A stretch of 64,000 nucleotides of DNA from an uncultured Alphaproteobacteria bacterium (GCA_902557145.1 CACDYZ010000002.1:62001-126000), one strand, 5' to 3'. Positions 1 through 64,000 are shown, counted from the stretch's first letter. Program-made: numbers and translations. Notes: generated by a model from the letters alone, not told the origin.

Positions 1-1320
1 AAATTTACTGATACCGTATCTGAAAATTTCCGTGATTTGAGTAGTTTATTAAATCTATCTAATGATGATTTCATAAGAACAACTGAGGATAGACATAAAA
101 AATCTGTTCAAAATTTATGGAAAGTTCTTTTAGAGAAAGATGAAATTTATTTATCTAAGTATAGTGGTTGGTATTCTGTTAGAGATGAAGCTTTTGTTGC
201 AGATAACGAAATAATAGAAAAAAATGGAAAAAAATATAATGGTTTTGGATCTGAACTATCCTGGGTAGAAGAAGAGTCTTATTTTTTTAGACTTTCTAAA
301 TGGCAGAATAAGCTTTTAGATTTTTATAAAAATAACCCTGATTTCATTGTTCCTAAATCTAGATCAAACGAAGTGATAAAGTTTGTTGAGTCAGGTTTAA
401 AAGATCTTTCTGTATCAAGGACTACATTTAAATGGGGAATAGATGTACCAACCGATGAAAAACATATTGTTTATGTTTGGCTAGATGCACTAACCAATTA
501 CATATCTGCATTAGAATATCCTAATACAGACTCTGAGTTATATCAAAAATATTGGCCTGGGATACACGTAGTAGGGAAGGATATAATTAGATTTCACGCC
601 ATTTTCTGGCCAGCTTTTTTGATGGCTGCTGATCTTCATCCACCAAAACAGATTGTAGCACATGGTTGGTGGACAAATGAGGGTCAAAAGATTAGTAAAA
701 GCCTTGGGAATGTCATAGATCCCAAAGAATTAATTGATATTTATGGCCTTGACTCAGTTAGATATTTTTTATTCAGAGAGGTCCCGTTTGGCAATGATGG
801 AGATTTTTCAAAAGTTGCTATCAAAAATAGAATAAACGGTGAATTAGCAAATAATTATGGCAATCTAATTCAAAGAATACTTAGTTTTATTTATAAAAAT
901 TTAGATCAAAATATTGATTTAACTAAGGATAATTTTGATTTTGATATCTTAAAAAAAATTAATGAATCTGAAAAAAGGTTATTTGAATTTATAGAAAATT
1001 ATAAGTACGACGAATACCTAAAAACATTATTTTTATTTATGAATGATTTAAACAATTATGTTGATAAATCTGCTCCATGGGTATTAAAGAAAACAGATCC
1101 TGATGAGATGAAAAGGGTTTTAGCTAATATTTGTTTATGTATTATAAGAGTTAGTCAGTTCTTAGTGCCTTTTATGCCATCAAAAACCTCGGAAGTTTTT
1201 AGTTTATTTGAAAATACAAACAATATTGATTTAAATACCTTTGATAACTTTAAGGAAATCATTAACCTTAAATTTCTTAAAATTCAAAAACCTGAGCCAT
1301 TATTTATTAAAATTGAATAA
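1..1320 (+). CDS. metG: Methionyl-tRNA synthetase, 5'-truncated by window edge
   Basis: Charges tRNA-Met with methionine in the cytoplasm. The frame is open from the first base, so the true start and the N-terminal HIGH-containing half of the Rossmann domain lie outside the window; the TTG at 37 is internal. Visible are the end of the catalytic fold, with VYVWLDAL and the KISKS signature at 688-702, and the alpha-helical anticodon-binding domain with APWVLKK. The protein ends in the short PLFIKIE-type tail, so it lacks the C-terminal tRNA-binding (Trbp111-like) extension. The stop overlaps the start of the TatD-family gene, in the metG-tatD-MBL order common in Alphaproteobacteria. Confidence 0.96.
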   Translation, partial: KFTDTVSENFRDLSSLLNLSNDDFIRTTEDRHKKSVQNLWKVLLEKDEIYLSKYSGWYSVRDEAFVADNEIIEKNGKKYNGFGSELSWVEEESYFFRLSKWQNKLLDFYKNNPDFIVPKSRSNEVIKFVESGLKDLSVSRTTFKWGIDVPTDEKHIVYVWLDALTNYISALEYPNTDSELYQKYWPGIHVVGKDIIRFHAIFWPAFLMAADLHPPKQIVAHGWWTNEGQKISKSLGNVIDPKELIDIYGLDSVRYFLFREVPFGNDGDFSKVAIKNRINGELANNYGNLIQRILSFIYKNLDQNIDLTKDNFDFDILKKINESEKRLFEFIENYKYDEYLKTLFLFMNDLNNYVDKSAPWVLKKTDPDEMKRVLANICLCIIRVSQFLVPFMPSKTSEVFSLFENTNNIDLNTFDNFKEIINLKFLKIQKPEPLFIKIE

Positions 1321-2095
1321 TTTAATTGATAGTCACGTTAATTTTGGTCATGAATTACTTAAAAATTCTGTCTCAGATATTTGTAAGGAAGCTCTTGAAA
1401 ATAACATAGAAAGAATTTTAAGTATTAATTCCAATATCTTCGAGTTTCAAAAAGATATTAATTTGATCAAAGACTTCAATTTTGTTGATATTACTTTAGG
1501 ACATCACCCTAATAATACTCTTGATACCAATGCAGAAGAAATAAAGTTGCTTTTAAATGAAAATATTAAAAAATTTGAAGATAGAATTGTTGGAATAGGG
1601 GAAACAGGTTTAGATTATCACTATAATATACCAAAAAATAATCAAATTGAATGCTTTAAGGCCCATTTAGATGTAGCCAGTGCTCATAAACTACCATGTG
1701 TTATTCATATGAGAGATGCGGAGACAGATATGATTGAAATTTTAAGCGAATATTCTAAAAAAATGGGTAAAATTCTTATTCATTGCTTCACTGGAAGTCA
1801 GGAATTTGCAGAAAAATGTATTGATTTAGATTGTTTTTTTTCTTTGTCTGGCATTATTACATTCAAAAATGCAAATAAGCTCAGAGAAACAATCAAAATA
1901 CTCCCATTAGAAAGAATTATATTTGAAACTGACAGTCCATATCTGACACCTGATCCTTATAGAGGTAAGGTTAATAAACCTGGTTATCTTAAAATTATTA
2001 TAGAAAAATATTGTGAAATAACCGGTAATGATTATTTAACAACTAGTAAAATTAGCACTAATAATTACAAAAAGCTTTTTAAAATAAATGTTTGA
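1313..2095 (+). CDS. TatD-family metal-dependent hydrolase with an altered HxH motif
   Basis: TIM-barrel hydrolase of the TatD DNase family, about 260 residues as usual. The start is taken as TTG at 1313, giving MNNLIDSH; the frame extends upstream into metG, but family members begin just before the DSH motif. Recognisable metal-site elements are GIGETGLDY (Glu), CVIHMRDA (His), LIHCFTGS (His) and ETDSPYLTP (Asp). The first strand reads SHVN where the family has HCH, so the second metal-binding His is Asn. It overlaps metG by 8 bases and the next gene by 8 bases, so it is translationally coupled. Family assignment is secure; catalytic competence is uncertain. Confidence 0.9.
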   Translation: MNNLIDSHVNFGHELLKNSVSDICKEALENNIERILSINSNIFEFQKDINLIKDFNFVDITLGHHPNNTLDTNAEEIKLLLNENIKKFEDRIVGIGETGLDYHYNIPKNNQIECFKAHLDVASAHKLPCVIHMRDAETDMIEILSEYSKKMGKILIHCFTGSQEFAEKCIDLDCFFSLSGIITFKNANKLRETIKILPLERIIFETDSPYLTPDPYRGKVNKPGYLKIIIEKYCEITGNDYLTTSKISTNNYKKLFKINV

Positions 2096-2870
2096 AAATA
2101 TTGAATTAAATGTATTAGGTTGTGGCTCTAGCTTTGGTGTTCCTTTATCTCACAACATCTGGGGAAATTGCGATAAAACAAATATTAAAAATTATAGAAC
2201 TAGACCATCAATACTTTTGAAAAAGGCAGGAAAATCAATATTAATTGATACAAGTCCTGATTTAAGAAGACAATTAATAGATAACAAAATAGATAATATA
2301 GACTCTGTTATTTATACTCACTCACATGCCGATCATATTCATGGGATCAATGATTTAAGAACAATCTCTCTAATAAATAAAAAAAAAATACCTATTTATG
2401 CGGACAATATCACTTTAGATACTCTAAAAACCAGCTTTTCATATTTGTTTATAAAATCTTCATCACATGGTTATGAACCAATTTTGAATGCTAATATATT
2501 GGATGGAGAACATATTGAGATAGATGGCTTTAAAATTGAAGTTATTAAACAAAATCATGGTAACATTGATTCCTATGGTTTCATTTTTGACAATAAAATA
2601 GCATATAACCTTGATATAAAATTTTTCTATGATGATAATTATTTAGATAAAATTAAAGGCATTAAATGCTGGTTTGTTGGTTGTTTAAGGTATGACGACC
2701 ATCCATCTCACGCGAGCTACAAAGAGGTTATTGATTGGACTAAAAAAGTTAACGCAAATCAAACATTTTTAAGCCATATGACGGCTCATATAGATTATGA
2801 AACTGAGTTCAAGAAACTATCTAAAAGTCGTGTTTACCCGGCTTATGATGGTCTTAAACTAACTATATAG
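2088..2870 (+). CDS. MBL-fold metallohydrolase, PhnP-like
   Basis: Metallo-beta-lactamase-fold hydrolase of the group related to the phosphoribosyl cyclic phosphodiesterase PhnP. It begins with GCGSSFGVP, followed by LIDTSPDLR and the zinc motif HSHADHIHG; later metal ligands are likely in KQNHGN and SHMTAH. The length of 260 residues is normal. The gene is the third of the metG-tatD-MBL cluster. No phosphonate genes are nearby, so PhnP activity itself is not implied; the physiological substrate of these cluster members is not established. Confidence 0.87.
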   Translation: MFENIELNVLGCGSSFGVPLSHNIWGNCDKTNIKNYRTRPSILLKKAGKSILIDTSPDLRRQLIDNKIDNIDSVIYTHSHADHIHGINDLRTISLINKKKIPIYADNITLDTLKTSFSYLFIKSSSHGYEPILNANILDGEHIEIDGFKIEVIKQNHGNIDSYGFIFDNKIAYNLDIKFFYDDNYLDKIKGIKCWFVGCLRYDDHPSHASYKEVIDWTKKVNANQTFLSHMTAHIDYETEFKKLSKSRVYPAYDGLKLTI

Positions 2871-2884
2871 GATAATTAAGTATC

Positions 2885-3106
2885 TTAATCGTGATCGTGA
2901 TTAGATATCTTTTCTTTTAAACTCATGCAAACTTCCTCTGAAGAAGCCATTAAAACAGTATCACTGATCTCGCATGGAGTGCTATAAGACATCTTATTCG
3001 AAGATTTATTCTCATCATCTGATGAATGAGCTGAGCACATGCTTGCATAAGAGCTAGTTGTTACTAAAGAAAAAATAGTTACCAATATTATTCTTAATGT
3101 TTTCAT
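2885..3106 (-). CDS. Small secreted Cys/His-containing protein, unknown
   Basis: A 73-residue protein not recognised as a named family. The first ~21 residues form a signal peptide (MKTL, hydrophobic core, cut after YAS or nearby). The mature part is short and polar, with Cys at about 24, 45 and 60 and a C-terminal NHDHD. Cys and His in an exported peptide could bind metal or form disulfides, but that is inference. It is convergent with the MBL gene (14-base gap) and divergent from the deacylase gene. It reads as a real gene because it has a convincing signal peptide and fills its gap. Confidence 0.6.
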   Translation of the reverse strand: MKTLRIILVTIFSLVTTSSYASMCSAHSSDDENKSSNKMSYSTPCEISDTVLMASSEEVCMSLKEKISNHDHD

Positions 3107-3207
3107 AATTTCTTTTATAGTTGATATTTAAAAATAGATTAAAGAAACTAGTTATTTTTGCATTCTAAATTCTTATAATATATATTATGCAACAAATAAA
3201 TATATAA

Positions 3208-3666
3208 ATGTCAATAAAATCAGTAAAAGAACAGTTTGATAAGATAGCCCCTGATCTCAAAATTATAGAATTTAATGAACCAACAGCAACAGTTGAACAA
3301 GCTGCTAACGCTCATAATGTAGAACCAGGACAAATTGTTAAAACAATAGCATTAGCCCTAGATAAACCTATTTTGCTAATGACTGCGGGAGATGTGAAAA
3401 TAGATAATAAGAAATATAAGGATTTTTTCAAAAAAAAGGCAAAAATGCTATCTGCTGATGATACTTTAACTTGTACCACTCACCCTATTGGTGGTGTTTG
3501 TCCATTTGGATTACCTTTAAAAATCGATATTTTTGCGGATAAATCCTTAATTGCATATGATTTAGTAATACCAGCTGCGGGATCAAGAAATAGTTCTGTT
3601 ATAATTCAGAGAAAAAGGCTGTTTGAGATGACAAAAGCCGTAATTGTTGATGTAACAAAAAAGTAA
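3208..3666 (+). CDS. YbaK/EbsC-family aminoacyl-tRNA deacylase
   Basis: Single-domain member of the YbaK/ProXp editing superfamily, which hydrolyses mischarged aminoacyl-tRNAs in trans. The 152-residue length fits. Conserved features are the Lys of QIVKTIAL, the GDVKID strand, the HPIGGVCPFGL loop and IPAAGSRNSSV near the end. The loop differs from E. coli YbaK, and the closest subgroup (ProXp-x, ProXp-ST and similar) cannot be fixed by eye, so no symbol is given. A second family member, ProXp-ala, lies at 11886-12404. A TATAAT hexamer at 3174-3179 is a possible -10 element. Confidence 0.85.
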   Translation: MSIKSVKEQFDKIAPDLKIIEFNEPTATVEQAANAHNVEPGQIVKTIALALDKPILLMTAGDVKIDNKKYKDFFKKKAKMLSADDTLTCTTHPIGGVCPFGLPLKIDIFADKSLIAYDLVIPAAGSRNSSVIIQRKRLFEMTKAVIVDVTKK

Positions 3667-3680
3667 GTAAAAACAGTATA

Positions 3681-3953
3681 CTATTTAGTATCGTTATACT
3701 TAGACTTTACTATTTTTGGAGCGGTTGCAAATGTAGCTGCTGTCATAAAAGTTCCAAAAATAAGCAAGAAATGTGCACTAGCTGTGATACCAAATATTAA
3801 AAAAGAGCCAAAATACAGTGAAAATACGATACACCACATCCAGGCTAAAAGCTGCATAATCAGGTGTCTCAAAGCCACACTTGGTATCTTTCTAAGTGGA
3901 TTCCACTCGGCATCCATAACGCTACTGTAAACTTGCATAAACATGTTTTTCAT
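3681..3953 (-). CDS. Small two-helix membrane protein, unknown
   Basis: A 90-residue protein with an amphipathic N-terminal segment containing DAEWNPLRKIPS, then two hydrophobic segments at about residues 31-53 and 56-75, ending in a basic KIVKSKYNDTK tail. This suggests an inner-membrane hairpin. I do not recognise a named family. The NPLRK segment followed by Trp-rich helices looks like conserved sequence, not chance translation. It converges on the deacylase gene with a 14-base gap. Confidence 0.65.
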   Translation of the reverse strand: MKNMFMQVYSSVMDAEWNPLRKIPSVALRHLIMQLLAWMWCIVFSLYFGSFLIFGITASAHFLLIFGTFMTAATFATAPKIVKSKYNDTK

Positions 3954-4033
3954 GGCCCTTTATACATGCGACAGATGTGACCAGATCACAAATTTTTAAT
4001 AATAATTTTAATTAATTGAGATAAGTTTAATTA

Positions 4034-4627
4034 ATGAAAAAGATAGAGTTTTGGTACTCAATTGGAAGTACATATACATACCTTTCTACACAAAGATTGA
4101 CAGAAATAGCCAATAAAAAAAATATTGAATTTGAATGGTGGCCTTTTAGCGTTCGCTCTAGAATGATTGAAATGGAGAATGTTCCTTTTATGGCAGAAAA
4201 AAAGAGGGATAAAATTGACTATATGTGGAGAGATGTTCAAAGAAGAGCTAATTTTTATGGATTTGATGCTAAAGTCCCAGCTCCCTACCCGCTGAAAGAA
4301 TTCGATTTGGCCAATAAAGTTGCAATCTTTGGAAAAGATCAAGGATGGATAAAAGAATATACAATACTAACTTACAAAAAGTGGTTTTTAGAGCATTTGG
4401 AACCTGGGTCAGAACCTAATCTTAGTTCCACACTTAGAGAGATTGGATTAGATCCAGATAAAATCATAAATCTAGCCCAAGCAGATGAAATTGAGCAAAA
4501 ATACTTAAAAAATACAGAAATGGCTAAAAATAAGGGTATTTTTGGAAGCCCCTCTTTTATTGTAGAAAATGAAGTTTTCTGGGGTGATGACAGATGTGAA
4601 GACGCCATAAAATGGTTATTAAAATAA
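4034..4627 (+). CDS. 2-hydroxychromene-2-carboxylate isomerase-like protein (DsbA/GST-kappa family)
   Basis: Thioredoxin-fold protein of the DsbA-like group that includes HCCA isomerase and GST kappa. It begins KKIEFWYSIGSTYTYL, where the Ser/Thr positions replace the CxxC of true DsbA, so it is not a disulfide oxidase. A helical insertion follows (WRDVQRRANFYG, PYPLKEFDLANK), and the C-terminal FGSPSFIVENEVFWGDDR carries the cis-Pro and is typical. Length 197 is normal and there is no signal peptide, so it is cytoplasmic. Glutathione-dependent isomerisation is known for the family; no aromatic-degradation genes are nearby, so the substrate is open. Confidence 0.87.
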   Translation: MKKIEFWYSIGSTYTYLSTQRLTEIANKKNIEFEWWPFSVRSRMIEMENVPFMAEKKRDKIDYMWRDVQRRANFYGFDAKVPAPYPLKEFDLANKVAIFGKDQGWIKEYTILTYKKWFLEHLEPGSEPNLSSTLREIGLDPDKIINLAQADEIEQKYLKNTEMAKNKGIFGSPSFIVENEVFWGDDRCEDAIKWLLK

Positions 4628-5173
4628 GGTTAATTTTCTATTTTTTTGCGTTTTTAGGGGTATCTAATTTCTGGTAGGTATAAAACCTTATTAAAATTTA
4701 CAAAATTCTCTATTGATTTAACTAAAAAAATATTAATAATACTTTCCTTCAAAATTTATAAATTTTCAAATTATCATTAATGTCGTAATTTGCATTACTT
4801 TGTCATCTATAATTAAATTAATTTAAGCCCTATTTTAGTGTTTTTTTATATATTTGAGAGTAAATATTTATAAACATAGGCTTTAAAACTAATTACTATA
4901 TAAATATCCTTTTTATTTCCTTAAATTTATTTTATCTGTGTGATTTGATTTAGGAATCGACAATAAAATAATTCGAATTTCTTAAATTTATTGAATTTAT
5001 TATATTTTCTAAATATATGTTTTTGTTTAGGGGTTTATTAATTAATTTTTTAAAAAAATTTGATAATTATTTGAAAAATAAATATTTATTAATATTAAAT
5101 AAATATAGTAAAAACAATAGTTTAATAATAATATTTAATAATATTTATAGTATATTAAAGTTTAAAATAAAGT
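4628..5173. other. Long AT-rich intergenic region between convergent genes
   Basis: About 545 bases without a credible gene, the longest such stretch in the window. Both flanking genes are transcribed toward it. It contains a 9-bp inverted repeat (aataaggtt at 4623-4631 with aaccttatt at 4684-4692), an imperfect AAGCC(C)TAT/ATAGGCTT pair around 4830-4885, and an all-AT hairpin (arms 5082-5090 and 5098-5106) downstream of typA. The last 140 bases are almost pure A/T. No tRNA, tmRNA, SRP RNA or riboswitch pattern was recognised and no DnaA-box cluster was seen. Confidence 0.7.
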
Positions 5174-6991
5174 TTATAAACTTCCAACTTTAGAGTATTT
5201 TTTTCTCTCGTTTGGATCTAAATATCTTTTTCTTAATCTTAAATTTTGAGGTGTTACTTCGAGTAACTCATCCGAATTAATATATGTCATCATCTCCTCA
5301 AGAGACATAATTTTAGGGGAAGTTAGATTAACTGCTTCATCTGAACCAGATGCTCTAACATTGGTTAATTGCTTACCTTTAAGGACGTTTATCTCTAAAT
5401 CATTATCCCTTGTGTGTTCGCCAACTACCATACCTTGATAAACAGGTGTTTGATGTTTAACGAACATTATACCTCTATCTTGAAGTTTCCAAATAGCATA
5501 AGCAATAGCTTTACCGTCGCCTGTTGAAATCAAAGCTCCTGCCCTTCTTTCTGTAATTTCCCCTTTGAATGGTTTATAAGAGTGAAATACTCTATTTAGA
5601 ACTCCAGTGCCCCTAGTATCTGTAAGAAATTTACTTTGATAGCCTATTAGACCTCTTGATGGAGCTATAAACAATAATCTAGTTTTATCTGTCCCAGACT
5701 GCCTCATGTCTAACATTTCAGCTTTTCTTTGGTTCATATTATCAATAACGATACTAGAAAACTCTTCGTCTACATCTATCGTTACTTCTTCGTAGGGCTC
5801 GCACTTAGTTCCATCTAATTCTTTGTAAACAACTTTTGGTCTTGATAGCGTTAATTCAAAACCCTCTCGTCTCATGGTTTCAATTAAAACACCTAATTGT
5901 AATTCACCTCTTCCACCAATTTCAAAAGAGTCTTTATTCTGATTTTCTGAGAAAGTAATAGCAACATTCGTCTCTGCTTCTGCTATGAGTCTATTTCTTA
6001 TTAAAGTTGATGTAACTTTTTTACCTTCAGTCCCTGCTAAAGGAGAGTCATTAACCATTATATTTATTGACATGGTTGGAGGATCTATTGGTGTAGATTT
6101 TATTGGTATTTCTATTTCTGTAGAACAAATAGTGTCAGATACTGATGTTGTTGATAAACCAGCTATACAAACAATATCCCCAGTATTAACTGAGTCGACA
6201 GTTATTTTTTTAGTTCCTTCAAATTTTAAAAGTTTTGTTAGTCTTCCTGTTTCTACAATTTTACCTGAAAGATTAACTGCGTGAACATTATCATTAATTT
6301 TAGCAGATCCCTGTTCTACTCTTCCAATTAAACATCTTCCTAGATAAGGATCATAATCAAGAAGGGTTGAAAGCATCGCAAAAGGTTTTGAATTATCGAC
6401 GTCTGGGGATGGAACATGATTAATAATTTTCTCTAAAAGAGGTGTAAGGTTTGTTCTTTCTTCAGATAGCTCATTTACACACCAACCACTCCTTCCAGAG
6501 GCATACAAGACTGGAAAATCTAATTGTTGGGTATTTGCATCGAGTGATACAAACAAATCAAAAACCTCATTTAGCACATCATCTGGCCTCGCATCAGATT
6601 TATCAATTTTATTTATTACAACTATAGGTTTAAGCCCTTGTTTCAAAGCTTTACCGAGTACAAATTTTGTTTGTGGCATAGGCCCTTCAGAAGAGTCAAT
6701 CAATAAAATAACGCCATCTACCATGGATAAAACACGCTCTACTTCACCTCCAAAATCAGCATGACCAGGAGTATCAATTATATTAATTCGAATATCTTTA
6801 AAAATTATAGACGTAGGCTTTGCTAAAATAGTAATGCCTCTCTCTTTCTCTAAATCATTAGAGTCCATAATTCTTTCTGAAACCTCTTGATTATCTCGGA
6901 AGATCCCACATTGTTTTAATAAATTATCTATAAGGGTAGTTTTGCCATGATCAACGTGGGCAATAATTGCAAGATTCTTGATATCATTCAT
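5174..6991 (-). CDS. typA: Ribosome-associated GTPase TypA/BipA
   Basis: Translational GTPase related to EF-G that binds the ribosome and supports ribosome assembly and stress adaptation. Full-length at 605 residues. G1 AHVDHGKTT, switch residues ERGITI, G3 DTPGHADFGGE and G4 NKIDK are all present, followed by beta-barrel domain II, the EF-G-like domains and the BipA-specific C-terminal region (GLIGYQSKFLTDTRGTG, ARASGSDE-like, LTPQNLRLRKRYLD). Last gene of the minus-strand run aminotransferase-msrA-DnaJ-like-typA, starting 26 bases after the DnaJ-like stop. Confidence 0.98.
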   Translation of the reverse strand: MNDIKNLAIIAHVDHGKTTLIDNLLKQCGIFRDNQEVSERIMDSNDLEKERGITILAKPTSIIFKDIRINIIDTPGHADFGGEVERVLSMVDGVILLIDSSEGPMPQTKFVLGKALKQGLKPIVVINKIDKSDARPDDVLNEVFDLFVSLDANTQQLDFPVLYASGRSGWCVNELSEERTNLTPLLEKIINHVPSPDVDNSKPFAMLSTLLDYDPYLGRCLIGRVEQGSAKINDNVHAVNLSGKIVETGRLTKLLKFEGTKKITVDSVNTGDIVCIAGLSTTSVSDTICSTEIEIPIKSTPIDPPTMSINIMVNDSPLAGTEGKKVTSTLIRNRLIAEAETNVAITFSENQNKDSFEIGGRGELQLGVLIETMRREGFELTLSRPKVVYKELDGTKCEPYEEVTIDVDEEFSSIVIDNMNQRKAEMLDMRQSGTDKTRLLFIAPSRGLIGYQSKFLTDTRGTGVLNRVFHSYKPFKGEITERRAGALISTGDGKAIAYAIWKLQDRGIMFVKHQTPVYQGMVVGEHTRDNDLEINVLKGKQLTNVRASGSDEAVNLTSPKIMSLEEMMTYINSDELLEVTPQNLRLRKRYLDPNERKKYSKVGSL

Positions 6992-7017
6992 TGAGATAGA
7001 TGTCTTATAAATTAAAT

Positions 7018-7677
7018 TTACTTATTTAAAAGCTTATTTTTTGCTTCTGTTATTAAATTAGATAAATAGTTATTACCGTCTTTATCAGGGTGGAATTTTT
7101 TCATTAAATCATAATATGATTTTTTAATATCCTCATCTGAGGCACCTATTTTAAGTCCTAAAACAGATAGGGCTTCCTCTTCTGTCATTTGAGACTTGTC
7201 TGAGGAGGATGAAGTTTGTTTGTTCTGACTCATTATTACATTTAAAATATTAAATCCTCGTGGATCATTATTTTTAAGTTCATTTAATAATTTAGATACT
7301 TCGTTTTGAGACAAAGAGGAAAAAGAACGACCCTTAAACTCTCCCTCAACAATATTGATACTAGCTTGACGTGATTGAAGATCTATTTGAATTTGAAGAT
7401 ATTTAGTGTTTATTTTGGGTTTGAATTTGCTTCCAAAAGAAGATCGAGAAAATAAATTAAGAATACTTAATAGAGATGAAATTCTTCTAAAGAAAAGTAA
7501 AGCGGGTGCTAAAGCAACTGGTAAAAAATTTAGTTTCCCTGAAAATATTAAGAAAAACCCTAAGATTATTATTAAGGTAATAATCAAATACTTTTTGTAT
7601 CGAGTGGATAATTGATTTCCAAAAAAAACAAAAATGCATAGAGCTACAATTGATAATAAAATTAAGAGTTTAATCAT
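7018..7677 (-). CDS. Membrane-anchored J-domain protein
   Basis: A 219-residue protein with two or three N-terminal hydrophobic segments (about residues 1-20, 29-46 and 48-64), a soluble middle, and a C-terminal J-domain at about 163-219 with the HPD motif at 196-198 (KKFHPDKDG). J-domains stimulate the ATPase of DnaK-type Hsp70s. The layout of membrane anchor plus C-terminal J-domain resembles the TIM14/DjlA-like proteins of Alphaproteobacteria. The middle region (LQIQIDLQSRQASINIVEG) occurs in similar alphaproteobacterial proteins. It overlaps msrA by 4 bases. The client is unknown. Confidence 0.85.
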   Translation of the reverse strand: MIKLLILLSIVALCIFVFFGNQLSTRYKKYLIITLIIILGFFLIFSGKLNFLPVALAPALLFFRRISSLLSILNLFSRSSFGSKFKPKINTKYLQIQIDLQSRQASINIVEGEFKGRSFSSLSQNEVSKLLNELKNNDPRGFNILNVIMSQNKQTSSSSDKSQMTEEEALSVLGLKIGASDEDIKKSYYDLMKKFHPDKDGNNYLSNLITEAKNKLLNK

Positions 7678-8249
7678 CCTAAATTAATTTTTAATTGCTT
7701 TATTCTTTGCTCTCTTCCACAGCCGTACTTGTAATATGTGTATTTAATTGGATTTTTTTTGTAATAATCTTGGTGATATTCCTCTGCTAAATAAAAGTTT
7801 TTAAAAGGTAAAATTAAAGTTTCAACTTTTTGATCATGATTTGTCTCAATTTTAGAAATATAAAAATTTACTATATCAATAAATTCCTGGTCATTAGTAA
7901 AGATTGCACTTTTGTATGAATAGCCTTTGTCACAAAACTGACCATTGCTATCGAAAGGGTCTATATTTAAAAAAAAACTTTTGACTAATGTATCCAAACT
8001 CACAATTTCTGAGTCATAGACGATTTCTACAGCCTCTATATGGCCTGTATTACCTTTTACAACCTCACGGTAGGTAGGATTTTCAACATGACCTCCAGAG
8101 TAGCCAGATAGAACACTTTCAACCCCTTCTAATTTTTCATACACTTCCTCTACACACCAAAAACAACCACCTGCAAGGTAAATTGTGTCCAGTTTTGCAA
8201 AGGTAAATGAGGGGAGCAAGACTAAAATAAATAAATATTTAAAAATCAT
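7674..8249 (-). CDS. msrA: Peptide methionine-S-sulfoxide reductase, exported
   Basis: Reduces methionine-S-sulfoxide in proteins. The active-site motif AGGCFWCVEE has the catalytic Cys with a second Cys three residues later. YSGGHVENPTYREV and GHIEAVEIVYD are family signatures, and Cys residues near SNGQFCDKGYSY and YKYGCGRE could be resolving or structural. An N-terminal signal peptide (MIFKYLFILVLLPSFTFA) indicates a periplasmic enzyme instead of the usual cytoplasmic MsrA. The start overlaps the end of the upstream aminotransferase by 4 bases. Confidence 0.95.
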   Translation of the reverse strand: MIFKYLFILVLLPSFTFAKLDTIYLAGGCFWCVEEVYEKLEGVESVLSGYSGGHVENPTYREVVKGNTGHIEAVEIVYDSEIVSLDTLVKSFFLNIDPFDSNGQFCDKGYSYKSAIFTNDQEFIDIVNFYISKIETNHDQKVETLILPFKNFYLAEEYHQDYYKKNPIKYTYYKYGCGREQRIKQLKINLG

Positions 8250-9088
8250 ATTGCATCGATAAACAAGTTACGAAACTTCAACGTGTTTAGACCGGGCTTT
8301 CCGTTTGAAATTGTATATTTATCAACTTTAATTATAGGCATGATAAAGTTTGTGGCACTTGTCATGAATGCCTCATCTGCATTAAGAAGTGATTTAATTG
8401 AAAATTTCTTTTCCTCAAATTTAAATTTGTTTTTTTTCAAAATAGAAATCAGTTTGTGTCGAGTACACCCTTTTAAAATTCTAAAGTTAAGTGGATGTGT
8501 AATACATTTGTTTTTCTTTATAATCCAAATACTAGAGGAGTTGCCCTCAGTTATCATATTCCTGTTATCAAATAGCACTGCTTCATGAGATTTATTTTTT
8601 TTAGCATGATTTGCAGCTAAAACATTTCCTAATAAAGATATGCTTTTAATATCAGATCTCTGCCATCTTACATCTGGATAAAGAGATGTTTTGACACCCT
8701 TTTGAGCCAGTTTATTTAAATATTCAAAATTTTTAATTATTGAATAAATAACAATGTTGGGTTTGAGGTTGTTCGAGTATTTGTGCTCCCTTGGGTTTTG
8801 ATCTCCCCTAGTAATCTGTATATAAACTATTCCCATTTCTAATTGATTAATTTTTTTGATTTTTTTAGTAATACTTTCAATCTGATTTTTATTCAGATTA
8901 ATTTTCATATTCATTTTTTTTAAGGAAACAAATAATCTATTTAAATGAAGTTTAAAATCTACAAATTCACTCTTAAAAACAGCAATAACTTCGTAAACAC
9001 CATCTGAGAACTGATAACCCCTATCCGTAACACTGACAGTTGATTTACTGAGTGGTTTATATTTTCCATTAATATAACAGGTTGTCAT
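8246..9088 (-). CDS. Class IV aminotransferase, D-amino-acid transaminase-like
   Basis: Fold-type IV PLP enzyme, the group of D-alanine aminotransferase, IlvE and aminodeoxychorismate lyase. Length 280 is typical. The N-terminus YINGKYKPLSKSTVSVTDRGYQFSDGVYE-like stretch is characteristic of D-amino-acid transaminases (start and end residues only are diagnostic here: YINGKY and DRGYQFSDG). The PLP lysine probably lies in the WQRSDIKSI segment, and the phosphate-binding region is ITEGNSSSIWI. It could supply D-Glu or D-Ala for peptidoglycan. First gene of the msrA-DnaJ-like-typA run. Confidence 0.85.
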   Translation of the reverse strand: MTTCYINGKYKPLSKSTVSVTDRGYQFSDGVYEVIAVFKSEFVDFKLHLNRLFVSLKKMNMKINLNKNQIESITKKIKKINQLEMGIVYIQITRGDQNPREHKYSNNLKPNIVIYSIIKNFEYLNKLAQKGVKTSLYPDVRWQRSDIKSISLLGNVLAANHAKKNKSHEAVLFDNRNMITEGNSSSIWIIKKNKCITHPLNFRILKGCTRHKLISILKKNKFKFEEKKFSIKSLLNADEAFMTSATNFIMPIIKVDKYTISNGKPGLNTLKFRNLFIDAI

Positions 9089-9117
9089 AATATTATCTTT
9101 TTGGTTATATTAGTATT

Positions 9118-9921
9118 ATGAATCTTAAAAGACGAGATTTTATTAAAAAATTCTCTTGTGCCTGTTGCGCACCTTTATTACTGCCTTCCTGCACTGAAGT
9201 TGCGATAACAAATCGTAAGCAACTCTCAATTATTTCTGATGAAAATATTAATCAACAAGCCCTTCAAGCTTATGAAAAAGTTAAAAAACAAGAAAATTTA
9301 ATAGAGTCCGGACCTAATTATAGAGCAGTAAAAGAAGTTGGCCTCAGAGTTACAGATTCTGTTGAGAAGTATTTTTTAAAGATGGGTCAGTCTGATTCCA
9401 TTAAAAACTATAATTGGGAGTTCATTTTGATAGATAGCAAAGACACCCTAAATGCCTGGTGCATGCCAGGTGGTAAAATTGCATTTTATACCGGCATCTT
9501 AGATATAACGGCAAATAATGATGGATTAGCCTCTGTAATGGGACACGAAATAGCTCATGCTGTTGCAAGACATAGCGTTGAAAGAGCTAGTCAAGCATTA
9601 GCTATTAACTTAGGCACCACAATATTAGATATAGCCCTTGAGGGTTCACTATCTAGCACCTCCGCTGATGATTATCTTGTTAATTTAGGATTATCTTTAC
9701 CTTTTAACAGACTCCAGGAGTCGGAAGCTGATTATTTAGGCTTAGCCTTTATGACTATGGCTAATTACGATAATCATGAATCTTATAGGGTATGGCAAAG
9801 AATGGCTGAAGTTCAAAAAGGAAACACTTCTCCAGAATTTTTATCCACGCACCCCTCTCCTAAAAATCGTATTGAAAAACTAAAGAATTGGATACCCGAA
9901 GTCGACTTAAGATTTACCTAA
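9118..9921 (+). CDS. M48-family zinc metalloprotease lipoprotein
   Basis: Periplasmic protease of the YggG/LoiP/BepA type. The zinc motif HEIAH is at residues 143-147 with the third ligand in ESEADYLG (Glu203). The N-terminus LKRRDFIKKF resembles a twin-arginine signal, followed by a lipobox LPSC with Cys25, so the protein is probably a lipoprotein. STHPSPKNRIEKL near the end is typical of the family. Known members degrade misassembled outer-membrane proteins. The gene is divergent from the aminotransferase operon (29-base gap), so the two share a promoter region. Confidence 0.92.
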   Translation: MNLKRRDFIKKFSCACCAPLLLPSCTEVAITNRKQLSIISDENINQQALQAYEKVKKQENLIESGPNYRAVKEVGLRVTDSVEKYFLKMGQSDSIKNYNWEFILIDSKDTLNAWCMPGGKIAFYTGILDITANNDGLASVMGHEIAHAVARHSVERASQALAINLGTTILDIALEGSLSSTSADDYLVNLGLSLPFNRLQESEADYLGLAFMTMANYDNHESYRVWQRMAEVQKGNTSPEFLSTHPSPKNRIEKLKNWIPEVDLRFT

Positions 9922-9974
9922 AAGCGTTGTTTTGTCATACTTCAAACAAATAAGAAATTTATTATATTCTAAAT

Positions 9975-10193
9975 ATGAATAAAGTTATTAAGTTAAAAAA
10001 ACAGTCCAAAACTAGTGAATCTGACAGTATTAAACAGCTAAACAGTAAGCTAAATAAACTTGATAAAAAAATTGATAATCTCTACGAGAGATTAGATGGC
10101 CACATTAATAAAATTGATAAGGTTTACTCTAGATTAGAGGAACACTTTTCTGGCATTGAAAAATTGTTATCCTTTTTTAAATTTAGAAAATAA
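9975..10193 (+). CDS. Small coiled-coil protein, unknown
   Basis: A 72-residue, highly charged protein. Residues ~18-65 form a heptad pattern (IKQLNSKLNKLDKKIDNLYERL onward, key hydrophobics at a/d positions), predicting a parallel coiled coil, with a short LLSFFKFRK tail that could touch a membrane. No signal peptide or known domain. It follows the M48 gene by 53 bases on the same strand and converges on the SRAP gene with no gap. The heptad regularity argues for a real gene; the function is unknown. Confidence 0.6.
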   Translation: MNKVIKLKKQSKTSESDSIKQLNSKLNKLDKKIDNLYERLDGHINKIDKVYSRLEEHFSGIEKLLSFFKFRK

Positions 10194-10763
10194 TCAATTC
10201 AATAATTCATATTTAATATTTTCAGAAGACTCTAATAAGGTTTTATAACTTTTTGAGAACCAATGATTTATTTTAGATTTGTTAATTATGACAGGATTTC
10301 TTTTATGAATAAACTCAATACTCTCTAAAGAAGATTTTGTTAAGATTGAAAAGTAATAGGTATTATCTATTAAATTAAATACTGCAGCAAAAAAACTAAC
10401 TGTTGTTTCAGTATGTAATTTAAATTTTTGTTTATGTGTATCTGTGTTTTTCCACTCAAAATAATAATTAAAAGGTATTAAACAACGATTATTCGCAATT
10501 AGTTTATTACTAAATGATTTTTCTTGAACAGTCTCTGATCGAATATTAAATAGTGTTTTTCCTTTTGGCAGCCAATCAAATAATAAACCCCATCTAGATT
10601 GTTTAAATAAATATTTAGAATTTTGTAATAAAATAATAGGAGCTTCAGTAGATGGAGAAATATTACCATTACTATATTCAAAAATAGATTTAAAGTTATT
10701 TATGGTTTCTTGTTTAAAATAAGATTGGTTATCTTTGAGATTAAGCGAATATCTTCCGCACAA
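10194..10763 (-). CDS. SRAP-domain protein (YedK/HMCES family)
   Basis: SOS-response-associated peptidase-like protein that crosslinks to abasic sites in single-stranded DNA through Cys2 after Met removal. The sequence begins MCGRYS, so Cys2 is present. Other family residues are NISPS, the NIRSET segment (active-site Asn), RCLIPFNYYFEW (catalytic Glu) and IHKRNPVII (His). At 189 residues it is slightly shorter than most members, with a reduced C-terminus. Activity against abasic-site DNA is established for YedK and human HMCES. Confidence 0.93.
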   Translation of the reverse strand: MCGRYSLNLKDNQSYFKQETINNFKSIFEYSNGNISPSTEAPIILLQNSKYLFKQSRWGLLFDWLPKGKTLFNIRSETVQEKSFSNKLIANNRCLIPFNYYFEWKNTDTHKQKFKLHTETTVSFFAAVFNLIDNTYYFSILTKSSLESIEFIHKRNPVIINKSKINHWFSKSYKTLLESSENIKYELLN

Positions 10764-10765
10764 AG

Positions 10766-11848
10766 TTAAATTTTTCTAAAGTTTAAGTAATTAGATATAT
10801 CAAAGTCTTTATATGAAGCTCTCAAACCCAAAAAACTAAAGTAATCATCTCTAATTTTGGTTCCAAGGGGTGTATCTGTATAGTTGTCTAAAACGCCACT
10901 GATATTTTTTTTAGCCTCAATAACAATATCCTTAGGTAATTGTCTAAATTCCACACCCAGTGATTTCAATTTTTCTATAGCCACAACCTCTTTGTACATA
11001 AAATCAGATAGCATTTCTTGATTTTCGGACTGACAAGCAAACTCAATAATACTTTTAGCTTCATTATCAAAAGAGTTCCATTTGTCTAAATTCATACCTA
11101 AAGATATCGAAACTGTAGGTTTTTTAAAATCAGGATAATAACAATAATTGGTTACTTTATAAAAACCAAACGCCAAATCCATGACTGGGTTTGACCAATC
11201 AGCAGCATCTATGGCGCCACTAGATAGTGACTGAAGTATTTCTCCACCAGGTATGTTTACTGGTGTGGCTCCCATTGTCTTTAATAAATCGCCACCCATA
11301 CCAGGACTTCTTATTTTAAGTCTAGCAACATCTTCAACGCTGTTTAATTCATTTTTAAACCATCCAAATAATGTTGATCCTGTATTACCAACTAAGAAAT
11401 GCTTAACATTAAAATCTGACCCTAGCTCATCCCAAAGCATCTGACCATTTCCAGAGTAAATCCAGGAGTTAAATTCTTCTGCAGTCATGCCAAAAGGTAC
11501 TGCTGCAAAAAATGGGTAGGCTTTATTTTTTCCTCCCCAGTAAAATTCTGCTGAATGATATAAATCAGCTGTGCCAGATGAAACAGCATCAAAAACTCCA
11601 AATGGTGGGACTAGTTTACCAGCAGAGTAAACATTAACCTTAATTCTCTTGTTAGATAAACTTTCAATTCGTTGAGCTAATCGATTTGCTCCCAAGCCGA
11701 TACCTGGAAAACTCTCTGGCCAAGAGGTGACCATATTTAATTCAGTAGTTGTGCTAGCATGCACATTAAACGTAGAAAAAGTAGCCGCACCTAATACTGG
11801 TATAGAGGCATTTTTTATAAAACTTCTTCTATTAATTTTTTTTTTCAT
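10766..11848 (-). CDS. TRAP transporter solute-binding protein, DctP/TakP-like
   Basis: Periplasmic binding protein of a tripartite ATP-independent transporter. Start chosen at ATG 11848, giving MKKKINRRSFIKN, a twin-arginine signal with cleavage after VHA. The longer frame to 12049 crosses into the divergent gene and carries no signal. Family features include VTSWPESFPGIG, VYSAGKLVPPFGVFDAVSSGTADLYH, KIRSPGMGGDLLKTMGATPVNIPGGEI (read in parts) and DAADWSNP, which resemble the 2-oxoacid binder TakP. About 360 residues. No DctQ or DctM permease gene is present in this window, so the membrane partner must lie elsewhere. Confidence 0.93.
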   Translation of the reverse strand: MKKKINRRSFIKNASIPVLGAATFSTFNVHASTTTELNMVTSWPESFPGIGLGANRLAQRIESLSNKRIKVNVYSAGKLVPPFGVFDAVSSGTADLYHSAEFYWGGKNKAYPFFAAVPFGMTAEEFNSWIYSGNGQMLWDELGSDFNVKHFLVGNTGSTLFGWFKNELNSVEDVARLKIRSPGMGGDLLKTMGATPVNIPGGEILQSLSSGAIDAADWSNPVMDLAFGFYKVTNYCYYPDFKKPTVSISLGMNLDKWNSFDNEAKSIIEFACQSENQEMLSDFMYKEVVAIEKLKSLGVEFRQLPKDIVIEAKKNISGVLDNYTDTPLGTKIRDDYFSFLGLRASYKDFDISNYLNFRKI

Positions 11849-11885
11849 AATATTATAAATATAAGATAACACTTTATAAATAAAA

Positions 11886-12404
11886 ATGAAATTAGAAGCA
11901 AAAAGTTTATTAGCCGCACTAGATGAACAGAAAATTGAATATAAGCTTTTTGAACATGAAGCCTTTTTTACTGTCGAAGAATCAAGTAAATTAAAGATAG
12001 ATTTGAATATGCAAGGTGCGCATACAAAAAACTTATTTTTAAGAGACAAAAAAAGAAATTTTTATTTACTATCCTGCTTAGATAATACTGAAGTAGATCT
12101 AAAAATAATTAAAAATACAATCCAATGCCAAGGTAATCTTTCCTTTGGAAGTGCAGATTATTTATATGAAAAATTAGGAGTTAAACCAGGTTCTGTTAGC
12201 CCCTACTCTTTAATTAATAATCCAGATAAAGATGTAAGTTTTTACTTAGATAAGGGAATTTGTGAATTTGAGTTATGTAATTTTCACCCGCTAGATAATA
12301 CCAAAACTATCCAAGTAAAAACAACAGATTGCATAAAATTTTTAAAAACAATAACAATTGTAAAGTTGATTGATTTTAGAACTATGGAAATTACTAATCT
12401 CTAA
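11886..12404 (+). CDS. Prolyl-tRNA associated deacylase ProXp-ala (PrdX)
   Basis: Trans-editing enzyme that hydrolyses Ala-tRNA-Pro. The 172-residue length, the HEAFFTVEES start, GAHTKNLFLRDKK, SFGSADYLYEKLGVKPGSVSPYSL (read in parts) and the late FHPLDNTKT are characteristic of PrdX-type proteins, distinct from the YbaK-like gene at 3208-3666. It is divergent from the TRAP binding-protein gene with a 37-base gap and overlaps yajQ tail-to-tail by 11 bases. Confidence 0.92.
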   Translation: MKLEAKSLLAALDEQKIEYKLFEHEAFFTVEESSKLKIDLNMQGAHTKNLFLRDKKRNFYLLSCLDNTEVDLKIIKNTIQCQGNLSFGSADYLYEKLGVKPGSVSPYSLINNPDKDVSFYLDKGICEFELCNFHPLDNTKTIQVKTTDCIKFLKTITIVKLIDFRTMEITNL

Positions 12405-12879
12405 AATTTTGAAACTGTAGTGGGATTTTAATATCGCTTGTTTTCAATAATTCAATCATGGATTGTAAATCATCTCTTTTTTTTCCTGTAATTCTCACTT
12501 CATCACCATTTATGGAGGCCTGAACTTTAGCCTTTGATGTTTTTATAAGATTTGTAATTTTTTTTGCATCCTCTTTAGAAATACCATTAAGTATATCTAT
12601 AAACTGTCTTACTCTATTACCTGAGGCGGTCTCTGTTGATTTAACATGAATAAATTTAGGATCAATTTTTCTTCTCACTATATTATTTTTTAAAATATCA
12701 TTGAACTGGGATAATTTTGTATTATCAGTCGTTTCAATTGTGATTGAAAAATCAGAACGCTCGATTGAAGAATTTGTATTCTTAAAGTCAAATCTATTAT
12801 CAACTTCTCTTTTTGTATTATTGATGGCATTATCGATTTCTTGAATATCCGGTGAAGAAACAACATCAAAAGAAGGCAT
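12394..12879 (-). CDS. yajQ: YajQ-family nucleotide-binding protein
   Basis: Cytoplasmic protein of the YajQ/UPF0234 family; a Xanthomonas member binds cyclic di-GMP. Start at ATG 12879 gives MPSFDVVS, the canonical family N-terminus; the frame runs 5 codons further upstream. EIDNAINNTKREVDNRFDFK (first half) and the C-terminal DVRITGKKRDDLQ-type segment are conserved. About 161 residues, normal. Its start lies 2 bases from the start of the divergent EamA transporter, and its 3' end overlaps ProXp-ala. Confidence 0.95.
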   Translation of the reverse strand: MPSFDVVSSPDIQEIDNAINNTKREVDNRFDFKNTNSSIERSDFSITIETTDNTKLSQFNDILKNNIVRRKIDPKFIHVKSTETASGNRVRQFIDILNGISKEDAKKITNLIKTSKAKVQASINGDEVRITGKKRDDLQSMIELLKTSDIKIPLQFQNFRD

Positions 12880-12881
12880 AA

Positions 12882-13754
12882 TTGAACAATACAATATTTT
12901 TATTTATTTCAACACTAATAGTTTGGGGACCTACTTGGTATATAATTAAATTTCAGCTGGGAATAGTCGATCCAATGACATCGGTTTTTTATCGATTTTT
13001 TTTATCTGCCATCATAATTTTACTCTTTTGTGCATTCAAAAAAATAAACCTTAGATTTTCATTGAAGGAACACCTCTTGATTGCAGCTCTTGGTATTTCG
13101 TTATTTAATATAAATTATGTTTTTTTCTACCTTTCCACAGTGCATTTAATCAGTGGATTTGTCGCTTTATGTTTTTCATCAATTTTATTTATGAATGTTG
13201 TTAATAACATTGTCTTTAAACGTAAATATCCCAAAATTATGACACTAGTTGGAGGCCTCATTGGAACTTTAGGTTTATTATTTATTTTTTATGATGAAAT
13301 CATTAACTTTGAATTTTCAAAGAGTACGAGTATTGGAATATTATTAGGAGTATTGGCGACCTACTTTGCATCTATAGGAAACTTAATATCAGAGTACACT
13401 TCTAAAATTAAATTGAATGTTGTGGCTGTTACAGGTTATGGAATGTTATATGGCTCTGTAACCTTACTAATTTATCTATTCGTAGTTGGTATAGATTTAA
13501 ATTTTGATTTTAGTTATAGATATATAATTTCTCTTTTATATTTATCAATCTTTGGAAGTGTATTTGGTTTTATTCTCTACTTGTCAATTATTAAAAATAT
13601 TGGGGCAAATGATGCAGCTTATGTTGCAATCATAATGCCTCTCATAGCACTAATAATTTCTACCATATTTGAAGGATTGATATGGGATATGAACTTATAC
13701 ATAGGTGCGTTTTTAGTACTATTTGGAAATATTTTAATTTTAAAAAGAAATTAG
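12882..13754 (+). CDS. EamA/DMT-superfamily transporter
   Basis: Inner-membrane drug/metabolite transporter of about 290 residues with ten predicted helices in two EamA repeats. Family features are the IVWGPTWYIIK start, PMTSVFYRFFLSA in helix 2, FVALCFSSILFMN, and the second-repeat ANDAAYVAIIMPLIAL. Substrate unknown; the family exports amino acids and metabolites. The start is TTG at 12882; the next Met is after the first helix, so this start is the sensible choice. Its start is almost back-to-back with that of yajQ. Confidence 0.9.
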   Translation: MNNTIFLFISTLIVWGPTWYIIKFQLGIVDPMTSVFYRFFLSAIIILLFCAFKKINLRFSLKEHLLIAALGISLFNINYVFFYLSTVHLISGFVALCFSSILFMNVVNNIVFKRKYPKIMTLVGGLIGTLGLLFIFYDEIINFEFSKSTSIGILLGVLATYFASIGNLISEYTSKIKLNVVAVTGYGMLYGSVTLLIYLFVVGIDLNFDFSYRYIISLLYLSIFGSVFGFILYLSIIKNIGANDAAYVAIIMPLIALIISTIFEGLIWDMNLYIGAFLVLFGNILILKRN

Positions 13755-14893
13755 TTTTTAAATAATTTTTTTTGCATAATTACAATCATACTTGCTATTA
13801 AAAAAAGTATCAACATGGGTGTATAAACGAATTCAATACCAAAGATATCTGCAACATATCCTAAGGCAGGTGGTGCAATCATAAAAACACCATAAACCCC
13901 TATCGTGATAATAGTTATTCCCACCGTAGGATTCACATTTTCAATCGAAGATCCGAAGGTGTAACAAATAGGGATAATAGATGAGACACTGAAACCAGCA
14001 ATAATAAAACCTATAATTGCAAATGTTAAGGAACTACTTAATGCTATTACTAGTGATCCTAACAAAGAACCGATCACTGAAAGGACAAGAAAATTATAGA
14101 TACCAAATAATTCTTTTAATTTATCACCAATTAATCTTCCAAAAACCATACTTCCGTTAAAGGCTATTGCGGCAAGGCCAATATTAAAACCATCAGCATT
14201 AATATAATCTCTCATATATAAAGATCCCCAAGAGTCTGTGCCCCCTTCTAAAAATACTGCTGTGACAGCTAACACAAATAAAACTATTAGAAACAATGGC
14301 CAGTTAAAAAAAATAGAAAAAAAAGATAAAGAGTCTGATTTATTATTTTTTATAGTTAAGCTGCTAAAAAAAATTACTGGGGCTAAAATTGCAACAAACA
14401 CAATTGAATTTATAAAAAAACTAATTTTAAACTCCAAAAATAAACTGGTTAGCAAAGAACCGGACAACAATCCAATACTCCAAAACGCATGAAAACCTGA
14501 CATCATGGGTTTATTAAACTTTTTCTCTAAAGAGGTCGCTTGCACATTAAGAATTACCTCAAATAGTCCATAACAAACACCAAATATAAAACTCAGCAAT
14601 GCCATGAATTCAAATAATTGTGCAAATGGTATTAAAAGCCATAAAACACTTATAATAAATCCAGACATAAGGGATATTTTTTTGGACGAATAAAGTTGTG
14701 TTATTTTTGGTGCAACGATCATTGTTAAAACAGAACCAATTGAAAAGATAACAAATAAATAACCCATCCCAGTGTAATCAACTTCTATTTGATCTTTTAT
14801 ATCGGGAATTCTAACAGCCCATAAACCTACAAAAAAAGAAATTGAAAAAAATAGTGCTTTGCATGCATTAGTATCTGAAATATGAATTTTCAA
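13751..14893 (-). CDS. Major facilitator superfamily transporter, YbjJ-like
   Basis: Inner-membrane MFS permease of 380 residues with about twelve helices. The N-terminal FFVGLWAVRIPDIKDQI and GMGYLFVIFSIGS resemble the YbjJ-like MFS subgroup, and helix 4 carries GVCYGLFEVILNVQATSLE. FNGSMVFGRLIGDKLKELFG is the second-half loop motif. The substrate cannot be read from sequence. It overlaps the EamA gene tail-to-tail by 4 bases, so neither gene has a separate terminator. Confidence 0.88.
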   Translation of the reverse strand: MKIHISDTNACKALFFSISFFVGLWAVRIPDIKDQIEVDYTGMGYLFVIFSIGSVLTMIVAPKITQLYSSKKISLMSGFIISVLWLLIPFAQLFEFMALLSFIFGVCYGLFEVILNVQATSLEKKFNKPMMSGFHAFWSIGLLSGSLLTSLFLEFKISFFINSIVFVAILAPVIFFSSLTIKNNKSDSLSFFSIFFNWPLFLIVLFVLAVTAVFLEGGTDSWGSLYMRDYINADGFNIGLAAIAFNGSMVFGRLIGDKLKELFGIYNFLVLSVIGSLLGSLVIALSSSLTFAIIGFIIAGFSVSSIIPICYTFGSSIENVNPTVGITIITIGVYGVFMIAPPALGYVADIFGIEFVYTPMLILFLIASMIVIMQKKLFKN

Positions 14894-14920
14894 TTTTTAA
14901 AATTAAAAGTAATTAAATTA

Positions 14921-15358
14921 CTACCATCCACCATCATCATCTGCTTTTTTATCTTTTACAGATTTACTTAATGATGTTTTAACTAACTTCCAAATACCAT
15001 TACCTGAAACAATTATTTCATTTTTTGAAAAAACTTCGCATTTCACAAAACATAAAGTTTTAGTCATTCTTTCAATAGAAGGAATACCTATTAATTCATC
15101 TCCTTTTTGAGCAGAAAAGGTAAAGTGTGTGTTCATTGATATAGTCACACATGGCCTATTACCAAATGACTTGTAAGCAGCATTACCCATTACATTATCT
15201 AAGACAGACATTAAAAAACCACCATGGGCAAAATTTCCTAAATTAAGATGTTTTTCAGCAACAGTTATACGATATATGTTCTGATTATTTTCTTGTTTTG
15301 TCTCTAATTCACCTAGTAATAATGAATACGAAGATTTTGATATTAACTTCCAGGTCAT
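14921..15358 (-). CDS. PaaI-family hotdog thioesterase
   Basis: Single hotdog-fold acyl-CoA thioesterase of about 145 residues. The motif NFAHGGFLMSVLDNVMG includes the HGG and catalytic Asp of the PaaI/YbgC-like group, followed by VTISMNTHFTFSAQKGDEL. Start chosen at ATG 15358 (MTWKLI); a TTG 27 bases upstream would add nine residues unlike the family. Acyl substrate unknown. It follows the MFS gene on the same strand and is divergent from the GGT-family gene. Confidence 0.88.
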   Translation of the reverse strand: MTWKLISKSSYSLLLGELETKQENNQNIYRITVAEKHLNLGNFAHGGFLMSVLDNVMGNAAYKSFGNRPCVTISMNTHFTFSAQKGDELIGIPSIERMTKTLCFVKCEVFSKNEIIVSGNGIWKLVKTSLSKSVKDKKADDDGGW

Positions 15359-15448
15359 ATATAACTTTATAATGCAATCTTTCAAAAAAGAAATGTTTTA
15401 TAAAATCACCAAGATAAATTTTTTAATGGACAAATAAATTTATACACA

Positions 15449-17203
15449 ATGAATAGATCTTTTAGGACAGATGACAACAGTTCAAATAGTTTTATACCTA
15501 GCTATTCAGGTACCAACGGCGCCATAGCAACTCATTCTAATTTATCTTCAATGACCGCTTATAGTATTTTAAATGATGATAAAGGGAATGCATTTGATGC
15601 TGCTGCTGGAGCGATGTTAGTTGAAGGCCTCGTCAATCCTCAAATGTTTGGAATGGGAGGAGAAGGAGTGATGATTTTAAAACCAAAAGATCAAAATCCT
15701 TTAGTTTTAAATGGAAATACAATATCTCCAAGAAAATTTGATTTTTTAAACTTAGTTACAAGGGGTTATACAGAAGTACCTGATCAGGGTATTCTAAGTG
15801 CTGGTGTCCCCGCTGCATTTTCTTCTATTTTTAGGATGTTGCAAAGATACGGGAGTCTTGATTTTAAAACAATCTCTCAATATGCAAAGGTATATGGGAG
15901 GGAAGGTTTTCCAATACACACTGGAATTATTAATCAAAATAAATTTGGATTAAATAGTTTAAAAGAAAAATTTAGGAAAGAATGGAAAAATTCAGCAAAA
16001 CTATATTTTAAAAATAATAAAGATATTCCAAAAGTTGGAAGCTTATTTAAAAATTTAGCTTACTCAAACTTATTAGACTATCTGGGTAATTATGAAAAAA
16101 AAATTACTGGTACTCGAAACAATAAGTTTAATAAATTACATGATGCTTTTTATAAGGGCGATGTAGCGAATTCTATTTTAAAATTTTCTAAAAAAAATGA
16201 TGGTCTTCTCTCAAAAGAAGATTTTGAAAATTTTAATGTAAAGTTTGAAAAAACGATTTTCGAGAAATATGGTGATTTTCAAGTCCATAAAACAAATTTT
16301 TGGGGTCAAGGATTAACAAGTTTAATGATGTTAAAAATGGCAAATAAACAAAAAATTAAAACTCTACAATCAGCTGATGATATTCATAAATTTATTGAAA
16401 TTTTAAAATTAACATTTGCTGACAGAGAGATGTATTTTACTGGTAAAAACAATACAAGAGTAAAGGCAAGTCACCTATTAAATGATACTTATTTGAATAA
16501 AAGAATTCGACTAATTACAGAAAAGGCTATTGATACAATCATCCCTGGAGATCCTCTATCTAAAAATTCTTTACTGCCAATCGACAATGACATTAAACCA
16601 TGGGGAGCTGGGACTGTACATATTAGCATTATAGACAAGGATAATAATGCAGTTTCATGCACACCTAGTGGAGGCTGGATTAGATCTAATGAAGTAATTA
16701 ATGAATTAGGATTTCCTTTAGGAAATAGACTGATGACCTTTTATTTATCAAAACCTGGTCATGCAAATTTCATTACTCCTTTGCAACAACCAAGAACAAC
16801 GCTGAGTCCAACTTTGATTATCAATCATAAGAAAAAGGAAATATTAAGTTGTGGGACTATGGGTGGTGATGCTCAAGACCAATGGCAGGCTCAATTTTTA
16901 ATGAATTATATGTTTTCAAAGAAAAATATAGATCAAGCCTTAAATGAGCCCAGAGTTTCATCAGAGCATTTACCTGCTTTTTTCCATCCACATGATCCAA
17001 ATTATAAACAGTTATTGTTAGAAGAGCGGCTTGCACCCTTACAGTCAAAATTAATTAAAAAAGGTCATAAATGCCAAACAGTTACTGACTGGAGTGAAGG
17101 TTTTATATTATGCACTAGAAAGAAAAATAAAATTTATGATGCATATGCAGATATTAGAAGTTATAAAAGTCAAATATTTCAAGCACAAGCATTGGCATGG
17201 TAA
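15449..17203 (+). CDS. Gamma-glutamyltransferase family protein (Ntn hydrolase)
   Basis: Member of the GGT family, which self-cleaves before a conserved Thr to form large and small subunits and then transfers or hydrolyses gamma-glutamyl groups. GNAFDAAAGAMLVEGLVNPQMFGMGG (in parts) is the large-subunit signature. The predicted nucleophile is Thr389 in WGAGTVHISIID, followed by NAVSCTPSGG. There is no signal peptide, so it is probably cytoplasmic like YwrD-type proteins, and the substrate may not be glutathione. Length 584 is normal. Its stop overlaps the mazG start by 7 bases. Confidence 0.9.
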   Translation: MNRSFRTDDNSSNSFIPSYSGTNGAIATHSNLSSMTAYSILNDDKGNAFDAAAGAMLVEGLVNPQMFGMGGEGVMILKPKDQNPLVLNGNTISPRKFDFLNLVTRGYTEVPDQGILSAGVPAAFSSIFRMLQRYGSLDFKTISQYAKVYGREGFPIHTGIINQNKFGLNSLKEKFRKEWKNSAKLYFKNNKDIPKVGSLFKNLAYSNLLDYLGNYEKKITGTRNNKFNKLHDAFYKGDVANSILKFSKKNDGLLSKEDFENFNVKFEKTIFEKYGDFQVHKTNFWGQGLTSLMMLKMANKQKIKTLQSADDIHKFIEILKLTFADREMYFTGKNNTRVKASHLLNDTYLNKRIRLITEKAIDTIIPGDPLSKNSLLPIDNDIKPWGAGTVHISIIDKDNNAVSCTPSGGWIRSNEVINELGFPLGNRLMTFYLSKPGHANFITPLQQPRTTLSPTLIINHKKKEILSCGTMGGDAQDQWQAQFLMNYMFSKKNIDQALNEPRVSSEHLPAFFHPHDPNYKQLLLEERLAPLQSKLIKKGHKCQTVTDWSEGFILCTRKKNKIYDAYADIRSYKSQIFQAQALAW

Positions 17204-17970
17204 AGAAACATAAAAAATTAAGTGATTTAGTAGATGTAGTTAAAAGACTACGCAATCCGAAAAATGGATGTCCATGGGATATTCAACAAACATCAAAATC
17301 TTTAGCTAAATATACTTTAGAGGAAGCATACGAAGTAATAGAAGCAATTGAGTCTAATAATTATCGCGAATTAGAGGGAGAGCTTGGAGATTTATTACTC
17401 CAAGTTATTTACCATTCAATTATTGCAGCTGAAAAAAAGAAATTTTCTATTGAAGATGTTATTGATACCAGTGTTAAAAAAATGAAATCACGTCACCCAC
17501 ATATTTTTATGCGCGATGAGTCGATTAAAACTGTTCAAGATGTAAATGAATTTTGGGAGACACAAAAAAAATATGAGAGAAAAAAAAAGGGAGCTCAATC
17601 TGTTTTAGATGGTGTGAGTGTTAGTCTTCCCGCCGTTACAAGATCGTTAAAACTTCAAAAGAGAGCTGCAAAAGAAGGTTTTGATTGGAAAGACGCTAAT
17701 GGAAATTTGAAGAAGGTAAAAGAGGAATTAAATGAACTTTCTTATGAATTAAAAGCTCAAAATAAAAAGAAAATAAAAGAAGAATTAGGTGACTTATTAT
17801 TTTCCTGTATTAATTTATCAAGAAAATTAGGACTTGATACAGAGACTGTAATCAGAGACTCTAATAGAAAGTTTGAAAAACGTTTTAAAAAAATGGAAAA
17901 ACAAATGAATAAAAAAAAGTTAGAGTGGAATTTAAAAAACCTGGAAAAACAATGGCAAAACTCAAAATAG
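17197..17970 (+). CDS. mazG: Nucleoside triphosphate pyrophosphohydrolase MazG
   Basis: House-cleaning enzyme converting NTPs and dNTPs to monophosphates. Two MazG domains are present: the N-terminal one contains GCPWDIQQT, LEEAYEVIEAIE and ELGDLLLQVIYHS with the EExxE/ExxD Mg-binding pattern, and the C-terminal one contains KEELNELSYEL and KEELGDLLFSCINLSRKLG. Length 257 matches full-length MazG. It overlaps both the GGT gene and the downstream TolC-like gene, so the three are probably cotranscribed. Confidence 0.96.
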   Translation: MVKKHKKLSDLVDVVKRLRNPKNGCPWDIQQTSKSLAKYTLEEAYEVIEAIESNNYRELEGELGDLLLQVIYHSIIAAEKKKFSIEDVIDTSVKKMKSRHPHIFMRDESIKTVQDVNEFWETQKKYERKKKGAQSVLDGVSVSLPAVTRSLKLQKRAAKEGFDWKDANGNLKKVKEELNELSYELKAQNKKKIKEELGDLLFSCINLSRKLGLDTETVIRDSNRKFEKRFKKMEKQMNKKKLEWNLKNLEKQWQNSK

Positions 17971-19226
17971 TTCTATTTAGTTTATTTTTTTCAGTTGTAT
18001 CTAATAGCCTCTTATCTTACGAAATCACAGATCTAATAAAAATTCTTATCGAAAAAAATGAGACTAATTCAAAATTCAAATACGACAATCTAATAGAAGA
18101 TAAAGATTTACAAAATGCTGACACCTTATACATACCAGAAATTGATTACTCATTTAATATCTCTAATAATAATTCAAGTACTACAACTACATCTAATTAT
18201 AATTCAGATACTCATACTCTAAGTGCTACAGTCAACCTTTATAATGGTGGTTTTAGTCAATTAAATTTAATCACAACGCAAACTAGAAATCAGGCTTTTG
18301 ATTATTTAAGGGAGTATCAAAAAGAATTATTAATTAAAGAATTACTCAACGGCTATAGTAATTTGCAAGCATTAATTTTTAAAAAGAAAAATCAACAGAT
18401 GAATTTAGAGTTTTATAAAAAGAAAGTTCTAGAGGCAGAAATTTTATTTCAAGCAAATAGAACTACTAAAACTGAGTTATTGGATTTAGAAAATGAACTA
18501 TTAGAAGCACAAACAGTATTATTAGATTTCGATAGACAGATAGATAACTTAATGCTGCAAGTAAGTAAATTACTTGATTTAGAAATTAAAGATGAGGATG
18601 TTAATTTTGATTACGAAATTGATGTATCAAGCAATCAAATTGATAAGAAATTATTTTCAGATTTAATGGGATCTTCTTATGGTCAATATTTATCTTTTAT
18701 AGAAAATACATATCTACCTGAGTTGGAAATGAGTAAAAAAGATCTAAGACCTTCAGTTGATCTGTCATACTCTTTAAGTGAAAGCCAAAATTACTCTGCA
18801 ACAATTGATCACAGAAGGTCTTCTTCACTCTCTTTAGCATTAAAAATACCTATTTATGATGGATACAAAGATGAAAATAATTTTGATATAGAACAATACA
18901 ATTATCAAAAAAAATTGCTTGAACATAAAGATTTAAAGAGAGATATGTTGAATACATACCTCGAAGCATGGAATAACTACGACTTTTATTTAAATAAAAT
19001 TGATAACCAAATTAAAATTATGGATACCCTAAAACTGAAATTAAAAGGTAATGAGATATTGTATAAGGCACAGAAAATTAATATCACTGAACTAATAGAA
19101 AGTCAGAACGATTTAAATGATGCACAAAATATTTTATTAGATTTGAATTCTCTCAGAAAATATTATTTAATAGACATTCTTATTTTTAACGGGGATTTAA
19201 ATACAATTATTAATGGATTGGGATAG
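17952..19226 (+). CDS. TolC-family outer-membrane efflux protein
   Basis: Outer-membrane channel of the TolC type. Start set at ATG 17952 (MAKLKIV), which gives a signal peptide cut near SLLSYE; the frame opens 27 bases earlier inside mazG. About 424 residues. It has the repeat pattern of TolC: two halves each with beta strands (LSATVNLYNGGFS; SLALKIPIYDGY) and long coiled coils (FYKKKVLEAEILFQANRTTKTELLDLENEL in parts, KAQKINITELIESQNDL). No RND, MFP or type I ABC partner is adjacent. It overlaps mazG by 19 bases and the LysR gene by 14. Confidence 0.9.
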   Translation: MAKLKIVLFSLFFSVVSNSLLSYEITDLIKILIEKNETNSKFKYDNLIEDKDLQNADTLYIPEIDYSFNISNNNSSTTTTSNYNSDTHTLSATVNLYNGGFSQLNLITTQTRNQAFDYLREYQKELLIKELLNGYSNLQALIFKKKNQQMNLEFYKKKVLEAEILFQANRTTKTELLDLENELLEAQTVLLDFDRQIDNLMLQVSKLLDLEIKDEDVNFDYEIDVSSNQIDKKLFSDLMGSSYGQYLSFIENTYLPELEMSKKDLRPSVDLSYSLSESQNYSATIDHRRSSSLSLALKIPIYDGYKDENNFDIEQYNYQKKLLEHKDLKRDMLNTYLEAWNNYDFYLNKIDNQIKIMDTLKLKLKGNEILYKAQKINITELIESQNDLNDAQNILLDLNSLRKYYLIDILIFNGDLNTIINGLG

Positions 19227-20106
19227 ATTAAAAACATTTTATCATGTTGCTACAGCTGGTAGCATATCAAGAGCCATGGATACAATCCATCTCAGTCAAT
19301 CAGCGATTACTAGACAAATACAATCTCTAGAACACAGTCTAAAGACAAAGCTTTTTAAAAGACATACCAAGGGTATAACTCTTACAGAACAAGGTTCATA
19401 TCTTTTTGAAGAGACTGAGAAAATATTTGCTGATTTAAATTCTATTGAAAAAAAGATAGTTGAATATAAGTCAGTTCCCACTGGAAACCTGTCTATCAAC
19501 ACAACAGTTGCATTTGGCTCTATGTGGCTTAGTCCTAGAATAAATGAATTTATTCATGGATACCCAGAGATTAATCTTAAACTAAACTATTCTGAAGACG
19601 AACAAGATATGCTTCGCCAAGACTATGATATTGGTTTGTGGATGAGAAAACCTAAACATTTAGATCTAGTATCAAAACACATCGCAACTATAAAATATCA
19701 TATTTATGGTTCTGCTAATTATATCAACGAAATGGGTATGCCACTTAGAAGATCTGAGCTGAATAGTCATCGTTTGATCACTTATGGTATAGGTAAGCCC
19801 TCTCCTCTCTCCGATACTAACTGGATATTAAAAACAGGTATTAAAAAAAACCAAAAAAATAGACGACCTCATATAACCATTAACAACCTCTATGGTCTAT
19901 TAGTTGCGGTTGAAACTGGTGCGGGTTTAGCTGCATTACCAGATTATATGGCTCAACATAAAGCACACTTAGTAAAAGTATTGCCTGATATTCAAGGACC
20001 AAGTTATGAGGTTCACATGGTTTATCATGAAAATTTAAAAGGAAGTTTAAAATTAATTGCTTTCAGAGATTTCCTGATGAATAAAATAAGTCAGTGGAGA
20101 TTTTGA
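19213..20106 (+). CDS. LysR-family transcriptional regulator
   Basis: DNA-binding regulator of 297 residues. The N-terminal winged helix-turn-helix spans about residues 3-62 (LKTFYHVATAGSISRAM, LSQSAITRQIQSLE, LFKRHTKGITLTEQG), followed by a LysR effector-binding domain (LSINTTVAFGSMWLSP, VETGAGLAALPDYM). The start MDWDRLKTF is typical of this GcvA-like subgroup. The effector and targets are unknown. It overlaps the TolC-like gene and is followed 41 bases later by argD on the same strand, so either is a possible target. Confidence 0.94.
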   Translation: MDWDRLKTFYHVATAGSISRAMDTIHLSQSAITRQIQSLEHSLKTKLFKRHTKGITLTEQGSYLFEETEKIFADLNSIEKKIVEYKSVPTGNLSINTTVAFGSMWLSPRINEFIHGYPEINLKLNYSEDEQDMLRQDYDIGLWMRKPKHLDLVSKHIATIKYHIYGSANYINEMGMPLRRSELNSHRLITYGIGKPSPLSDTNWILKTGIKKNQKNRRPHITINNLYGLLVAVETGAGLAALPDYMAQHKAHLVKVLPDIQGPSYEVHMVYHENLKGSLKLIAFRDFLMNKISQWRF

Positions 20107-20147
20107 CTTTAAAAATCTTCTTATTTCATTAAAAGTTAAATATTAAT

Positions 20148-21302
20148 ATGAATAATTTATTAAAAACCTATAATTTTAGTAATTTTAAAGTTATCAAAGG
20201 ACGAGGGTGTTATTTGCACACTTCAGATAATAAAAAATTATTAGATTTTTCAGCAGGTGTGGCAGTTAATTCTCTTGGGTATAATCACCCAGTAGTAAGA
20301 AAAAGTTTACAAGATCAAATAAAAACTGGCATTACTCATTTGTCTGGCTCACAAATGCATGAGTTCAAGACTAAATTATCTAAATTATTATCTGAGAATT
20401 CTAACAAAGGTGATGTTTTCTTTTCAAATTCAGGTGCAGAGAGTATTGAAGCTGCATTAAAAATAGCAAGAAACTATGGTAGTAAAAAAGGCAAAGATGA
20501 GATTATTGCTATGACTTCCTCTTTTCATGGAAGAACAATTGGAGCCTTATCAGTTGGTAGTAATAAAAAATATAAGACAGATATTGGACCTGTACCAGGT
20601 AAAGTAAAGTTTTGTAAATTTAATGATGTCTCTCATCTCAAAAAACTAGTTAATAAAAAAACAATAGCCATTATCATAGAATTTATTCAAGGAGATGGTG
20701 GTATCAATATTTGCAGTAAAACCTTTGCCAAAGCAATAAAAGATATTTGTAAAAATAAGAAAATTTTATTAATTGGAGATGAAATACAAGGCGGCATAGG
20801 TCGAACTGGAAAAATTTTTGCATACAAACATTATGGTGTTAACCCAGATATTATAACCTCTGCTAAAGGATTAGGTTCTGGTATTCCCATCGGTGCAACA
20901 ATTGTGAAAAAATATATATCTAATATTATTTCTACAGGTTTTCATGGATCTACATTTGGTGGAGGTATGCTTCAGACAAGAGTTTCTTACAACGTATTGA
21001 AGTCTATAAATACTAAATCTTTTTTAAATAAAGTACTGATTAATGGTAAATTATTATCTAGCTTACTTAGAAAAATGCATGACAATCACAAAGATAAAAT
21101 AGTTGATACAAGATGCCTTGGTTTGATGGCTGGTATAGAATTTAAAAATGATGAAATAGCTTTGAAAACATATAATAAAATGGCAAGAAATGGACTAATA
21201 TCAACACTAATACAAGGTAAAATAATACGTCTTACACCTCCTCTGATAGTTTCAAAAATTGAAATAAATAAGGCTATTCTGATAGTTGCTAAATCTTTAT
21301 AA
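20148..21302 (+). CDS. argD: Acetylornithine aminotransferase
   Basis: PLP-dependent class III aminotransferase converting N-acetylglutamate semialdehyde to N-acetylornithine in arginine biosynthesis. LLDFSAGVAVNSLGYNHP, FSNSGAESIEAALKIAR, SFHGRTIGALS, IGDEIQGGIGRTG and the PLP-lysine motif TSAKGLGSGIPIGA are all present. Length 384 matches ArgD, and the short N-terminus argues against an ornithine aminotransferase. It converges on argB (6-base gap), so the arginine genes lie on two strands. Confidence 0.94.
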   Translation: MNNLLKTYNFSNFKVIKGRGCYLHTSDNKKLLDFSAGVAVNSLGYNHPVVRKSLQDQIKTGITHLSGSQMHEFKTKLSKLLSENSNKGDVFFSNSGAESIEAALKIARNYGSKKGKDEIIAMTSSFHGRTIGALSVGSNKKYKTDIGPVPGKVKFCKFNDVSHLKKLVNKKTIAIIIEFIQGDGGINICSKTFAKAIKDICKNKKILLIGDEIQGGIGRTGKIFAYKHYGVNPDIITSAKGLGSGIPIGATIVKKYISNIISTGFHGSTFGGGMLQTRVSYNVLKSINTKSFLNKVLINGKLLSSLLRKMHDNHKDKIVDTRCLGLMAGIEFKNDEIALKTYNKMARNGLISTLIQGKIIRLTPPLIVSKIEINKAILIVAKSL

Positions 21303-21308
21303 AATTAA

Positions 21309-22160
21309 TTAATAATCAAGGGATTGTTTTTGAAAGACTGTACCAATACCCTCCTCTGTCTCTAACTCATTTATAAGAGCATTCTTTATCTCACCACTAA
21401 TAATGTGTATTTTTTGAACACCTTGATTAAGCGCCTTTAAGGAGTTTTCAACTTTCACAATCATTCCATTAGATATAATTTTTTCATCAAAAAGCTTTTT
21501 TGCTACGTTTTCATCAACTGCAGAAATTCTTTTTCCTTCAGTATCTTTTATAAATGGAACATCTGATATAAAAATTAATTTACTTGCAGTCAAATTAATT
21601 GCAAGCTCTGTAGCAATAGTATCGGCGTTAACATTTAATACTTCAGAAGTATTTTTATCTAAAACTAAACTAGGCATAATAATCATATCGTGTTCCTTAA
21701 ATAAATTTTTGATTTGTAATGCATCAACAGACACAACATCTCCTACTTGACCATAGTCAACTCCATCAACTAATTCTCTTCTCTTTGCAGCAATGAAGTC
21801 TTTTTTAGAAATAGGAATCGGAAAATTTCTAATATTATAACTTGAACTCAAACTAAATATGTCGATTAATATTTGACCAGAAATTTTCTTTGCTGCCTCT
21901 ATATCATGAGAGGAGGTTATTCTTCTTCCATTTAATTTTTTTGGTTCTATACCGTGAACGTTAATCATATAATTATCTAGCTGTCTTCCAAATCCAAAGA
22001 CCAATACTACTTTTAATTTAGAAATAGAATTTAATAGTTCTTTTATGTCACTAATAACATTCTCAATGTTTTCTTGATTATCACAAATTTTACCACTTAC
22101 TTTAATTACAAGAATTGAATTTTGTAATATGGACTGATAAAAACTTTGATTTTTAATCAT
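21309..22160 (-). CDS. argB: Acetylglutamate kinase-like protein with altered glycine loop
   Basis: Amino-acid kinase family protein of 283 residues, probably N-acetylglutamate kinase. LNGRRITSS, VLNVNADTIATELAINLTASKLIFISDV (in parts) and NGMIVKVENSLKALNQGVQKIHIISG (in parts) match ArgB. The usual K(Y/F)GG and VHGGGPQ segments read IKVSGKI and LVFGFGRQL, so the substrate/phosphate loop differs. The start overlaps the argC stop as ATGA. Location after argC and next to argD supports an arginine role. Acetylated versus alternative substrate is not proven. Confidence 0.83.
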   Translation of the reverse strand: MIKNQSFYQSILQNSILVIKVSGKICDNQENIENVISDIKELLNSISKLKVVLVFGFGRQLDNYMINVHGIEPKKLNGRRITSSHDIEAAKKISGQILIDIFSLSSSYNIRNFPIPISKKDFIAAKRRELVDGVDYGQVGDVVSVDALQIKNLFKEHDMIIMPSLVLDKNTSEVLNVNADTIATELAINLTASKLIFISDVPFIKDTEGKRISAVDENVAKKLFDEKIISNGMIVKVENSLKALNQGVQKIHIISGEIKNALINELETEEGIGTVFQKQSLDY

Positions 22161-23149
22161 AGGTACAAAGGTATTATTTGATCTAATCCAAGTGCTTGAT
22201 CTTGGTCAAAGATAAGGTTCATGCATTCTACAGCGTTACCAGAGGCACCTTTCACTAAATTATCTAAGCATGCCTCAACAACAAAATGGTTCTCATCCTT
22301 AAAAGAAACGGCAATATCACAAAAGTTTGAGCCGATCACATTTGAGAGTTTTGTGTTATTCTGAATTCTTATAAAAGGGGCGGATTTAAAACAATCTGCC
22401 AAACAAGAGTCTAAAAAATCATTATTGATGGTTTCTTTTGTTTCAATATGACTAGTTAAATATATCCCTCTTGAAAAAGGCCCTGATAATGGGACAAAAG
22501 AGAGGTTTTTTCTTAAATTTGGAAAAGATTGATAAATTTCAGCCAAGTGGCGGTGAGAATTGATATTATAAGAAAATATATCTTTAGATCTTGTTGAATG
22601 ATGATTTTTGTTTGTTGGATTTTTACCACCACCACTAGATCCTGTAATAGCAGTTATAGATACATTTTTAATTATGGAGTGAAATGGCAATAAAGATAAC
22701 TGTGTTGTTAATGCAAAACACCCAGGGTTAGAAATATTTGAAGATTTTTTTATTTCATCGCCAGAATTTTCAATGAAGCCATATTGAAACTGACTTTGAG
22801 TATTAACATCAAAATTAGATTTATAATATTTATTATAATCTTCTTGACTAGAAATTCTAAAATCAGAACTCAGATCTATAATTTTAACTTTTGATATTAA
22901 TCCTCTTACATATTCATGAGCTGAACCGTGAGGTAATGCTAAAAAAACACAATCTAAATTTTTAAAATCATCTAAGTTTTCTGTTTGTATGTCTTTTAAG
23001 TTTAATGATTGTAAATGAGGAAACTCCTCATCAATTGGTAATTCTCTTTGAAATATTTTTGATAATTTTACATTTGGATGCATAGAGAGAATTCGTATTA
23101 ACTCTATACCTAAATAACCATTAGCTCCTATTATACCTACTTTAATCAT
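22157..23149 (-). CDS. argC: N-acetyl-gamma-glutamyl-phosphate reductase
   Basis: NADPH-dependent reductase forming N-acetylglutamate semialdehyde, the third step of arginine synthesis. N-terminal Rossmann motif VGIIGANGYLGIELIRIL, catalytic Cys in SNPGCFALTTQL, and the SGPFSRGIYLTSH and GNAVECMNL segments match type 1 ArgC. Length 330 is normal. It overlaps the P-loop gene by 8 bases and argB by 4, giving the transcript order P-loop protein, argC, argB. Confidence 0.95.
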   Translation of the reverse strand: MIKVGIIGANGYLGIELIRILSMHPNVKLSKIFQRELPIDEEFPHLQSLNLKDIQTENLDDFKNLDCVFLALPHGSAHEYVRGLISKVKIIDLSSDFRISSQEDYNKYYKSNFDVNTQSQFQYGFIENSGDEIKKSSNISNPGCFALTTQLSLLPFHSIIKNVSITAITGSSGGGKNPTNKNHHSTRSKDIFSYNINSHRHLAEIYQSFPNLRKNLSFVPLSGPFSRGIYLTSHIETKETINNDFLDSCLADCFKSAPFIRIQNNTKLSNVIGSNFCDIAVSFKDENHFVVEACLDNLVKGASGNAVECMNLIFDQDQALGLDQIIPLYL

Positions 23150-24188
23150 TATTAATCCTATTGATTATCTTAGCAAAAACATTGACATGGTTAGTTGAAT
23201 TATAAATATTTAAAAAGTCTGAATTGGGTATAGAAAATTTATCAATAGATTGTTTGTATGCAGAGATATTATTTGTGACAGGTCCACTTATAATCAATAA
23301 TTTATCATCTAGATTATTTAATTTTAAGTTTTCAATTATATTAACTGCCCCTGATACGTCGTAAGCACAAATAATAATTACTTCGATTGACTCCGTAATT
23401 TCAGTATTTTGAATGATTTCCTTGGTTCCATAATCTCCATGATAGCCATCCCCTAATTCCATTAAAATTATTTCTGCATCTTCTGACATATCACTGATAA
23501 TAGAGACTGAGCAATTTTGTATAGTTTCTTTATCATTCATACAGGTACTAGGAAGACCATAATCTACAAAATCTGATGTTTTATAAGCCCCATTATCTTC
23601 ATAAGAGTATAAATCTTTCTGGGAAGCAGTACCTGCTAACTTACAGGCATTAATTCTTTTATAATAATTACTGAGTGTTTTAATTATAAAAGAAGTTACT
23701 GTCGTTTTTCCTGAGTCTATACCAGTGCCTATGACAGCAATAGATGGAACTTTATTTTTTATCTTCTTTTCTTTAATTTTAGAATAATCAACTAAATTCA
23801 ATTGTTTATTAGTTTTATCTATAATAGATCCAAGCACTTCACATTCTGTAGCTGGGCCTAAGAGAATATTGAAATCTTTACAATTACCAATGACCCCTCC
23901 TAAGTTTAAGATATGGATTTTATCGTGTTTGTTTAATTCAGAGGGCACAGATCCTGTCATTCCTGAGGATGCAATCCTATTACCTAAAGCACCAAGGATA
24001 ATATCTCCCTCAGTTAATTCAGTAATTCTTCCAGAAATTAGCTCTAGCTTATTGTAATTAGGATTAACTGAAATTACTTTAACCGCAATTAGCTGTCCTT
24101 GATTACAATCAATCAAATCAGAGATACTCAATTCATCGATATTATTGATGTTTTTAAGTACAGAGCCTATTTTTTTAGTATTAATCAT
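23142..24188 (-). CDS. Unrecognised P-loop NTPase heading the argCB operon
   Basis: A 348-residue protein not assigned to a named family. Residues ~1-130 look beta-rich, with LIAVKVISVNPNYNKLEL, GDIILGALGNRIASSG and ILNLGGVIGNC. Residues ~147-348 form a P-loop NTPase with Walker A GTGIDSGKT at 154-162, then NACKLAGTAS, DFVDYGLPST and an acidic strand ILMELGDGYHGDYGT that may hold the Walker B Asp/Glu, followed by IIICAYDVSGA. The P-loop half recalls dethiobiotin-synthetase or DUF1611-like proteins, but only loosely. It overlaps argC by 8 bases, which suggests a role linked to arginine synthesis. Confidence 0.8.
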   Translation of the reverse strand: MINTKKIGSVLKNINNIDELSISDLIDCNQGQLIAVKVISVNPNYNKLELISGRITELTEGDIILGALGNRIASSGMTGSVPSELNKHDKIHILNLGGVIGNCKDFNILLGPATECEVLGSIIDKTNKQLNLVDYSKIKEKKIKNKVPSIAVIGTGIDSGKTTVTSFIIKTLSNYYKRINACKLAGTASQKDLYSYEDNGAYKTSDFVDYGLPSTCMNDKETIQNCSVSIISDMSEDAEIILMELGDGYHGDYGTKEIIQNTEITESIEVIIICAYDVSGAVNIIENLKLNNLDDKLLIISGPVTNNISAYKQSIDKFSIPNSDFLNIYNSTNHVNVFAKIINRINND

Positions 24189-24264
24189 CTTAAGGTTGGT
24201 TTTATATAATTATCAAGAATATAAGCAATATTTTATTTAATTGGTAATTTATTAAAATATTAGA

Positions 24265-25452
24265 CTAGAGCTTTAAATTACGTACATTTTTAGCCGCTTG
24301 GCGAATTCTTTGCTCATTTTCTACTAAACCTATTCGCACAAAACCCTCACCATATTCGCCAAAAGCGATACCTGGCGAAACAGCTACTTCAGCTTTTGTC
24401 ATTAAATCCTTAGCAAATTTTAAAGATCCCTTATTTTGGTACTTTTTAGGTATAGGTGCCCATGCAAACATACTCGCTTTAGGACTGGGGATATTCCAAC
24501 CTGATCGTGACATAGACTCAACTAATACATTTCTTCTGCTCTCATAAATAGACCTAATTTCAGAGACACATGATTGAGATCCATTAAGTGCTGTAGCAGC
24601 CGCAACTTGAACAGGTGTGAAGGCTCCATAATCTAAGTAAGATTTAATTTTAGTTAAAGCTTCTATTAGTTTTTTATTTCCAACAGCAAAACCTATTCTC
24701 CAACCAGCCATGGCATATGTCTTTGACATTGAAGTAAACTCAACAGCAATTTCTTTGGCTCTATTAACTTGTAAAATTGAGGGTGGTGGTTTCTTATCAA
24801 AATATATTTCTGCGTAAGCAAGGTCAGATAAAACATAAACATTATATTTCAATGCCATCTTAATAATTTCCTTGTAAAAATCTAAATCTACTACTTGTGC
24901 AGTTGGATTAGAGGGAAAAGAAACTATTAATGCAACAGGTGAAGGTGAACTATTTCTAATAGAGCGATCCAATCTTTCCAAGTAAGTCTCAGGATCAAAG
25001 ATACCGTCTTTCATGGTTTGCAGATGTCTTAGTGAAGCACCTGCTATAATAAATCCATAAGGGTGAATAGGATATGAAGGATTAGGTGAGATAATAATAT
25101 CACCAGGTGTTGAAATTGCTTGAGCTAAGTTAGCTAAACCTTCTTTAGAACCTAAAGTTACTATAACTTCACTGTCAGGATTTAATTTGACACCAAATCT
25201 TTTTTGATAATATTTAGCTTGAGCTTTTCTTAAACCGGGTACTCCCTTACTCATAGAATACCTGCCTGTTCCTGGTTTATCAGTCACTTCTTTTAATTTA
25301 TCTCTAATATGCTTAGGTGTTGGCATGTCTGGATTACCCATGCCAAAATCAATGATATCTTTACCGTTCTTTCTAAGTTTTGCCTTAAGTTTATTTATCT
25401 CTCCAAATATATAGGGAGGTAAACGATCAATTCTGTTAAAATCTTGCTTCAC
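24265..25452 (-). CDS. alaC: Alanine aminotransferase AlaC-like
   Basis: Class I/II PLP aminotransferase of 395 residues. It follows E. coli AlaC closely along its length: FNRIDRLPPYIF, DIIDFGMGNPDMPTP, VTLGSKEGLANL, PNPSYPIHPYGFIIAGA, SFPSNPTAQVV, the PLP lysine in SMSKTYAMAGWRIGF, IKSYLDYGAFTPVQVAA and SPGIAFGEYGEGFVRIGL. Likely reaction is pyruvate plus glutamate to alanine; LL-diaminopimelate aminotransferase is a less likely alternative. It sits between the argCB operon and the PhzF-like gene on the minus strand. Confidence 0.9.
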   Translation of the reverse strand: MKQDFNRIDRLPPYIFGEINKLKAKLRKNGKDIIDFGMGNPDMPTPKHIRDKLKEVTDKPGTGRYSMSKGVPGLRKAQAKYYQKRFGVKLNPDSEVIVTLGSKEGLANLAQAISTPGDIIISPNPSYPIHPYGFIIAGASLRHLQTMKDGIFDPETYLERLDRSIRNSSPSPVALIVSFPSNPTAQVVDLDFYKEIIKMALKYNVYVLSDLAYAEIYFDKKPPPSILQVNRAKEIAVEFTSMSKTYAMAGWRIGFAVGNKKLIEALTKIKSYLDYGAFTPVQVAAATALNGSQSCVSEIRSIYESRRNVLVESMSRSGWNIPSPKASMFAWAPIPKKYQNKGSLKFAKDLMTKAEVAVSPGIAFGEYGEGFVRIGLVENEQRIRQAAKNVRNLKL

Positions 25453-25512
25453 AATATTTAAAATAGATTTTTTTATAAATATCTAAAGTATTAAAATATT
25501 CAAAATATTTTT

Positions 25513-26298
25513 TTAGGCTAGTTCTATTTCACCTCTGAAAAAAGTTATTGCTTCTCCCCCTATGAGAACTCTATCATTCATATCTGTACAATGAATTTTT
25601 CCACCTCTTTCAGAAATTTGAAGAGCAATCATCTCTTTTTTATTCAGTTTTTTTGACCAATATGGAATTAATTCACAATGAGAGGAGCCAGTTACAGGAT
25701 CTTCAGGGATACCTAATTTTGGAGCAAAATTCCTTGATACAAAATCTGACTCATCTCCTTTTGCTGTAATTACAACAGAAGGGTAATTAAGTTTCTTTAA
25801 TTTTTCTAAATCTGGCTTCATAGATTTAATATCATTTTGATTTTCGAATACAGCTATTAGGTCTCTATGTGCTAATATTTCAACAGGAGTTTTCCCTAAT
25901 GCTTCAAAAATATCAGATGTCACTTTAACAGCTTTTGGCGGCCTTGAGGGAAAGTCCATTAGATAAAGATTTTTATTAATGGAAACATTTAATATATCAC
26001 CTATTTTTGTTTTGAAACTCAATGATCTAATATTAGTTTTATATTCATTTATTAAAACATGAGCAGTTGCTAAAGTTGGGTGGCCAGCTAAATCTAGCTC
26101 AGCATTAGGAGTGAACCACCTTATATAAAATTTGTCACCCTCTTCTATGAAAAATGCCGTTTCTGATAAATTATTCTCCATAGCTATATTTTGCATTATT
26201 TGATCAGGTAACCATTCTTTTAAAGGGCATACAGCTGCAGGATTTCCTTTAAAAATCTTTGATGCAAAAGCATCAACTTGGTAAATAGGAATTTTCAA
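25513..26298 (-). CDS. PhzF-family isomerase/epimerase-like protein
   Basis: Protein of the PhzF (phenazine biosynthesis isomerase) fold, 261 residues. It starts IPIYQVDAFASKIFKGNPAAV, with NLSETAFF carrying the catalytic Glu of the family, followed by IRWFTPNAELDLAGHPTLATAH (in parts). The second half repeats the fold with EDPVTGSSHCEL. No phenazine genes are nearby; most family members have unknown substrates. It starts 4 bases after the guaA stop on the same strand. Confidence 0.92.
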   Translation of the reverse strand: MKIPIYQVDAFASKIFKGNPAAVCPLKEWLPDQIMQNIAMENNLSETAFFIEEGDKFYIRWFTPNAELDLAGHPTLATAHVLINEYKTNIRSLSFKTKIGDILNVSINKNLYLMDFPSRPPKAVKVTSDIFEALGKTPVEILAHRDLIAVFENQNDIKSMKPDLEKLKKLNYPSVVITAKGDESDFVSRNFAPKLGIPEDPVTGSSHCELIPYWSKKLNKKEMIALQISERGGKIHCTDMNDRVLIGGEAITFFRGEIELA

Positions 26299-26302
26299 TT
26301 AT

Positions 26303-29325
<3,023 letters not shown>

Positions 29326-29348
29326 TTATATTAAAATCAAGGACTGAA

Positions 29349-29693
29349 CTAAGAGAGTTTTCTTCCGTCATTAAGACCAGCATCGTAATCTAAAGGATCG
29401 ACATCATCTAAACATCCTAAATTTATCCCCATACCGTTCGGATCTGTTCTTCTATTATGATGAGTATAAATACCACAATGTTTGCAAAAAAAATGTTCAG
29501 CTAAGTTTAAATTGAACTGATAAAGTGATAAATCGCTCTCTCCTTTTAAAAGTTTAAAGTTATCCTTAGGCACCATGATCATCTTTGCATTTTTTCTTAT
29601 ACATATTGAGCAGTTACACTGCATAATTTTATCGAGATCGGACTCAATTTCAAATTCAATTGCCTTGCAATGACAAGAACCCTTATGATGCAC
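29349..29693 (-). CDS. GFA/CENP-V-family zinc protein
   Basis: Small cytoplasmic protein of the glutathione-dependent formaldehyde-activating enzyme (GFA) family, 114 residues. Zinc ligands are visible as GSCHCKAIEFEI, QCNCSICIRKN and FCKHCGIYTHHN. The C-terminal GINLGCLDDVDP segment is typical of the short GFA-domain proteins whose function is not established. It overlaps the alpha/beta hydrolase gene by 11 bases and lies 41 bases upstream of guaB. Confidence 0.9.
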   Translation of the reverse strand: MHHKGSCHCKAIEFEIESDLDKIMQCNCSICIRKNAKMIMVPKDNFKLLKGESDLSLYQFNLNLAEHFFCKHCGIYTHHNRRTDPNGMGINLGCLDDVDPLDYDAGLNDGRKLS

Positions 29694-30492
29694 TTCTATG
29701 TTCCCTAAAAAAGTTTTTTAATAAATTTTTAGTTTCACTTGCTGTTTCTAAAATTGCCATATGTCCTGACTCTTCCAGAACAATAGTTTTTGAGTCTTTT
29801 ATTTTAGACGCTAATTCTAATCCAACTTTTTTAGGTGTCATTTTATCATGCTTACCAACAATACATAAAGTAGGATGCTTTACACTTTCTGCAGCTTTCA
29901 GTCCATTTGTGTAAATATCACATGCATTAAAGTCTGTGCCTAATGTTCCATTATTATTAGATGAAACTAATTGACCACCCATTCCTAAATGACTTAAACC
30001 TGGAACAGGATGGCCACCTTTATGTCCTAAAGGTCCGTGTACCCAATCCATCATTAAATCGACAGCTTTTTGATCTTTATTTAATGCTAAGTCTAAAAGC
30101 TCTGTATTCATTTTCATGGACATTGATCCATTAATTAAAGCCAGAAGTTCTAATTTATCAGGATGTCTTTGAGCAAATTCTAAACCAACTAAACATCCTT
30201 GTGAATGACCGACATAAGAGGTCTTCTCTATTCCTAAAGAAGTTATCAAATCAGCAATCCAATCGGCCATTTCCTCAATTGTTTTTAAAGCAGGACCTTC
30301 GGAGTCACCATGACCTGGTAAATCAACAGCTATCGTATTGTATCCATGAAAAGCAAAATACCTTGTTTGGAGAACCCAAGTAACATGAGTCAAACCACTT
30401 CCATGAACAAACACGATAGTTGGTTGTTTTTTATCTATCTCTCTTCCACTAGAAGTGTAATAAGCATCTTTGTCGTTTATCTTTATCTTCAT
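29683..30492 (-). CDS. Alpha/beta-fold hydrolase
   Basis: Cytoplasmic hydrolase of 269 residues. The oxyanion-hole region is FVHGSGLTHVTW, the nucleophile elbow GHSQG, the acid Asp in CIVGKHDKMTP and the His in ESGHMAI. Reaction unknown: the fold covers esterases, haloperoxidases and C-C hydrolases. It overlaps metY by 4 bases and the GFA gene by 11, an arrangement that suggests a shared transcript; a link to homocysteine metabolism is possible but unproven. Confidence 0.9.
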   Translation of the reverse strand: MKIKINDKDAYYTSSGREIDKKQPTIVFVHGSGLTHVTWVLQTRYFAFHGYNTIAVDLPGHGDSEGPALKTIEEMADWIADLITSLGIEKTSYVGHSQGCLVGLEFAQRHPDKLELLALINGSMSMKMNTELLDLALNKDQKAVDLMMDWVHGPLGHKGGHPVPGLSHLGMGGQLVSSNNNGTLGTDFNACDIYTNGLKAAESVKHPTLCIVGKHDKMTPKKVGLELASKIKDSKTIVLEESGHMAILETASETKNLLKNFFREHRSAS

Positions 30493-31802
30493 TTAGAAGC
30501 AACAAGTCTTGGTCTTTGAGATGCCTTAAAACCCATATCGAAGTCAGTCATAATATCTTCCATGTCTTCTAATCCCACTGAAAATCTAATCATATCCTCT
30601 GTTAAACCAGCTAACTCTAATGATTTTTTATCCATTTGAGAGTGTGTTGCTGATGCAGGGTGAATAACCAAAGATTTTGCATCACCAACATTGGCAAGGT
30701 GAGAAGTAAGCTTCAAGGCATTTATAAATGCATGACCTGCCTCTTTTCCACCCTTAATACCAAATGCTATCATTGAACCAGCTCCTTTTGGCATTAACTT
30801 AGAAGCTACTTTGTGATCTGGATGATCAGGCAAACTTGGATGATTAACCCATGATACGCTCTCATTGTTTGTTAAGTAATCAAGCATAATTTGAGTATTG
30901 GATAAATGTTTTTCCATTCTTACTGATAAGGTTTCAATACCTATTAAAATATTAAAAGCATTGGTTGGACTCATACATGGTCCAAAATCTCTCATTCCTT
31001 CTGCCCTAGCTCTCATTGTAAAAGCTGCGGGTCCAAATTCTTCTGCAAAAGATAAACCATGATAACCTTCATATGGCTCAGTCATTGTTGGAAATTTATT
31101 TCCTTTAGTCCAATCAAAATCACCCTTTTCAACAATAATACCACCCATTGAAGTTCCATGACCAGCCATCCACTTTGTTAGAGAGTGAGTTATGATATCA
31201 GCTCCTAAATCAAATAAATTACATAGATATGGAGTATTAAATGTTCCATCAACCATTAGAGGTATATTTGCTTCCTTTGCAATTTTAGAAATTTCAGGTA
31301 AGTCCATTATTTCAATGCCGGGGTTTCCTATAAGCTCTCCCCAAATACATTTTGTATTTGGTTGAATTGCATTTTTAAAACCCTCTGTGTCTCTTGGTTT
31401 TACAAATGTTGTATCTATTCCAAATCTTTTTAAAGTTAATCTTAATAAATTAAATGATCCTCCATAAAGCTGTGAGGAGGAAACCACATGATCACCTGCA
31501 CTACAAACGTTTAAAATAGCTAGAGTCATGGCACTCATTCCTGAAGCGGTTGCTAAAGCAGCTGAACCACCTTCAAGCGCAGCGACTCTTTCTTCAAGCA
31601 CTGAGATAGTAGGATTTGATATTCTACTGTAAATATGCCCGCCCTCTTCAAGATTGAATAATGCAGCAGCATGGTCCGCATCTTGAAATAGATAAGAGGT
31701 TGTTTGATAAATTGGAACAGCACGAGAGCCAAAATTTTTATCTGGCTGATGTCCACTATGTAACGTTTTAGTGTTAAATTTGTATGTTTTAGGATCTGTC
31801 AT
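30489..31802 (-). CDS. metY: O-acetylhomoserine sulfhydrylase
   Basis: Cys/Met-metabolism PLP enzyme making homocysteine from O-acetylhomoserine and sulfide. FNTKTLHSGHQPD, AVPIYQTTSYLFQDADHAA, YSRISNPTISVLEERVAALEGG (in parts), ATASGMSAM, the PLP lysine in THSLTKWMAGHGTSMGG and the RFSVGLED end are characteristic; the ~437-residue length distinguishes MetY from shorter MetB/MetC/MetZ. The 89-base space upstream holds an AT-only inverted repeat (31819-31834) and no recognisable SAM riboswitch. Confidence 0.95.
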   Translation of the reverse strand: MTDPKTYKFNTKTLHSGHQPDKNFGSRAVPIYQTTSYLFQDADHAAALFNLEEGGHIYSRISNPTISVLEERVAALEGGSAALATASGMSAMTLAILNVCSAGDHVVSSSQLYGGSFNLLRLTLKRFGIDTTFVKPRDTEGFKNAIQPNTKCIWGELIGNPGIEIMDLPEISKIAKEANIPLMVDGTFNTPYLCNLFDLGADIITHSLTKWMAGHGTSMGGIIVEKGDFDWTKGNKFPTMTEPYEGYHGLSFAEEFGPAAFTMRARAEGMRDFGPCMSPTNAFNILIGIETLSVRMEKHLSNTQIMLDYLTNNESVSWVNHPSLPDHPDHKVASKLMPKGAGSMIAFGIKGGKEAGHAFINALKLTSHLANVGDAKSLVIHPASATHSQMDKKSLELAGLTEDMIRFSVGLEDMEDIMTDFDMGFKASQRPRLVASK

Positions 31803-31891
31803 GATAATCCAAACATATCATATATTTATATATGAAAGTAATGGAAAAAAAGTCTCATATAACCTGATTATGAATAAATTACATGTCTTAA

Positions 31892-33619
31892 TTAATAGTT
31901 TGTAATCCACATTGTTTGGTAAGCTTTAAGAGTAATTGTAGATTTAATATCAATAATAATTTCATTAGAAATTAAGTCCCACCACTCATTAGAAGAAATT
32001 AAATTTAGTTCTGATAAATCTAAATATTGAAAAACATTAGTAACGTTACTGATACAAAAAATAGATTGTCTTTTATCGTGGCTTTGTCTCCAAAAGCCGA
32101 AAAAGTTTTTTCCCAAATTAAATGTAAATTGAGTGGCGTTCGGATGAAAAGCTGGTTGATCTTTTCTAATATCGATTAATTTTGATAACTCACTGTAGAT
32201 CTGATTATTTAAGGAGTCTTTGTCACTTAATAGTTTATCAATTTCATCAAACTTCCATGATCTTCTATTAATAGATCTCTTGTTATTTGTTTTCTCAACT
32301 TGTTTATAATCATTCGTAGATCCAACGAGACTGTGTATATAAATAGCAGGCATACCCTCAATACCTAACATCATTGAATGACAACATATAAATCTCTCTA
32401 ACTGCATGTGATCAGTTCCAAAAAAAGTGCCTTTAAGAGCATCAAGCAGGGAAATGTTTATTTCATAGACAGACTCTGTGTTATCAACTTTTTTTCTTTT
32501 AGTGGTCTGACCACCAAAGTCAGTCATGATATCTACTAATGTGTCTCTTTCTTTGTCAGTTAAAATACCTTCTGTAGGTCTAAGACCAATTCCATCATGA
32601 GAAGCTATAAAATTAAAATAAGAGGTATTATCTTTTGCAGGGGGCATGCCCATTGACCACTTTCTAATAGCTGTACTATCACCCATTACCAAAGTCCAAA
32701 GCAACAAAGGAGGTAAAGCAAAGTTATATATTGCATTAGCCTCATCATTTTCTCCAAAATAACTAAGATTTTCTAAATTTGGTAAATTCGTTTCAGTGAT
32801 AAGAAGAGTATTTTTACTATATGCATTTAAAAGAGTCCTAATGAGTTTAACAACTTCATGTGTTTGAGGTAAATTTAAACAATTAGTTCCATATTCTTTC
32901 CACAGAAAAGCAATAGCATCTAATCGAAATACTCTAATACCATTCTTTAAATATAAATGGATTAATTTGATAAAAAAGAAAAGAACCTTAGGATTTTTGA
33001 AATTAAAATCTACCTGGTCATGGCTAAATGTACACCACAAATAAAAAGTCTCATCATTGATTGCATACTCTTTAAAAAGATCTGAACTTCTTGGACGTAC
33101 AACACTCTCATATCCCTCTTGTACATTTTTCAGTTTGATAAAAAAATTTTGTGTGTCTTCTTTATTTTCAATAAAGTTTTTAAAATATTTACTTTTTATA
33201 GAGGCATGATTTATAACTATGTCACTCATAACTCTAAAATCTTTTGACAATGATTTCATATCTTGCCAGTTACCTAAATCAGGTCTTACAATTTCATAAT
33301 CTGTTATAGAAAATCCATCATCAGAGCTATATGGAAAAAAGGGTAGAATATGAACATTATTAAAATGTTTCTTACAATATTTATTTAAAAATTTAGATAG
33401 TGCTTTTAATTTATTATCAGAGGTTTCTATAATAGAGTCACCATATGATATTAAAAAAATATCTTTTTGTGACCAATTAGGTTCAGTAATACCCTGATCT
33501 TTGTTTTCAAATAAATCTAAAACCTTATTAATTAACTTTAAGATCTCATTTTGATCTAAGATATCTTTATAAATAATTTGAAAATGGATATTTAAATTAT
33601 TTTTTAATTCTTCTCTCAA
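31892..33619 (-). CDS. GH13_18 phosphorylase, probably glucosylglycerate phosphorylase
   Basis: Glycoside phosphorylase of the sucrose-phosphorylase family, 575 residues. The GH13 barrel is clear: ILPFFPYSSDDGFSI, DIVINHAS, catalytic nucleophile Asp234 in GIRVFRLDAIAF, acid/base Glu276 in LLITETNLPN, and the transition-state Asp in IASHDGIGLRPTEG. Position directly after gpgS (one base between them), gpgP and a glycerate kinase makes glucosylglycerate the likely substrate: glucosylglycerate plus phosphate gives glucose-1-phosphate plus D-glycerate. Sucrose phosphorylase is the alternative. Subfamily is secure; the substrate is inferred from context. Confidence 0.88.
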   Translation of the reverse strand: MREELKNNLNIHFQIIYKDILDQNEILKLINKVLDLFENKDQGITEPNWSQKDIFLISYGDSIIETSDNKLKALSKFLNKYCKKHFNNVHILPFFPYSSDDGFSITDYEIVRPDLGNWQDMKSLSKDFRVMSDIVINHASIKSKYFKNFIENKEDTQNFFIKLKNVQEGYESVVRPRSSDLFKEYAINDETFYLWCTFSHDQVDFNFKNPKVLFFFIKLIHLYLKNGIRVFRLDAIAFLWKEYGTNCLNLPQTHEVVKLIRTLLNAYSKNTLLITETNLPNLENLSYFGENDEANAIYNFALPPLLLWTLVMGDSTAIRKWSMGMPPAKDNTSYFNFIASHDGIGLRPTEGILTDKERDTLVDIMTDFGGQTTKRKKVDNTESVYEINISLLDALKGTFFGTDHMQLERFICCHSMMLGIEGMPAIYIHSLVGSTNDYKQVEKTNNKRSINRRSWKFDEIDKLLSDKDSLNNQIYSELSKLIDIRKDQPAFHPNATQFTFNLGKNFFGFWRQSHDKRQSIFCISNVTNVFQYLDLSELNLISSNEWWDLISNEIIIDIKSTITLKAYQTMWITNY

Positions 33620-33620
33620 C

Positions 33621-34832
33621 TTATGCGTTATCTTCTTTTACAGCTTTGTTAAAACTATCTAAAATTGTTGGATCTGCACTGTCAATTCTTCTCCATGTTG
33701 GGATGTTGGGATTTTCACTTGGAGACTCTAAAAAAATCTTACCTGCTTCAATAATATTTTGTGCAAACAACTCAACCATTTCCTCTTCTTTATGTACATC
33801 AAAGTCCAAGCCATTCATTTCAGCATCTGTTTTGTATATCTGGACCATATCAAGAGCCATACGAAAATATGTAGCTTTTAATGAACGAAATTTTTCATGA
33901 GAAAATACCTGACCTTGAGTAGCCAGTTTTCTAAAGATAGCTTTAGATATATCAATGGTCATTTTAGACAACCCTTTTTGTCTATTATTTTTTGAAACTT
34001 CTTGGTGTTTATGCTCATAGGTTTCTGCTAAATCAACTTGACAAATACGATTATTAGCAAAGTTTCTATACATTTCAGACAGTATACCAACCTCCAAGCC
34101 CCAATCATGAGGAACTCTGATATCATTTAAAAGATCATACTTAAATGAGAATTCACCAGCTAAAGGATATTTAAATATATCTAGAAAGTTAAGATATTCA
34201 TTATAACCAACCATTTTTTGTAAAGATTTTACTAAAGGTGTTACTAGTAATCTTGTTACTCTTCCGTTCATTTTTCCTTGAGCTACGCGGGGGTAAAAAC
34301 CTTTGCAAAAATCAAAAGAAAACTTTGGGTTTGCAACTGGATAAAATAACTTTGCTAATAAATTTTTATCATAAGTAACAATATCACAATCGTGCATAGC
34401 TACTGTACCAGAATCTTTTAAAGAAATTACAAAACCCATGCAGTACCATATATTTCTGCCCTTACCTTTTTCTAAAGGAGATAAGTCTAAATTAGCCAAG
34501 GCTTGATCTATTTTTTTTAATCTTGGGCCATCATTCCAAAGAATATAAGTTTTTTGTGGAAGGACTGAAAAAAACTTTTTAGCTTTTACAAATTCATTTT
34601 TGTTTGCTTGATCTAAACCGATAACTACATTTTTAATATATTTTACTTTCTTTAAAGTATTAACAATATAAGTCAAAGCTGGTTTTTCTAATTCAGAATA
34701 AAGAGAGGGTAAAATTAGAGTCATGGGGGAAGTTTTTGAAAAAGATAAAAGATCTTTTTCAATTTGTTCAATTTTTTTTGTATTAAAATTGTGAAGTGTA
34801 GCTATGACACCATTTTGATGAAAATCAGGCAT
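33621..34832 (-). CDS. gpgS: Glucosyl-3-phosphoglycerate synthase
   Basis: GT81 retaining glycosyltransferase that joins glucose from an NDP-glucose donor to 3-phosphoglycerate, the first step to the compatible solute glucosylglycerate. Length 403. Donor and metal-binding region AMHDCDIVTYDKNLLAKLFYP, then KGFYPRVAQGKMNGRVTRLLVTPL (both read in parts) and YPLAGEFSF match GpgS; PHDWGLEVGILSEMYRN is a further signature. It lies between the phosphatase gene (2-base gap) and the phosphorylase gene in one minus-strand operon. Mannosyl-3-phosphoglycerate synthase is a different family and unlikely. Confidence 0.93.
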   Translation of the reverse strand: MPDFHQNGVIATLHNFNTKKIEQIEKDLLSFSKTSPMTLILPSLYSELEKPALTYIVNTLKKVKYIKNVVIGLDQANKNEFVKAKKFFSVLPQKTYILWNDGPRLKKIDQALANLDLSPLEKGKGRNIWYCMGFVISLKDSGTVAMHDCDIVTYDKNLLAKLFYPVANPKFSFDFCKGFYPRVAQGKMNGRVTRLLVTPLVKSLQKMVGYNEYLNFLDIFKYPLAGEFSFKYDLLNDIRVPHDWGLEVGILSEMYRNFANNRICQVDLAETYEHKHQEVSKNNRQKGLSKMTIDISKAIFRKLATQGQVFSHEKFRSLKATYFRMALDMVQIYKTDAEMNGLDFDVHKEEEMVELFAQNIIEAGKIFLESPSENPNIPTWRRIDSADPTILDSFNKAVKEDNA

Positions 34833-34834
34833 AT

Positions 34835-35668
34835 TTAAAAAATTTTATTCTCCAATGTATTGTTCAATTTATATAGGACTTGACTCCAACCGTCAGGTGC
34901 AAACTTTGATGACTTCAATATATTTTTTTTATTTGAACGCAACTTAGGGAAAGATCCAGATGGATTATTTATAAGACATGGGTAACTAGCAGAATTTAAC
35001 ATATCAATATCATTTTTACTGTCGCCAAGAGCTATAGTATTTTTAGAGTATGTACCATAAAATTGATTATCATATATATGAGATATTAACTTTTTAGCTA
35101 TTCTTTTGTTGCATACAGATGAAACTTGCATGAATCTACTACCTTGTATTAACACTCCCTGTTTTTCAGATCTAAGCTCATTTATAAATTTTCTTAAATT
35201 TGAAAAACTATCTTCCCAGAGAATAATTTGACTAGCCTCTCTATTTAGCATCTTACTAGTATTATCTAAGTTTGTGTATTTTTTTAAAATCTTAGAGGGA
35301 AGATCTTGGGCTATTAGAAGTTTAAATTTTTTTTGTTTTTTTAATAAAAATTGATGCCAATTCTTAGAGGATAATTTTGCAATTCTAATTTTCCAATATT
35401 TACCGTAATCAGATGAGTTCTTAATTTTCTTGAAACGATTTTTTGGAAAATATAAAAGTGCTCCATTCTCTGTGCTAAAAGGCATATTGGTTAAATTTAG
35501 TTTTTTTAATAAATTTATAGACTCACTAAATGTCTTACTTGTATTAAAAATAATATCATGTTGATTATTGATAATACTAGTAATGGTTTCATTGTTATAA
35601 CCATAAGAATAATTTTCGTGATCTAATAATGTCCCATCTAAATCAGTGAAGATAAGATATTTCTTCAT
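34835..35668 (-). CDS. Glucosyl-3-phosphoglycerate phosphatase (HAD-IIB, MPGP family)
   Basis: HAD-superfamily phosphatase of the mannosyl-3-phosphoglycerate phosphatase family, 277 residues. Motif I is IFTDLDGTLLD (nucleophile Asp9), motif II IIFNTSKTF, the cap contains LIQGSRFMQVSS, and motif IV is IALGDSKNDIDML. It dephosphorylates the GpgS product to glucosylglycerate; family members act on both mannosyl and glucosyl substrates, and the gpgS neighbour sets the choice here. It overlaps the glycerate kinase gene by 4 bases. Confidence 0.9.
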   Translation of the reverse strand: MKKYLIFTDLDGTLLDHENYSYGYNNETITSIINNQHDIIFNTSKTFSESINLLKKLNLTNMPFSTENGALLYFPKNRFKKIKNSSDYGKYWKIRIAKLSSKNWHQFLLKKQKKFKLLIAQDLPSKILKKYTNLDNTSKMLNREASQIILWEDSFSNLRKFINELRSEKQGVLIQGSRFMQVSSVCNKRIAKKLISHIYDNQFYGTYSKNTIALGDSKNDIDMLNSASYPCLINNPSGSFPKLRSNKKNILKSSKFAPDGWSQVLYKLNNTLENKIF

Positions 35669-36519
35669 TTGTATATTATTTTTTTCATTTTTTGATTTTT
35701 ATCTAATGTAATTAGAATATTACAAATATCAGGACAAGATAAAGACATCCATTTTGATAATTTTTCATAATATTGTATGAAAAGATAGAGTTTCTTTTTA
35801 AGATGATTATCACTACTCAATGAACGAAGATTTAATTCTTGCTTGTACTTCCAGTTAATCACATATTTCCAATCAGGAAGTTTAATAAAAATATAATAAT
35901 TAAACTTATTAAAAAGTTTTTGGTATTCAACTAAGGATTGATTGTAAGCTGTTCTCCATATCATATCAGGATCATTTATTTTTTCTAAGTCATTAATATT
36001 CTTTCTTAAATACAAAGGATCAATTGGTTTTGAGCCAACACACCACCCTTCTAAAATTATTAAATCTGCTTTATTTATTTTTCTATTATGTTTTTTTTTA
36101 TTGTCAGTTACCTTGTCAAAGATTGGAATATATACTGGAAATTTATTTCTCTTTAATTTATCTACTGTCTCAATAAGTAATTTTAAATTATGGGTACATG
36201 GAACACCTCTGGTGTGAAATAAATTTGTCTTAAATTTGATTGCTAATTTTTTTCTTTTAAATGAAGATAGATAAAAATCATCAATACTTAATATAACAAC
36301 ATCCTTTTTATAAAATTTTTTAAAATAAGTTTTAATAAGTAGTGATAAAGTAGATTTACCAGAGCCTTGTGATCCTGCAATCATTAGTGTTTTTTTATTA
36401 TGTAATTGGCTAAATAATTTATAGTAAGTGTCTTTAATCTCTGAAATAGAAATATTCTCTCTAGTTAGTTTATTTAGGGAATATTGAATAAACTCTAATT
36501 GAGATTGTATTTCTGACAT
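35665..36519 (-). CDS. D-glycerate 3-kinase (GLYK/Tda10-like P-loop kinase)
   Basis: P-loop kinase of 284 residues related to plant glycerate kinase, yeast Tda10 and pantothenate/uridine kinases. Walker A is GSQGSGKST at 49-57, with VILSIDDFYLS, the substrate loop HTRGVPCTHN, PIFDKVTDN and the ILEGWCVG strand. It phosphorylates D-glycerate to 3-phosphoglycerate, which is the GpgS acceptor and the fate of glycerate released by the phosphorylase. First gene of the glucosylglycerate operon; its promoter must lie in 36520-36655, downstream of tRNA-Arg on the same strand. Confidence 0.88.
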   Translation of the reverse strand: MSEIQSQLEFIQYSLNKLTRENISISEIKDTYYKLFSQLHNKKTLMIAGSQGSGKSTLSLLIKTYFKKFYKKDVVILSIDDFYLSSFKRKKLAIKFKTNLFHTRGVPCTHNLKLLIETVDKLKRNKFPVYIPIFDKVTDNKKKHNRKINKADLIILEGWCVGSKPIDPLYLRKNINDLEKINDPDMIWRTAYNQSLVEYQKLFNKFNYYIFIKLPDWKYVINWKYKQELNLRSLSSDNHLKKKLYLFIQYYEKLSKWMSLSCPDICNILITLDKNQKMKKIIYK

Positions 36520-36655
36520 ATATTGTATGGATTGAGTTCTTTCTCACTGGCATAAAAATTAGTAATTTGAATAATAAAAATTAAAACAATAAATTTTATA
36601 ACCGACATAATTTGATTATTTTACAAGATGAACATTGAAATACTATTCAATCTTT

Positions 36656-36732
36656 TGGCGCGCTCTGCAGGATTCGAACCTGCGACCCTCTGCTTAGAAG
36701 GCAGATGCTCTATCCAGCTGAGCTAAGAGCGC
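36656..36732 (-). tRNA. tRNA-Arg (anticodon TCT)
   Basis: Full cloverleaf on the minus strand, 77 bases with an encoded CCA. Acceptor GCGCTCT pairs with AGAGCGC, the D-arm is GCTC/GAGC, the anticodon stem TCTGC/GCAGA encloses loop CTTCTAA with anticodon TCT (reads AGA), and the T-arm is GCAGG TTCGAAT CCTGC. It lies between the glycerate kinase gene and livG. AGA is a preferred Arg codon in AT-rich genomes. Confidence 0.98.
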
Positions 36733-36737
36733 ATTTA

Positions 36738-36767
36738 TTGGAATATTTACCACTTCAACTTTATATT
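36738..36767 (+). promoter_or_regulatory. Possible sigma-70 promoter for livGFHM
   Basis: TTGGAA at 36738-36743 and TATATT at 36762-36767 are separated by 18 bases, 29 bases before the livG start. It is the only promoter-like pair in the 63 bases between tRNA-Arg and livG. AT-rich background makes chance matches common, so this is tentative. Confidence 0.35.
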
Positions 36768-36795
36768 TTCTACTTTAATATGCATTAATTTTTAA

Positions 36796-37572
36796 ATGAA
36801 CAACACATTAATAAAAGTCGAAAATATAGTAAAAACATTTGGTGGTTTAGTAGCGCTTAATGACTGCTCCTTAGAAATTAAAGATAAAGCTATTACTGGT
36901 ATTATAGGGCCTAATGGCTCAGGCAAAACGACATTATTTAACGTCATAACTGGTAATCTTAAACCAGATACAGGGAAAGTTTTCTTTAATGGTGTTGAAA
37001 TCACAAATGAAGAGTCACACGACTTGTTTCATTTAGGTGTATTAAGAACATTTCAAATTGCACACGAATTTTCAAATATGACAGTTATTGAAAATTTAAT
37101 GGTAGTTCCAGGTAATCAAAAGGGTGAAAAACTTCTCTACTCTCTTATGAATAATCGACAAATAAAAAAAGAGGATGAAATTATAAGAGATAAGGCTATG
37201 GATGTTCTAAAATTCCTTAAGATAGAACACTTAAAAAATGAAAGAGCTGGAAATCTTTCTGGAGGACAAAAGAAATTATTAGAGTTGGCGAGAACAATGA
37301 TGGTTGATGCAAAAATAGTTTTCTTAGATGAAGTTGGAGCAGGTGTTAATAAAACTCTTTTAAAAGATATCAGTGAGTCGATTTTAAAACTTAATCAGGA
37401 TAAAGGTTACACTTTTTGTATGATTGAGCATGATTTTAATTTTATAAGTGAGTTATGTGATCCAGTTATTGTTTTAGCAGAGGGATCAGTCCTCTTTAAA
37501 GGTTCTGCTGAAGAAGTAAAGTCAAATGAACAAGTTATTGAGTCCTATTTGGGTAAGGGATTAAAAAAGTAA
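36796..37572 (+). CDS. livG: Branched-chain amino acid ABC transporter ATP-binding protein
   Basis: Cytoplasmic ATPase subunit of a HAAT-family importer, 258 residues. Walker A IIGPNGSGKTTLFN, signature NLSGGQKKLLELAR, Walker B IVFLDEVGAGV and the H-loop His in MIEHDFNFI are intact. The sequence GLVALNDCSLEI and the longer linker with RTFQIAHEF are typical of LivG compared with LivF. First of four plus-strand genes; its stop overlaps the livF ATG by one base. Confidence 0.95.
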   Translation: MNNTLIKVENIVKTFGGLVALNDCSLEIKDKAITGIIGPNGSGKTTLFNVITGNLKPDTGKVFFNGVEITNEESHDLFHLGVLRTFQIAHEFSNMTVIENLMVVPGNQKGEKLLYSLMNNRQIKKEDEIIRDKAMDVLKFLKIEHLKNERAGNLSGGQKKLLELARTMMVDAKIVFLDEVGAGVNKTLLKDISESILKLNQDKGYTFCMIEHDFNFISELCDPVIVLAEGSVLFKGSAEEVKSNEQVIESYLGKGLKK

Positions 37573-38273
37573 TGTTTTTTTCAGCGACAAAGTTAACTGG
37601 AGGGTACGGTGGAGTTAACATTATTGAAGATTGCTCTTTCAATGTAGATCGTGGAGAGATTGTGTCTATTCTGGGTCCCAATGGTGCAGGAAAATCAACG
37701 GCAATGAGAGCCATGCTTGGTATATTAGACTTAAAAGATGGTAATGTAATGCTAGATGGTAAAGATATTACAAATCTAAAAACACAAGACCGAATAAAAC
37801 TAGGCTTATCGTTCGTACCTCAAATTAAAAATATATTTACAGAGTTAACAGTAAAAGAAAATTTAGAGATGGGAGCATTTATTAATGACGATAATCTACC
37901 TTCTAGAATAGAGGAAATGTATGATCTATTCCCTATAATTAAAGAAAAGAAGGATCAGTTTGCTGGTGAGTTATCAGGTGGACAAAGGCAACAAGTGGCA
38001 ATAGCAAGGGCATTAATGACTAATCCTGATGTTTTAATGCTCGATGAGCCTACAGCAGGTGTCTCACCAGTTATTATGACTGAATTATTTCAACACATCC
38101 TGAATATTAAAAAACAAAATATTGCTATCTTGATGGTTGAGCAAAATGCACGACAAGCTTTAGAAGTATCTGACCGGGGTTATATATTGGTGACAGGAAA
38201 GAATGCATACGAAGGTAAAGGTGACTACCTACTAAATGATAAAGAAATTAGAAAAGCTTTTTTGGGGGGATAA
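37572..38273 (+). CDS. livF: Branched-chain amino acid ABC transporter ATP-binding protein
   Basis: Second ATPase of the LIV-type importer, 233 residues. GGYGGVNIIEDCSF, Walker A ILGPNGAGKSTAMRA, VPQIKNIFTELTVKENL, signature ELSGGQRQQVAIARAL, Walker B VLMLDEPTAGVSP and MVEQNARQALEVSDRGYIL match LivF. It pairs with LivG as a heterodimer. It abuts livH (the next start follows the stop directly). Confidence 0.95.
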   Translation: MFFSATKLTGGYGGVNIIEDCSFNVDRGEIVSILGPNGAGKSTAMRAMLGILDLKDGNVMLDGKDITNLKTQDRIKLGLSFVPQIKNIFTELTVKENLEMGAFINDDNLPSRIEEMYDLFPIIKEKKDQFAGELSGGQRQQVAIARALMTNPDVLMLDEPTAGVSPVIMTELFQHILNIKKQNIAILMVEQNARQALEVSDRGYILVTGKNAYEGKGDYLLNDKEIRKAFLGG

Positions 38274-39284
38274 ATGGATTTTTTAAACTCTATCATACTT
38301 CTAACTAACTTTATTATCGTACCTGGTATCACTTATGGATCTCAATTGGCGCTTGGTGCTATTGGGGTAACTTTGATTTATGGAGTGTTAAGATTTGCTA
38401 ACTTTGCCTATGGAGACTTAATGGCTTTTGGAACTATGGTTGTAATTCTTATGACATGGTATTTACAGTCAAAGGGAATTTCATTTGGATTGCTTCCAAC
38501 GGCTCTTCTGGCTTTACCCATTGGAATCTTATTAACAATTGCTGTGAGCTTATTCTTTGACAAGACAGTTTTTGAATATTACAGAAATAAAAAAAGTAAT
38601 CCTGTAACTTTTATAGTTGTGAGCCTTGGTATTATGTTTGTTTTAAATGCAGTGGTGAGAATTATCATTGGACCAAATGATATAAATTTTATGGATGGAC
38701 ATAAATTCATAATGAAAGCTAGAGAATTTAAACAATTAACAGGTTTAAATGAAGGTCTAGCAATAAAGTCTACACAAGTAATTACATTGGTAACAACTAT
38801 AATCACCTGCTCAATACTGTTTTATTTTTTAAATAAAACAAAGACTGGAAAATCAATGAGGGCATATTCAAATAATGAAGACCTAGCCCTACTTTCAGGC
38901 ATTGACCCAAAAAAAATAGTTTTAATAACATGGGTAATAGTTTCTATTTTAGCGACTGTTGCAGGAACATTATATGGATTAGACAAGAGCTTTAAGCCCT
39001 TTACCTATTTTAATAATCTCCTTCCTATCTTTGCAGCAACAATAGTTGGAGGGATAGGTAATCCTTTAGGGGCATTCTATGGGGGCTTTTTAATAGCATT
39101 CTCTGAAATAGGTCTTACCTATGCATATAAAAAATTCTTTAAATATATTATGCCAGAAAGTTTAGAGCCGAGTACGCTTATACAATTTATCTCAACTGAT
39201 TATAAATTTGCTATCTCTTTTGCAATATTGATAGTTGTTCTCATATTTAGGCCAAATGGTATTTTTAAAGGGAAAGTCATATGA
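38274..39284 (+). CDS. livH: Branched-chain amino acid ABC transporter permease
   Basis: Inner-membrane permease of 336 residues with about eight helices. GSQLALGAIGVTLIYGVLRFANFAYGDLMAFG (in parts) is the LivH signature, followed by the EAA-like loop SNNEDLALLSGIDPKKI and VGGIGNPLGAFYGGFLIAFSE. Forms the pore with LivM. Its stop overlaps the livM ATG by 4 bases. Confidence 0.95.
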   Translation: MDFLNSIILLTNFIIVPGITYGSQLALGAIGVTLIYGVLRFANFAYGDLMAFGTMVVILMTWYLQSKGISFGLLPTALLALPIGILLTIAVSLFFDKTVFEYYRNKKSNPVTFIVVSLGIMFVLNAVVRIIIGPNDINFMDGHKFIMKAREFKQLTGLNEGLAIKSTQVITLVTTIITCSILFYFLNKTKTGKSMRAYSNNEDLALLSGIDPKKIVLITWVIVSILATVAGTLYGLDKSFKPFTYFNNLLPIFAATIVGGIGNPLGAFYGGFLIAFSEIGLTYAYKKFFKYIMPESLEPSTLIQFISTDYKFAISFAILIVVLIFRPNGIFKGKVI

Positions 39285-40651
39285 TCAAAAATATAGACTT
39301 TAGAATTTGTTTTTCTGTGATGACTATATTAACAGTTTTAGTTGGCCTGTTTCAGTCCTGGGGCATAGCTCTATCAATGTTAAATCTTTGTTTGATCTCT
39401 GCAGTTATGGCAATGGGGGTAAATATACAATGGGGATTTGCGGGGTTAATAAACTTTGGTGTAATGGGTTTTTTAGCCATAGGAGGACTTGCTACTGTTT
39501 TAGTTTCTGTACCACCTGTGCATGAAGCTTGGAGTGCTGGAGGTATAGGTATTTTAATATCAGGACTATTTTTAGCAGCAGTTGTAATTAGCGTATTTAT
39601 GATTAATAAAAAATTATCGAAACATAAATATAAAAACTATTTTGTGTTCTTAATTATAATTTTATCTATCCCTTTACTTAAATTCATAGCAGGACCATCA
39701 ATTAGTAAAATTGAGTCTATAAATGCTGCTACTTCTGGTTTCCTTGGGGGTGCGAATTTACCAATTATTTTCTCTTGGTTTGTAGGAGCGATTTTATCTG
39801 CCTTAGTGGCTTTTGTTGTAGGTAAAGTATGTTTGGGATTAAGATCAGACTATTTAGCTATTTCTACTCTGTTGGTATCAGGAATTATAATTACGATTGT
39901 AAAACACGAAGAGTGGTTATCAAGAGGTGTTAAGAATGTTATTGGTCTAAAGAGACCCGTTCCTTATGAAGTGAATTTACAAGAGTCAGAATGGTTTATT
40001 AATTTAGTTCAGTTTTTTAACTCCTCAAAGTTATCCAATGTTTTAGACCCTGAAGTAAAAATTTCTTTACTTAATCAATTAGTAATCTCCTCTTCAGGTG
40101 TTTTTGTGAAACTTTGTTTTAGTTTGATTTTTTTAGTCGTTGTATTTGTAATTCTATATTTCTCAGAAAAGGCTTTAAATTCTCCCTGGGGTAGGATGAT
40201 GAGAGCCATAAGAGACAATGAAGAAGCAGCTAGGGCTATGGGAAAAAATGTTGTTAAACAGCATTTATTTATTTTTATGTTAGGTTCAGCTATTATTGGA
40301 TTTGCAGGTGCAATGCTCGTTACTTATGACGGTCTTTTTACTCCATCAAGTTATCAACCACTAAGATATACTTTTTTAATATGGGTGATGGTCCTCTTAG
40401 GTGGTACAGGGAATAATTATGGAGCAGTACTTGGAGGGTTTGTAGTCTGGTTTATTTGGATACAATCAGCTCCATTTGCAATGGTTGTAATTAACTTATT
40501 CACTGGCCATTTAGATGAAACTAGTTACATCAAAGATCATCTTCAAAATAGTGTTCCATACTTTCGATATTTAATGATGGGTTTGGGTCTACTATTAGTT
40601 ATGAGATATAGACCGAAAGGATTACTACCGGAAAAGGTTATAAAAAATTAA
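39281..40651 (+). CDS. livM: Branched-chain amino acid ABC transporter permease
   Basis: Second permease of the importer, 456 residues, longer than many LivM proteins because of extra loops around residues 105-140 and 215-265. MGVNIQWGFAGLINFGVMGFLAIG, GLRSDYLAISTLLVSGI, the EAA-type loop MRAIRDNEEAARAMGKNV and VLLGGTGNNYGAVLGGF (all read in parts) are typical. Last gene of the plus-strand livGFHM operon, ending just before a bidirectional hairpin terminator shared with the binding-protein gene. Confidence 0.93.
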   Translation: MIKNIDFRICFSVMTILTVLVGLFQSWGIALSMLNLCLISAVMAMGVNIQWGFAGLINFGVMGFLAIGGLATVLVSVPPVHEAWSAGGIGILISGLFLAAVVISVFMINKKLSKHKYKNYFVFLIIILSIPLLKFIAGPSISKIESINAATSGFLGGANLPIIFSWFVGAILSALVAFVVGKVCLGLRSDYLAISTLLVSGIIITIVKHEEWLSRGVKNVIGLKRPVPYEVNLQESEWFINLVQFFNSSKLSNVLDPEVKISLLNQLVISSSGVFVKLCFSLIFLVVVFVILYFSEKALNSPWGRMMRAIRDNEEAARAMGKNVVKQHLFIFMLGSAIIGFAGAMLVTYDGLFTPSSYQPLRYTFLIWVMVLLGGTGNNYGAVLGGFVVWFIWIQSAPFAMVVINLFTGHLDETSYIKDHLQNSVPYFRYLMMGLGLLLVMRYRPKGLLPEKVIKN

Positions 40652-40658
40652 AGAAAAT

Positions 40659-40691
40659 AATTTAGCCCCACCAAAAAGATGAGGCTAAATT
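40659..40691. terminator. Bidirectional intrinsic terminator between livM and the livK-type gene
   Basis: A 9-bp perfect inverted repeat (aatttagcc at 40659-40667, ggctaaatt at 40683-40691) with a 15-base loop lies in the 47 bases between two convergent genes. It is followed by a T run on the plus strand and by a T-rich tract on the minus strand, so it can stop transcription from both sides. Confidence 0.8.
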
Positions 40692-40698
40692 TTAATGT

Positions 40699-41874
40699 TT
40701 ATCTTTGAGCTACGTCTGTGAATTGACCGCCTTCAATTCCTTTCTCAAGGAACGCTCCAAATGCTTCTCCAACTTCAGTGAAGTTAACATCTGTTGCTCC
40801 GTCATAGTCAATTGCAAAACCAGAACATGCTAGTTCAAGACCTTTTGCTAATTCACCAGCATAAATCTTTGTACCAGGACCGTTAGCCACACTCATAATA
40901 TTTGCAGCTACAGTTGCACTGTCATCAGATCCACCTTTACACATTGCTAGCATTATTAAAGCTGCAGCATCGTATGACTCGCCAACATAAACAGATGGGT
41001 CAACACCGTTAGCTTCGGCATATGCTTTAAACTTCATAGCGCCAGCGCCTAATGAACCAGGCATAGAACCAAAAGATCCATCAAGATCAGAACCAAAAGT
41101 ATCTGTTAATGAAGCACCAATCATTCCATCAGAAAGCACAAATGTATCAAAAGCACCACTATCTAGTGAACCCTGTATAATTTGGTTTCCACCTTGATCT
41201 AAATAACCAATAACAACTAACGCATCACCACCAGCAGATGAAAGAACACCTACTTCAGCACTATAGTCAGCTTTATCACCTTCGTGGGCAGTTTTTGCTG
41301 TAACTTCGATACCTCTAGCATTAGCGGCAGCTTCATATACATCAGCTAAACCAACTCCGTAGTCAGTGTTAACATACGTAATTGCAACACTTGTAATGCC
41401 TCTGTCGTTAGTAATGTCTGCTAATACTTCTCCGCCTCTAGCATCAGAAGGAGCTGTTCTAAAAAATAGACCATTATCCTCTGCTGTAGTTAAAGCAGGT
41501 GAAGTCGCAGATGGTGAAATCATTGGTACACCATTAGGAACAGCTACGTTAGAAAGAACTGCACCTGTAACACCAGAACAGTCTGCTCCCATGATAGCTG
41601 TAACGCCTTGTGATATTAAAAATTCAGCCGCAGATGCTGCTGCTGCTGAGTCGATACATGTTGAGTCAGCTCTAATTGAACTAACTGTAGAACCACCTAA
41701 AAGTGCACCAGAGTCTGAAGCTTCGTTAAAAGCTAACTCAGCGCCTGCAGCCATACCTGGCGTTAATGATTCAATAGGTCCTGTAAAACCTAAAATAATG
41801 CCAACTTTAACTTCTTTAGCGTATGACGTGCTAAACATAAATAAAGCAAGCAGAGTTGTAATGAACTTAATCAT
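40699..41874 (-). CDS. livK: Branched-chain amino acid ABC transporter substrate-binding protein
   Basis: Periplasmic type I binding protein of 391 residues; signal peptide MIKFITTLLALFMFSTSYA precedes KEVKVGIILGFTGPIESL. MISPSATSPALTTAEDNGLFFRTAPSD (in parts), ITYVNTDYGVGLAD and a C-terminal YAGELAKGL segment match LivJ/K proteins. A strong Shine-Dalgarno AAGGGGG lies 6 bases before the ATG, rare in this window, and the codons are GC-richer than in neighbouring genes, as expected for a highly expressed binding protein. It faces livGFHM tail-to-tail with its own promoter, allowing more binding protein than transporter to be made. Confidence 0.94.
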   Translation of the reverse strand: MIKFITTLLALFMFSTSYAKEVKVGIILGFTGPIESLTPGMAAGAELAFNEASDSGALLGGSTVSSIRADSTCIDSAAAASAAEFLISQGVTAIMGADCSGVTGAVLSNVAVPNGVPMISPSATSPALTTAEDNGLFFRTAPSDARGGEVLADITNDRGITSVAITYVNTDYGVGLADVYEAAANARGIEVTAKTAHEGDKADYSAEVGVLSSAGGDALVVIGYLDQGGNQIIQGSLDSGAFDTFVLSDGMIGASLTDTFGSDLDGSFGSMPGSLGAGAMKFKAYAEANGVDPSVYVGESYDAAALIMLAMCKGGSDDSATVAANIMSVANGPGTKIYAGELAKGLELACSGFAIDYDGATDVNFTEVGEAFGAFLEKGIEGGQFTDVAQR

Positions 41875-41917
41875 TTATTTCCCCCTTATTAATTAATAAT
41901 TATGCAGTGATAATAGT

Positions 41918-41923
41918 ATTATA
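41918..41923 (-). promoter_or_regulatory. Possible -10 element of the livK-type gene
   Basis: Reads TATAAT on the minus strand, 44 bases upstream of the ATG, overlapping the region just after the NDUFS4-like stop. No convincing -35 hexamer at the right spacing was found, so the assignment rests on the -10 and on the strong expression implied by the ribosome-binding site. Confidence 0.35.
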
Positions 41924-41947
41924 TTTTGAAAAATGAATATTTAATTG

Positions 41948-42259
41948 TTAATGGGTCCAGGAGGTTTTTCTATTATTTGAGAAATTACTCGCATAACTCT
42001 TTGGTTTTACTTGTTTATAAGTTTGATCTACAACATTGTATTCATATGAGTTCTTTTGACACCATAAGATAGCGTCATCCAGAGTATCAAAGTTGAGTTT
42101 TAACTGTTTAGTTGTGTTTTTGGAACTATTCCATCCCATTAAAACATCTTTTTGAAGGCTAGGGTCAAATTCAAATTCAATAATCCATAATTTAGTTTTT
42201 TTAAGACCCGATTGCATATTTGTTTTTGAAGGTCTTTTAATTGTAACTTTTTTCATCAT
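41948..42259 (-). CDS. NDUFS4-type NADH dehydrogenase accessory subunit
   Basis: ETC complex I conserved-region protein, homologous to the mitochondrial 18-kDa NDUFS4 subunit and found in Alphaproteobacteria. The 103 residues contain IKRPSKTNMQSGLKKTKLWIIEFE (in parts), LMGWNSSKNTTKQLKLNFDT, DDAILWCQKN and the end KPKSYASNFSNNRKTSWTH, which is the conserved C-terminus. It docks on the peripheral arm of complex I. The nuo operon is not in this window; a stand-alone gene next to a tRNA gene is usual for this subunit. Strong taxonomic marker for Alphaproteobacteria. Confidence 0.94.
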   Translation of the reverse strand: MMKKVTIKRPSKTNMQSGLKKTKLWIIEFEFDPSLQKDVLMGWNSSKNTTKQLKLNFDTLDDAILWCQKNSYEYNVVDQTYKQVKPKSYASNFSNNRKTSWTH

Positions 42260-42267
42260 TTACTTTT

Positions 42268-42344
<77 letters not shown>

Positions 42345-42396
42345 AGTATTGAATATATATACTTTTGTCTTATAAATAGTCAAACAGTTAAATTAC

Positions 42397-42972
42397 ATGC
42401 AAAAAGTAAGTAAAATAAAAAAAACCCTTTTATCAAAAAGTTTTTTCAGATTTTGGAAATACCAGTTTTTAATCAAGAGCTATAACAAAAAAGTTAAACC
42501 CTACAAAATTAATAGAGAAATTTTGAACATTGGTGATGTTGTATTTGCATTATGTTTTAACCCAGATGAAAAAAAATTTTATTTAATAAAACAATTTAGG
42601 CCATTTTACTTTGTTAGAAGTAAAAATTTAAAATATGAAATTGTTGGTGGTCTGGTTGATAAGGGTGAAAATTTAACAACAGCCTTAAAAAGAGAAATTA
42701 AAGAAGAGATTGGAGTTAAAACAAAAAAAATAGTCAAACTAACTACATACTGCCCAGTGCCAGGTTACTCGGATGAAATCGTTCATGTTTACTATGCCGA
42801 GGTAGAAAAAATTAAATTTAAATCGCTCTACAATAAGAATGAAAATGAAGAAATAAAAATTTTTAAACTAACACTTAATCAATTAAAAAAAATTAATGAA
42901 AGTAAATCAATTCAAAACGTTCTCACAAAAATTTCAATATATGAATATTTAAAAAAATTTAAAAAGAGTTAA
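42397..42972 (+). CDS. Nudix hydrolase, ADP-ribose pyrophosphatase-like
   Basis: A 191-residue Nudix enzyme. The Nudix box is complete: GGLVDKGENLTTALKREIKEEIGV (residues ~87-110; Gx5Ex7REUxEExGU). YLIKQFRPFYF upstream and TYCPVPGYSDEIVHVYYAEV downstream are the NudF/ADP-ribose pyrophosphatase subgroup pattern, where a Pro residue about 15 after the box is typical. Likely substrate ADP-ribose or a nucleotide sugar. Its 3' end overlaps serA tail-to-tail by 14 bases. Confidence 0.92.
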   Translation: MQKVSKIKKTLLSKSFFRFWKYQFLIKSYNKKVKPYKINREILNIGDVVFALCFNPDEKKFYLIKQFRPFYFVRSKNLKYEIVGGLVDKGENLTTALKREIKEEIGVKTKKIVKLTTYCPVPGYSDEIVHVYYAEVEKIKFKSLYNKNENEEIKIFKLTLNQLKKINESKSIQNVLTKISIYEYLKKFKKS

Positions 42973-43900
42973 CGTTATTGACTATTTTTTTATCTATTAA
43001 GAAATCAGCAACTTGATTTGCTACATCAATGGCAACATTAGATTGTGCTTCTTTTGAAGATGCGCCTAAATGTGGTGTTAAAAGTAAATTTTTAGCACCA
43101 AACATAACGTTATCTGTTGCAGGTTCATTTTCATAAACGTCGATAGCTGCACCTGCAATAACTTCATTGTTTAAAGCGTCTTTTAAATCAGCTTCATTGA
43201 TTAAACCACCCCTTGCACAATTTATAATAACTGAAGTAGGTTTCATGGTAGAAAGTGTTTCTTTATTAAACATATATTTGGTTTCATCATTTAATTTTGT
43301 GTGAATAGAAACTATATCAGCTTCTTTTATTAATTGCTCAGTTGAAACTTTTTTTGCTTTAAATCTAGATAGATCTTCATCACTAGCTGATTTAGAGTTA
43401 GTAATAATGTTCATACCAATTGTTGAGCAAATTTCAGCAACTCTTTGGCCAATATTACCATAACCAACTATTCCAAGTGTTTTTCCTTTTAATTCAGTCC
43501 CAATAAACTTTGGTTTTTCCCACTTTCCTTGATGAGTCGAGTCATTAGCTAAATGTATATTTCTCATAAGTGAAAACATTAACCCCACACTTAACTCTGC
43601 AGTTGCCTCAAGATTTCCTAAGGGAGTGTTCATTACTAAAATTTTATTTTTAGTTGCTTGATCGAGATCAACATTATCAACACCTACCCCTGCTCTTCCT
43701 ATAACTTTAAGGTTTTTGCAGTCAGCAAGTATATCAGACGTTAGTTTAGTGGCAGATCTTATTAAAATACCATCATATTGATCAATTACTTCTTTGAGTT
43801 CCTCTGGAGACATTCCGGTCTTTATATCAAAATTAATTTGTTTAGATTTAAGAACGTCTTCAACTTTATTACTCATTTTATCTGAAATTAAAATCTTCAT
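42959..43900 (-). CDS. serA: D-3-phosphoglycerate dehydrogenase, short form
   Basis: D-2-hydroxyacid dehydrogenase catalysing the first step of serine synthesis. NAD-binding motif LGIVGYGNIGQRVAEI, RAGVGVDNVDL, the catalytic Arg/Glu/His in CARGGLINEADL, DVYENEPA and LLTPHLGASSKEAQ are all present. At 313 residues it ends after the catalytic fold; the C-terminal ASB/ACT domains of the ~525-residue alphaproteobacterial form are absent, so serine feedback through ACT is not possible. It overlaps serC by one base in the order DUF1015, serC, serA. Confidence 0.93.
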   Translation of the reverse strand: MKILISDKMSNKVEDVLKSKQINFDIKTGMSPEELKEVIDQYDGILIRSATKLTSDILADCKNLKVIGRAGVGVDNVDLDQATKNKILVMNTPLGNLEATAELSVGLMFSLMRNIHLANDSTHQGKWEKPKFIGTELKGKTLGIVGYGNIGQRVAEICSTIGMNIITNSKSASDEDLSRFKAKKVSTEQLIKEADIVSIHTKLNDETKYMFNKETLSTMKPTSVIINCARGGLINEADLKDALNNEVIAGAAIDVYENEPATDNVMFGAKNLLLTPHLGASSKEAQSNVAIDVANQVADFLIDKKIVNNVNSF

Positions 43901-45060
43901 TATTTATACCTTTCCATTGTTTCAAAAAAGGACCATTCAATCCATGGTAAAACTTTTTCAATATCAGAGGCTTCTACGGTTGCGCCTCCCCAAATCCTTA
44001 TACCAGCTGGAGCATCTTTGTAAGCATTAATATCATAACCAGCATCTTCCCTCTCTAATGTAGAGCAAACCTCTTTTACTAATTTTTTTTGATTGTCACT
44101 GTCTAAAGCTACAAAATCAGGATGTGTAAACTTAAAACATATGCTAGTTGAAGAATAGGTATTTGGATCTACAGCCAAAAACTCTACCCAATCCCTTTGT
44201 TCAATCCAATCTCTTATGACTTGAAGATTTTTTTTTGATCGTGATATAAGCTCTTTTTGACCACCTATCTCAATACACCAATTCAAAGCATCTAAAGCAT
44301 CCTCAGCAGCAAGTAAAGATGGTGTATTAATTGTAGCTCCCTCGAAGATATCTTTAGCAAATTTTTTATTTTTAGCTAATTGAAAAATTTTTGGCATTGG
44401 CCATGGAGGTTCATAAGTCTCTAATCTTTCAACAGCTTTTGGAGATAAAGCAATCATTCCATGTGCAGCCTCTCCACCTAAAACTTTTTGCCAAGACCAA
44501 GTAACAACATCTAATTTTTTAAAATCCATATCCATAGCAAATACAGCAGATGTTGCATCGCAAATGGATAGACCTTCTCTCTCGTCTGGGATCCAATCGA
44601 CATTAGGTATACAAACACCTGAGGTTGTACCATTCCAAGTAAAAACAACATCATTATTGAAATTTACTTTAGTTAAATCTGGAAGCTCACCATAGCTATC
44701 AGTTTTATGAACAGTGACATTTTCTAGTTTTAACTGTTTTGTAATATCTTTTACCCAAGTCAATCCAAAGGTTTCCCAACCACAAACCTCGACACCTTTT
44801 AATCCTAAAAGACTCCACATAGCCATTTCTATAGCCCCTGTATCTGATGCTGGTACTATACCTACTAAATAATCATCAGGTAATTCGAGTACCTCTTTTG
44901 ATTTAACTATAACTTCATTTAATTTTGCTTTACCACTTTTCGCTCTATGAGATCTTCCTAATACCGCATCACTTAAAGCCTCTAATTTCCAACCAGGTCT
45001 TTTAGAGCAAGGACCTGATGAAAAAAATGGATGATTTGGTTTAATAGTGGGTTTTTGCAT
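43900..45060 (-). CDS. serC: Phosphoserine aminotransferase
   Basis: Class V PLP aminotransferase of 386 residues making phosphoserine from 3-phosphohydroxypyruvate. [17 protein letters not shown] at the start, [59 protein letters not shown] and the PLP lysine in [14 protein letters not shown] place it in the alphaproteobacterial SerC group. Followed by serA with a one-base overlap and preceded by the DUF1015 gene 29 bases upstream. Confidence 0.96.
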
Positions 45061-45089
45061 TGTTTATATTACTCCTCAGTTTTTAAGAT

Positions 45090-46232
45090 TTATTCAATAA
45101 TTTTATAAAAAAATAGCCCATCTAGTGGCTTTGGCTCAAACCAAGTAGCTTTGGGTGGCATAAATTTCAAATTCTTTGAATAATCTATAACTAAATCCAT
45201 ACTAACTGGTCTCATCAATGTTGATAGGTCTGTTATACCTGTATCAACTTGATTAATCAAATAATCAGTCCCTAGTGTGGGTGGGACGAATTCTACCCTT
45301 TCATCATTAGTCTCATCATAAATATTTAATATTTCTTTTAAGACAAACTCTCCAAAATCAATGCAATCTGCACCATTTGTAGAATAGTCATCTTTCAAAT
45401 CGATTTTAAAAAATTTACCTTCGAAGTAGATTACAAAAAAACGGTCTATCTTCTCGTGATACTTTAGCTCCTCAACATGAAAAAATTTTTTTAAATCAGT
45501 TAAAAACGAATCTTTAGTATAATCTTTAGGAAACTTAATGCTTCTATTATAAGACAAGTTTAAGCACTTAGATTTTGGGAAAACTATTGATAAAAACTTG
45601 GTATCTTTATCTACATCTAGTTGTGCAAAACCCTCAATCCTATGATGGCCATCTGCAACAAAAAGTTCCTTAAAATTTATACCACTAAAATCAGTGTTAG
45701 TTTTATATATAGAATGAGTATACTTACCTGATTTAAACTTTATAATTGGTTTTTTGTCATGATGGATATCAAGGTTTAGATCAATATTTTCATCGTCATA
45801 AAAAAGATAAATAGGACTTAATTGAAATTTAACTTTAGATAATTGATTAGCTCTTTCTTTTCCTTTACTCACTAAAATCTTTTCGTGAGGCTTAATATTT
45901 CTATTTATATAATCTTGTATATTTAATAAGGAAATTAATCCCGTCTGAGAATGATTTTCTGAGTCAATCCTATATAAAAAATATTCTTTTTCTGATTTGT
46001 AAATTATTTCTTCATCAATTAGTTTTTGGTAGTATTTCTTTGATAAGTCAAAAAATTCTTCCTCAGAAAGATTTTTGTTAAAATAAATATCAGGTCTTAA
46101 TATTTGTAAAAGATTAAGTTTATGTATTTGTTCAGAGGTAAAATTGTAATCAATTATATCTGTATTCGGAGATATAATTGATTGTAGATATTTATTGTTT
46201 AGTACATAAGTATTTGGTAATAATGGCTTCAT
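45090..46232 (-). CDS. DUF1015-family protein in the ser operon
   Basis: A 380-residue cytoplasmic protein of the uncharacterised DUF1015 family. The hallmark FVADGHHRIEG lies at about residues 191-201, with the HEKILVSKGKERANQL segment at 116-131, RPDIYFNK near the N-terminus and VDTGITDLSTLMRPVSMD and MPPKATWFEPKP near the C-terminus. The DGHHR motif resembles that of ParB/sulfiredoxin-fold free-serine kinases (SerK, SbnI). Position directly upstream of serC-serA supports a role in serine or phosphoserine metabolism; this is inference, since the family function is not established to my knowledge. Confidence 0.85.
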   Translation of the reverse strand: MKPLLPNTYVLNNKYLQSIISPNTDIIDYNFTSEQIHKLNLLQILRPDIYFNKNLSEEEFFDLSKKYYQKLIDEEIIYKSEKEYFLYRIDSENHSQTGLISLLNIQDYINRNIKPHEKILVSKGKERANQLSKVKFQLSPIYLFYDDENIDLNLDIHHDKKPIIKFKSGKYTHSIYKTNTDFSGINFKELFVADGHHRIEGFAQLDVDKDTKFLSIVFPKSKCLNLSYNRSIKFPKDYTKDSFLTDLKKFFHVEELKYHEKIDRFFVIYFEGKFFKIDLKDDYSTNGADCIDFGEFVLKEILNIYDETNDERVEFVPPTLGTDYLINQVDTGITDLSTLMRPVSMDLVIDYSKNLKFMPPKATWFEPKPLDGLFFYKIIE

Positions 46233-46234
46233 TT

Positions 46235-46324
46235 ATGAATAAGAAAAAAATACCTTACTATTTTGCTTTAATGATTGCTTTGATATTCTTTTTTTATGGA
46301 ATATTTTCAGTTTTAATACACTAA
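46235..46324 (+). CDS. Possible 29-residue single-helix membrane peptide
   Basis: An ATG-started frame of 29 codons, MNKKKIPYYFALM at its start followed by a ~20-residue hydrophobic helix and a short VLIH end. It fills the 88-base gap between two minus-strand genes, starting 2 bases from the DUF1015 start and overlapping the end of the next gene by 4 bases. The positively charged N-terminus plus one helix is typical of small membrane proteins. There is no clear ribosome-binding site, and T-rich DNA encodes hydrophobic residues by chance, so it is tentative. Confidence 0.3.
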   Translation: MNKKKIPYYFALMIALIFFFYGIFSVLIH

Positions 46325-46623
46325 TCCTCTTTATTTGTTGAATTAGGAAGGCTCTTCTCTTCATACCAAATTGACTTATCAGGAATGTTTCCATCCCATA
46401 AATAACTTTCATAATCAAATTTAGGCATGCCCTTATCAGACCTTTCATAATAAAGACCAAACTCTCTGCAGTACTCTGATAGCTGGTCAGCTTCGATTTC
46501 TAATATATTTAATTTTTCCCATTTTTTAGATGATGCTACCCATTTAAAGCCTTTTGATTTAAGCCAATCCTTGTGGTAGTAAGTCTCAGAACCGGATACT
46601 GAGAATGTAATATTTTCACTCAT
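46321..46623 (-). CDS. Small cytoplasmic protein, unknown (DUF5710-like pattern)
   Basis: A 100-residue acidic protein. Start chosen at ATG 46623 (MSENITF); a longer frame to 46680 runs into the upstream gene. The segment YYHKDWLKSKGFKWVASSKKWEK resembles the short repeat of small DUF5710-type domains, in which an aromatic and Trp-Lys-Trp pattern describes converting a long input to a processed fold; the match is loose. The C-terminal half is Trp/Tyr-rich and acidic. It overlaps the upstream Gfo/Idh-like gene by 8 bases. Function not known. Confidence 0.6.
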   Translation of the reverse strand: MSENITFSVSGSETYYHKDWLKSKGFKWVASSKKWEKLNILEIEADQLSEYCREFGLYYERSDKGMPKFDYESYLWDGNIPDKSIWYEEKSLPNSTNKED

Positions 46624-47446
46624 AAAGAACCTCTTGAAATAATTTGTACGGATAATATGTAAAAATAGATAAGTTTTCAAAAGAATTCTTTGAATTTACA
46701 AAAAAATTTAGATCCTCAGAGTTATAAAGGGTTTTATTTGTGTCAAATGACCCCTCTTTTGATTTGATTGCTGAATCAGTATTAAAAACATTACTTTTTA
46801 ACACAATTTTTATTTTTAATTGTTCATTTATTTCAATCTCACATTTTAAACTGTTTATTTTATTTGTTATTTTATCGATACTTTTATCCTTGATAAGAAT
46901 TGTAATTTTTTCATTACGGTATTTATAAATTAAATAAAAGAGATCTGGGCACAGATCAAACAAAACATCTTTAGTATCTAACCTATTTTTAAAATCATTA
47001 GAGTACTGGAAATTTTTTACATAAGTAATTGCATTTTGATTAATAGATACTTCATAAAGCTTTTTGAAATTTATTTCATTTATTAAAAAAAGATTATTTA
47101 TTAATTTAGACTCAACTAATTCATTGAAATGTTCCAAGTCATTTGAACTACTAATAATTGGGTAATCAGTTATTACTTTGATATTATTTTTCAAACAAAG
47201 ATAAATATACTCAAACTTAATGCCCGACGGTAAAAAATTTAAAATAAAATCTACTTCTTTGTCGTAAATGAGATCTTCATACGAACCATAATATTTATTA
47301 AAATTGTGAGACTTACAAAATACTTGAGCGGCCTCAGTGTTTCTTGAACTATTTGCATAAAGGTTAAGCGTGTTAGATAGTTTGTTTATTTTTATAAAGT
47401 CAATTGATTTTTGATCTGAACTTAGTATAGCTAAATTGCTTTTCAT
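46616..47446 (-). CDS. Divergent Gfo/Idh/MocA-like Rossmann protein
   Basis: A 276-residue protein whose N-terminal half follows the Gfo/Idh/MocA pattern: LAILSS at the first strand, then AAQVFCKSHNFNKYYGSYEDLI, DFILNFLPSGIKFEYIYLCLKNNIKVITDYPI (in parts). The nucleotide-binding GxGxxG is not apparent (SSDQKS at that place) and the conserved EKP motif reads TDYP. The C-terminal half is short and lysine/asparagine-rich. Either a pseudo-enzyme with a retained fold or a fast-evolving dehydrogenase. It is divergent from the phosphoribosyltransferase gene (23-base gap). Confidence 0.65.
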   Translation of the reverse strand: MKSNLAILSSDQKSIDFIKINKLSNTLNLYANSSRNTEAAQVFCKSHNFNKYYGSYEDLIYDKEVDFILNFLPSGIKFEYIYLCLKNNIKVITDYPIISSSNDLEHFNELVESKLINNLFLINEINFKKLYEVSINQNAITYVKNFQYSNDFKNRLDTKDVLFDLCPDLFYLIYKYRNEKITILIKDKSIDKITNKINSLKCEIEINEQLKIKIVLKSNVFNTDSAIKSKEGSFDTNKTLYNSEDLNFFVNSKNSFENLSIFTYYPYKLFQEVLYE

Positions 47447-47469
47447 TTATTTTTTATTATAATCCTTGG

Positions 47470-47895
47470 ATGAAACAGGTTTTTTTAAGCTATCACGATA
47501 TACACACAGATTGTATAAAATTAGCAAAACTAATAAAAAAAAAATATAAACCCGAAAAACTTATTTTGATTTCTAGAGGTGGACTTATACCGGGCTCTAT
47601 AATAGCTAATTATTTAGGCATACAGGATATTGATGTAATTGCTCTTAAAACCTATGCAGATAGGAAAAAAAATTCAGATATAAAAATTTTTAAAAGAATA
47701 AAATCAGAAAAAAAGTTAGTTGTTATTGACGACTTAGTAGATAGCGGCGACACAGCTAAAATAGTCAAAGAAATGATGCCTAATTCAAAGTTTGTGGTTT
47801 TATATGCTAAAACATCGGGAAAAAAGCAAGCCGATCTTCATCTATATGATTTTAGGGATAAAGACTGGCTTGTTTTTCCTTGGGAACAGGATTAA
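47470..47895 (+). CDS. gpt: Xanthine(-guanine) phosphoribosyltransferase
   Basis: Type I PRTase of 141 residues resembling E. coli Gpt: SYHDIHTDCIKLAKLI at the start, LILISRGGLIPGSIIANYLGI, the PRPP-binding VVIDDLVDSGDTAKIVKEM, FVVLYAKTSGK and the FPWEQD end (the DTWIEQPW equivalent). It salvages xanthine or guanine to XMP/GMP using PRPP. It faces the BMP-type nucleoside importer tail-to-tail (20-base gap), so uptake and salvage genes are neighbours. The family also contains hypoxanthine-specific members, so base preference is not certain. Confidence 0.9.
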   Translation: MKQVFLSYHDIHTDCIKLAKLIKKKYKPEKLILISRGGLIPGSIIANYLGIQDIDVIALKTYADRKKNSDIKIFKRIKSEKKLVVIDDLVDSGDTAKIVKEMMPNSKFVVLYAKTSGKKQADLHLYDFRDKDWLVFPWEQD

Positions 47896-47915
47896 TTAAA
47901 TATTTAATTTTGTAC

Positions 47916-48986
47916 TTATTGAGGTACCTCTCCGTCTATACCCTGAACATAGAACATCATTCCAGCGAGCATCCCATCATCAGCAACTTCGCCTTCTTTA
48001 ACAACTAATTCTCCAGCTTGGTTGTATATTGGGCCTTCAAATGAATGAAGAGTTCCATTCTCAATAGCAGTCTCCATATTTTTTGCCTCTAAAATTAAAT
48101 CCAAAGGCAAAAGTTTTGTATTATATGGTGACATTTCTACCATACCATCCTTAAAACCTTGCCATGTGTCCTCAGAACCCCAAGTACCATCTACAACAGC
48201 TTGAGCCTTTGCGGCATAATAAGGGCCCCAAATATCTTCGATTGAAGTCATATGGGCATTTGGACAGAATGCTTCTTGATTTGAAGCTTGACCGAAAGCA
48301 AGTACTCCAGCCTTTTCGGCAGCTTGGCAAGGAGCGTACGAGTCAGTATGTTGAACGATTATATCTGCTCCTTGATTGATTAATGTATTAGCAGCATCTG
48401 CTTCCTTTCCTGGATCATACCAGGAGTAATTCCATATAATTTTAATTTTAACGTCTGGATTTACTTTTGCAGCAGCTAGGTAAAAGGCATTAATACCCCT
48501 TATTACCTCTGGTATTGGAAATGACACTATGTAACCTATTGTATTTGTCTTGGTCATTTTACCTGCGATATGCCCAATAATAGTTCTACCCTCATAAAAT
48601 CTTGCAGAATATGTTGAAACATTATCCATTCTCTTAAACCCTGTAGCATGTTCAAATTTTACGTCTGGAAATTCTTCTGCTACCTCAAGAGTTTGGTCCA
48701 TGTAGTTAAATGATGTAGTAAAAATCAAGTCATGACCAGAAGCAGCAAGTTTTCTTATGGCTCTTACAGCATCAGCATTTTCTGGGACATTTTCTATAAA
48801 AGTTGTTGAAATAGTGTCTCCTAAAGCATTTTCCATATAAATTCTGCCTTGATCATGCATATAAGTCCATCCATGATCTCCTGGAGGACCTATGTATATA
48901 AATCCAATTTTCTTTTGATCAGCGTGAAGAGCAGATACAGAAATTATGGTAAAAAATGAGATAATAGTTAGTATTTTTCTTATCAT
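47916..48986 (-). CDS. BMP-family ABC substrate-binding protein (nucleoside-type)
   Basis: Periplasmic binding protein of 356 residues with signal peptide MIRKILTIISFFTIISVSALHA. KKIGFIYIGPPGDHGWTYMHDQGR (in parts), ENVPENADAVRAIRKLAASGHDLIF (in parts), FYEGRTIIGHIAGKMTKT and NQGADIIVQHTDSYAPCQAAEK (in parts) match the BMP/PnrA family, whose characterised members bind purine nucleosides. It lies downstream of the ATPase and both permeases, separated by 152 bases with a TATAAT at 49024-49029 on the minus strand, so it may be transcribed separately at higher level. Confidence 0.93.
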   Translation of the reverse strand: MIRKILTIISFFTIISVSALHADQKKIGFIYIGPPGDHGWTYMHDQGRIYMENALGDTISTTFIENVPENADAVRAIRKLAASGHDLIFTTSFNYMDQTLEVAEEFPDVKFEHATGFKRMDNVSTYSARFYEGRTIIGHIAGKMTKTNTIGYIVSFPIPEVIRGINAFYLAAAKVNPDVKIKIIWNYSWYDPGKEADAANTLINQGADIIVQHTDSYAPCQAAEKAGVLAFGQASNQEAFCPNAHMTSIEDIWGPYYAAKAQAVVDGTWGSEDTWQGFKDGMVEMSPYNTKLLPLDLILEAKNMETAIENGTLHSFEGPIYNQAGELVVKEGEVADDGMLAGMMFYVQGIDGEVPQ

Positions 48987-49138
48987 ATTTAAAATCCTAT
49001 CTTTTTAAAATTTAATAATTTTTATTATAAAACTATTTTCAGTAATAAATAATGAATCTAGTTAATAATAAATATGTAATAAATTTATAACAAAATAGAA
49101 ATAGATGCCCTAAATATGAAAAAAAATAAGTGGATAAC

Positions 49139-50008
49139 CTATTGATTTTTTTCAAAAGGCATATTAAGAGATGCTGGGGCACTCAACTTAAGTCTTAATT
49201 TATTGGATGAGATAAAAACTAATACTATAATTGTCGCTAAATATGGCATCATATTGAAAAATTGTCCCGGTAATTTGACACCAATAGCTTGAAGGTTCAT
49301 TTGCATTATAGCTACTCCACCAAAAATATAGGCACCAACTAAAAGCCTCCAAGGTTTCCAAGTAGCAAAAACTACCAGAGCTAAAGCTATCCATCCCCTT
49401 CCAGCTGTCATTCCCTCTTGCCACATAGGTGCGTAACAAATAGAAATATAAAAACCTGCAAGAGAGCTCATTACTCCTCCAAATATGATAGTCATGTATC
49501 TAGTTTTTATTACATTATAACCAAGAGCATAGGCAGAATTATGGTCTTCTCCAACTGCTCTGACAATCAGACCCGATTTAGTTTTAGATAAAAAATAACT
49601 CACCATAAATACTAATAAGAACGAAATAACTATGAAGTAATATGGGTTTAGCCCTTCAATAGGAGTTCCACTAAATTTTTTTCCAAGCATTGCACTTAAA
49701 CCGATACCAAATATTGTTAAGGCAAGACCAGTTGCTATTTGATTAGTCATCAAATTTAGAACTAGAAAGGCAAATATACCTGAAAGAATAACTCCAGATA
49801 TAATAGAAAAAAATAAAGAATAAAAATAATTACCCGTTAAAACTAAAGTTATAAAACCTGTAACAGCGCCTACTAACATTAAGCCTTCAAGTCCAAGATT
49901 AAGAACTCCACTTTTTTCAGTGACTAATTCTCCAATACCAGCAAATACTAGAGGTGTAGTTGATATTAAAACTATATTCAAAATACCAATAACAATATCT
50001 ATATTCAT
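49139..50008 (-). CDS. Nucleoside-type ABC transporter permease (NupQ/YufQ-like)
   Basis: Inner-membrane permease of 289 residues, about eight helices. STTPLVFAGIGELVTEKSGVLNLGLEGLMLVGAV (in parts) is the signature of the RbsC-like BMP-importer permease, with AVGEDHNSAYALGYNV as the coupling loop and GRGWIALALVVFATWKPW near the end. Forms a heterodimer with the larger permease upstream, overlapping it by 4 bases. Confidence 0.92.
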   Translation of the reverse strand: MNIDIVIGILNIVLISTTPLVFAGIGELVTEKSGVLNLGLEGLMLVGAVTGFITLVLTGNYFYSLFFSIISGVILSGIFAFLVLNLMTNQIATGLALTIFGIGLSAMLGKKFSGTPIEGLNPYYFIVISFLLVFMVSYFLSKTKSGLIVRAVGEDHNSAYALGYNVIKTRYMTIIFGGVMSSLAGFYISICYAPMWQEGMTAGRGWIALALVVFATWKPWRLLVGAYIFGGVAIMQMNLQAIGVKLPGQFFNMMPYLATIIVLVFISSNKLRLKLSAPASLNMPFEKNQ

Positions 50009-51066
50009 GATATAGAAACCTTATATTTGTTAAGAAAGTCTGTGCCTAATAAAAAAAATAAAACTAAGCCCTGAAAAACAAATCCAACGGCTGAGGGTAT
50101 TTTTAAAAATAGTTGGGCATCTTCAGCACCCAAATAAGTTAAAGCGATCAATAATGATGATAAAATTATTCCAAGAGGATTTAATCTTCCCAAAAAAGCA
50201 ACAATAATTGCAGTAAAACCATAGTTCGGAGAAATATCTCTGTATAGCAATCCTATTGGTCCAGAGACTTCAAATAACCCAGCTAATCCTGCACAGGCTC
50301 CACTAATTATGAAAGTATAAAAAATTAAATTTTTATATTTAAAACCTGCATATTGAGATGCTTTTGAACTGAAGCCAGAGACTCTTAATTTAAAGCCAAA
50401 TAAAGTTTTGTTATAAACAATATAAGAGATTAAACAAATCATTATAGCAAAATACACACCAATGTGAATTCGAAGACCATCAAATAACACCGGTAGTCTT
50501 CCAGCATCTGGGAACGGCATTGATTTTGGGAGACCATATCCAGCTGGATCTTTCCAAGGACCAACAACAAAATAATCGAGTATAAATAGAGCAACATAAG
50601 TCAGCATCAAACTAGTTAAAATCTCATTAGTATTAAATTTTGTTTTTAAAAGAGCTGGTATCGTAGCCCAAAAAGCACCTCCGATAGCTCCAAATAAAAT
50701 CATCAAAGGAAGTAAGAAAATACTTGTAGAGTCATTAAATAAGAGTCCTATACCTCCTCCAAAGATAGCACCCATAGTTAACTGTCCTTCAGCTCCAATA
50801 TTGTAAATATTATTTTTAAAGCAATATGATAAACCAAGTGCGATAATAGCGAGGGGAGTAGCTTTAACAAATAATTCTGAGATACCATAAGAATTTGAAA
50901 TAGGGCTTATAAAAAAAATTTTAAAAGATTCGATTGGACTTAAATCTAATATTAAAAAAATAAATGAGCCAAAAAATAGTGTTAAAAAAACTGCTACTAA
51001 TGGGGATAAATAAAATATTAGATTAGAATAATCCTCTCTTAATTTAATGTTAATCAAATAGACCAC
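50005..51066 (-). CDS. Nucleoside-type ABC transporter permease (NupP/YufP-like)
   Basis: Inner-membrane permease of 353 residues with about nine helices. SELFVKATPLAIIALGLSYCFKNNIYNIGAEGQLTMGAI (in parts), TNEILTSLMLTYVALFI, KLRVSGFSSKASQYAGFKYK and YGFTAIIVAFLGRLNPLGI are typical of YufP-like subunits. Its start overlaps the ATPase gene by 17 bases and its stop overlaps the second permease by 4. Confidence 0.92.
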   Translation of the reverse strand: MVYLINIKLREDYSNLIFYLSPLVAVFLTLFFGSFIFLILDLSPIESFKIFFISPISNSYGISELFVKATPLAIIALGLSYCFKNNIYNIGAEGQLTMGAIFGGGIGLLFNDSTSIFLLPLMILFGAIGGAFWATIPALLKTKFNTNEILTSLMLTYVALFILDYFVVGPWKDPAGYGLPKSMPFPDAGRLPVLFDGLRIHIGVYFAIMICLISYIVYNKTLFGFKLRVSGFSSKASQYAGFKYKNLIFYTFIISGACAGLAGLFEVSGPIGLLYRDISPNYGFTAIIVAFLGRLNPLGIILSSLLIALTYLGAEDAQLFLKIPSAVGFVFQGLVLFFLLGTDFLNKYKVSIS

Positions 51067-52552
51067 CCATATACTTACCTAATTTAGTAATATCTATACT
51101 CTCAACATTTAAAGATTTTGATAATGAGCCCTCATATAAAACAGAAATATTATGACAAACTTCAAGGAGTTCATCCAAATCATGGGAAATAATGATTATT
51201 GAAACTCCTTTCTGTGATAATTCTATTAAAGATTTTTTAATAAAAGCCTCAGAACCTGCATCTATACCCCATGTTGGTTGAGATAAGATTAACAATTCAG
51301 GATCAGACATGATTTCTCTTCCAATTATAAATTTTTGAAGATTGCCACCTGACAACTTACCAGCTTTGACATTAAAAGAAGGAGTATCAACATTAAAATT
51401 TTTGATGACATCATTAGCGTAGGAATTAATTCTATCAAAATTAATAAAATCACCTTTTTTAAAATAATTTTTATGATTCATACTTAGTAAAATATTTTCA
51501 CTTAAAGACATTTCAGGTACTGCGCTATGACCCAATCTCTGTTCAGTCACATAAGAAATAGATAAAGATTTTCTTTGAAATGTAGATAATTTATTGATGT
51601 TAATATTTTTAAAAATAATATCTCCATTAAACTCAAAATCATTCTCATTTAGTAAAATTTCCATTAACTCTTTTTGGCCATTACCAGCCACTCCGGCAAT
51701 ACCTAAAATTTGTCCCTTATTTAAATTGAAATTAATTTTATTTAAATTTGTTGTGAATGGATCTTGAGAATATGAAGATAAATTACTTAAAGTTAATACA
51801 TTCTCTGAATAATCGACATTATTTATCTGTTTAGTTTTAGTTACTTTATAACCTAGCATTTTATAACCCAAACTTTCAGGGTCTTCATTCTTAGTAGTTA
51901 AATTACTTATTACTTTTCCATTTCTCATAATTGTTACATGATCTGATAAATTAATAATCTCATCTAATTTATGAGATATAAAAATTACTGTTAAACCGTC
52001 GGCTACTAATTTTTTAATTATTTTAAATAATTTATTAATCTCCTCTGGGGTTAGGACAGAGGTAGGTTCGTCCATTATTAAAATTTTTGGATTATTTAAA
52101 AGAGATCTAACAATTTCTACAGATTGTCTTTGACCCACTGAAAGTGAACTTATAGGTGAATTTAGATTTAAATTAAAACCATACTTATTGCATATAGTTT
52201 CAGATTTTGATTTTAGTTTACTTAATGATATTTTTTCACTCATACCTAGTATTAGATTTTCTGCTACTGTCAGTGACTCAAATAAACTAAAATGTTGAAA
52301 CACCATATTTATACCTAAGCTTTGTGCCATAGTTGGTGAATTAATAGTTACTAGATCAGAATTAATTATGATTTGACCATTATCTGGTTTAACGTGTCCA
52401 TACAAAATTTTTACTAAAGTTGACTTACCAGCACCATTTTCACCTAAAATTGCATGTATAGATTGTCTTAAAATTTTAAAAGAGACATTATTGTTTGCAA
52501 CTACACCTGGATACTCTTTACAGATGTTCTGAAATTCGATTATTGGTTGCAT
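51050..52552 (-). CDS. Nucleoside-type ABC transporter ATPase, double ABC domain
   Basis: Cytoplasmic ATPase of 500 residues with two ABC modules, as in YufO/NupO and RbsA. Module 1: Walker A LGENGAGKSTLVK, signature SLSVGQRQSVEIVRSLL, Walker B ILIMDEPTSVLTPEE. Module 2 has the degenerate Walker A GVAGNGQKELME and signature LSGGNLQKFIIGREI with LLILSQPTWGIDAGS. First gene of the importer operon in the order ATPase, permease, permease, binding protein. Confidence 0.95.
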   Translation of the reverse strand: MQPIIEFQNICKEYPGVVANNNVSFKILRQSIHAILGENGAGKSTLVKILYGHVKPDNGQIIINSDLVTINSPTMAQSLGINMVFQHFSLFESLTVAENLILGMSEKISLSKLKSKSETICNKYGFNLNLNSPISSLSVGQRQSVEIVRSLLNNPKILIMDEPTSVLTPEEINKLFKIIKKLVADGLTVIFISHKLDEIINLSDHVTIMRNGKVISNLTTKNEDPESLGYKMLGYKVTKTKQINNVDYSENVLTLSNLSSYSQDPFTTNLNKINFNLNKGQILGIAGVAGNGQKELMEILLNENDFEFNGDIIFKNININKLSTFQRKSLSISYVTEQRLGHSAVPEMSLSENILLSMNHKNYFKKGDFINFDRINSYANDVIKNFNVDTPSFNVKAGKLSGGNLQKFIIGREIMSDPELLILSQPTWGIDAGSEAFIKKSLIELSQKGVSIIIISHDLDELLEVCHNISVLYEGSLSKSLNVESIDITKLGKYMGGLFD

Positions 52553-52616
52553 AAATATTAATAGATTCTTTTTTTTAAAGATTAAATTGTTTTTTTTGAT
52601 TTAGGCTAAAATTTAT

Positions 52617-53204
52617 TTATAGATAAAGAGGTTCTGAGTCATAAGAAGACCAGAGATACCAAGTAACAATTGTCGAATAATTCCCCCATTTTTTAGAATT
52701 ATTAGAAAATTTTTTTAACTTTATATCATTATAATATTTCTTATAAGCGTTTATAAAGCCAAGATCACCTAAGGGCATGATATTTGGTAATCCTAAATAA
52801 AAAATAGAAAACATTTCAGCGGTCCATCTACCTATTCCAAAGATTTGTGTTAAATCTTTATTTACAATATCAAAAGAATTTTTATTTAATTTAATTTTAG
52901 ATACTAAATGGTAATTCTCTAAAAGAGAAATTAAACACTTTTTTTTATTATTACTTAGAGGTAGTTCTTTTATCTTATTTTTATTATTTTGAAAATTAGT
53001 AAAATTTACAGGACCAATAATATGCTTAGAATTTTTATAGATTGACATGGCTGCAGAAACAGATATTTGTTGGGAACAAATAGACTTAAATAAAACATCA
53101 AATTTATTTTTATTAGTTTTTAGTTGATGCTTTGGATTATAATATTTTTTAAATACTGGATCACATTTCAGTAAGTGGTTACAACCTTTTTTCCAGTAAT
53201 TCAT
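52617..53204 (-). CDS. DNA-3-methyladenine glycosylase II, AlkA-like
   Basis: HhH-GPD base-excision glycosylase of 195 residues. FKSICSQQISVSAAMSIYK, helix-hairpin-helix LTQIFGIGRWTAEMF and the catalytic Asp in IMPLGDLGF fit the AlkA/Mag1 family. It lacks the N-terminal TBP-like domain of E. coli AlkA, so it resembles the compact yeast Mag1-type. It removes alkylated purines such as 3-methyladenine. Last gene of the ntrY-ntrX-trkA run, sharing one base with the upstream dehydrogenase gene. Confidence 0.9.
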   Translation of the reverse strand: MNYWKKGCNHLLKCDPVFKKYYNPKHQLKTNKNKFDVLFKSICSQQISVSAAMSIYKNSKHIIGPVNFTNFQNNKNKIKELPLSNNKKKCLISLLENYHLVSKIKLNKNSFDIVNKDLTQIFGIGRWTAEMFSIFYLGLPNIMPLGDLGFINAYKKYYNDIKLKKFSNNSKKWGNYSTIVTWYLWSSYDSEPLYL

Positions 53205-54070
53205 TAATCAACAAAATATTTTACTAAACTAGAAGTATCATAGTTTTTATATACAGTACTTTGTAATTTTTTATATTTTTCATAAACATTCTTAGTAAGT
53301 TTAAGATTTAAGTCTAGTTTTTTTGCATGTTGCAGTACATATTTTAAGTCTTTTGTCATTAGTTCTGTTGAAAAACCAAAGTCAAATTTATTTTTAACTA
53401 TTGTAGGATACCTATTTGTAAATTGCCATGAACTTGCTGCTCCATTTTTCAATGCATTGAATATTTTATTTTGATCAAGATTATTCTTTCTACTAAATTG
53501 AAATGCTTCTGATATTGAGTACAGAATACCACAAATTAAAATTTGGTTTGTAAATTTAGCTAATTGTCCTGAACCAATTTTTCCCATATATGTACAATTA
53601 TTTGAGTAAGCGGATATAATTTTTTTTGATTTATTAAAATTTAATTTATCACCACCAACCATTACTGATAGAGAACCTTTTTTTGCTCCCTCCTGTCCAC
53701 CTGTTACTGGTGCATCCACAAATTTTAATTTTGGTTTGGACAATAATTTAATAAGTAATTCTATTTGATTTAAAGATATCGTAGAGTGTTCAATAATAGT
53801 TGTGTTTTTCTTATAATTATTCGTTTTTATAAATTTCTTATAAAATGAGTTAACTGCGTTGTCATCTTTTAAACAGCTGATTACAAAATCAAATTTAATA
53901 TTATTAGTAAAATTATACTGAACACCAGAAAATTTTTTTTTCCATTTAGTCTCAATGGTACTGGTTCTATTATAAATGTATAAGTCTATATTTTTCTGTT
54001 TAGATAAAAAACCAGCCATATGGAAGCCCATTTTACCAAGACCAACAAATAAAACTTTATAAATTGGCAT
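53204..54070 (-). CDS. 3-hydroxyisobutyrate dehydrogenase-family oxidoreductase
   Basis: Beta-hydroxyacid dehydrogenase of 288 residues. NAD(P)-binding FVGLGKMGFHMAGFL, substrate-binding DAPVTGGQEGAKKGSLSVMVGG (in parts), the catalytic Lys in GSGQLAKFTNQIL and the DLKYVLQHAKKL end are conserved. Possible substrates include 3-hydroxyisobutyrate, tartronate semialdehyde or 2-hydroxy-3-oxopropionate; no pathway genes nearby decide this. Overlaps the IMPase-family gene by 14 bases. Confidence 0.9.
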   Translation of the reverse strand: MPIYKVLFVGLGKMGFHMAGFLSKQKNIDLYIYNRTSTIETKWKKKFSGVQYNFTNNIKFDFVISCLKDDNAVNSFYKKFIKTNNYKKNTTIIEHSTISLNQIELLIKLLSKPKLKFVDAPVTGGQEGAKKGSLSVMVGGDKLNFNKSKKIISAYSNNCTYMGKIGSGQLAKFTNQILICGILYSISEAFQFSRKNNLDQNKIFNALKNGAASSWQFTNRYPTIVKNKFDFGFSTELMTKDLKYVLQHAKKLDLNLKLTKNVYEKYKKLQSTVYKNYDTSSLVKYFVD

Positions 54071-54773
54071 AGAAAATAATCTTTTTTTCTAACTTGGAAT
54101 AATCAAATTCCATATCTGGCAAATTAGTGTCAAAATTTAATAGCTTTAAAAAACTCATTGCTGGAAATAAGTCCCATATTTTAGATCCATAGACTGTCAA
54201 AAAAGATCTTTCGCCCTCTATTGCCTCAATAACATCATAACCTATTGACCTTGATCTAATTTTTTCTGTGTAGGAAGTAATAATATCTTTAAAGTAAACT
54301 TTAGCATGATCGCCCAAAAAGCCAATTTGATTACTATAAATTTGAGGTTTTATTTGCTTATGATTTTTAAATATAGACTGATTAAAGGTGTGGTAAAAAA
54401 TATCAGCAATTGGATCATAAATAATTGCAAATTCACACTTAGTATTTTTTATAAAAGATAACATTATAGCTACTTTATTAATTCCATTAATAAAGTTTCT
54501 TGTTCCATCTATAGGGTCAACAGTTAAATATTCATCATCTTTAATTAAATCTGAATTACCTTCTTCGGATATAATATTAGTGAAACCTATTTTTTTAAAA
54601 TATTCAATTAATTCGTTCTCTATAATAACATCATAACTAGTAACTTTAGAATTATCAATTTTAGTTGATACTTCATCTTCATTTAATTTACCTATCTTTG
54701 GAATAATTATATCACTTGCTATTTTCTTAAGATATGAGTGGGTATCTAAAAAAAAAGTATTATTAATAATCAT
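54057..54773 (-). CDS. Inositol monophosphatase-family phosphatase
   Basis: Metal-dependent phosphatase of 238 residues, a little shorter than typical IMPases. The core motifs are ISEEGNSDL (Glu), VDPIDGTRNFINGI and a C-terminal GSKIWDLFPAMSFLKL that stands for the usual WDxAA motif. Family substrates include myo-inositol phosphate, histidinol phosphate and 3'-phosphoadenosine phosphate; a HisN-like role is possible. It overlaps trkA by 11 bases. Confidence 0.88.
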   Translation of the reverse strand: MIINNTFFLDTHSYLKKIASDIIIPKIGKLNEDEVSTKIDNSKVTSYDVIIENELIEYFKKIGFTNIISEEGNSDLIKDDEYLTVDPIDGTRNFINGINKVAIMLSFIKNTKCEFAIIYDPIADIFYHTFNQSIFKNHKQIKPQIYSNQIGFLGDHAKVYFKDIITSYTEKIRSRSIGYDVIEAIEGERSFLTVYGSKIWDLFPAMSFLKLLNFDTNLPDMEFDYSKLEKKIIFYANL

Positions 54774-56091
54774 TAATAATTTTTTCTAAAACATGGGAGT
54801 CTTTTTGCGAAACACTTAAAATTAAAATATCATTATTTAAAGGAATATGATCGTTATTTTTTAATTCCAATGCTTCATTTGTTAATGTACAGACATGATT
54901 AATTACTTTTGAGTTTTTAATATTTTCATAAATTTCATTTTTATATTTAATTTCATATATTACATATTCATCTTTCAAGATGGAATGGTATGATAAAAGA
55001 GATCCTTTTGAAATTTTCTCTATAATTCTTGATGTTGTTAGCTCTCGGGGATTTATAATGACATCAATACCTAAATCATTTGCAAAAGAAGAGTAAGACT
55101 CATTATTAATAACTGAAATAACAGATTTTGAGCCTCTTTTTTTTGCTATAATTGATAATATAGTATTAATTTGATCATTATCTGTAACAGTTATAACAAG
55201 ATCAGAATTATTTAATTTAATCTCTTCGTAAAGTGTTTGATCTAGTGCATCTCCATGGAAAATTGTAGTCTTTTTAAGAAGACCTGCCAAAAAATTACAT
55301 CGCTCTTTATCTAATTCTAATATCTTTAAATTAATTTCCTGTTCATCCTGTTCTATTAAAGTCGATAAATTTTGCCCGATATTACCACCACCAACTATTA
55401 AAACATCTAATACATAATCTTTAAAACCAAAAAACTTTATTAGTTTATTCAAATATTTTTTCTTTATTAGTAAATAAAGTTGGTCTGATATAGATATATT
55501 CTTAAATTCGAAATTTATCTTATCCTCTTTACTATGACCTAAATAACAAAGATTATTTGTTTTAAAAAAAACTTTAATTTCTTCAAAAGTATGATTTTTA
55601 AATAAATCAGAAGATTGCATTCCAATTAATAGATAGTCTTGTGTAATAAGAGACTCACTAAAAAAAGCGCCAGGTAAATGAATTTTTTCAAAAATATTAT
55701 TAGAAACCTCCCACTCTGGAGATATAATGTGATCAAGAAAACTATTTGACTCAATTAATAATGATTTATTCTCATCTAGTATCAAATTTTGGTTTCTAAC
55801 CCTTGCAATAGATTTATCAACATTTAGAAACTCTTTAGCAAATTTACTTGTAATAATATTTTTTTCATCACTACGTGTTACTGCAATAAAATAGTCAATT
55901 TTAGTATCAAAATTTTTATAAAAAGAAGGATTTAATGGATCATCATAAATAGTTTTTATATCAAATCTTTCAGACAAGTTTTTTAATTCATTGGCATCAT
56001 CGTCTAAAAGAAATACATTTTTCCCTTGTTCAGATAATTTTTTAGCAAGATTTGCTCCAACTATTCCTGATCCCAATATAAGTATATTCAT
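54763..56091 (-). CDS. trkA: Potassium uptake regulatory protein TrkA
   Basis: Peripheral membrane NAD-binding subunit of the Trk potassium system, 442 residues with two TrkA-N/TrkA-C repeats. Rossmann motifs are ILGSGIVGANLAKKL near residue 3 and LIVGGGNIGQNLSTL near residue 233, each followed by a DDD/LELD-type acidic residue. The order ntrY-ntrX-trkA is common in Alphaproteobacteria. The membrane subunit TrkH is not in the window. Its start overlaps the ntrX stop by one base. Confidence 0.95.
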   Translation of the reverse strand: MNILILGSGIVGANLAKKLSEQGKNVFLLDDDANELKNLSERFDIKTIYDDPLNPSFYKNFDTKIDYFIAVTRSDEKNIITSKFAKEFLNVDKSIARVRNQNLILDENKSLLIESNSFLDHIISPEWEVSNNIFEKIHLPGAFFSESLITQDYLLIGMQSSDLFKNHTFEEIKVFFKTNNLCYLGHSKEDKINFEFKNISISDQLYLLIKKKYLNKLIKFFGFKDYVLDVLIVGGGNIGQNLSTLIEQDEQEINLKILELDKERCNFLAGLLKKTTIFHGDALDQTLYEEIKLNNSDLVITVTDNDQINTILSIIAKKRGSKSVISVINNESYSSFANDLGIDVIINPRELTTSRIIEKISKGSLLSYHSILKDEYVIYEIKYKNEIYENIKNSKVINHVCTLTNEALELKNNDHIPLNNDILILSVSQKDSHVLEKIINDY

Positions 56092-57338
56092 TAATCTATT
56101 TTAATGTTGAGTGATTTAACCTTACGATACAAAGATACTCTATCCAATCTAAGCATTTTTGCAGTTAAAGTCATATTAAAATTATTTATTTTTAATTTTT
56201 GAACTAAGTAATCTTTCTCAAATTTATCTTTTGCCTCTTTAAAATTAAGGTCATATAAATCAGCATTATTAGTTGAATTTTTCATTAAATCTTCAATTAG
56301 TACTTTAGAGACAAATAAATTATTGTCGGTCAATAGACTAATTACATTTTCAGATAAATTCATGATTTCAAATATGTTTCCAGGCCAACTATGTTTCAAT
56401 AATAGTTGATGAATTTTCTCATCTATCTGAATTCTATTTTCAAACTTCTTTAATGAAAATATATTTAAATAATGTTTAAAAAGAGGGAAGATTTCATCTT
56501 TTCTTGATATTAAAGGGTTTAATAAAACTTTATAGTCAACATTATTTACAAAAGGGTCCTTTATATCAATCTTTTTACTATCAAAAATAATTGATGCGTT
56601 TATTTTTTTACTTTTTACTAAATTTAAATAATTCAATAATTCAATTTGATTAAAATTTTCATAATCATTTAAATATATAGTAAAATAATTGTGTAAAGAG
56701 CTTAACTTCAAAAGATCAGTCTCATTCAATAGATTTTCATTTAGATTGATGAAAGTATCAGGATTATTTGATGATAAGCGCATATGAATAGTATTTGCAA
56801 GAAAGTTTTTACCAATACCATTAGGGCCAGATATTAGAATTGAAGAATTATTTTTTATCTTATTTAGTGATTTAAAGATATTCTCTATGTATATTCCATG
56901 TCCAATACTATCAATTTTTGAATGAAATGAAATTTTATTTCTATAATTGTTAATTGTAACACGTTGTTTTAACTCAAGAAGATTTTTCTGTATTATATGG
57001 ATAAGTTTTTTAGTCTCAAATGGTTTTTCAATGAAATCGTTTGCTCCTGCCTTAACAGACTCAATTGCATTATCAATGTTAGCATGACCACTAAATGATA
57101 CAATCACAAGATTTTTATATTTATTTTTTAAGTATTCAATAATGTCGATACCTTGTTTGTTGCTATTTTTTAACCAAAGATCAACTAAAACTACATCATA
57201 GCCAAAGCTTCTTTGTTCTAGTTCAACAAATTCTTTATGGGAGTTAGCATATGTCACTTCGTAGCCTTGCTTAGATAGTATAAGAGAAATTTGTTTACAA
57301 ATTTCTAATTCATCATCAATTACTAATATCTTTGTCAT
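56091..57338 (-). CDS. ntrX: NtrX-type response regulator with degenerate AAA+ domain
   Basis: Partner of NtrY. The receiver domain (about residues 1-120) has the acidic pair DDE at 8-10, phospho-acceptor Asp53 in VLVDLWL and Lys105 in EKPFE. The central AAA+ region (about 145-345) keeps the fold, but Walker A reads GPNGIGKN (Thr/Ser lost), Walker B reads IYLNDYEN instead of DE, and no GAFTGA loop is seen. The C-terminal Fis-type helix-turn-helix is intact (FNMTLTAKMLRLDRVSLYRKVKSL at about 387-410, in parts). It should act as a DNA-binding regulator without sigma-54 ATPase activity. Confidence 0.93.
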   Translation of the reverse strand: MTKILVIDDELEICKQISLILSKQGYEVTYANSHKEFVELEQRSFGYDVVLVDLWLKNSNKQGIDIIEYLKNKYKNLVIVSFSGHANIDNAIESVKAGANDFIEKPFETKKLIHIIQKNLLELKQRVTINNYRNKISFHSKIDSIGHGIYIENIFKSLNKIKNNSSILISGPNGIGKNFLANTIHMRLSSNNPDTFINLNENLLNETDLLKLSSLHNYFTIYLNDYENFNQIELLNYLNLVKSKKINASIIFDSKKIDIKDPFVNNVDYKVLLNPLISRKDEIFPLFKHYLNIFSLKKFENRIQIDEKIHQLLLKHSWPGNIFEIMNLSENVISLLTDNNLFVSKVLIEDLMKNSTNNADLYDLNFKEAKDKFEKDYLVQKLKINNFNMTLTAKMLRLDRVSLYRKVKSLNIKID

Positions 57339-59352
57339 TAAAAACTATTTCAATTTTAAATCCGGAATAACTGTTGGTTGTTATATTCATCTTATGAGAG
57401 TTGTCAGTAATTATTTTATCTATTAACGATAAACCCAAACCAGTAGATTTTTTAGTTGAAAAATATGGCTTTTTTAAGTCATCAATATTGCCATCATAAC
57501 CTGGGCCATTATCAAAAAAAGTTAAGATTAAATTACTATTGATTAATTTTAGTGTTATTTCGATTGCAGGATTGCTTGTTGAATTTAGTGCTTCAATTGA
57601 GTTTTTAAAGAGATTATTAAAAATAATATCTAAGTATGAATGATCAAAGTGAACATATAAATTATCTTCGATATTATGATTAATAATTATTTGATCATAA
57701 TTTCTTTTATACTCATCAATATAAACTAAACAAATCTCGGATAAATTTAATTTAGTAATATTAGCCTTAGGTAATCTAGCATATGTAGAAAATTCATTAA
57801 CTAAATTTTGAATTAAAAAAATTTGTCTCTTAATAGAAGTAATTGAATTAATTAATTCTTCATCTTCAAGTTGACTTTCAATAAATTCAGTAGATAAAAG
57901 CATAGGCGTTAAAGGATTTTTAATTTCATGAGAGATTTTTCTAGCTAGATCAGCAATTGCGTTATTTTTTTCTGCAAATATTAAATCAGTGTAATCATTG
58001 AAAATAATTATTTGATCAAATAAAGAATTATTATCTATAAATATTGATTTAACAAAGAAATACTTTTGAATATTTTCTAATTTCACCTCTAAATTTATTT
58101 CATATGATTTTCTATAAAAATTTTGATTTTTAAAATGATCTGATAGTAAATTAATAAAGTTTTGAAATGAGGAATTTTTTTCTGATCTAAATATCAAAGA
58201 TGCAGAATTTTCAAAAATCATAGATTTATCATTTAAAACAAATATTCCATATGGTGAATTCTCAATGATATTATTTATAAAACTTAATTGGTCGTTTATA
58301 GTAGAGTTGACTTCTTCTAGATTATTTTTTTGACTTATTATAGTTTTGCTCATTTCATGAAATGAGTTTGTTAAAACAGATATGTCGTCTTTATTATCTA
58401 ATTTTTCAAAATTAGAATGCTGATATTTTCCTTTGCGAAGGTCTATGATTGAATTATTGAGTTCCCTTATAGGTTTAGCTAATCTAAAACTAAAATTTGT
58501 TCCAATAATAATAAATATAAAGATTAAACTTGTTGAGAGAACTATATAGATAGTAAAAAATGTAATTTGAATATCTTTTTTGTTATTATCAAATGAATTG
58601 ATAGCTTCATAGGACTGTATTATGTTTTGATAGTAATTTAATGTTTCTAAATCAATATTCTTTAATAATAATAAGTAGTTTGTGCTATTTAGATTTACTT
58701 TTGAAAAAAGTTGATCATTTGAAAAAAAAATAGTGATATCAGTATCACTATTTGTGCCTGCATCTCTCAAATTGTCATCAGACAGAAATATTTTTTCGTC
58801 AGAAATATGCTCTATAAATTGATTACCATTATTATAATTGTAAACAGTGGTAATATTAAATCTTTGTATTATATCTCTGTCTATTAGTCTCTCAGCTAAT
58901 ACATAATTTCTGATAAATTTTGAGTCTGTAATAAGATCTCTCTCAGTTTGATCTATATATTTTTTAGCTAATTGGTAAGAATTATTTACTGTAGATTTAA
59001 ATGCTGGTCCTAACCAAGTACTGACTTCGATATTAAAGAAAATTGCTGATGCCATTAATATTATTCCACTAGGAATAACTGAAAAAAGTCCAAAAAAGAG
59101 AAAGAATTTATTAAAAAGTCTCAGACCCACTACTTCTCTATTTTTATATTTTAAATAATTTATTAAAAATAAAGATAGGTATAAAAGAAGGATTAAGAGA
59201 AATACAAAATCTGCGATTAGGACATATTGAATTAATTCAGCGTTACGAACAATCTCATTTGATGAAATAAGTGAATATACAGTTAGAGCAAAAAGAGTTA
59301 TAAAAATAGTTATTAATATAAAAGCAGAAAATTTATTAAAATAATTTGACAT
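57316..59352 (-). CDS. ntrY: NtrY-type sensor histidine kinase
   Basis: Membrane sensor kinase of 678 residues. Hydrophobic segments near residues 10-30, 40-70 and 80-110 plus one around 260-285 enclose a periplasmic region, followed by HAMP (RLAKPIRELNNSIIDLRKG), a PAS-like region and the kinase core. The phospho-acceptor is His475 in ARKISHEIKNPLTPM, with N-box IIFNNLFKNSIEAL, G1 FFDNGPGYDG and G2 STKKSTGLGLSL. Slightly shorter than most NtrY. It overlaps ntrX by 23 bases, and its start overlaps that of the divergent ispDF by 7 bases. Confidence 0.94.
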   Translation of the reverse strand: MSNYFNKFSAFILITIFITLFALTVYSLISSNEIVRNAELIQYVLIADFVFLLILLLYLSLFLINYLKYKNREVVGLRLFNKFFLFFGLFSVIPSGIILMASAIFFNIEVSTWLGPAFKSTVNNSYQLAKKYIDQTERDLITDSKFIRNYVLAERLIDRDIIQRFNITTVYNYNNGNQFIEHISDEKIFLSDDNLRDAGTNSDTDITIFFSNDQLFSKVNLNSTNYLLLLKNIDLETLNYYQNIIQSYEAINSFDNNKKDIQITFFTIYIVLSTSLIFIFIIIGTNFSFRLAKPIRELNNSIIDLRKGKYQHSNFEKLDNKDDISVLTNSFHEMSKTIISQKNNLEEVNSTINDQLSFINNIIENSPYGIFVLNDKSMIFENSASLIFRSEKNSSFQNFINLLSDHFKNQNFYRKSYEINLEVKLENIQKYFFVKSIFIDNNSLFDQIIIFNDYTDLIFAEKNNAIADLARKISHEIKNPLTPMLLSTEFIESQLEDEELINSITSIKRQIFLIQNLVNEFSTYARLPKANITKLNLSEICLVYIDEYKRNYDQIIINHNIEDNLYVHFDHSYLDIIFNNLFKNSIEALNSTSNPAIEITLKLINSNLILTFFDNGPGYDGNIDDLKKPYFSTKKSTGLGLSLIDKIITDNSHKMNITTNSYSGFKIEIVFNDKDISN

Positions 59353-60485
59353 TAATTAACTCTAAAATACATTTCATTCTTCTAGCTGGTGGTGATAGTT
59401 TACGGTTCTCATCCAATACTAATAAGCTTTTAGCTAAATTTAAAAACAAAAATTTACTTACTCATAATATTGATTTTCTTAAAGAACTTAAATTTAAAAA
59501 GATAACCGTAGTCATTAATACTATAAAAAAGGCTAATATTAGTAATTTTGATGATTTAGAAATAATAAAAGGAGGAAAAACTAGATCAGAAAGTGTTAAA
59601 AATGCTTTAAACAAATCTAAATTTAAATCTAAATATGTTTTAATACACGATGCAGCTAGACCTTTAAATTCTCAAAAAATTATTAATAATATAATTAAAA
59701 ATCTAATTGAAAAACAATATGACTGCGTAGTCCCATTTAGTAGATGCACAGATACAGTAGTAGTAAATCACGAAAACCTTGATAGAGAAAAAATTAAACT
59801 TATAAAAACTCCTCAAGGTTTTGTTAAAAATAAAATTATTTATTTACACAAAAGAAATAATAAAAATAAATTAACCGATGATAGTCAACTCTTTAGAAAT
59901 GAAAAAAATAATTACAAAATAAAATATTTATTACAAAACGAAATAAATTTTAAAATAACCTATAAAGATGAGTTAAATTCATTAAATAAATTAATAAGAA
60001 ATAATTTTTTAGCTGGGATTGGTTATGATATTCATAAAACAAAAAAAACTATAAAAAATAACTTTGTCAAACTTGGAGGAGTAAAAGTAAAATCAAAAAT
60101 TAAAGTCATTTCTCACTCTGATGGAGATGTGGTACTCCATGCAATAACAGACTCAATACTTGGTGCACTGTCTCAAAGAGATATAGGTACTTATTTTCCA
60201 AATACCAAAAGAAATTTGAATAGAAATTCAATAGATTTTTTGAATTATGCTTTAAAAAAAATGACTTTAAGAAAAATGCTAATTAACAATATTGATATAA
60301 TGATAGTTTCAGAAGAACCTAAAATTAATCCTCATTTTGAGATAATCATAAGTAGTTTGTCGAAATTACTTAAAACAGATAAAAAAAATATTACTATTAA
60401 AGCTACTACAAATGAAAAATCCGGACTTATTGGTAGTGGAGATTTTATTGCTTGTTGGTCCAGTGTATCTCTTAGAGCAAACTAA
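59346..60485 (+). CDS. ispDF: Bifunctional IspD-IspF isoprenoid enzyme
   Basis: Fusion catalysing two MEP-pathway steps: cytidylyl transfer to MEP (IspD, about residues 1-212) and cyclisation to MEcPP (IspF, about 222-379). IspD shows [31 protein letters not shown] and TPQGF. IspF shows the zinc ligands Asp228 and His230 in GIGYDIHK, His257 in [20 protein letters not shown] (in parts), RDIGTYFPN and ATTNEKSG. The fusion is typical of Alphaproteobacteria. The start is TTG at 59346, inside the 5' end of divergent ntrY; the 3' end overlaps lipA by 4 bases. Confidence 0.96.
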
Positions 60486-61390
60486 ATAGCTTTTTTAAGT
60501 TTTTCAAAATCCTCATCTGCATGATAACTTGATCTAGTCATTGGTGAGGATGAAATCATTTTAAAACCAAGGTTCAAACAGTAATTATAGAGACTTTTGA
60601 ATTCATCTGGAGAGTAAAATTTGTGGACTTTTTCATGGTGGATTGAAGGCTGAAGATACTGACCAATGGTAACAAAATCTATGTTAGATTTTTTCATGTC
60701 TTTTAACACTTCAATTATTTCTGAATATTCTTCCCCCAATCCAATCATAATACCAGACTTAGTAAAAATGGTTTTATCAAATTCTTTGATCTCTCTTAAT
60801 AATTTTAAACTCTCTAAGTAATTAGAACCAGGTCTAATTTGTTTATAAATTCTAGGAACAGTTTCTAAATTATGATTAAAAACATCGGGTTTCACTTTTG
60901 CTATATCAATATAGTTTCTATTTTTTCTTAAAAAATCTGGTGTAAGTATTTCTATAGTTGTAGTATTTGAAAGATCTCGTATGTATCTAATTGTATCAAT
61001 AAAATGTTGAGCTCCACCATCTGGCAAGTCATCTCTATCAACGCTCGTAACTACTACATGTTTTAGTCCTAATTTCAGAACAGATTTGGCAACATTTAAT
61101 GGCTCCATAGGGTCTGGCGGCTCAGAGGGCTTGCCTGTTTTAACATTACAAAACGCACAAGCTCTTGTGCAAGTATCGCCTAATATCATAAACGTTGCAT
61201 GCTTTTTTTCCCAGCATTCTCCTATATTTGGACATGCAGCTTCTTGACATACGGTAATCAAATTATGAGAGTTAACTATATCTAGTGTTTCAAAATATTT
61301 TTTTGAAGTTGGGGCTTTAACTTTAAGCCAATTTGGTTTCTTAAGTGTGGTTGGATTAAATTTTTTGATTTTTTCTGGATGTCTAATCAT
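60482..61390 (-). CDS. lipA: Lipoyl synthase
   Basis: Radical SAM enzyme that inserts two sulfurs into octanoyl groups on E2 and GcvH. The SAM cluster motif is [13 protein letters not shown] and the auxiliary cluster motif is [13 protein letters not shown], with the C-terminal RSSYHADE carrying the Ser ligand. Length 302 is normal. It lies 2 bases after lpd in the order pdhC, lpd, lipA, so lipoylation is made with its target complex. Confidence 0.98.
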
Positions 61391-61392
61391 AT

Positions 61393-62766
61393 TTAAAAAT
61401 GAAGAGGTTTTTCAAATGCAGAAAGGACACTTTCATGAATAGACTCAGATAAGGTAGGATGGGCAAATACTGTGTTAATGAATTCATCTTCGGTTGACTC
61501 AGATGAAATTGCTAGACCAAATGTAGCTATCATTTCTGTAACATCTGGGCCGATGAGATGGGCACCCAAAACTTCTCCTGTCTCAGAATTAAAAAGTGTT
61601 TTAACAAAACCATATGAATTAGACATTGTTTGAGATTTACCATTAGCTAAAAAAGGAAAGTTACCTGATTTGTATGGTGTATTATTGTCTTTAAGTTGTT
61701 GCTCCGTAAAACCAACTGTGGCTATTTGAGGTAGGCTATAAATACAGCCAGGTATATGATTTTCTTTAGGCTTATGTGTGTCTTTTCCAGATGAAATATA
61801 ACTAACACAGTTTATGGCATCATGCATAGCCTTATGAGCTAACCAAGGAGCGCCAATAATATCACCAATTGCAAATAAACCATTTACATTGGTTTCATAG
61901 TTATGGTTAGTGCCAATATAGCCTGTATCAGTTAAATTCAAATTAAGTGTGCTTATAAAATCTTTATCTAAATTAGGTAAGACACCCACAGAGAGTATCA
62001 AAGCATCACATACTACATTTTCATTATTATTTTTAAATGAGATAGATTTTTTTTCTTCAACTATATTCTCAATCTTTGCGTTTAATTCAAATTTAATGCC
62101 CTTTTTCTCAAAAATTTTTTTTGCTTCATTAGAAATATCGTTGTCAAATTGGGGAAGAATTTTACCTTGTGACTCAAATACTATAACCTCTGAACCCAAA
62201 GCATTGTAAATACTTGCAAACTCTATTCCGATAGCACCTGATCCAATGATACATAGTTTTTTTGGAAGAAATTTAGGTATCATTGCTTCTTTGGAACTCC
62301 ATATTAAATCAGAAAATTTAATGTCACCTATTGTTCTAGGCTTACAGCCTGTGGCAATGATCATATTTTTTGAAATAATTTCATCTGAGGATGTTTTAAC
62401 ATAAAATTCATTATCCATTTTTTTGGGATAAGCGCGGTGCTTATATATGTCTATTTTATTTTTTTTCATTAATGAACTAACACCCTTAGATAAATTTTCT
62501 GATGCGGTTCTTGACATCTCCACAACTTTATTTAGGGCTATTTTAGAAAGGTCTTTTTTATCTAGTCCAAAGTGATTAGCCTCTTCCATGAATTCTGCAG
62601 AGTGTAGAAGAGATTTTGTTGGAATACATCCCCAATTAAGGCACACTCCTCCTAGTTTATCTTCTTCAAACAGGACAACCTTCAATCCAAGTTGAGCAGC
62701 TTTTATAGCAGCGACGTATCCACCAGGGCCACCACCAACGATTGATAAATCATATTTATTTGTCAT
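61393..62766 (-). CDS. lpdA: Dihydrolipoamide dehydrogenase (E3)
   Basis: FAD flavoprotein reoxidising lipoamide in 2-oxoacid dehydrogenase complexes, 457 residues. FAD motif [21 protein letters not shown] (in parts), redox disulfide [17 protein letters not shown] motif [35 protein letters not shown] and the catalytic His/Glu in [10 protein letters not shown] are intact. It overlaps the E2 gene by 11 bases, so this copy belongs to pyruvate dehydrogenase. Confidence 0.97.
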
Positions 62767-64000
62767 CTGATATAATTTCCATATTTTGTACTATACTAGA
62801 TAAAAATTGAGAAGCTAATACACCATCGACTGCTCTATGATCGCAAGATAATGTCAAATTTATAAAACTTCCTATTTCTATCTTTCCTTTGTCAACAAAA
62901 ACATCCTCAAATATTTGTCCCACTGCAAGTATATATGTTTGACCAGGCAGAATAATGGCATCAAAGCTTCGGATATTAAATGATCCTAGATTAGATATAC
63001 TTATTACACCATCCGACAGATCAGAGGGAGAGAGTTTGTTATCTCTAGTTAAATTTATCTTGTCATTAAGATTGGAGTTTATTTGTTTAAGAGAAAGGTC
63101 ATTAATTTTTTTTATTACGGGCATTTTTAAACCAAATTTTGAGTCAACTGCTATGCCTATATTATGATGATCATTAATAAAAAATTCACCGTTATCTTTG
63201 TATGTACAATTTGAGTCTGGGAATGCTTTGAATGCTTTAGATATAGCCTGCATTAAGATTGCATTTAAAGAATACTTGTTGCCTTTTAATTTTTGATCTT
63301 TTCTAAATTTTAATAAATTAGACATGTTTACTCTAGTATTTAAATAAAAATGTGGAATATTATTTTTAGAATGAAGCGTAGCTTTTGCTATAGCCTGTCT
63401 TAATTTATTTATATTTGGATTATCTGACAACTGATTAGAGTCTATTACATCTCTTAGAATAATTCTATTATTTGGTCCTGAACCATTTATATTTGATAAA
63501 TTCACTGATTTTTCAGTAGATATTTTTTTTGCAAGTGGAGATATAAATAATCTTAAAATACCATTGTCCTGATCTTTAGAAATATCAAGATCTTCAGTAT
63601 GTATTCTTCTTGAGTTAGGTTTTATTTTAGAAATATCTATATTATTTTTTAAAGATAATTTTTTAGCAAGAGGGGTAATTAAAATATTATCAGATGATAA
63701 ATTTTGATCATTTTCAAGGATTGGTATATTTGGAGTTTGTATTTTATTATTTGTATCTCTTCTTTTTAAAAAATTATTTATATCCTCTTGAGTAAAAGAT
63801 AAATCATCTGAAATTATAGCGACTAACTGATTAACATCGGCTGTTTCACCTTCCTTAGATATTATTTTAGCAACATATCCGTCTTCTGGTGACTCGTACT
63901 CCATGGTGGCTTTATCTGTTTCTACTTCAAACAAAACTTCTCCACTTAATATTGGATCGTTTTCTTTTTTTATCCATTTAACAATTTTTCCTTCCTCCAT
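62756..64000 (-). CDS. pdhC: Pyruvate dehydrogenase E2 (dihydrolipoamide acetyltransferase), 5'-truncated by window edge
   Basis: Acetyltransferase core of pyruvate dehydrogenase. The frame reaches the last base, and MEEGKIV matches the internal Met of the usual ...PTMEEG start, so roughly a dozen N-terminal residues lie outside the window. Residue numbers below count from that Met. Lipoyl domain: lysine 30 in VETDKATMEY. Two peripheral-subunit-binding-like segments follow: ITPLAKKLSLKNNIDISKI at about 108-126 and ISPLAKKISTEKSVNLSNINGSG at about 153-175 (in parts). The catalytic domain (about 195-414) has the His-Asp pair in CDHRAVDGVLA. It overlaps lpd by 11 bases. Confidence 0.95.
   Translation of the reverse strand: MEEGKIVKWIKKENDPILSGEVLFEVETDKATMEYESPEDGYVAKIISKEGETADVNQLVAIISDDLSFTQEDINNFLKRRDTNNKIQTPNIPILENDQNLSSDNILITPLAKKLSLKNNIDISKIKPNSRRIHTEDLDISKDQDNGILRLFISPLAKKISTEKSVNLSNINGSGPNNRIILRDVIDSNQLSDNPNINKLRQAIAKATLHSKNNIPHFYLNTRVNMSNLLKFRKDQKLKGNKYSLNAILMQAISKAFKAFPDSNCTYKDNGEFFINDHHNIGIAVDSKFGLKMPVIKKINDLSLKQINSNLNDKINLTRDNKLSPSDLSDGVISISNLGSFNIRSFDAIILPGQTYILAVGQIFEDVFVDKGKIEIGSFINLTLSCDHRAVDGVLASQFLSSIVQNMEIISDDK

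Follow-up and report, generated by a model that had tools for sequence, protein, structure and literature searches.

A predicted operon for synthesis and recycling of glucosylglycerate in a probable HIMB59/AEGEAN-169 member, a streamlined marine alphaproteobacterium

Introduction

The association of 2-O-glucosylglycerate phosphorylase (GGaP) with glycerate kinase, glucosyl-3-phosphoglycerate synthase (GpgS) and the corresponding phosphatase (GpgP) was already stated in the 2020 review of Franceus and Desmet (PMC7178133). The same review told strict GGaP enzymes apart from sucrose phosphorylases by two signatures: beta-strand 5 carries (T/S)ETN, and loop A has a Glu. In Synechococcus sp. PCC 7002, genes A2021-A2023 encode GpgS, GGaP and GpgP (PMC10873239), and the corresponding region of Synechococcus WH8102 is SYNW2434-2436, whose middle gene, SYNW2435, is not named in that source (PMC2874817). 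Both strains are marine producers of glucosylglycerate (GG), and the synthesis genes and GGaP are adjacent by locus tag, as in the DNA described here, but the gene order is different and a glycerate kinase is not mentioned in the cluster (PMC10873239, PMC2874817). The clusters of marine Gammaproteobacteria (Alteromonas, Paraglaciecola, Catenovulum, Colwellia and Marinobacter) have the same four families, order and strand as our locus and mostly tight spacing, although their GGaP is ~46-53% identical to ours and GlyK and GpgP are fused in some Alteromonadales. The ycjM region of E. coli and a cluster in Meiothermus also encode a GGaP-type GH13_18 enzyme (~36% identity) but lie beside sugar ABC importers and lack gpgS and gpgP, a context of the uptake type.

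Here we analyse four genes from an uncultured alphaproteobacterium. They lie in the window, a stretch of 64,000 nucleotides (GCA_902557145.1, CACDYZ010000002.1:62001-126000), for which a preliminary description had proposed an operon that both makes GG and recovers its carbon.

Results and Discussion

Organization of the locus

Read along the minus strand from 36519 to 31892, the four ORFs (Table 1) are joined by junctions of -4, +2 and +1 bases, in agreement with the gaps of -4 to +2 reported before. The spacing and the conserved order imply that the four genes would share a single transcript. All sister genomes with a contig across the block kept this order. Each of the four genes shows purifying selection, with dN far below dS in comparisons with relatives (dN/dS from ~0.02-0.05 for GGaP and GpgS to ~0.2 for GlyK). 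Because the order is kept in all of these relatives and the genes are under selection, the block is not a chance assembly. Promoter and terminator scans of the locus performed no better than chance, with no more terminator-like sites than chance would give, and an Rfam search of the window returned tRNAs only.

One member of the same genus is arranged differently. In G069, assembled as a single contig of 1,410,127 bp, all four genes are present and GpgS is 82% identical to that of the window, but glyK-gpgP-gpgS lie behind a gene for a 475-aa exonuclease-like protein and ggaP stands alone ~390 kb away. The four functions thus co-occur in this genome, and a single message is not obligatory.

Table 1. 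Coordinates of the block and its borders in the window, and of the features discussed in other genomes.
Feature	Coordinates	Strand	Remarks
LivG-like ABC ATPase (named by eye)	36796..37572	+	core gene, high-coordinate border of the block
tRNA-Arg (TCT)	36656..36732	-	upstream of the glyK block; found by ARAGORN and Rfam; absent from the preliminary description
glyK, D-glycerate 3-kinase (P-loop, PRK/GLYK type)	35665..36519	-	284 aa; first gene of the putative operon
gpgP, glucosyl-3-phosphoglycerate phosphatase (HAD-IIB, MPGP family)	34835..35668	-	277 aa; 4-base overlap with glyK
gpgS, glucosyl-3-phosphoglycerate synthase	33621..34832	-	403 aa
ggaP, predicted 2-O-glucosylglycerate phosphorylase (GGaP, EC 2.4.1.352, GH13_18)	31892..33619	-	575 aa; TTG start
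PLP enzyme, Cys/Met metabolism type (MetY-like, named by eye)	30489..31802	-	core gene, low-coordinate border of the block
GlyK-GpgP fusion ORFs	L107:2714-4522, L118:2965-4698, L119:2849-4582, L167:2973-4718		
Split gpgP frame	L022:10803-11637		G006
Empty site	L043:6440-6697		G002
Tyrosine recombinase island	L032:8566-18341		G011
Sugar-type ABC importer	L021:10251-13465		equivalents in L022-L025 and L027
Putative secreted protein beside ggaP	L032:2628-3899, L023:6463-7734		
By-eye homologue of the putative secreted protein	L044:5306-6463		G024

Identity of the four enzymes

The families named in the preliminary description (D-glycerate 3-kinase, MPGP-family phosphatase, GpgS and GH13_18 phosphorylase) were borne out by profiles, solved relatives and motifs. 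For the phosphorylase, the expected catalytic residues, Asp (D233) and Glu (E275), were invariant across the GH13_18 alignment. The window protein has TETN at residues 274-277, a motif that was found in all other rows on the GGaP side of the alignment and was missing from annotated sucrose phosphorylases. Its loop A reads SVYEIN (382-387) with the conserved Glu, where the other clades mostly have Gln and the sucrose phosphorylases have NLDIYQ or NLDLYQ. The characterised E. coli enzyme YcjM matched over the full length at 36% identity and 382 bits by BLASTP; solved GH13_18 enzymes in the PDB reached at most 178 bits by phmmer, a score that is only roughly comparable with the BLASTP value. In a tree of 23 proteins, the check that had been proposed for this enzyme, a branch with 100/100 support separated the sucrose and glucosylglycerol phosphorylases from all TETN proteins, among them the window protein and YcjM, although order on the GGaP side was poorly resolved and a long outgroup branch leaves the inner order unsure. 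Prediction of the fourth ORF as a glucosylglycerate phosphorylase is well supported by the signatures, the similarity to YcjM and the tree.

The phosphatase ORF scored 184 bits with NF001218 and 123 bits with TIGR01486, the latter under a cut-off of 165 bits, and was above the cut-off for HAD-IIB (TIGR01484). It carries HAD motifs of the DxDGT and GDxxND types (FTDLDGT and GDSKND), and 1xvi and 1wzc were found as its relatives in the PDB. The synthase ORF matched the GpgS model NF040724 along its whole length (residues 3-402) with 357 bits, under the cut-off of 700 bits, and its metal-binding DxD motif, DCD, aligned with the DSD of the solved GpgS structures 7pdo and 7p5l. Scores of both proteins under the curated NCBI equivalog cut-offs count against our main explanation. 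We read them as divergence of an AT-rich lineage, because coverage is full-length and the motifs are retained.

The best solved relatives of GlyK were the D-glycerate 3-kinases 6ckg (3e-15) and 7xpc (5e-13) and the yeast P-loop kinase 1odf (1e-14), while pantothenate and uridine kinases scored far below these three. GlyK has the Walker A sequence GSQGSGKS and the motif SIDDFYL, and an alignment of eight homologues showed invariant motifs. This supports a kinase of the D-glycerate 3-kinase type, distinct from the GarK and MOFRL glycerate 2-kinases, with 3-phosphoglycerate as its predicted product; a glycerate 2-kinase or an unrelated kinase, either of which the preliminary description had set against its own reading, is not what the sequence indicates. 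GarK and MOFRL glycerate 2-kinases were looked for in GGaP loci without GlyK and were not found there. Within the RGVPGTH motif, a Gly shared by all seven of the homologues compared is replaced by Cys in the GlyK of the window.

The same arrangement in other bacteria

Genome contigs were scanned with an alignment of the window GGaP, YcjM and one sister copy, which yielded 80 loci, 70 of them outside the genus. In this sample, which is biased to the closest GGaP relatives and in which counts outside the genus are the total minus L059-L068, GpgS was beside GGaP in 70 of 70 loci and GpgP was present too in 67. GlyK of the same type was found in 50 of the 70 and the full set of four genes in 49, nearly all of which read GlyK-GpgP-GpgS-GGaP along one strand. 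The conservation of order that had been suggested as a check extends from the sister contigs that cover the block to loci outside the genus. The preliminary description had also considered it unusual for making and breaking enzymes to share one message. That view cannot be kept, given the 70 loci and the literature (PMC7178133, PMC10873239): making and breaking genes normally occur together where GGaP is of this class, as was already known.

Two variants bear on the kinase. Single ORFs of ~580-600 residues in which GlyK forms the N-terminal part and GpgP the remainder were present in at least four Alteromonadales, among them Pseudoalteromonas, Glaciecola HTCC2999 and another member of the Alteromonadaceae. 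In the alphaproteobacterium G275, an unrelated kinase of the MOFRL type adjoins GGaP in place of GlyK, which gives independent support for the glycerate step.

Proposed pathway

What the genes encode, how they are ordered, the signatures they carry, their conservation and the purifying selection on them together make it highly probable (about 0.9) that the locus is an operon for making and recycling GG. Its host is a streamlined marine alphaproteobacterium, which probably belongs to the HIMB59/AEGEAN-169 group. We infer the reactions of the four proteins from characterised relatives. GpgS would transfer the glucose of an NDP-glucose onto 3-phosphoglycerate, and GG would result once GpgP had stripped the phosphate. 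When the cell has no further need of GG, GGaP would use inorganic phosphate to release glucose 1-phosphate and D-glycerate, and GlyK would return D-glycerate to 3-phosphoglycerate at the expense of one ATP. The most likely role of GG would be that of a compatible solute free of nitrogen, with GGaP trimming its level and both halves being recovered. The pathway of synthesis and recovery put forward in the preliminary description is thus upheld by the enzyme set, the GGaP signatures, the similarity to YcjM and the 100/100 branch.

Its statement that only the ATP spent on glycerate is consumed holds for recovery, since regaining both halves of GG costs one ATP, at GlyK. It does not hold for a full turn. 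By established pathway chemistry, activation of glucose 1-phosphate for resynthesis uses one NTP and releases pyrophosphate, so that with the ATP at GlyK no fewer than two nucleoside triphosphates are spent per complete turn. Simultaneous synthesis and breakdown would amount to a futile cycle, and some control is therefore needed. A search for a GalU-type enzyme in the genome, which is 84% complete, found no confident candidate and only weak nucleotidyltransferase matches; this counts against the main explanation, and so does the distance of ggaP from glyK-gpgP-gpgS in G069, by which a single message is not essential.

Marine cyanobacteria from waters poor in nitrogen are known to contain GG as a solute, according to work cited in PMC12636525. 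A more ambitious version of the pathway is a buffered GG cycle in a nitrogen-limited lineage, in which the solute would double as a nitrogen-free carbon reserve, the enzymes would be made together and the balance would be set at the enzyme level; we offer it tentatively and think it rather doubtful. Making or recycling of GG in HIMB59/AEGEAN-169 was not mentioned in the papers on that clade that we searched, and the marine bacteria with a predicted capacity for GG synthesis and recycling now include a probable lineage of this group. The gain is modest because the arrangement is already known.

Alternative explanations

The locus might instead be mainly biosynthetic, with GlyK supplying GpgS with 3-phosphoglycerate from D-glycerate made elsewhere and GGaP perhaps running in the synthetic direction. 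The reaction of GGaP is reversible (PMC11009771), glyK overlaps gpgP in the window, the two form one gene in some Alteromonadales, and in G069 glyK, gpgP and gpgS are clustered without ggaP. Against this, glyK stands alone in genomes of the order that lack gpgS, so its position may be historical. The high phosphate and low glycerate of cells also favour GG breakdown, and we regard a mainly biosynthetic role as unlikely. A role of GGaP and GlyK mainly in eating GG released by phytoplankton, rather than the cell's own GG, would fit the importers beside the GGaP genes of E. coli and Meiothermus, where gpgS is absent, and the sugar-type importer that lies upstream of glyK in six sister genomes (see below). 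However, GpgS and GpgP are conserved in every copy with enough contig, no such importer adjoins the operon in the window, and the sister binding protein has no match to YcjN, which together make this role quite improbable.

The two remaining alternatives concern the substrate. Many automatic annotations would call the GH13_18 enzyme a phosphorylase of sucrose, sucrose 6-phosphate or glucosylglycerol, and the best NCBIfam match of the window protein was indeed TIGR03852, a sucrose phosphorylase model. The score of 195 bits is far under the cut-off of 334 bits, whereas loop A and TETN are of the GGaP type and the tree separates the two groups. On the motifs and the tree we reject a sucrose phosphorylase, and the wider set of activities is scarcely credible. 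The solute itself could be mannosylglycerate, or a polysaccharide primer derived from GG could be formed in place of free GG: the phosphatase family is named for mannosyl-3-phosphoglycerate phosphatase, and mycobacteria form GG early on the way to methylglucose lipopolysaccharide (PMC4555173). Yet the synthase matches GpgS models and the characterised relatives of the GGaP in the same operon act on GG, and we consider either solute very unlikely. The synthesis-and-recycling operon remains our preferred reading.

History of the block within the genus

The genus provides an intact block, a split block and an empty site, natural variants that would permit a comparison of what the phosphorylase and the kinase each do. 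The empty site is that of G002, where the same flanking genes and tRNA-Arg are present and 258 bases separate the LivG-like from the MetY-like gene; these two genes adjoin the four-gene block and the empty site alike. About 48 bases past the intact tRNA, G002 has a degraded second copy of the 3' end of tRNA-Arg (20 of 25 bases), possibly an old integration scar. In G011, the same tRNA is the site of an island that encodes a tyrosine recombinase and is bounded on both sides by perfect 25-bp repeats of the tRNA 3' end. The tRNA-Arg (TCT) upstream of the block is an integration hotspot in the genus. Viral contigs were scanned twice for the phosphorylase with no match, which leaves a phage origin without support.

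GlyK has a history that is partly its own. In the three closest comparisons (L028, L058 and L159), its synonymous divergence was roughly two- to sevenfold that of the adjacent genes, which suggests that the tRNA-side end of the block was replaced by a divergent allele. A two-family order has been described for HIMB59/AEGEAN-169 (PMC10734472), and GpgS and GGaP were searched for in the other family of the order and none were found. GlyK was present without the other three genes in that family and in G015, G019 and G024; GlyK is thus probably older here than the cluster.

Several further features were seen in the sister genomes. In G006, the gpgP frame is split into two overlapping ORFs by a frameshift or an assembly error, and the other three genes are intact. 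Six sisters carry genes for a sugar-type ABC importer on the same strand, ~100 bp upstream of glyK. They encode a binding protein and two permeases, 92-98% identical among the sisters, and are followed by SnoaL-like genes. Assignment of this importer to the YcjNOP type was unsupported, as the binding protein did not match YcjN and the permeases were 27-31% identical. In two sisters, ggaP adjoins a gene for a protein of 385-423 aa that has no Pfam match and is probably secreted, and a homologue of this protein, recognised by eye, adjoins the stand-alone glyK of G024.
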